Source: a virus. From it: 24,728 nt of DNA. Numbering within the stretch: the stretch's first letter is position 1; every line of letters begins with the position of its first letter. Below the pieces are notes generated by a model. That model ran no database searches, was not told the DNA's origin, and saw nothing but the letters and a program-made list of their open reading frames with translations. Shown one piece after another: positions 1 through 24,728 of the stretch. The stretch lies in the IMG/VR virus record IMGVR_UViG_3300042470_000708, positions 1 through 24,728 of that record. One strand, given 5' to 3'. The translations under genes were made by a program, and so were the position numbers.

Positions 1-234
1 AGCCAGTCCTGTATAGTCTGCCGATGGCCAGAACCAATTGTTTTTGATCTTGCCATAGTATGTATGGTCTGTTCTGCCAGTCACATAGACTGTATTAGGA
101 TTCTTGCCATGCGCAGGTGCAGGCTTGAATATGAATGACTCAGTGCGCAGCACTGGCTTTGCAAAACCATTGGCTTGTGCAGTCAGTAAAACTATTTCAA
201 GCTGGCATTGTTGCAATTTGCTGGATTGACTCAT
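1..234 (-). CDS. Hypothetical early phage protein, 3' end outside the window
   Basis: An open frame of 78 codons runs leftward from an ATG at 234 to the window edge without a stop. A good Shine-Dalgarno site (GAGGAG on the minus strand, 243-248) sits 8 bases before the ATG, and the upstream helicase gene stops at 239, only 4 bases away, so the two are almost certainly one operon. The visible part begins MSQSSKLQQC and contains an aromatic stretch (HTYYGKIKNNWFWP, around residues 58-71). I do not recognise the family. The link to the helicase suggests an early or replication role, but this is inference from position only. Confidence 0.6.
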   Translation of the reverse strand, partial: MSQSSKLQQCQLEIVLLTAQANGFAKPVLRTESFIFKPAPAHGKNPNTVYVTGRTDHTYYGKIKNNWFWPSADYTGLA

Positions 235-238
235 GATA

Positions 239-1996
239 TTACTCCTCAGTCTGCGCTTGCGTGCTGTTGAAAAGCTCTTTAGCCTTGCGGTTAAAGAACT
301 CAATCTTCTCAGCCAGCGTAGTGCCTGGAATGCGTGGCCGCTGGCTTGCAATTCTAATACTGTTTTGATATGGCTTTTGGTCTCCTTCCAAAACAATGAA
401 CAGGCTCTGTTTTGCTCGCGTGACAGCTGTATAAATCAGCTCACGAGACATCATTGTTGCATGACTATTGTGAAGAAACAGAAATACACGCTCCCATTCG
501 CTGCCTTGACTCTTGTGAATGCTGAGTGCATAGCCAAAAGACATTGTGTTTATTTCACCGGCAGTGGTTAAAACACGTTCAGTATCAAGATCAGGAATGT
601 AAACTGTGATTGTGTGACTTGCCAGATTCTTTGCATCTTCGTCTGCACCAGAGGTGCCTCCGAGTGCTGCAAGCATCTCATCAAGAGATTTTTGCTGAGT
701 GCTTTCCTGAGTGGCACTATTGAATCCCCAACGATCAAGATGTTCTGACTCAGCCTGCGGCATCTTTCCACCATACCCAATGGCATGATTGATTTGCCGA
801 ATGACTGCCTCATGCCGATCAACCATAACACGATCACCGACGGCCCAATATGTCGCCTGATACCGTGCGATGACTTCGTAAACAATGGCTTGTCGTTTTT
901 TGCTGAGATAATCTGCAATGATTTTGTTGACTTCAATCGTGCCAAATTTCTTATTAAAGGGCATGAGAATCATGTCCTTCTCAGGATCAAACTCTCCAGA
1001 TTCAATGATGCGAGGAAGAAACTTGCGCATCATAAGAGATGCATCTTCAAAGTCTACACGCTTTTTCCAGGGCTGGAAATGCACCCGGCCATGCTCACCA
1101 TTGTCAACAGTAGTTGAGCCATCTGCCGGGGGAATGAATGGAATATCCTTGAGGGATTCAGTCCGTACAGCCGTGGCCAAAGATATGATTGGAGAGAGAA
1201 GTGCTTGTCTGTAAACGTGCGTGAGTTCCACAATGGGAAGCTCTGCAAGTTTGAAGCCTAGAATACTGGGACCAAAGACTGGCGGAATCTGGTTTAGATC
1301 ACCTAGAAATATGAACTGCGTAGCGGCCGGTCGCGGCAGTGCAGCAAGCAGATTGGCAAACAAATCTGTGCCAATCATACTTGATTCTTCACAAATCACA
1401 GTAGAGATATGCGGCAGCTTTGCACCAGCATGATAGCTTGGTTCAAAACGCATCGTTTTACGCATATTGCCATCAGAGTCTGGCACTTCATAATAGACCG
1501 GAGCATACTCTAGGATTTTATGAATGGTCAAACAGTGATTTTGCAAATGCTGCGGCAGCTTCTTGCGAATATTGTTGACTGCTTTGTTTGTGTATCCGAG
1601 GATTGCAATGCCCGGAGCTTCATTATTGAGATGCTTCGTGCCTGCAGACAGCGGCAAGACATGGCTGCTGCGTTGCAGTCTTGAAATGAGTTCTTGTGTG
1701 ACTGTGGTTTTGCCGGTGCCTGCTGCACCAATGAGGCAAAAGCTTTTGGCTTGCAAACCGAATTCTATTGCTTGCAATTGTTCTGGATTAAAGGATAGCG
1801 TGGCTGCACCTGCGCCTATGGCGCCTTGTGAGACAGTGGAAGATAATGGAGCTGAAGAAAGAGCCGCATCACCGGCGGCCTTCGGCCGTTGGATCGGCGC
1901 TGCTGCTTGCACATTCTGTGCCTCAGATAACTTGAGAAGTCTTTCAGCATGCGCTTTGCGTGCTTGTTCAATCAATGCTTGAGTTTTTGGATTCAT
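239..1996 (-). CDS. SF1B DNA helicase (RecD/Dda-like)
   Basis: This 585-residue protein carries the ordered motifs of a superfamily 1 helicase: Walker A GAAGTGKT (90-97), Walker B ICEESSM (201-207), motif III GDLNQIPPV (232-240), motif IV-like LTHVYRQ (258-264), motif V SIHKSQGSE (492-500) and motif VI YTAVTRAKQ (522-530). The TAVTRA and KSQG signatures are those of the RecD/Dda branch, ATP-driven 5'-3' helicases used in phage replication initiation and recombination. The first ~80 residues are Ala/Ser/Gln-rich and probably flexible. The start at 1996 follows a sigma70-like promoter by about 60 bases, but no strong Shine-Dalgarno site is visible. A further gene follows after a 4-base gap. It is the only clear replication gene in the window and lies next to the iteron region. 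Confidence 0.92.
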   Translation of the reverse strand: MNPKTQALIEQARKAHAERLLKLSEAQNVQAAAPIQRPKAAGDAALSSAPLSSTVSQGAIGAGAATLSFNPEQLQAIEFGLQAKSFCLIGAAGTGKTTVTQELISRLQRSSHVLPLSAGTKHLNNEAPGIAILGYTNKAVNNIRKKLPQHLQNHCLTIHKILEYAPVYYEVPDSDGNMRKTMRFEPSYHAGAKLPHISTVICEESSMIGTDLFANLLAALPRPAATQFIFLGDLNQIPPVFGPSILGFKLAELPIVELTHVYRQALLSPIISLATAVRTESLKDIPFIPPADGSTTVDNGEHGRVHFQPWKKRVDFEDASLMMRKFLPRIIESGEFDPEKDMILMPFNKKFGTIEVNKIIADYLSKKRQAIVYEVIARYQATYWAVGDRVMVDRHEAVIRQINHAIGYGGKMPQAESEHLDRWGFNSATQESTQQKSLDEMLAALGGTSGADEDAKNLASHTITVYIPDLDTERVLTTAGEINTMSFGYALSIHKSQGSEWERVFLFLHNSHATMMSRELIYTAVTRAKQSLFIVLEGDQKPYQNSIRIASQRPRIPGTTLAEKIEFFNRKAKELFNSTQAQTEE

Positions 1997-2061
1997 AACA
2001 GATTATCTTGACAGATTTGCTTGATTAAAAAACATGGACGTGATGCCACGGAGGAACTGAT

Positions 2062-2090
2062 AATGTAACACGGCGGCTAAAGCCTGTCAA
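2062..2090 (-). promoter_or_regulatory. Leftward sigma70-type promoter for the helicase operon, with TGTTACA overlap
   Basis: On the minus strand there is a perfect -35 TTGACA (complement of 2085-2090), a 17-base spacer, and -10 TACATT (complement of 2062-2067) preceded by TG, giving an extended -10 TGTTACATT. The start of transcription would be near 2055, about 60 bases before the helicase ATG. The 12-mer TGTTACATTATC here is identical to the -10 region of the rightward promoter at 2728-2739. The TGTTACA part is the repeat unit of the inverted arrays. A small palindrome GGCTAAAGCC (2075-2084) lies in the spacer. Confidence 0.65.
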
Positions 2091-2178
2091 GAGGGTTCGC
2101 ATGAAATGTTAATCTTGCCAGATTTTGCAGCTGTCACGTTTTTGTAGGTAGCTTTATTGAAAGAGGCTTTGCAGACTA

Positions 2179-2241
2179 TAATTTTGTAGACTATGTAACA
2201 ATGTAACTGTGTAACTTGTGTAACAGTGTAATAGTGTAACA
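2179..2241 (+). repeat. Left iteron array: six TGTAAC units, inverted relative to 2494-2564
   Basis: Six copies of TGTAAC (one TGTAAT) start at 2195, 2203, 2211, 2220, 2228 and 2236, so the spacing is 8, 8, 9, 8, 8. The outer flank ATAATTTT..ACTATG (2179-2196) is matched, with two differences over 22 bases, by the complement of 2543-2564. The array is thus one arm of a long imperfect inverted repeat around 2242-2493. Such evenly phased short units are typical of initiator or repressor binding sites. The binding protein is unknown. Confidence 0.88.
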
Positions 2242-2357
2242 GTACCCGTCCACCCTCGGGGGGGGGGCCAGACCCACATATAAAGAAAACAACAATAGAC
2301 ACACACAGACCTACCAATACAAGACCCCCTTTTTGGTTTGCCCTATACACCCCATAC
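2242..2357. other. C/A-rich segment with a nine-G run between iteron array and AT core
   Basis: The top strand is C- and A-rich and nearly free of G, except for nine consecutive Gs at 2259-2267. The segment has runs such as CCCCC followed by TTTTT around 2324-2334. No convincing gene is present. It mirrors the G-rich, C-poor segment on the other side of the AT core, so the strand composition switches at about 2358-2401. Confidence 0.5.
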
Positions 2358-2401
2358 AAAATTTTAGAAATATGAAATGAAAATAATAATTATTTAATAT
2401 A
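2358..2401. other. AT-only core, possible DNA-unwinding element
   Basis: These 44 bases contain only three Gs and no C. They sit midway between the two inverted iteron arrays. An AT-rich stretch beside iterons is the usual layout of a replication origin's unwinding element. The role here is inference; no DnaA-box consensus was recognised nearby. Confidence 0.5.
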
Positions 2402-2467
2402 GGGGGGTATATGTGTATGGATAGGAGAGGGATAGGTAGTATTGTTATTTATAATGGGGAGAGGTAT

Positions 2468-2492
2468 GGGGGCCGGGGTCCGGGGGGCGGGG
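2468..2492 (+). other. G-quadruplex motif
   Basis: Four G-runs of 5, 4, 6 and 4 bases (2468-2472, 2475-2478, 2482-2487, 2489-2492) are separated by loops CC, TCC and C. This satisfies the standard G4 pattern with very short loops. It abuts the right iteron array, which starts at 2494. On the plus strand it would lie in the G-rich strand of the 2402-2492 segment. Confidence 0.7.
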
Positions 2493-2493
2493 T

Positions 2494-2564
2494 GTTACCA
2501 TGTTACACTGTTACATGAGTTACAATGTTACAATGTTACAATGTTACATAGTGTATAAAATTAT
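2494..2564 (-). repeat. Right iteron array: seven GTTACA units
   Basis: Seven copies of GTTACA (the first GTTACC) start at 2494, 2502, 2510, 2519, 2527, 2535 and 2543. The spacing is 8, 8, 9, 8, 8, 8, so it shares one 9-base step with the left array. The outer flank (2549-2564) is the complement of the left flank with two differences. Read outward on the plus strand, most units are TGTTACA, several followed by AT, which also resembles an extended -10 box. The array therefore could bind an initiator, a repressor or RNA polymerase. Confidence 0.88.
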
Positions 2565-2632
2565 GAATGCGAAGCCTAGCGTATAGGTTTATTAGCAATC
2601 CCTTTTTGAGAGGCCAAAAAATTTCCGATCGA

Positions 2633-2668
2633 TTTACTCGGGTATTCTGAATGAGAATGATTATCATT
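2633..2668 (+). promoter_or_regulatory. Upstream rightward promoter P1 overlapped by a Fur-box-like palindrome
   Basis: TTTACT (2633-2638), 17 bases, then AATGAT (2656-2661) form a moderate sigma70 promoter (4 of 6 matches at each box). The -10 is the left half of a perfect 13-base palindrome AATGAT-T-ATCATT (2656-2668). With its flank this matches the 19-base Fur-box consensus at 14 positions by my alignment. The block TTTACTCGGG is repeated at 2708, so P1 and P2 look like a duplicated promoter. Whether Fur or a phage repressor binds is unknown. Confidence 0.5.
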
Positions 2669-2678
2669 TGTGCAAAAT

Positions 2679-2693
2679 CTGCCCGAAGGGCAG
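2679..2693 (+). other. Mini-hairpin CTGCCC-GAA-GGGCAG
   Basis: A perfect 6-bp stem with a GAA tri-loop lies between P1 and P2. In a P1 transcript it would be part of the 5' leader. It belongs to the tri-loop hairpin family seen through the non-coding parts of the window. Confidence 0.6.
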
Positions 2694-2707
2694 GAGAAAC
2701 TGAGCGC

Positions 2708-2736
2708 TTTACTCGGGATTCCGACTCTGTTACATT
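2708..2736 (+). promoter_or_regulatory. Rightward promoter P2 with TGTTACA in the -10 region
   Basis: TTTACT (2708-2713), a 17-base spacer and TACATT (2731-2736) preceded by TG give an extended -10 (TGTTACATT, 2728-2736). The 12-mer TGTTACATTATC is the same as in the leftward promoter at 2059-2070. Transcription should start near 2743, which places the hairpin at 2742-2756 at the very 5' end of the RNA. Confidence 0.6.
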
Positions 2737-2741
2737 ATCCA

Positions 2742-2787
2742 TGTTGCCTAGCAACACAGCCCGCCTAGCGGGATGCTCTTTAACAAT
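2742..2787 (+). promoter_or_regulatory. rRNA-like leader: two CTA-loop hairpins and boxA
   Basis: Two perfect hairpins follow P2: TGTTGC-CTA-GCAACA (2742-2756) and CCCGC-CTA-GCGGG (2760-2772), both with a CTA loop. One base later lies TGCTCTTTAACAAT (2774-2787), which is the boxA of enterobacterial rrn leaders, where NusB and NusE (ribosomal protein S10) bind nascent RNA to stop Rho-dependent termination. The hairpin-boxA order matches boxB-boxA. A 5'-terminal hairpin commonly slows RNA decay. The remaining leader to 2914 contains GCATATATGC (2823-2832) and a hairpin GCGCC-AAA-GGCGC (2889-2901) before the gene. Confidence 0.7.
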
Positions 2788-2914
2788 CCAGACCGGGTTA
2801 GATATTCCCTTGTCCTAGGCAAAGCATATATGCACGCCAGGTAAGGCAAGCGGAATAAATAACCTAAAGAGTCCTATCTGCAACAAATGCGCCAAAGGCG
2901 CGAGAGAGAAAACC

Positions 2915-3523
2915 ATGGCTATCAAGATTTACAGCGATGCAAAGCAAGTGGTTTGCGAAGCAAACCAGAAACTCATAACGACAAAACAAAACAACCCGAT
3001 CCGGCGCTATGCCATCGCAGTCCCCAATACTGCATGGAAAAACATCAGGGCTAACAGCCCTGAGCAATATCGGGAGATTCTCTCTGCAGTGCTGGAAACC
3101 ACAGCCAAAGGGATTCTGCTTGACTATGTGAAGGCATTCACACTGACACCGGCAGAAATCACTGAGGAATGGTTCACTGAAGAATATCTGCTTGACCGTG
3201 CACTTGGCTCCAACAGTGAATGGCTGAACAAGGAAGAACTGGAAAAGGGCTGGTTGGCCAGCGCAACACGCCACAAGCTCATTGAGAACAACCCACAGTA
3301 CAAGGAAAACACCAGCTACAGGAAGACAGCGAATGCCTTTGCAGAGATGGTTCTGAAACTCAGTGGCAAAACCACAATCCTTGAGACAAAGTATATCGAT
3401 TGGATTCTGGCAAAACTGGATGAAAACGATATGGATACTGAGTTCGGAGTATTCGTAGTTAAGAGATTGGAAACAATGAAGAATAAGCCAGTCAAAGCAG
3501 AGATTGATTTGGATATTCTGTAA
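2915..3523 (+). CDS. Unknown 202-residue protein, single-gene early unit
   Basis: I do not recognise this protein. It is predicted mostly helical, rich in Lys and Glu, without signal peptide, membrane segment or cysteine cluster, and ends in an acidic tail (EIDLDIL). The ATG at 2915 follows a GAGAGAGAAAA purine stretch. Expression features are striking: tandem promoters, a boxA leader, a GCGC hairpin just before the ribosome site similar to that of the capsid gene, and a strong terminator right after the stop. This makes it a monocistronic, probably abundant protein. Codons 12-18 contain a perfect 8-bp hairpin with GAA loop (2949-2967). An acidic C-terminus with high early expression would fit a single-strand DNA-binding or host-takeover protein, but nothing in the sequence proves either. 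Confidence 0.82.
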   Translation: MAIKIYSDAKQVVCEANQKLITTKQNNPIRRYAIAVPNTAWKNIRANSPEQYREILSAVLETTAKGILLDYVKAFTLTPAEITEEWFTEEYLLDRALGSNSEWLNKEELEKGWLASATRHKLIENNPQYKENTSYRKTANAFAEMVLKLSGKTTILETKYIDWILAKLDENDMDTEFGVFVVKRLETMKNKPVKAEIDLDIL

Positions 3524-3526
3524 CCA

Positions 3527-3559
3527 AAATAAACCCGCTGAAAGGCGGGTTTTTTATTT
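3527..3559 (+). terminator. Intrinsic terminator after the 2915 gene
   Basis: AAACCCGC (3531-3538) pairs with GCGGGTTT (3545-3552) around a TGAAAG loop. The stem can be extended by A-T pairs (AAT..ATT) and is followed by a T-run to 3555. It begins three bases after the stop codon. Confidence 0.92.
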
Positions 3560-3794
3560 GTCCAGACAAACCATGAGAAACTCTGCGAAGCATTATAAAC
3601 AGAGAGCAACGGGCACAAAAAATTATTCAAAAACCGGGGTATCCGGATATATATGCCCAGCCCCCACAAACTATTTCAGACATATTAAGAGATATTCAAA
3701 CTGTTATGCCCAGCAAACTAGATAATCAATATCACCGAGTATCAAAACATATTCAATCAATATATGCGCAGCTATATTATATGCCCCGCAAAAA
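3560..3794. repeat. AT-rich non-coding stretch with ATGCCCAGC-type direct repeats
   Basis: No gene is supported here. ATGCCCAGC occurs at 3653-3661 and 3706-3714, with relatives ATGCGCAGC (3764-3772) and ATGCCCCGC (3781-3789), each in an AT-rich setting. ATTCAA recurs near 3625, 3694 and 3750. A palindrome TATCCGGATA lies at 3640-3649. The layout suggests protein binding sites; none is identified. Confidence 0.45.
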
Positions 3795-4011
3795 AAAATT
3801 TTTATTCCGCTTCGCTCCATAAAAATTTTGTGCTCGCTTCGCTCGCTAAATAGAATGACAAGTGACCTTCGGTCACAGCCTACGGCTTGGCCTAACGGCC
3901 AGGCCTACGGCTTAACAGATTGACAAATGTGGTCCTTTGGACCACAGCGCGGCAGAGCCGCCAGTCAGAATTACAAATCCTGCGGACTTCTTATGTGAAA
4001 GCACGTAGTGC
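3795..4011. repeat. Cluster of back-to-back mini-hairpins, mostly with 3-base loops
   Basis: Perfect inverted repeats follow each other: AAAATTTTTAT / ATAAAAATTTT (3795-3829, 13-base loop), GTGACC-TTC-GGTCAC (3862-3876), AGCC-TAC-GGCT (3877-3887), TGGCC-TAAC-GGCCA (3888-3901), GCC-TAC-GGC (3903-3911), TGTGGTCC-TTT-GGACCACA (3928-3946), GCGGC-AGA-GCCGC (3949-3961) and GCAC-GTA-GTGC (4001-4011). GCTTCGC occurs at 3809-3815 and 3836-3842. No gene overlaps them. None has a terminator T-run. Confidence 0.75.
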
Positions 4012-4253
4012 AAAAGCAAGAGTGATTGACAAGTGACTGTAGAACACAAAGACCAATAAAAACAAGAGGGGTGAAGGCCTTTTTAGTGCTGTTTTGCTGA
4101 GCATTCCTATTGACATTCCCCGAAATTTTCTAAATTTTTAAAACAAAAAATACTTCGTTAATTTCCCCACATACAGAATTCGCATATTTCTTATTTGTTA
4201 CAACGCGTCTAAACTAATATTTATCCACCACGGCCTCGCAAAGTGCAAACACC
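4012..4253 (+). promoter_or_regulatory. Non-coding leader region of the late operon, weak promoter candidates
   Basis: A TTGACA box occurs at 4110-4115 but the -10 after it is poor (TAAATT with a 15-base spacer). TGTTACAAC (4196-4204) has the form of an extended -10 and contains the heptamer of the iteron arrays; its -35 region is poor. It lies 50 bases before the ATG at 4254. Positions 4116-4160 are strongly AT-rich. This is the most likely start of the long plus-strand late operon, but the promoter cannot be fixed by eye. Confidence 0.35.
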
Positions 4254-5489
4254 ATGGCTGACAAGCAAAATTCTGACAAGAAGCCCGTAGACTACGGCGA
4301 AGTTTTAGTCGAAGCACTAAAGCGCACGCCAGGAAACATTGCGGGCGGCGGCGTTGACCTTGTAAATATGGCGCTAGGACTATTGACGGGCAAAGGACTT
4401 AAGGGATTTGTTGATAAGCCTGTAGGTGGAAGTGAAAGTATCAATCAAGCTGTTGGATTGAAGCAAGGGCAAGATCCGGCACAGCAGGCCGCAGAAGCCG
4501 TGTTAGGAATGTTCAGCCCCGGCAGCATGGCTACGCAAGCCGCAAAAACAGCAGGCATTGGGGGCGCGGCAGTTTTGGGCATGCTGAAAACCCTAAATGC
4601 CGGAGGCGCTAAGCCGGCAGGGAAAAGTGCAAGTCAACGAGGAGTAATTATCCCCGGCACGCCAGAAACTGCAGAATTGCTGAATGTCAAAGATGTAGTG
4701 GATCGCGCCGCGGAAATGAGTGCTGCAGGCAAATCTGCATTCAGTATTGAACAAGAAGCAATGAATGCACTCGCAGCCAAGAGGAACCCGGGCGGCGCAT
4801 TTATCGTATATATTGGCCCAGATGGAACGCCAAGAATTAAGATTGATCCTGCCGTTGCACAACTCAATCCTACTTTTGAAAAATCTCTGCAGACTGAATA
4901 CACTCGGGGCCGCGGAGGACAAGTCACATTGCCGAAGTCGATGGGACCAAGTAAAGATGATATGCTAGGGCCCGCAACATTGCTTAGTGACATTCTTTAT
5001 CATCCTAGTCTATTTGACATTTCTCCTGCTGCGCGCACAATGCAAGTACAAACAAATTTTTGGTATGATTTGTTGCAAAAAGCTGGAGGATATAACAAAG
5101 ACCTTAATACAATTGCCCTGCCTATGACTACATATCCTCCTACTCGCATGAGTAGAGATCCTGCTGGAGCACTCGTAGATACTTTGTTGCACGAAGCAAC
5201 ACATGGTATTCAAATGGAAAACAAAGTTAGAACTGGTGGAACATCAACTATTGCCAGTATCAAAGAAGCAATAAATGCTGCAAAAACACAAGGAAGTTAC
5301 CGCAGTCCGGAGGAATTGGACAGGCTAGAAAGATATGTGAACGCACTGGAAAAAATGCCTGATTCTCCTGCAAAAGCCTCTGCGCTAGAGACATTGTATA
5401 GGAGTAATTATGGGGAATTTGAAGCTAGACTAGGGAGTCAGTACGGAAAAAGTTTCCCAAGTCAAGTAGAGCGTGGATCTATCTATTGA
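4254..5489 (+). CDS. Putative virion-associated zinc metallopeptidase (large-polyvalent-protein type)
   Basis: The 411-residue protein has a Gly/Ala-rich, partly hydrophobic N-terminal half (residues 25-125) and a C-terminal domain with LLHEATHGIQ. H313, E314 and H317 form an HExxH zinc site. A downstream GEFEARLGSQ (387-396) offers a third acidic ligand. The HExxH..Q plus GE.EAR pairing is a feature of metallopeptidase domains in phage large polyvalent proteins, which are thought to be injected or packaged. Substrate is unknown; host-protein cleavage or capsid maturation are possible. It opens the late operon ahead of the putative small terminase. The start at ATG 4254 lacks a clear Shine-Dalgarno site. 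Confidence 0.65.
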   Translation: MADKQNSDKKPVDYGEVLVEALKRTPGNIAGGGVDLVNMALGLLTGKGLKGFVDKPVGGSESINQAVGLKQGQDPAQQAAEAVLGMFSPGSMATQAAKTAGIGGAAVLGMLKTLNAGGAKPAGKSASQRGVIIPGTPETAELLNVKDVVDRAAEMSAAGKSAFSIEQEAMNALAAKRNPGGAFIVYIGPDGTPRIKIDPAVAQLNPTFEKSLQTEYTRGRGGQVTLPKSMGPSKDDMLGPATLLSDILYHPSLFDISPAARTMQVQTNFWYDLLQKAGGYNKDLNTIALPMTTYPPTRMSRDPAGALVDTLLHEATHGIQMENKVRTGGTSTIASIKEAINAAKTQGSYRSPEELDRLERYVNALEKMPDSPAKASALETLYRSNYGEFEARLGSQYGKSFPSQVERGSIY

Positions 5490-5521
5490 TTTGTACTCGG
5501 TAAATAAAAGGAAACAAAGTC

Positions 5522-6133
5522 ATGACGCCAAAAGAACATGCAATTCACCTACTTGCACAAGGCATTCCCACGGCCCAAGTGGCCGCTGCTTGCGGGGTCA
5601 GTGAGTCATATATTAGTCAGCTCAAGGCTGATCCTGAAACTCGGCAAGAAATTGCAGAAAAGCAGGCTGCTAGCAGCATTGAAGACATCACATTTGACAC
5701 TTCTCTTGATGCTGCAGAAGGCTTGGCACTGGAAAAGATTCAGCGGGCATTGCCATTTGCCAATCTCGGGCAAGCAATCGCAGCATTTCGCATTCTCAAT
5801 GGGGCAAAGCGCAAGGCTGATCCGGTCCAGCAGACTGAAACGGCTGTGAACGTCACGGTGAATCTGACTTTGCCGGCCGCTGCGATGCCCCGTTATATCA
5901 CCAATGCACAAAATGAGATTGTAGAAGTGGAAGGCAAGACTATGATTTCGGCCACGGCTAAAACATTGGACCAGATTCTGGCTGAGAAAGCAGGAACTGC
6001 GATTCAGGGCTCGCAACTGGGGGCCACTCAGCGCGCCGCAGCTGTCCTTGACAGGCTCTCTGCACCTAAATCACTTATTCAGCAGGCGCCAGCACGCCGC
6101 AGTCCATTGCCGCTGACACCAGACATGCTCTGA
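5522..6133 (+). CDS. Putative terminase small subunit, helix-turn-helix protein
   Basis: Residues 5-35 form a typical helix-turn-helix: HAIHLLAQGI, then AQVAAACGVSESYISQLKAD, with the Ala-Gly-Val turn and recognition helix. The remaining 165 residues include a helical part (60-95) and a Pro/Ala-rich tail. DNA recognition followed by an oligomerisation region, and placement at the head of the packaging and structural genes, fits TerS, which marks the phage DNA for packaging. The unusual point is that the large subunit comes 3 kb later. A transcription regulator is the main alternative. The ATG follows AAAAGGAAA at a good distance. Confidence 0.58.
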   Translation: MTPKEHAIHLLAQGIPTAQVAAACGVSESYISQLKADPETRQEIAEKQAASSIEDITFDTSLDAAEGLALEKIQRALPFANLGQAIAAFRILNGAKRKADPVQQTETAVNVTVNLTLPAAAMPRYITNAQNEIVEVEGKTMISATAKTLDQILAEKAGTAIQGSQLGATQRAAAVLDRLSAPKSLIQQAPARRSPLPLTPDML

Positions 6134-6445
6134 CGGGCTCCGGGCCACGGGTTTGGTGTTTACAATTTATGTTACGGGTGTGTAGCGTAGCGGAACGTCA
6201 GGCCGTGGCCCCTTGGCGAAGCCACGAGATAGCGCGGGGTCCCCTGTCAAGGCCGGAGAAAAATTTGCGAAGCAAATTTTACGGAGCCCGCAGGGTTGCC
6301 TTGATTGGGGTTAGCTATCGAAGTAAGCTAGCCAAGGCGGCTGCGCGCCGAAGTGGAGCGGAGCGTAGTAGATTTGCCATTCCCAGTAACTAACCCATTT
6401 ATCTATACTGTCCACAATCAAGCAATTTCTTGAAAGGACTCCAAA
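6134..6445. other. Non-coding gap with hairpins, between TerS candidate and spike-base gene
   Basis: No gene is supported in this 312-base gap; an open frame at 6169-6393 has no ribosome site and odd composition. A perfect hairpin AAAATTTGC-GAA-GCAAATTTT (6260-6280) and TGGC-GAA-GCCA (6214-6224) both carry GCGAAGC. GGTTAGCT (about 6309) and AGCTAGCC (about 6327) pair with one G-T wobble, inside GCCTTG/CAAGGC arms. TGTTACG (6170-6176) is one base from the iteron heptamer. TATACT (6404-6409) resembles a -10 but has no matching -35. Confidence 0.5.
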
Positions 6446-6679
6446 ATGAGCAATGTCAGTGATCCTGCACGTTACGGCGCTGCTGTGACTCCTTCCAACA
6501 GTGTCAATCTTGCAGCTCCTACTCGTGGGCTGTTTATCGGCACTGCAGGCAATCTGTCTGTGGAAATGACCAATGGCACGGTTGCATTTACTGCTGTGCA
6601 ACCTGGTATTCTGCCCATTCAGTGCACGCGTGTGAATACTACCGGAACCACTGCTACTAACATTGTGGCTCTGTGGTAA
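6446..6679 (+). CDS. Spike base protein, RCAP_Rcc01079-like
   Basis: This 77-residue protein reads RYGAAVTPSNSVNL, then PTRGLFIGTAGNLSVEM, and ends in TGTTATNIVALW. That pattern of an opening AAVTPSDS-like segment, PTRGL(Y/F)(V/I)G and a closing ATxIVALW is characteristic of the small spike-base family first named from the Rhodobacter gene transfer agent (Rcc01079), which anchors spikes on the particle. Its position directly before a receptor-binding fibre gene supports the same job here. The ATG follows AAAGGACT. The family assignment is from recalled pattern, not a search. Confidence 0.75.
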   Translation: MSNVSDPARYGAAVTPSNSVNLAAPTRGLFIGTAGNLSVEMTNGTVAFTAVQPGILPIQCTRVNTTGTTATNIVALW

Positions 6680-6706
6680 TTATAGAGGCTAGCAGGAGAC
6701 TTAAAC

Positions 6707-8434
6707 ATGCGATTGTCTAACATTGCATTGGCAATCAGTGTTATTTATGGAGGAGTCTTTACTCCTGCTAGCTTGTTTGCCAATGGCGAACAAGGCGCAT
6801 GGTACGACCCCAGCGATCTGACTACGCTGTTCCAAGACTCCGCAGGCACCACGCCTGTTACGGGGGTGGAGCAGTTTGTGGGGCTGATGCTGGATAAGTC
6901 GAAGGGGTTGGTGCTGGGAAGTGAGATTGCTCCAAGCACAAACTATTCTTCGGGGTGGACTACGCAATCAGGAGTTGCGCTTCCCGGAACGACTGCAGTT
7001 TATACATCTGTCGCCAGTAACAACGGTGCATATTTTGGGGGCGGAGCAAATATTGTTGCCGGTCGGTTTTACGAAGTTACGTACACAATATCTTCGCTGA
7101 CGGCTGGGGGTCTTGCCGTTTACATTGGCGGAACACCGAGCACTGTCACTAGAACAGTTGCCGGAACGTATACGGAAAGGATAGGAACGGTAGCCACAGA
7201 TGGTTTTGTTACCCTACGCGCCGTTGGCACTACTACTGCCGTAATTTCGTCGTTTTCGATTAAACAGGTCACTGGCAACCACGCCACCTCCACCGGCACA
7301 AAACGCCCGAAGCTGGCGGCGAGGTACAACCTGCTGACTTATACGGAGCAGTTTGATAACACTGCCGAATGGGATAGAACCACTTCACCGTGCACTGTTA
7401 ATGCCAATACCGTCACGGCACCAGACGGTACTACAACGGCAGATACGATAATTCCCACGACGGGCAATAGTGTTCACGCACTTTATAGCCAAAACAAAAG
7501 TTTTGTAAACGGTACAACGTACAGACAAACTCTTTATGTTCAGGCAGCAGGCTATAACTTTTGGCAATTTACAACCGGCTTAACAGGCGATTACATAAAT
7601 TTCAACCTGTCTACCAAACAAGTCGGCAATTCAACGGCGTTTTTTACTGGAACCATTCAAGATGTTGGTGGCGGCTGGTGTAAGTGCGAAGTGACATTTA
7701 CGTCAAGCCTTACCAGCAACCAAAGCATTCGAATTGTTCCGCTTAATGCAGACACTGCGGCGCGTCTACCTTCATTTGCCGGCGACGGCACCAGCGGCAT
7801 CTACATCTGGGGCGCAGACCTCCGCCCCGCCAGCCAAGCCACGGGCCTGATCGGCCCCACCTACCAGCGCGTGGTGGACGCGGCGACTTATGACACTGCG
7901 GGGTTCCTGCCGTACCTGCAGTTCGACGGCATTGACGATTCGATGTCTACGGGGAGTATTGACTTCACCGCTACCGACAAGATGACGGTTTGGGCGGGGG
8001 TTAGGAAGTTGAGTGATGCTGCGGTTGGCGCGGTCACCGAATTGAGCGCGGCGTTGAATGACGGCTGCTTCAGCATCCTTGCGCCTAGAACTGCGGCAGA
8101 TAACAGATCTACGTGGACTTCTCGCGGAACTGCGTCTAGCAACGCCATTACCAATAACCTGCCGGCACCCATTTCTTTTGTCATTACAGGTATTGGTGAC
8201 ATTGCGGGAGATATTAGTTCTGTAAGAACTGATGGTGTATTGCGAGCAACCAACACCGCAGACCAAGGCACGGGCAACTACGGCAACCATCCTCTGTTCA
8301 TCGGCCAACGCGGCGGCTCCACTCTGCCATTCAACGGCTGGCTGACAAGCCTCATTGTCCGTGGCGCACAGTCCACGCAAAGCCAGATTGAGGCGACGGA
8401 AGCGTGGGTCAACGGGAAAACTGGAGCCTTCTGA
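6707..8434 (+). CDS. Receptor-binding fibre/spike with lectin-like domains
   Basis: The 575-residue protein starts with a hydrophobic adapter (1-25), then WYDPSD (32-37) and LFQDSAGTTPVT (41-52), a phrase shared by many phage and prophage fibre proteins. Two beta-rich carbohydrate-binding-like modules follow (about 78-190 and 208-372; the second opens NLLTYTEQFDN). The C-terminus (about 400-575), starting near LQFDGIDDSM, resembles a LamG/concanavalin-type sandwich. This architecture fits a host-glycan-binding virion protein. Base composition changes along the gene, with GC-rich patches near 7785-7960, as expected of shuffled modules. A strong AGGAGA site precedes the ATG. The signal-like N-terminus could alternatively be an insertion into the particle base. 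Confidence 0.75.
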   Translation: MRLSNIALAISVIYGGVFTPASLFANGEQGAWYDPSDLTTLFQDSAGTTPVTGVEQFVGLMLDKSKGLVLGSEIAPSTNYSSGWTTQSGVALPGTTAVYTSVASNNGAYFGGGANIVAGRFYEVTYTISSLTAGGLAVYIGGTPSTVTRTVAGTYTERIGTVATDGFVTLRAVGTTTAVISSFSIKQVTGNHATSTGTKRPKLAARYNLLTYTEQFDNTAEWDRTTSPCTVNANTVTAPDGTTTADTIIPTTGNSVHALYSQNKSFVNGTTYRQTLYVQAAGYNFWQFTTGLTGDYINFNLSTKQVGNSTAFFTGTIQDVGGGWCKCEVTFTSSLTSNQSIRIVPLNADTAARLPSFAGDGTSGIYIWGADLRPASQATGLIGPTYQRVVDAATYDTAGFLPYLQFDGIDDSMSTGSIDFTATDKMTVWAGVRKLSDAAVGAVTELSAALNDGCFSILAPRTAADNRSTWTSRGTASSNAITNNLPAPISFVITGIGDIAGDISSVRTDGVLRATNTADQGTGNYGNHPLFIGQRGGSTLPFNGWLTSLIVRGAQSTQSQIEATEAWVNGKTGAF

Positions 8435-8655
8435 TGGACAACAAAAAGCTTTTAAAAATAGTAGCAGAAGCGGCTGGTTTTGATTCTGTTATCGGAATCA
8501 GTCCGTTTATGATGCGTATTGCAGAGCTTGCTGCCGCAGCCGAGCGTGAGGCGTGTGCGAAGGTGTGTGAGGACACCACTGCGGCATGGACACAGCCTGT
8601 CTACAACGGAGCATGTATGGATTGCGCCGCAGCCATCCGCGCACGGGGGAACTAA
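8434..8655 (+). CDS. Small conserved phage protein with REACAKVCE motif
   Basis: The 73-residue frame starts at an ATG that overlaps the fibre stop (TGATG) and has a GGAG site at 8422-8425. It contains AAAAEREACAKVCEDT and ends CAAAIRARGN. Small proteins with this EREACAxVCE..CAxAIRARG pattern are frequent next to phage tail fibre genes, but their role is unknown. Four cysteines may bind metal or form disulfides. A longer start at GTG 8404 is possible but would overlap the fibre gene by 31 bases. Confidence 0.7.
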   Translation: MDNKKLLKIVAEAAGFDSVIGISPFMMRIAELAAAAEREACAKVCEDTTAAWTQPVYNGACMDCAAAIRARGN

Positions 8656-9083
8656 TGGACGTCTTCCGCACCCTCATCGTCACAGCCGACCAGGCCCCCT
8701 TGGCCCGCCTCATCGCGGCCACGCTGGACCCCGTGAACTGCCAAGACATGTTCACCACCGGCCTATCCCCCACGGGCGACGAGCCGGCAACACATTATAT
8801 TAGTTCTGGGGGCATTAGCCAGAATTTTGCTGCACTGGTGCCATTCAGTATCTGGCAACAAGATCCTGAAGGTCAGTGGGAAGAACTTGACCACACAGAT
8901 GGACAGCCAGAAGTTACATATAAACTGTGTCAAGATGCACAGCTTGATGTGACACTGGAACAGATCAAGACTCTCTATGCCAGTGCAGATGTCACAGCGG
9001 AAAATCCATGGCTTGCCATGAGCCGCATGAGTCTCCAACTTGTCAGGCCGCCGGCTCCTCTGGAACAAGAGACTAATGTCTGA
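8655..9083 (+). CDS. Hypothetical phage protein, mosaic composition
   Basis: This 142-residue protein begins at an ATG overlapping the previous stop (TAATG) after a GGGGGA site. Its opening, MDVFRTLIVTADQAPLARLI, and the phrase MFTTGLSPTGDEPATHYISS belong to a small phage family of unknown function found near fibre genes. The first ~47 codons are very GC-rich with many CCC/GCC codons, while from about 8795 the composition and codon use fall back to that of the surrounding phage. This points to recombination inside the gene. Its end overlaps the terminase start by 8 bases. Confidence 0.7.
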   Translation: MDVFRTLIVTADQAPLARLIAATLDPVNCQDMFTTGLSPTGDEPATHYISSGGISQNFAALVPFSIWQQDPEGQWEELDHTDGQPEVTYKLCQDAQLDVTLEQIKTLYASADVTAENPWLAMSRMSLQLVRPPAPLEQETNV

Positions 9084-10545
9084 CACGACAGAAGTAGGCG
9101 CAAGTGCTCAGGAAGCAGCAGAACTCACAAGACGAGATCTGAACTTCCTGGGCATGCTTGCTGCCCCAGAGGAATTCACTTACGCATTTCCTCCGTTTTA
9201 TCTAGCACTGTTCTCCCTCCTCACAAGCTTTGCCAAAAAGGTAGAGCGCTATGCCATTGGCATTCCCCGCGGCTTTGCAAAGACCACATTCATAAAGCTG
9301 CTGTGCCTCTGGTATATTTTATTCAGTCACAAACAATTCATTCTCATCGTCGGTGCCAGTGAAGATCTGGCAGTCAACACACTCTCCGACATCTGTGATC
9401 TGCTTGGCAGCCCCAACATCCGAAAACTATTCGGAAACTGGCAGGTTGCAGTTGAAGTAGACACGCAATCCCTCAAAGTTTTTCACTTTCGCGGCAGAGA
9501 CATAATCCTGCGGGCCATCGGTGCAGGAACTGCCGTGCGCGGCATCAACAGAAAGAACAAGAGGCCTGACGTCATCATCATGGATGACGTGCAAAAGCGT
9601 GAAACTTCTGAGAACAAAGAGCTGAGTGAACAGCTGCTCAAGTGGATTCTTGGCACGCTGATGAAGGCACGCTCCAATGATGGCTGCACTTACATCTATG
9701 TGGGTAACATGTATCCACAGAACTGCATTCTTGAGAAGCTCAAGCAAAACACTCAGTGGACTTCTCTGATTGTTGGTGGCATTCTTGCTGACGGCACCAG
9801 TCTGTGGGAAGAACTGCGGCCCATTGAAGAACTCATCAGTGAGTATCAATCTGACTCAGAACTCGGGCATGCAGATATTTTTATCTCCGAGATTCTGAAC
9901 AGTACTGATGTGGCCGCGGCCAGTGGCATTGATATTTCCCGCATTCCCCTCCTGCCTTCTTATTACGAGGACGCTGATCCCGAAGGCTCATTCATAATTA
10001 TTGACCCATCCGCTGGAAAGAAGACCTCTGATGACTGCACAATCAGTCATTACAGTGTGTGTGACAGCAAACCTATCTTTGATGAGCTGGAACACGGCAC
10101 ATTCTCACCCTTGGAAACCATCCAAGCGGCAATCCGGCTGGGAATAAAGCGAAATACCAGACTTATCGCAGTCGAAGGTGTTGCATATCAGTCAACTCTA
10201 CTGTATTGGTTTGAGTACTACTGCGAACAAGAGGGCATCACTGGTTTTGAGTTTGTAGAACTTAGCCCCAAGGGACAAGCCAAGAATAACCGCATCAAGC
10301 GTGGACTTCTCCGACTGCTCGCTGGAGAAATCTACCTGCACCCGCGCGTGCGCAGCACTGTTCTGGCACAGATTATGGATTGGAACCCGCTCAAGATCAA
10401 CAACATTGACGATATAATTGATCCTATTGGATATGTTGAAGAACTCGTGCGTACTTATCCAGAACACATCGTCAAAAACATCTTTGATGTGAATGATGAT
10501 AATGCAGCGGCCAGCCATAGCAGCAGTCTAGCGCTGCCGTTCTGA
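9076..10545 (+). CDS. terL: Terminase large subunit (ATPase and nuclease)
   Basis: All expected elements are present in 489 residues. The ATPase has a Walker A-type loop PRGFAKTT (64-71), Walker B VIIMDD (166-171) and the coupling stretch YIYVGNMYP (about 207-215). The RNase H-like nuclease shows Asp310 in FIIIDPSAGKKTSDD, Glu367 in LIAVEGVAYQ and Asp445/446 in NIDDIIDP. It drives DNA into the prohead and cuts it. I chose ATG 9076, 8 bases inside the preceding gene, preceded by AAGAGA; a TTG at 9040 would add 12 residues. The portal gene follows 30 bases later. Confidence 0.95.
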   Translation: MSDTTEVGASAQEAAELTRRDLNFLGMLAAPEEFTYAFPPFYLALFSLLTSFAKKVERYAIGIPRGFAKTTFIKLLCLWYILFSHKQFILIVGASEDLAVNTLSDICDLLGSPNIRKLFGNWQVAVEVDTQSLKVFHFRGRDIILRAIGAGTAVRGINRKNKRPDVIIMDDVQKRETSENKELSEQLLKWILGTLMKARSNDGCTYIYVGNMYPQNCILEKLKQNTQWTSLIVGGILADGTSLWEELRPIEELISEYQSDSELGHADIFISEILNSTDVAAASGIDISRIPLLPSYYEDADPEGSFIIIDPSAGKKTSDDCTISHYSVCDSKPIFDELEHGTFSPLETIQAAIRLGIKRNTRLIAVEGVAYQSTLLYWFEYYCEQEGITGFEFVELSPKGQAKNNRIKRGLLRLLAGEIYLHPRVRSTVLAQIMDWNPLKINNIDDIIDPIGYVEELVRTYPEHIVKNIFDVNDDNAAASHSSSLALPF

Positions 10546-10575
10546 CCTCCAAACACCGAATCAAAAGGAATCCAA

Positions 10576-12492
10576 ATGGCAACGAGCATCTCTCTCGTTA
10601 ACACGCTCTCCATTGAACAGCGTAAGGAACTTCTCAACTATGCCAAAGACTGTGCAATGCGTCTTGGCTCCAGTGCGCTCTCCGATTTCCGTTCCCTGCT
10701 GCGTTATCGGGATCGTGCATATCAGCGGCAGCTGAATACGACTGCAGAGCACATCAAAGCAGTTCGTGCCAATATGGCAGGTGATGCTCGCAAGATTCAA
10801 GACATGACCGTGCCGATCATCATGCCGCAGATTGAGTCTGCCGTGGCATACCAGGCAGGTGTGTACCTCACTTCCTATCCCATCTTTGGTGTTGTCTCTT
10901 ACCCAGCTAATCAATCTCAAGCCATGCAGTTTGAAACTGCACTGGCAGATCAAGCTGTTCGTTATGGCTGGGCAAGGGAACTGATTAAGATTTTTCGTGA
11001 CGGCTATAAATACAATTTTGGTGCGGCCGTCGTGTCTTGGGAAAAGACTCCGCTGAAATCAATCGTCACTGATACTAGCATTTCAGCTGCCGGCCTGGCA
11101 GCCCTGAAAGAGTATTCCTATGGTGGCAACTGCATCAAGCACGTTGACCCATACAACTGTTTCATGGACATGACCGTGTCCCCAGCCAACCTGCACACGG
11201 ACGGTGAATACTTTGGCTACAACAAACTTGTGAGTCGCGTACAGCTCAAGCGGCTGTTTGCAACTCTTGACAGCCAAAAAACTACGAGTGCGGCAGAAGC
11301 ATTCAAGTCTTCATTCGCTGGTCCTACGCAAGACGACACCAGCGCAATGCTGTACTATATCCCAGAAATCAATCAATACCTGAACCTGTCCAACACGGTA
11401 TTTGGCACCAGCAACTGGGGCCAGTGGATGGGATTGCCTGGCAGCTCCCGCAGCAAACTAGAATACCGTGATCACTATCTTGTCACGCATTTTTACTGCC
11501 GCGCCCTGCCATCTGACTTTGGGGCCCGCGGCAATCAAGTTAAAATCTACCATGCAATCATCATTAACTGGTCAGTTGTAATTTTTGCAGAGGAAATGAA
11601 TGTTGGCTATGACACGCTGCCAGCATTTATCATGCAGCCTTATGAAGATGGACTTGGTTATCAGACGCAATCCATGCTTGACAATGCGCTGCCATTCCAG
11701 GACATGAGCAGTGCGCTGTGGAACATCTCTTTGGAATCTAAGCGTCGTCTGGTCTTTGATAGACTCATCTATAATCCCAGGTTGATTGATAAAAAGGACA
11801 TTGACAATGTGAGTGCGGTGAGTCGCATTCCGCTGCGCAATGCTTCACTGGCCAAAGATGACAACACGATGGCCCGAGCCATCTATCAGATCCCGTATCG
11901 TGAGGACAACTCTGGCACCAACATTCAGATGTCAGAAATGATTTCTGCAATGGCGGATCAAGCCACAGGCCAGAACAAAGTTGATCGTGGTCAGTTCCAA
12001 AAGGGCAACAAGACCAAGACTGAGTTTGAGACTACGATGGTCAATTCAAACTCTCGTCAGCAACTTAGCTCTCTGGCCATTGAATATCAATTCATGACGC
12101 CAGTCAAGGAAGTCATCAAATCCAACACTCTCCAATATCAACAACCTGGAACGATTCTCAATCGGGATCTGCGTGAAGAAGTCAATGTTGATCCTGTTGA
12201 GCTGCGCAAATCCATTCTTGAGTTCAAGCTGACTGATGGTCTGCTGCCCGCAGACAAGATGCTGAACTCCAATCTGCTTACCGTATTCCTGCAGACTGCA
12301 CAGGCTTTGCCGGCTGTTGGTACGGAATACGATGTCATGGGCATGTTCCTATATTGGGCCAAGCTGCAGGGTGCATATTGGCTTGAAGACTTCAAGCGCA
12401 ATCCGCAACAGCAACAGCAATTCCTGAACACTGTGGCTGCGACTACAGCGGCCCAGAATCCTCCTGCTCCCGCGGACATGCCAGCCGCGTAA
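10576..12492 (+). CDS. Portal protein
   Basis: The 638-residue protein directly after TerL has portal features: a helical N-terminal part with RSLLRYRDRAYQRQLN, a central wing-like region, and the conserved DRGQFQKGNKTKTEFE (about 473-488) followed by helices and NRDLREEVNVDPVELRK. That last half resembles portals of podoviruses of this head type. It forms the dodecameric ring at the packaging vertex. The C-terminus is Gln- and Pro/Ala-rich (QQQQQFLN, then PPAPADMPAA). The ATG follows AAAAGGAAT. Confidence 0.88.
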   Translation: MATSISLVNTLSIEQRKELLNYAKDCAMRLGSSALSDFRSLLRYRDRAYQRQLNTTAEHIKAVRANMAGDARKIQDMTVPIIMPQIESAVAYQAGVYLTSYPIFGVVSYPANQSQAMQFETALADQAVRYGWARELIKIFRDGYKYNFGAAVVSWEKTPLKSIVTDTSISAAGLAALKEYSYGGNCIKHVDPYNCFMDMTVSPANLHTDGEYFGYNKLVSRVQLKRLFATLDSQKTTSAAEAFKSSFAGPTQDDTSAMLYYIPEINQYLNLSNTVFGTSNWGQWMGLPGSSRSKLEYRDHYLVTHFYCRALPSDFGARGNQVKIYHAIIINWSVVIFAEEMNVGYDTLPAFIMQPYEDGLGYQTQSMLDNALPFQDMSSALWNISLESKRRLVFDRLIYNPRLIDKKDIDNVSAVSRIPLRNASLAKDDNTMARAIYQIPYREDNSGTNIQMSEMISAMADQATGQNKVDRGQFQKGNKTKTEFETTMVNSNSRQQLSSLAIEYQFMTPVKEVIKSNTLQYQQPGTILNRDLREEVNVDPVELRKSILEFKLTDGLLPADKMLNSNLLTVFLQTAQALPAVGTEYDVMGMFLYWAKLQGAYWLEDFKRNPQQQQQFLNTVAATTAAQNPPAPADMPAA

Positions 12493-12504
12493 ACACCAAA
12501 CATC

Positions 12505-12801
12505 ATGAATCACCAAATTCAACTGGACACCGGCAGCAGGTTCTGTCGGCTGACGCTTACTCGGGAAGATGACTTGCTTGCACGCAAGGTATCTCCCTTG
12601 TTTCTAGCATATCTTCAAAATAAAATTGAAGCGTATGCTAGCGCTCTCGTAGAGAGCAAACTTCCATATCGTTCCAACCCAACGGAACAAGTGGAAGCCA
12701 TCCTGGCTCATGAAAAGCTCCGCAATTTTGTGGAAGCCTACACTGAGCTACAAGCCGAGCTTCTCGAAGCTCTTGCAACCTCTGAGCAAACTGAAAGGTA
12801 A
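12505..12801 (+). CDS. Small hypothetical protein in the head module
   Basis: This 98-residue, mainly helical, Leu/Ala/Glu-rich protein lies 12 bases after the portal stop. It has no recognisable motif, signal or membrane segment. No strong ribosome site is seen before ATG 12505, so it may be translated by coupling to the portal gene. The position suggests a head-associated or assembly role. It ends five bases before the next start, so it is part of the same unit. Confidence 0.7.
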   Translation: MNHQIQLDTGSRFCRLTLTREDDLLARKVSPLFLAYLQNKIEAYASALVESKLPYRSNPTEQVEAILAHEKLRNFVEAYTELQAELLEALATSEQTER

Positions 12802-12806
12802 ATGTC

Positions 12807-13115
12807 ATGGCGCTTGCGCATACTGAAGTTGAGAAGATGATGGAAGCTGAGAAGTGCACCGGTGATCGCATCACTGCTGCAAGTATTGAAGCACGCATCA
12901 AAGAAGTGGACTACAAGACTATTGAGCTTGCTGGGCAAAAACTCATGTTTTGTGGCATTCGCATGGACAATGGCTTTGTTGTAGTTGGAAAACCTGCAAC
13001 CTGTATTGATCCTTCTAATTGGAGGGATAGCATTGGACAAAAAATTAGTTACGACAACACGTTTGCTGAAATTTGGCGACTTGAGGCGTATCGCAAATTG
13101 TCTGCAACAATTTAA
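12807..13115 (+). CDS. Phage Gp49/Gp66-like family protein
   Basis: The 102-residue sequence has the layout of the phage gp49/gp66 family (PF13876): helix with VTxxxIEARI-like segment (RITAASIEARIKEVDY, 21-36), a central strand pair LMFCGIRMDNGFVVVGKPA, a short CIDPSNWRDSIGQKISYDN helix and a terminal IWRLEAYRKL helix. The family is common in tailed phages. Its function is unknown, often near DNA or head genes. An AAAGGT site precedes ATG 12807. The assignment is based on recalled pattern. Confidence 0.72.
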   Translation: MALAHTEVEKMMEAEKCTGDRITAASIEARIKEVDYKTIELAGQKLMFCGIRMDNGFVVVGKPATCIDPSNWRDSIGQKISYDNTFAEIWRLEAYRKLSATI

Positions 13116-13143
13116 TTTTTAACCTTCCAACGGAGTAATCATC

Positions 13144-13944
13144 ATGGCTTTTCTTCCTGGCATTTTTGGTCGTGCTCCCGCTCCTGCCCCCGCGGCACCT
13201 TCGCCGAGTTCTCCAGTGCAGCAAGCACAGGCACAACCAGCTCCGACTAACACGCCGCCTGTGAACATGAACCAGAATCCCACTGGCTTGCCTGCCAGCA
13301 TGCAGCAGACTCCTGCCAATCCTGGGGCTGCACCTGCTCAAATGGCCAATGGGCAAAATGCTGCGGCCAATCCGCTTGATGGGTTTGTTGACATCTTCAA
13401 GCCGAAAGCAGTTGATCCCAATGCTCCCAAGCAACCTACGCTGAATGATCCATTCCTTGGGCCGCTGGATCCTGCTGCTTTCCGCACGCAAGTGCAACAA
13501 GCAAACTTTGCTGCCAACATTCCGCAAGATGTCATTCAAAAGGCTGTGACTGGAGATGTTAACGCATTCTCCGAAGCCATTAATCTGGCAGCGCGTGAAG
13601 CATTTGCAGCAGCAGCTCAGCTTTCGCATGGGCTTGTTGAGCATGGCGCACGAACTGCAGCCGAGCGTGTGAATGGCTCACTGGATTCGCGCATCAGAAA
13701 CTTTCAGATCAAGACGCAGAATACTAATCATGAAGCACTTGGTCATCCGGCCGTTGCGCCGATGCTGAGTGCTGTCAAGATGCAGATTGCTCAATCCAAC
13801 CCTCAACTATCACCGGAAGCGGTGCAACAGCAGGCAGAGCAATACTTCACGCAGATGGCTGATGTATTGACTGCCCCCAAGCGTGCAGCTGCACAAGCTG
13901 CAAACACTCCAAAAGAAACGGACTTCTCCTCTTACCTTCAATAA
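13144..13944 (+). CDS. Probable scaffolding protein
   Basis: The 266-residue protein just before the capsid gene has a Pro/Ala/Gln-rich, unstructured N-terminal third (10-75) and a helical, charged C-terminal half (about 110-260) ending in KETDFSSYLQ. This composition and position, immediately upstream of the major capsid gene, are standard for scaffolds that shape the prohead and leave before packaging. No protease motif is visible. A GGAG site precedes the ATG. Sequence similarity to a specific scaffold family is not claimed. Confidence 0.72.
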   Translation: MAFLPGIFGRAPAPAPAAPSPSSPVQQAQAQPAPTNTPPVNMNQNPTGLPASMQQTPANPGAAPAQMANGQNAAANPLDGFVDIFKPKAVDPNAPKQPTLNDPFLGPLDPAAFRTQVQQANFAANIPQDVIQKAVTGDVNAFSEAINLAAREAFAAAAQLSHGLVEHGARTAAERVNGSLDSRIRNFQIKTQNTNHEALGHPAVAPMLSAVKMQIAQSNPQLSPEAVQQQAEQYFTQMADVLTAPKRAAAQAANTPKETDFSSYLQ

Positions 13945-13958
13945 TGCGCTAAGGCGCA
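13945..13958 (+). promoter_or_regulatory. Hairpin in the capsid gene ribosome-site leader
   Basis: TGCGC (13945-13949) and GCGCA (13954-13958) pair around TAAG, right after the scaffold stop and one base before the AAAGGA site of the capsid gene. The same kind of hairpin (GCGCC-AAA-GGCGC, 2889-2901) stands before the gene at 2915. It may protect or expose the ribosome site, or mark an RNA processing site. Confidence 0.5.
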
Positions 13959-13970
13959 AAAGGAACTGAA

Positions 13971-15176
13971 ATGGCTGTTGGACTTCTTTCTTCTGCAAAT
14001 GCCCCGTCGAATCTGAATGCAGTCAGTTTCGCGCAGGCAATCACTCGCCTGATGCCTAATGGCACGGCACCGCTGTTTGGTCTCACTTCTCTGCTGAAGG
14101 ACGAGACTGCCAGCAACATCGAGCATGGTTACTTCTCGAAGACCATGATCTTCCCGGCACTGAAGATTGACAATGGTGCTGGTTATGCTGCTGGTGCCAC
14201 GACCTTCGCTGTGGATGCCTACGCTGACATTGTTCCTGGTGATCTGGTTCGCAATGAGCGGACTGGTGAAATCATGATGATCAACACGACTCCGTCGACC
14301 ACTAGTGTCACGGTGACTCGTGCTGTTGGCTCTGTGGCTGCTGCTGCCATCAACGACAACGACGATCTGTTCACCATTGGCAATGCCTTTGAGGAAGGTT
14401 CGACTCGTCCGTCGGCTGTGGCAATCATCGCTGAACGCTATGTCAACAACACCCAAATCTTCCGGAATAGCTGGGCTGTCACCAAGACTGCTGCTGCGAT
14501 TCCGCAGATTGCCGGTGCTGGTTACGTCAGCGAAAGCAAGCAGGATTGCGCAGCTTTCCATGCGATGGCCATTGAGAAGGCTCTGTTCTTCGGTCAGAAG
14601 TTCATGGGCACCAAGAATGGTCAGCCGCTGCACACGATGGAGGGTATTGTTGCCCGTGTGAATGCTGCTGCTGCTGGCAACGTCACGACTCTGGGTGCGA
14701 CTACCAACTGGACTCAGCTGGAAGCCGCTCTGGACAAGACGCTGCAGACTGTCACTGATCCCAAGGGTGGCAACATTCGCACGATGTTTGTTGGTGGTAC
14801 GGCTCGCCGTGTCATCCACAATATCGCACGTCTGAACTCCACTTATCAGATCAGCACGGCAGAAACCAGCTGGGGCCTGCAGCTTGACATGCTGAAGACT
14901 CCGCGTGGCACGTTCGAGATGATCGAGCATCCGCTGTTCAACGCTTATGGTGGCGCTGCTACCTGGGCCAAGATGGCTGTGATCTGCGATCTGAACGCCT
15001 TCTCTCTTGCCTATCTGCGCAAGACCAGCGATGCTGGGTACAACGCGAGCGGTGCTCTCGTTGACAACGGCATTGATGCTGAAGGCGGCACGCTCACCAC
15101 TGAGCTGACCTGCACGATCAAGAACCCGGCCGCGTTTGGGCTGCTGTACAACTTCACGGCTGCTGCAGCGGGCTAA
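13971..15176 (+). CDS. Major capsid protein, SU10/DUF5309-like
   Basis: The 401-residue protein fits the HK97-fold capsid proteins grouped with phage SU10 (DUF5309). Recognisable are an N-terminal arm, a beta stretch with PGDLVRNERTGEIMMI (84-99), TNRTSVTVTRAVG-like turn region, the helical spine around AAFHAMAIEKALFFG and a late CDLNAFSLAYLRK strand. It is Ala/Thr/Gly-rich. Codon use is biased to a few common codons, consistent with high expression. The AAGGAA site and leader hairpin precede the ATG. It builds the icosahedral shell; a long minus-strand open frame inside it is a by-product. Confidence 0.85.
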   Translation: MAVGLLSSANAPSNLNAVSFAQAITRLMPNGTAPLFGLTSLLKDETASNIEHGYFSKTMIFPALKIDNGAGYAAGATTFAVDAYADIVPGDLVRNERTGEIMMINTTPSTTSVTVTRAVGSVAAAAINDNDDLFTIGNAFEEGSTRPSAVAIIAERYVNNTQIFRNSWAVTKTAAAIPQIAGAGYVSESKQDCAAFHAMAIEKALFFGQKFMGTKNGQPLHTMEGIVARVNAAAAGNVTTLGATTNWTQLEAALDKTLQTVTDPKGGNIRTMFVGGTARRVIHNIARLNSTYQISTAETSWGLQLDMLKTPRGTFEMIEHPLFNAYGGAATWAKMAVICDLNAFSLAYLRKTSDAGYNASGALVDNGIDAEGGTLTTELTCTIKNPAAFGLLYNFTAAAAG

Positions 15177-15193
15177 TCAAGAGAGGTCACACC

Positions 15194-15388
15194 ATGTCGA
15201 TCATTCAAGTGAATCCACCTGGTTTGGCCTCCACTGATCCTGGCTACATCAGTAGCATTACGATTCGGACTGGTGGCTCCGCCACTGTTCTGACTCCTAA
15301 TGCTACCACTGGCCAGGTGGACGTGGATGAACTGGCTGCAACGCAGCTAGTGCAGGAAATCAACCGATTTAGGCTGATTACCGGCTAA
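15194..15388 (+). CDS. Small head-associated protein of unknown function
   Basis: The 64-residue protein starts 17 bases after the capsid stop behind an AGAGGT site and ends 13 bases before a terminator, so it should be made at nearly capsid levels. It is Thr/Ser-rich and predicted beta-type up to residue 45 (SSITIRTGGSATVLTPN), then one helix (ATQLVQEINRFRLI). A decoration or head-stabilising role is plausible by position only. Confidence 0.72.
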   Translation: MSIIQVNPPGLASTDPGYISSITIRTGGSATVLTPNATTGQVDVDELAATQLVQEINRFRLITG

Positions 15389-15401
15389 GCAAACAAGAGA
15401 G

Positions 15402-15429
15402 GGCCAGCCACCAAGCTGGCCTTTTCCTT
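15402..15429 (+). terminator. Intrinsic terminator after the capsid genes
   Basis: GGCCAGC (15402-15408) pairs perfectly with GCTGGCC (15415-15421) around CACCAA, followed by TTTTCCTT. No promoter is obvious between it and the next gene, so partial read-through is likely. Confidence 0.88.
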
Positions 15430-15486
15430 GTCCTCGCACTTCGTGTGCAACTTTCCCAAGCAACTTTTTCCAAACTGGAGAATCAA

Positions 15487-15891
15487 ATGGCTGTTGGTGC
15501 TGTCTCATCCCTGCAATCTCTGCAGAATCTCAAGCAAGCTGCTCTGGTGCAGGCTCCCGCAACTAGTGTTGTTGCTCCTGAGCCTTCCAATGTTCTGCGC
15601 AGTGGCGAAGTAATGTCTACTTCCCTGGAAGCGCTGAAAGATCCGAATGCCAAAGTGTATCGGCACATGATTCCTGGTGCCAATTTTGTGATGCCTGATG
15701 GCCTGGAGCTTGTGTTTCTTGGCGGTCAGCTCATCACGAATGATCCTGAAGTCATTCGCCAGCTGGATGCTGTGGCAAACAAGGCTGCAAGCATGATCTA
15801 TACTGATCCTGCTGCTACTGAGGCGCTGCGTGCTACGTATACGCAGGCAGCCGCAGATGCTGCAGACACGGCCGGCAAAACGGCGCAGTAA
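15487..15891 (+). CDS. Small structural protein, unknown
   Basis: I chose ATG 15487, preceded by TGGAGAA, giving 134 residues; an upstream GTG at 15445 would add 14. The central region reads NFVMPDGLELVFLGGQLITNDPEVI (given in parts: MPDGLELVF, then GGQLITNDPEV), a pattern found in small virion proteins that follow capsid genes. The ends are Ala/Gln-rich helices. A head-completion or decoration role is inferred from its place between capsid and adaptor genes. Confidence 0.7.
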   Translation: MAVGAVSSLQSLQNLKQAALVQAPATSVVAPEPSNVLRSGEVMSTSLEALKDPNAKVYRHMIPGANFVMPDGLELVFLGGQLITNDPEVIRQLDAVANKAASMIYTDPAATEALRATYTQAAADAADTAGKTAQ

Positions 15892-15912
15892 CACTAGCTC
15901 AGAAAGCGTGGC

Positions 15913-16515
15913 ATGACTACTTTTGCTGAAATGGAAACTCTTGTTGCCGCACAGACTCGGCGGCCGGATATTTCCGCAATCACCAAAGCAGCAATCAAGT
16001 CTGCCACGCTTCGTGCTCACCACACGGACTTCTTTCCGCGGGATCTGCAAACTGCAGCGCTGACTTACACTCCGCTGAGCACTGCAGTCTTTTACGACTT
16101 TCCAAACATCAACAATACTCTGACGAGACTTCGTAGCTTGAAGTTTGTTCAGAGTAATGAAGTGACTGGTACGCCCACAGAATCTTTGGAATATCGCACT
16201 GCAGATGATATTTATGATTCTGACGGCAATCGCAGACTCTCAATCTACACTCTTATCGGTGCAACTCTGCGAGTCTATCCGCAGTCTGCCACTGGTTATA
16301 TGACTGCGTACTTCTATGAAAACCCCAACACTGCAGAGGTAGGCTATAGCAGCTGGATTGCTGACACCTATCCTGATGAGCTGGCCATGTGGGCCGCTGG
16401 AATTGTCTTTGCACGCACTGGCTTTCTTGATGCCGCAAAGCAGTATCAAGATGAGCATGTCAAGCCGTTCAAAGAGATGCTGATTGACTCGCATCTGCTC
16501 GGCACTGTTGCCTGA
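15913..16515 (+). CDS. Head-tail adaptor protein, SU10-type
   Basis: The 200-residue protein has helical segments at both ends and a beta part in the middle: TRRPDISAITKAAIKSATLRAHHTDFF split over residues 16-42, then FPRDLQTAAL, RYRTADDIYD-like LEYRTADDIYDSDG, and the closing DELAMWAAGIVFARTG. This arrangement (N-terminal helices, HxxDFFxRD, strands with YPxSA, terminal helix bundle) is that of phage SU10-type adaptors, which ring the portal and take up the tail. It sits before the fibre and nozzle genes. The ribosome site is weak. Confidence 0.75.
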   Translation: MTTFAEMETLVAAQTRRPDISAITKAAIKSATLRAHHTDFFPRDLQTAALTYTPLSTAVFYDFPNINNTLTRLRSLKFVQSNEVTGTPTESLEYRTADDIYDSDGNRRLSIYTLIGATLRVYPQSATGYMTAYFYENPNTAEVGYSSWIADTYPDELAMWAAGIVFARTGFLDAAKQYQDEHVKPFKEMLIDSHLLGTVA

Positions 16516-16542
16516 AGCGGCACATAATTTTGGAGAACACTG

Positions 16543-17457
16543 ATGGCCACGTACATCCCAAATGCCACTGATGCAACTGAGCCAGTAAATAGTCGGCCTG
16601 CTGGCAGTGCAGCTGAAGAATTCCGTACGCTCAAAGGATCTGTCAATAATAGGTTTGCCAAGACTCTCTCAGTGCCTGAGGCCAGTGTTGGAGCCTTGCC
16701 TAACGTTGCTACTCGAGCAAATAAGCTGCTGGGCTTTGATGCTTCAGGTGATCCAGCTGCCGTAGCTCCAAGTCCTTCAGGAGTATTTAGTGTAAGCGCG
16801 GTGGCTCCACTAAGTTCTAGTGGGGGATCTAATCCAACTATTACTTTTACAGGTATCCTAGGCGTAGCTAATGGCGGCACTGGCACATCGTCAACCGCGT
16901 TCTGCAATCTGAGCTCCAACGTCACTGGCACGCTGCCTGTTGCAAACGGCGGCACTGGCCAATCGTCTCTTACCGCCAATAATGTCCTGCTAGGAAATGG
17001 CACTTCGGGTGTTCAAACTGTTGCTCCAGGCGCCTCCGGCAATGTGCTGACTTCTAATGGGTCCACATGGACAAGTGCTCCAGCAGGCGCTTCAGCAGTT
17101 ACTAGCGTCAACGGCTTGACCGGCGCGGTGTCCATGACCGGGTTGGGCGACATTGGCAGCTACGCGGTGCTGATCATTGCAACCAATACCAATGTGGCTG
17201 TTGGTTCGACCGTTGCCGGTAGTGACTTGCGATACGGTTGGACGCCGAATACAGGAGCGGTGGCCGCCAGTACTAATGGATATTCTGCTTACAGTGCAAA
17301 TAGAAGCAATGGTAGTGCTTCTTATAACGGTGGCGGCACTTCACTGAGTGGAACTTGGAGAAAGATGAGTACTGGAGCTACGTACGGCACCATAACCGGC
17401 GGTTGTTGCTCTACCGTGTACTATTGGATGGCCGCTCTTTACGTTCGCATTTCGTGA
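16543..17457 (+). CDS. Tail fibre protein with ANGGTG repeats
   Basis: The 304-residue protein carries ANGGTG at residues 109-114 and 134-139, followed by LTANNVLLGNGTSGVQ and a GNVLTSNGSTW segment, both standard shaft elements of tail fibres. The N-terminal region (1-45) with RPAGSAAEEFRTLKG is a common attachment domain. From about residue 180 the sequence becomes Gly/Ser/Thr-rich and ends in a tip with GGCCSTVYYWMAALYVRIS. Binding target is unknown. Composition shifts near 17100, where a SVNGLTGAVSM module begins. TGGAGAA precedes the ATG. Confidence 0.8.
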   Translation: MATYIPNATDATEPVNSRPAGSAAEEFRTLKGSVNNRFAKTLSVPEASVGALPNVATRANKLLGFDASGDPAAVAPSPSGVFSVSAVAPLSSSGGSNPTITFTGILGVANGGTGTSSTAFCNLSSNVTGTLPVANGGTGQSSLTANNVLLGNGTSGVQTVAPGASGNVLTSNGSTWTSAPAGASAVTSVNGLTGAVSMTGLGDIGSYAVLIIATNTNVAVGSTVAGSDLRYGWTPNTGAVAASTNGYSAYSANRSNGSASYNGGGTSLSGTWRKMSTGATYGTITGGCCSTVYYWMAALYVRIS

Positions 17458-17465
17458 AGAAAATC

Positions 17466-17732
17466 ATGTTCAACATCGAATCTGTCAGCAATCTTGAATG
17501 GTGCGATGCGGCGCAAACGTCGTTTCGCTGCATGGTGAAGTACGCCGAGTTCAGCGAAGTTCTGCCTGTCGGCGTTAACGGCACCGACCACTATCCGCAC
17601 ATCCAAGAACTTTGGAACAAGGGTCGCGCAGGTGTGTACGGGCCAATTGCGCCCTACATTCCGCCTCCGGAGCCCCCCGCTCCGCCAAACCCTGAAGCAC
17701 AGCCTACGCAAACGGGCGCGGAGAACTTCTAA
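17466..17732 (+). CDS. Tail-fibre assembly-like small protein
   Basis: The 88-residue protein follows the fibre gene by 8 bases. It includes HYPHIQELWNKGRAG and YGPIAPYIPPPEPP, a pattern (PHxxxLWxxxxxGxxGPIAPY) seen in small proteins encoded after fibres, some of which act as fibre chaperones. The Pro-rich C-terminus (PPEPPAPPNP) is probably flexible. Start at ATG 17466 is supported by a GAAG purine stretch; there is no other good start. The exact function is not certain. Confidence 0.68.
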   Translation: MFNIESVSNLEWCDAAQTSFRCMVKYAEFSEVLPVGVNGTDHYPHIQELWNKGRAGVYGPIAPYIPPPEPPAPPNPEAQPTQTGAENF

Positions 17733-18010
17733 TGGTGCTTCTGACGCCGCGGCATTCTGTAACCTACGACGGCGCGGTAATTAATATCTACCACGCCAAC
17801 AAGGGGGAAGGATTGCCGCGTCATGAGCATCTGTACTCACATCTCACAATGTGCCACGCAGGCCGATGCGTTGTTCGCAAAGAAAAAGGCGAGCGCATCA
17901 TTGACAAAAATTCAGCGCCATTAAATCTTTTGGCGGGAGAGTGGCACGAGATTGAGGCACTTGAAGACAATACAGTCTTCGTCAATGTGTTTGCAGAGGC
18001 CAAAGTATGA
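17732..18010 (+). CDS. Small cupin-fold protein
   Basis: The 92-residue protein overlaps its neighbour by one base (TAATG) behind a CGGAGAA site. GLPRHEHLYSH (27-37) gives three His in a cupin motif-1 arrangement (H31, H33, H37), and GEWHEIEALED (69-79) supplies H72, like cupin motif 2. It is close to the minimum cupin length, one barrel of about 90 residues. Cupins bind metal and act as enzymes or sugar-binding proteins. Next to a fibre gene it may be a virion or fibre-modifying protein, but no activity can be read from sequence. Confidence 0.7.
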   Translation: MVLLTPRHSVTYDGAVINIYHANKGEGLPRHEHLYSHLTMCHAGRCVVRKEKGERIIDKNSAPLNLLAGEWHEIEALEDNTVFVNVFAEAKV

Positions 18011-18198
18011 ATTCTTTGAATCTCACCGAGGATCAAATTGAGGAAATTGCTGAGCGCGCAGCTGAGCGTGCAATGGCAAAACTCACAGATCATATGTACA
18101 AACAAGTAGGCAAGAGTGTGGTCAGCAAATTATTCTGGCTTGTGGGAGTAATATCAGTAGGCCTGTATCTCTGGCTGAAGCAAAAAGGACTAGTCTAA
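18007..18198 (+). CDS. Small single-span membrane protein
   Basis: The 63-residue protein overlaps the cupin stop (ATGA) behind AGAGG. Residues 1-35 are helical and charged (EEIAERAAERAMAKL); residues 42-58 (LFWLVGVISVGLYLWLK) are one membrane helix with a short basic end. The family is common in phage tail regions. A holin or spanin-like role is possible, but the lysis genes lie elsewhere (20918-21473), so a virion or membrane-targeting role cannot be excluded. Confidence 0.7.
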   Translation: MNSLNLTEDQIEEIAERAAERAMAKLTDHMYKQVGKSVVSKLFWLVGVISVGLYLWLKQKGLV

Positions 18199-18199
18199 A

Positions 18200-19906
18200 A
18201 TGGCTGTTCAACGATTCAAAGTGCCGCTGAATAATGCGGCATTTCCTTTTGTGTCCAGTGAGGCTCCTCGGGCAGTGTTCGTGCCTGGGCTTGATGTTGC
18301 TTCCAGAGCGCCACGCGGCTTCGTGTCTGGAGAGGAAAGCGCAGATTATAATCTCACACAGATTCTATACGGTGAAAACTTTATGCCCGTGGGGAATGGC
18401 GTGAGGTCTGTCGGCTTCAGCCAACTTATTGCTCCTACGGTCAACAATGATTTCGATTCTATTTTTCCGCTGCGTGATGCAGATGAAAACGTAGTCCTCT
18501 ATAGTCCTGGCGGTGGAAAGAACTATGTCTATGACGTAACTACTAGTACGTGGGGCTCCACGACTATTCCAACCATTTATTCAAAAACCTTTTCTGGAGG
18601 CAGCGATCCGGCACTGAGTAAAGTAACTTATGCTTATGTTGACGGATACACTTTTGTCTGCTTCAGTCGGCTGAAGTCCAATGACATGGTGCCTGTGGAC
18701 ATGAGTCTCCTATACTGGAACTCGGCCACGCAAGCATTGGCTGTTCCCAGCACACTTATCAGTAATATCCCGTTCCCTGCGGGAGAAATTGATGGAATTA
18801 CGGGATCCAATGGCTACCTGATTATGTGGTCAGGCATTACGATTGCCTGGGCACCGTTCAGTGGTAGTTCTTTTAACTTTGCTAGTTATGTCAGTGGAGC
18901 ATTCACTGGAGCCGGCTCACAGATTCCCGAAGATGTGCAAGGTACTATTCGTGCACTGATTCCAGTGGCCGGTGGCTTCACAGCTTTCACCAATCGCAAT
19001 GCCATTGGTTGTAGCTATGTGGCCAACAATCTGCAAGCTCCGTGGATCTTTCGAGAAATTCCTGATGCTGGCGGCCTGGAAAGCTATGAGCAAGCCACAG
19101 TTGAAGGCAGTCTTGGCAAGATTTATGCCTACACGACTGCTGGTATGCAGTCTGTGTCCCTCAACTCCTCAGATCTGATCTTTCCAGATCTGGCAGATTT
19201 TATTGCGTCTCGAGAGATTGAAGTCTATAACAGTGGAAACCAAACACTGTCACAATCTGCAACCACTGCAGACTTCTTCACAAAAGTCACTGCAGTCGGA
19301 AATAGATACTTAGTTGTCTCATATGCGTCTGTGCCAGAAGTCTTTTCCTATGCATTGGTATATGACTTTGCGGTCAAACGATGGGGCAAAATTTCTCTGA
19401 CACACCGTGACTGTTTCTATTACAACTATGGTGCACAGTCCGCACTGCTCACTTATTCAATGCTGACGAGTTCTTCCTATGACTCTCTGATGTCTACCAC
19501 ATACAGTGCACTCAGTGAACAGACTGGTGATTTCGTCTCTGCTCCACACGGTCTGGCATTCCTGAAGGAGACTGGAGAAGTTGTGATTGCTGACTGGTCC
19601 AAGCAGGACCGTGCTACGCCAGATGTTGGCGTGCTGGTCCTTGGCCGTGTTCAGCTGACTCGCAGTCGCAATGTGCAACTCAACCGAGTCGAGATTGAAG
19701 GCTTCAAGAATGGCAATGTTTATGTCGTACCTTCTTATGATGGACGCAATCTCGCTGCTCCTCAACAGCTTACTGCTATTACCGTTGATAATAGCTATCG
19801 AGATTTCGGTGCTTTTGTAGACTGTAAAAATTTCGATATCATTGTGCAAGGCACATTTGACATGAGCACGATGATTTTGGAAGCTACACCTACGGGGCAG
19901 TTCTAA
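18200..19906 (+). CDS. Tail nozzle protein (gp12-like)
   Basis: The 568-residue protein is almost wholly beta-predicted, with repeated YxxxDG/W strands as in a propeller (ENVVLYSPGGGKNYVYDV, GYLIMWSG, RYLVVSYAS, VYDFAVKRWGKISL). It begins VQRFKVPLNNAAFPFVSSEA and has no enzyme motif. Size, fold type and place after the adaptor and a fibre match the nozzle/tubular protein that closes a short tail. The start is behind AAAAGGAC; the next gene overlaps its stop by one base. It could alternatively be another beta-rich tail protein. Confidence 0.62.
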   Translation: MAVQRFKVPLNNAAFPFVSSEAPRAVFVPGLDVASRAPRGFVSGEESADYNLTQILYGENFMPVGNGVRSVGFSQLIAPTVNNDFDSIFPLRDADENVVLYSPGGGKNYVYDVTTSTWGSTTIPTIYSKTFSGGSDPALSKVTYAYVDGYTFVCFSRLKSNDMVPVDMSLLYWNSATQALAVPSTLISNIPFPAGEIDGITGSNGYLIMWSGITIAWAPFSGSSFNFASYVSGAFTGAGSQIPEDVQGTIRALIPVAGGFTAFTNRNAIGCSYVANNLQAPWIFREIPDAGGLESYEQATVEGSLGKIYAYTTAGMQSVSLNSSDLIFPDLADFIASREIEVYNSGNQTLSQSATTADFFTKVTAVGNRYLVVSYASVPEVFSYALVYDFAVKRWGKISLTHRDCFYYNYGAQSALLTYSMLTSSSYDSLMSTTYSALSEQTGDFVSAPHGLAFLKETGEVVIADWSKQDRATPDVGVLVLGRVQLTRSRNVQLNRVEIEGFKNGNVYVVPSYDGRNLAAPQQLTAITVDNSYRDFGAFVDCKNFDIIVQGTFDMSTMILEATPTGQF

Positions 19907-20907
19907 TGTCTCAGCCACTTATTTCTACTGGCCTGCCGTCATATCCGGCCGGCTTAACAGATGAAGATGCTGGCCTTGTGGTGCCACTTTATAAGGCACT
20001 CAACACACTTGCTCAGCAACTGAGTCTGACCACTGGCAATGTGCAATATAGTTCTGGCGAGATGGCAAATCTTGACCAGCTCACTGCACTGCTGAATCAA
20101 AAGACGCAGAAGATATTTGTCAAAGCAGGAGAAGCACTCAGTTATGGCAACGTAGTTACATTGTCTGTGTCTGGCGGTAAGATTGTTGCATACAAAGCTG
20201 ATGCATCTGTGCTCAACAAGCCAGCACATGCAATCATTGATGACGCTGGTGGCATTGCACTGAATGACTTTGGTGAAGCTATTTTGCTGACTGGCCGCAC
20301 GCTTGGCATCACAGGAACTACATTCGGCACAGTTTATTATTTGAGCACAGCTGGCCAAGTACAATCTGCACGGCCGCATGGTCCTGCTATTCTTACACAA
20401 GTTGTTGGCTATGGACTTGGTAGCGCCGGATTCATGGCAGCTATTGAGGCGCCGGGAGATACTTCTTACGGCACCTTCCTAGACACGACCACTCAGACAC
20501 AGACTGCGATCAACACGGCTAAGGCCATCACTTTTAACACCACTGATATTTCCCGCGGCGTCTCTATTGGTAGTCCAACCTCTCGCATCGTTGTCTCCAA
20601 ACAAGGTGTGTATAACTTTCAATTCTCTGCACAGTTTGACAAAACTTCTGGAGGCTTGGGCAATATTTATATTTGGGCACGCATCAATGGCAATAATGTT
20701 GCAAATTCAGCGTCACATATTCGCATTCAAGGCAATGATGCAGAGTTGGTAGTTGCTTGGAACTTTGTATACGCACTAAACGCCAATGATTATTTTGAGC
20801 TTATGTGGGAAGTTGATGCTACTGATGTGCAGCTTCAATATTTTGCAGGCACAGGTGTGCATCCTGCAGTGCCCTCTATCCTGATGTCTGTAACCAATAA
20901 TCTGTGA
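19906..20907 (+). CDS. Tail fibre/spike with C1q-like tip
   Basis: The 333-residue protein has an N-terminal helix pair (25-60, PLYKALNTLAQQLSL), a beta middle (70-185) and a C-terminal domain from about 205. It contains AKAITFNTTDISRGVSIG, GVYNFQFSAQFDK, NIYIWARINGNNV and HPAVPSILMSVTNNL. This set is typical of C1q/TNF-like trimer tips in phage fibres. It is the third likely host-binding protein in the window. The ATG overlaps the nozzle stop (TAATG). Confidence 0.75.
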   Translation: MSQPLISTGLPSYPAGLTDEDAGLVVPLYKALNTLAQQLSLTTGNVQYSSGEMANLDQLTALLNQKTQKIFVKAGEALSYGNVVTLSVSGGKIVAYKADASVLNKPAHAIIDDAGGIALNDFGEAILLTGRTLGITGTTFGTVYYLSTAGQVQSARPHGPAILTQVVGYGLGSAGFMAAIEAPGDTSYGTFLDTTTQTQTAINTAKAITFNTTDISRGVSIGSPTSRIVVSKQGVYNFQFSAQFDKTSGGLGNIYIWARINGNNVANSASHIRIQGNDAELVVAWNFVYALNANDYFELMWEVDATDVQLQYFAGTGVHPAVPSILMSVTNNL

Positions 20908-20917
20908 GGAGTTTGAC

Positions 20918-21298
20918 ATGTTTCGTTTCAGTCTTCGCAGTCAACGTAATCTCACTGGCGTACATCCAGATCTGGTAAAAGTCATGTCAATGGCAATCAT
21001 TACCAGCCCGCTGGACTTTGCCATCACTGAAGGCCGCAGAACTGCGGATAGGCAAAAAGAGTTGGTTGATGCTGACGCATCCATGACGATGAACTCACGC
21101 CATTTGACAGGTCATGCTGTTGATGTGGCCGTGTTCATTGGCCGAGAGGTCCGCTGGGATTGGCCTCTTTACGAACGACTGGCTGAGCATATCAAGGCAA
21201 CTGCTCAGAAGTTGGTGATTCCAATCGAATGGGGCGGAGATTGGAAGCGATTCAAAGATGGCCCTCATTATCAACTCCCATGGGAAAGGTATCCTTGA
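20918..21298 (+). CDS. Endolysin, M15-type L-alanyl-D-glutamate peptidase
   Basis: The 126-residue protein has the SxHxxGxAxD motif (SRHLTGHAVD, 60-69), giving zinc ligands H62 and D69, and GPHYQL with H117 as the third ligand. EWGGDWKRFKD (104-114) is the usual catalytic neighbourhood. The FAITEGRRTADRQKEL segment is also standard. Such enzymes cut the peptide stem of peptidoglycan. It has no signal peptide or wall-binding domain, so release needs the holin that follows. A strong GAGGAG site precedes the ATG. Confidence 0.92.
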   Translation: MFRFSLRSQRNLTGVHPDLVKVMSMAIITSPLDFAITEGRRTADRQKELVDADASMTMNSRHLTGHAVDVAVFIGREVRWDWPLYERLAEHIKATAQKLVIPIEWGGDWKRFKDGPHYQLPWERYP

Positions 21299-21299
21299 C

Positions 21300-21473
21300 A
21301 TGAATGCAACCATTGTTTCTGCCGTTGTTCGGCACGTGCTGACTGCTGTTGGTGGCGGCTTTGCAGTTTCCTGGGGCATCGACGGTGCAGCTTGGGAAGG
21401 CATTGTTGGCGCTGTGGCAACTATCGCTGGCCTGGCCTGGTCGGTCATGGATAAGAAGAAGCGCGGCGGTTAA
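21300..21473 (+). CDS. Holin, small two-span membrane protein
   Basis: I prefer ATG 21300, one base after the endolysin stop, giving 57 residues; AAAGG lies about 12 bases before it. Two hydrophobic helices (about 4-24 and 30-49), a short turn with GIDGAAWEG, and a basic end (DKKKRGG) match small phage holins such as the Pam3 gp28 group. It would form membrane holes for the M15 enzyme. Adjacent endolysin-holin order and a terminator after it support a lysis cassette. Confidence 0.8.
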   Translation: MNATIVSAVVRHVLTAVGGGFAVSWGIDGAAWEGIVGAVATIAGLAWSVMDKKKRGG

Positions 21474-21482
21474 ACCTTTACA

Positions 21483-21552
21483 CCTCGCAAGAGGATTAGC
21501 GTCTACTGATGTTTCTGGCTCTGGCTAGAATATTTTCAGTAGACGCTTTTTT
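21483..21552 (+). terminator. Terminator with preceding tetraloop hairpin
   Basis: CCTC-GCAA-GAGG (21483-21494) is a GNRA tetraloop hairpin. Then AGCGTCTACTGA (21498-21509) pairs fully with TCAGTAGACGCT (21536-21547), 12 bp, followed by six Ts (21547-21552). The 26-base loop can itself fold (TTCT with AGAA). It ends the lysis pair; the following gene starts 18 bases later without a promoter, so it should be leaky or an attenuator/processing site. Confidence 0.88.
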
Positions 21553-21569
21553 GTGCGGAGAAACTAATC

Positions 21570-22520
21570 ATGGCAACTGCTGCAAACCAAAAAGTTCCAG
21601 CTGGCGGAACTGATCTGAAAGATGTAGCTGCATTGGTAGGACTGCTTGGTGGCCAACGTGGCACGACTACTTCCACGCAGACTTCCAATGCTGGTGATAT
21701 TACTGCACTGCAGACTGCTCTCAGTCAGCTGCAAGGTGCAGATTACAATGCAATGCTGCAGAGCATTTTCCAGCAAGCTGGTGCACAGATTCCTGGAATG
21801 CAGGCAGCGTATGGTAGGTCTGTGGGTGCGCGCAGCTACAATAACAGCGCAGTGCAAGCTGCTCTGAATGAGCTGCTCAAAGCTACGACTGTGGCTGCGC
21901 AGGATCAAATGGCCAAGCAACAGCTGGCAAATCAGCAAACGCAAGTACAAGCTGGTCAAGCCATTGCACAAGCTACTAAAGGCACGCAGACTACGCAGTC
22001 ACAGACGCAAAAGAGCGGCTTGGATTTGCAGCGCGCTGCCGCACTGCTGGCACTGTGGCAAGGCGTTGGTCAGCTGACTAGTGGCAAGAAGCCCAGTGAC
22101 ATGTTTGGTGGTCTATTCAAAGGCGGCGGAACTGTGACTTCTGCACCTGCCGCCCCAACAGTTACTGCTCCGGCCGCTGCTGCTTCAGCAACTTCTGCAC
22201 CTATGGCTGCACCTGACAGTTCGCAGGGGGCTATGTCACTGCCTAGTTTCATTACTGACCCGCTGAGAGCTCTTGGCAATCTTGTTGCATATGGGAGTTT
22301 TGATCGCCCATTTATGACTGGTAGCACGCCAGATCCTGCTGCCGATATGTTTGGGGGACTCCAGCCCTCTACTCCTGAATCTTTGGGATTCAGCGCACCT
22401 CTGCAAATGAATCCAGTTTTGGACTTTGACTCGGCGTTGCGTGATGCTGTGGCTCCAATGCCTGCTGCCTCTTATACTCCTGTCGATCTTTCCCTGTTTG
22501 ATGACAACTTCGGGATGTAA
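21570..22520 (+). CDS. Internal virion/ejection-type protein
   Basis: The 316-residue protein is Ala/Gln/Thr-rich. The first ~150 residues form long helices (around QIPGMQAAYGRSVGAR and AALNELLKATTVAAQDQMA), then a Pro/Ala linker (205-245) and a low-complexity end with MPAASYTPVDLSLFDDNFGM. Helical, Ala-rich proteins grouped near the end of podovirus late operons act as internal or DNA-ejection proteins. I assign this by composition and position. CGGAGAA precedes the ATG. Confidence 0.62.
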   Translation: MATAANQKVPAGGTDLKDVAALVGLLGGQRGTTTSTQTSNAGDITALQTALSQLQGADYNAMLQSIFQQAGAQIPGMQAAYGRSVGARSYNNSAVQAALNELLKATTVAAQDQMAKQQLANQQTQVQAGQAIAQATKGTQTTQSQTQKSGLDLQRAAALLALWQGVGQLTSGKKPSDMFGGLFKGGGTVTSAPAAPTVTAPAAAASATSAPMAAPDSSQGAMSLPSFITDPLRALGNLVAYGSFDRPFMTGSTPDPAADMFGGLQPSTPESLGFSAPLQMNPVLDFDSALRDAVAPMPAASYTPVDLSLFDDNFGM

Positions 22521-22522
22521 AC

Positions 22523-23569
22523 ATGGCAACCGCAGCTCCTGGGTACATGACCGGCAGTCGTCGCACTTACAATCCTATCGTTGGAGGAGGTGGCGGCAAT
22601 TTTGCTGGAGGCACCGCTGCACTCAATGATTCTGAGGTGCTTGCTCGGCTGATTGCTAATTTGCGCAATTTTTACAGTGCACAGCCTGGCATGGGAAACC
22701 AACAGCCTTCCATCATTGATGTGCTGAATCAAAGTGCTGGAGCTGATCTGAGTCAACAAGGGCCTGGCGGAGAAATGTCATCTCCTGCGCCTGGAGTTGA
22801 TACTCTAGATCCCCAGACTTTGGCGCTGCTGGGAAGCATTTTTGGGGCTGGTGGAATGCTCACCCAAAATTCAGCAGCAGCATCACTGGGGAACATCATG
22901 AGTACTGGTGGAGCCTTGGCACAGCAAAATCCGTTGGATGCTTTGCAGACTCTGGGCAGTGTGGGGGCTGGCATGGCAGGTGCTAATCCTGGCATGATTG
23001 GGGCTGTCAATACTGGCATCAATGCACTGCAAGATCCGGTGCCTATGACCAGTGGGGACATTGCAGGAAAAGCACTGAATGTTGCACTAGGATTTACTCC
23101 TATTGGCACAATCAACAGCATCATGAGTGCACTTACTGGCAAATCTCTTGGAGATGTGCTTAAAGGTTCGATGACGCCTGTTGAGAATGCTATGCCAAAC
23201 ATGGTGCCTGGAGTTAATCCTAGCGCAGCTGTACAGATGGGAACTCCAGCACAGTCTGACACGCCTCCTGGCATTGCACTGACTGATCTTGCTTTGTCAA
23301 TGTTGAATGCTCCAGCCCCAATGGCTGAGGCAACGCCAAGCAACCCTGAAGCTCCTATGGGCATTCCTGGGGAATCTGGATTTGGCACTCCTAGCTCTGC
23401 AGATGTCTCTATTGCTGATGCAATCGCTGAAGCCATGAGTGCAATGGCTGAAAGCAGCATGAATGCGCCTAGCGATGGCGGAATGGCAGCCGATGCAACT
23501 GGAGATGCTGGCTCTGTTGGTGATGGTGCGCCAAGTTCTCCTTCTGACGGTGACGGTGTAGCATATTAA
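22523..23569 (+). CDS. Gly/Ala/Met/Pro-rich structural protein
   Basis: The 348-residue protein starts two bases after the previous stop, so translation is probably coupled. It is low in charge and very rich in Gly, Ala, Met, Pro and Ser, with hydrophobic stretches (LALLGSIFGAGGML, LGSVGAGMAGANPGMIG) and an acidic, Gly-rich end (DGGMAADATGDAGSVGDG). This resembles membrane-interacting internal virion proteins that are ejected with the DNA. No conserved family was recognised. The MATAA start is shared with the preceding gene and hints at common origin of leaders only. Confidence 0.62.
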   Translation: MATAAPGYMTGSRRTYNPIVGGGGGNFAGGTAALNDSEVLARLIANLRNFYSAQPGMGNQQPSIIDVLNQSAGADLSQQGPGGEMSSPAPGVDTLDPQTLALLGSIFGAGGMLTQNSAAASLGNIMSTGGALAQQNPLDALQTLGSVGAGMAGANPGMIGAVNTGINALQDPVPMTSGDIAGKALNVALGFTPIGTINSIMSALTGKSLGDVLKGSMTPVENAMPNMVPGVNPSAAVQMGTPAQSDTPPGIALTDLALSMLNAPAPMAEATPSNPEAPMGIPGESGFGTPSSADVSIADAIAEAMSAMAESSMNAPSDGGMAADATGDAGSVGDGAPSSPSDGDGVAY

Positions 23570-23595
23570 GTCCAGCAGCTTAAGAGGAAACAAAC

Positions 23596-24728
23596 ATGGA
23601 ACCAATCACTAACATTGCTGCCACTGTCCAACAGATGCTGTCTGGACTCACCAGCACTGCAGATGCTCGTACTCAGGCCATCAACAAACAAGCCGATGAT
23701 CTACGTGCCAGCACGGCCGCCGTAGAATCTCTCCTTCGCACAAATCTGACTGAGGCAGGCAAGGTTGCAGAGACTGCTGGTCAGATTGCTACGCAAAAAG
23801 CTGAGACTGACTACATTCGCAACAGTGCAATTCAGCGTTCTGGTGCCATTCTTGGCATGAATGCGGATGAGAACAATTACATTATTCCCAAGCGCATGGC
23901 TGAATATACTCAGCTTGAGGAGGAACGTAAGACTGCACGACAGGAATATGACAAGCTGGCACAGACTGACCTGCTGACCAATCCTGTCGGTTACATTGTT
24001 GCACAACTTAAACTGCCTTCGGTTGCTGCACGCAATAATGCTATTGTGGATGCGCGTGATGCTGCAGTTGCTGACATCGCTACGCGGCAGAATCTGGCCA
24101 TTGCGAACAAGAGTGCAGTAACTGCAAACACTGCTGACCAGCTGCGTACCACTGCACTGCTTGAGGCCAAGAATGCGCAAGCGCAGGCTGAGATTGCACT
24201 GCGCCAAGCGGAAGCCGAAATGACTTCCAAGATGGCCGGTGCACGCATGCAAGAGTTCCAGCTGCGTGACAAAGCATTTGATGTACAGGGTGATCTGTTC
24301 AGCAAGCAGATTCAGGTTCAGCAGTTTGTGATGAACTTTGAGAGTCTGAAGGCCCAGCGAGAAGCTGCAAGATTGGCGGCAGAGGAAAGAATTTCTATAG
24401 CGCGTGAACGTGCTGCCATGCTTAAGAGCCAAGCAGAGAAAGATGCCATTGATGCCGCAGAGCAAGCTGGTTTGAATGCTGGTTTTGCCACTGTGTCGCG
24501 ATTCTTGGGCATGCCAGCTCCTATGACTCTCAGCACTTGGAAACTCATTCCAGACAGGAACACTAAGGAAGTCTGGCTGACTGCGGCACAGTCTGGCGTG
24601 TTGGGAGACAGTGTTGTTGAAGGCCTGCAGTTTATCAATCGTGCATCTGGTAATACTCAAGTTCTACGCACTACTAATCCTGGTGCTTGGCGAGCTGTTC
24701 AAGGCTTCACTGAAGCCCTGAATAGTAT
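23596..24728 (+). CDS. Large coiled-coil internal virion protein, 3' end outside the window
   Basis: An open frame runs from ATG 23596, behind AGAGGAAA, to the window edge with no stop (377 complete codons). Residues 20-310 are heptad-rich helix with few breaks (for example LRASTAAVESLLRTNL and ARLAAEERISIARERAAML), interrupted by TNPVGYIVAQLKLP (about 127-140). After about 310 a less helical part begins (GMPAPMTLSTWKLIP). Such long helical proteins at this place are usual for injected virion proteins. The C-terminal part, which could hold an enzyme domain, is not visible. Confidence 0.75.
   Translation, partial: MEPITNIAATVQQMLSGLTSTADARTQAINKQADDLRASTAAVESLLRTNLTEAGKVAETAGQIATQKAETDYIRNSAIQRSGAILGMNADENNYIIPKRMAEYTQLEEERKTARQEYDKLAQTDLLTNPVGYIVAQLKLPSVAARNNAIVDARDAAVADIATRQNLAIANKSAVTANTADQLRTTALLEAKNAQAQAEIALRQAEAEMTSKMAGARMQEFQLRDKAFDVQGDLFSKQIQVQQFVMNFESLKAQREAARLAAEERISIARERAAMLKSQAEKDAIDAAEQAGLNAGFATVSRFLGMPAPMTLSTWKLIPDRNTKEVWLTAAQSGVLGDSVVEGLQFINRASGNTQVLRTTNPGAWRAVQGFTEALNS

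Follow-up and report, generated by a model that had tools for sequence, protein, structure and literature searches.

What is the function of a pair of short phased repeats, inverted around an AT-rich segment, at the point where the genes of a bacterial podophage diverge? This question is raised by IMG/VR record IMGVR_UViG_3300042470_000708, a linear contig of 24.7 kb that was analysed over its whole length (24,728 nucleotides, referred to here as the window). A first-pass annotation, made from the sequence alone, proposed that the locus is a candidate replication origin or a silencer of divergent promoters. Based upon its portal, terminase, and capsid proteins, the window phage groups with the Pseudomonas phages PaP2, 119X, and PaMx41 (Fredfastierviridae) and with the Polaromonas phage Tiera. 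No paper was found on the replication origins of PaP2-like (Fredfastierviridae) podophages, and replication initiation in this group appears to be uncharacterised; the locus offers a direct test of replication start, of the early-to-late switch and of episomal persistence in these phages. The early genes all run leftward and the late genes all rightward, away from the repeats, and replication starting there would thus be co-directional. The replication genes of the closest complete relative encode a family-A polymerase, a DUF3987 primase-like protein, a Sak4-like protein, a PD-(D/E)XK nuclease, and a Dda-like helicase.

Architecture of the inverted arrays

The features of the window upon which the following analyses are based are listed below; the two arrays, their outer flanks, and the sequence between them will be referred to as the element.

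239–1996, minus strand: Dda-like SF1 helicase, the first early gene (phrog_325, E 3.6e-62)
2062–2090, minus strand: early helicase-directed sigma-70 promoter, TTGACA-N17-TACATT, with a single TGTTACA (2064–2070) overlapping the −10 box
2178–2193: left outer flank of the inverted repeat (ATAATTTTGTAGACTA), from the inverted-repeat search
2194–2241, minus strand: left iteron array of six units of the TGTTACA type on this strand, in steps of 8/8/9/8/8
2242–2357: left inner segment, C-rich, with a ten-G run (2258–2267), holding AACAATA
2358–2401: AT core, a candidate unwinding element; a 40-mer inside it is the least stable of the window
2402–2492: right inner segment, G-rich, with the shared core motif TATAGGGGGGTATA at its start
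2493–2549, plus strand: right iteron array of seven units of the GTTACA type, in steps of 8/8/9/8/8/8
2550–2564: right outer flank, mirror of 2178–2193, from the inverted-repeat search
2708–2736, plus strand: candidate late-directed promoter, TTTACT-N17-TACATT, with TGTTACA (2728–2734) over the −10 box, as also in L006, L007, and L008
2915–3523, plus strand: p202, a 202-aa protein adjacent to the element, with the acidic-hydrophobic C-terminal tail EIDLDIL

The coordinates (2179–2564), unit numbers, and steps that the first-pass annotation gave for both arrays were correct on re-count. The TGTAAC units of the left array start at positions 2194, 2202, 2210, 2219, 2227 (degenerate, TGTAAT), and 2235, and the GTTAC units of the right array at 2494, 2502, 2510, 2519, 2527, 2535, and 2543. 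In an inverted-repeat search, the arms 2194–2241 and 2493–2540 showed 83% complementarity, and those bearing the outer flanks (2178–2215 and 2527–2564) 87%, which bears out the matching flanks and the symmetry of about 390 bases described earlier. The symmetry is in fact wider than was described, as each outward promoter also carries TGTTACA in its −10 box. Because the unit TGTnACA is nearly palindromic, the polarity of the left and right arrays differs mainly by the central base, and this difference is retained in relatives.

When up to two mismatches were allowed, TGTTACANTGTTACA matched the window 14 times compared with 0.16 expected, 12 of these matches lay inside the arrays, and no shuffled sequence reached 14. 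The array pair is thus beyond chance. Plasmid centromeres resemble arrays of tandem units and poly-C/G runs break assemblies, so that a partition (centromere) site or an assembly artefact may also be considered; however, together with chance, these explanations are very improbable. Chance is excluded by the above shuffle test, an artefact is contradicted by the recurrence of the architecture in many independent contigs, and a partition site is disfavoured, as the early regions scanned yielded no recognisable ParA/ParB- or ParM-type gene and a search of plasmids with the helicase gave no match. Runs of 8–16 G or C flank the arrays in several relatives (e.g., window 2258–2267; G015 contig 1–40), and as the G015 contig begins in such a run, contigs may break at these places.

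The segment 2358–2401 had been described as AT-only, but it contains three G, with A or T at 41 of its 44 positions. The description of the inner segments as C-rich and G-rich holds roughly, although the left one also contains the ten-G run. The AT core was the least stable 40-mer of the entire contig in 13 of the 18 contigs tested (the window, G002, G003, G005, G008, G015, G016, G018, Kuura, Tiera, L008, L089, and L095), including Kuura, whose genome is 63% GC; it was not the weakest site in the other five (G004, G010, G012, L084, and G019). Two motifs recur in the 27 cores compared, viz. ATACCCC/CCCCTAT (14 cores, across iteron classes) and AACAATA (11 cores), where the maximum for each in shuffled sequences was 6–8; these mononucleotide shuffles preserve the base composition of the cores but not their relatedness. 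In addition, conserved TATACCCCCTATA-like elements adjoin the AT core. A search of Rfam with this DNA gave no match.

Conservation of the layout and a possible packaging terminus

Relatives were collected by a pattern scan of viral contigs and by homology searches with the helicase, the portal, the terminase, and the adjacent 202-aa protein. The first-pass annotation had made its proposal dependent on conservation of the arrays in related phages, and such conservation was found. The layout, consisting of inverted arrays with 7–11-bp steps that lie about 170–370 bp apart around an AT core, is kept in Fredfastierviridae-like podophages including PaP2, Tiera, and about 25 metagenomic contigs. In these relatives the element is located at the early/late divergence, usually 2–3.6 kb upstream of the large terminase gene; in the window this distance is ~6.5 kb and extra genes intervene. 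The repeat letters are lineage-specific, with at least ten interchangeable alphabets, among them the following.

TGTnACA: window clade, L089/L095/L091, G017, G012, L203, L210
TGCCAGAA: G002–G005, G018, G019
TGTATC: G010
TGTGCTTCA: L084
TGACA: L213
GTGAC: L200
TGTTC: L223
TGTAG: L197
CAAGGT, about 10-bp steps: PaP2-like
GGGCAGTT: Kuura

A conserved cis element with interchangeable alphabets constitutes a natural experiment on the evolution of initiator/operator specificity. With a threshold of six units, our array detector gave a signal only at the element locus in the phage contigs scanned. Many terminase-bearing contigs had no detectable element; these are often fragments that end before the locus, and some carry degenerate arrays. 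Searches of phages at the DNA level yielded nothing useful, and a single fragment was matched in the bacterial genomes searched. At positions 4510–4950 of L092 (IMGVR_UViG_3300024429_000038), a contig in which no gene of this phage group was detected, an AT core is likewise enclosed by inverted TGTAACAT/ATGTTACA arrays, with a gap of about 337 bp.

The location of the element upstream of the terminase genes is consistent with a third possibility, absent from the first-pass annotation, for which Kuura provides one piece of evidence. The small terminase subunit or a partner would bind the arrays, and the concatemer would be cut within the element to give a terminally repeated end; we regard this packaging role as improbable. 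The terminal repeat of Kuura, which is 606 bp long as called by PhageTerm (PMC9959647), has its start in the stretch that separates the AT core of the Kuura element from the right-hand units, and terminally redundant ends were also reported by PhageTerm for Shea (PMC13348215), a PaP2 relative with 98.6% identity. However, the Kuura end is the single one mapped, and Kuura, whose arrays are weak, is only distantly related (22% portal identity). Although the GenBank records of PaP2, 119X, and PaMx41 begin inside the element, this is possibly mere convention, and since the records of the related phages TF17, Neko, and FBPa48 begin elsewhere, record starts were not accepted as physical ends. Further, a packaging site needs no single units over promoter −10 boxes, and in terminal arrays of the T7 type the repeats are direct, at 13-bp intervals, rather than inverted. 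Lastly, the recognition helix of the small terminase (S-x-SYISQLKAD) is nearly constant across phages with different iterons, which makes this protein an unlikely reader of the repeats, and as a candidate for that role it was disfavoured.

Outward promoters and the register of the repeat

The late-directed promoter is weaker than the early one, and in both of them TGTTACA covers the −10 box in the same register. Counted from the first base of TTGACA, GTTAC lies at precisely 21 bp in each of the nine TGTTAC-class contigs with this flank, and GGCAT at the same distance in all six contigs of the TGCCA class, although these contigs are not fully independent, the nine comprising perhaps four or five lineages and the six a single clade. 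No match to GTTAC or GGCAT was obtained at the other offsets from TTGACA that were sampled. Within the candidate early promoter of PaP2 there are two ACCTTG units. The shared repeat letters suggest that a single protein may recognise the arrays as well as the promoter unit.

The element may act solely as an operator or silencer, where a phage repressor would nucleate on the arrays, loop them, and keep both outward promoters off via the −10 units, the AT/G-rich core being incidental or a melting site for transcription; we consider this rather unlikely. The placement of an iteron over the early −10 box in a fixed register in two iteron classes, and over the late-directed one in the window clade, is in accordance with such a role, as is the near confinement of TGTTACA to the element locus in these contigs. 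A fast change of operator letters, which is typical of immunity specificities, points in the same direction. So does the PaP2-like phage Shea, which forms turbid plaques and superinfection-resistant carriers (PMC13348215). However, a role of this kind accounts neither for the core being the weakest duplex of most contigs nor for the core motifs common to different iteron classes. Additionally, the early genes that were scanned included none recognisable as repressor-like, and the remaining iteron classes examined showed no iteron over the early −10 box.

Some further promoter-like sequences were noted. TTGACA promoters with the iteron of their class over the −10 box also occur outside the element at G012:15948 (minus strand) and G004:8896 (plus strand), and they perhaps drive other controlled operons. 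In the window, a TTTACTCGGG element is repeated at 2627–2642 and 2702–2717; the second copy supplies the −35 box of the late-directed promoter, and the first may be part of a second promoter (TTTACT...GATTAT).

A possible replication origin and its candidate reader

The sequence evidence gives about an even chance that the element is an iteron-type origin and that the protein bound to it controls the divergent promoters as well. It would then represent a bipartite, mirror-symmetric origin combined with the operator of the early and late-directed promoters. A phage-encoded protein would bind the units, one per 7–9 bp, until both arrays are filled, and by bending or bridging the 250–350-bp core it would melt the AT core, which could then admit the Dda-like helicase, the primase-like DUF3987 protein, and the family-A polymerase, with loading in both directions. 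At a high concentration of the protein, the single units over the −10 boxes would also become occupied and the promoters shut, a parallel to iteron-plasmid initiators that repress their own promoters. The binding protein would change in step with the iteron letters, which would explain why the architecture stays fixed while the letters differ.

Indirect support for an origin comes from the presence of iterons together with the least stable DNA of the contig, from the conserved layout, and from the position at the early/late divergence. Shea persists as an unintegrated episome (PMC13348215), a state that needs an origin. Against an origin, the cumulative GC skew, which had been suggested earlier as a check, showed no origin-like minimum at the element and thus lends it no support; the relatives were inconsistent, and in several of them the skew peaks there. 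Pfam and PHROG scans of early genes revealed no canonical initiator, five contigs have DNA weaker than the AT core elsewhere, the promoter rule was not observed in the remaining iteron classes examined, and the Kuura terminus inside the element also fits a role in packaging. The operator-only and terminus readings are not mutually exclusive with that of an origin. Thus, the origin and silencer functions proposed at the outset have both gained indirect support (conserved arrays and weak core; motif over the −10 box), although neither is proved.

Comparison with known systems shows a number of similarities. In iteron-type theta origins (plasmid RepA/RepE, phage lambda ori), tandem short repeats also lie beside an AT-rich unwinding element and, as in the autoregulation of initiators, a promoter is overlapped by the repeat motif; however, these have one array on one side, whereas the element has two inverted arrays around its core, a 7–9-bp unit, strong C/G tracts by the core, no recognised initiator, and a skew that is not origin-like. 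In the herpesvirus origins oriS/oriL, boxes for the origin-binding protein are inverted around an AT spacer between divergent promoters. The element resembles them in this layout, but it has far more units, regular phasing, and no homology to them, and is not a member of this group. In the T7 SRL/SRR terminal repeat arrays, short repeats likewise flank non-coding DNA on either side, and in one relative the element too lies near the genome end, but the T7 CCTAAAG arrays are direct, with mostly 13-bp steps and no inverted copies, whereas those of the element are inverted with 8-bp steps. The met boxes of MetJ and the omega heptad arrays are operators of ribbon-helix-helix proteins with near-palindromic tandem units of 7–8 bp and an 8-bp step. 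The element has units and a step of this kind, but its arrays form an inverted pair with an AT core between them, and no ribbon-helix-helix protein was recognised. Lastly, mycobacteriophage stoperators are likewise repeated phage operator units that overlap promoters, but they are scattered over the genome (PMC9283540), whereas the unit described here is nearly confined to one locus. The combination of inverted arrays, exchangeable letters, and the weakest duplex matches no origin that we could name.

The element predicts a new DNA-binding protein. In the members examined, a gene for a protein of 200–240 aa with an acidic-hydrophobic tail adjoins the element in either orientation, and this protein is the best candidate for one linked to the element and may be its reader. 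These neighbours form four sets, viz. the p202, G028/G029, TGCCA-clade, and PaP2/Tiera families. The G028/G029 family is homologous to p202 (hhalign probability 75%, E 2.4e-5), and the other two families show no sequence support for homology to p202. For the TGCCA-clade protein, profile comparison gave no support and the structural model was poor (pLDDT 51), and its relation to p202 thus rests on layout. The predicted structure of p202 was fair (pLDDT 83); p202 had no match in Pfam, PHROG, or PDB, and a fold search of PDB and BFVD with the model gave none. A 223-aa early protein appeared to track the iteron class, but it was rejected, as local identity is inflated where its short homologues align with the conserved C-terminal domain and nothing else; none of the early proteins tracks the class, and an unbiased search for early proteins specifically shared by distant TGTnACA-class genomes found none. 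It is conceivable, though we think it rather doubtful, that the element exemplifies a new replicator class, in which a two-armed symmetric iteron origin would also serve as early/late operator and packaging terminus, and would be read by a fast-evolving family of adjacent proteins that have an SSB-like acidic tail and no known relatives, protein and repeats co-diversifying within a fixed architecture.

Tails such as EIDLDIL, LDLDMI, AVNLDLI, and VSVDSL occur in p202 and in early proteins of L089 (5388–5846, 8050–8685, and 9723–10394), and they recall the C-terminal tails of SSB. Another L089 early protein (7337–7924) matches PHROG 624 (DNA binding protein) and, with a weak score under the curated cut-off, the Pfam family of pyrimidine-dimer glycosylases. 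In the window, a 411-aa protein without a PHROG match (4254–5489) carries a HEATH zinc-metalloprotease-like motif (LLHEATHGIQ).
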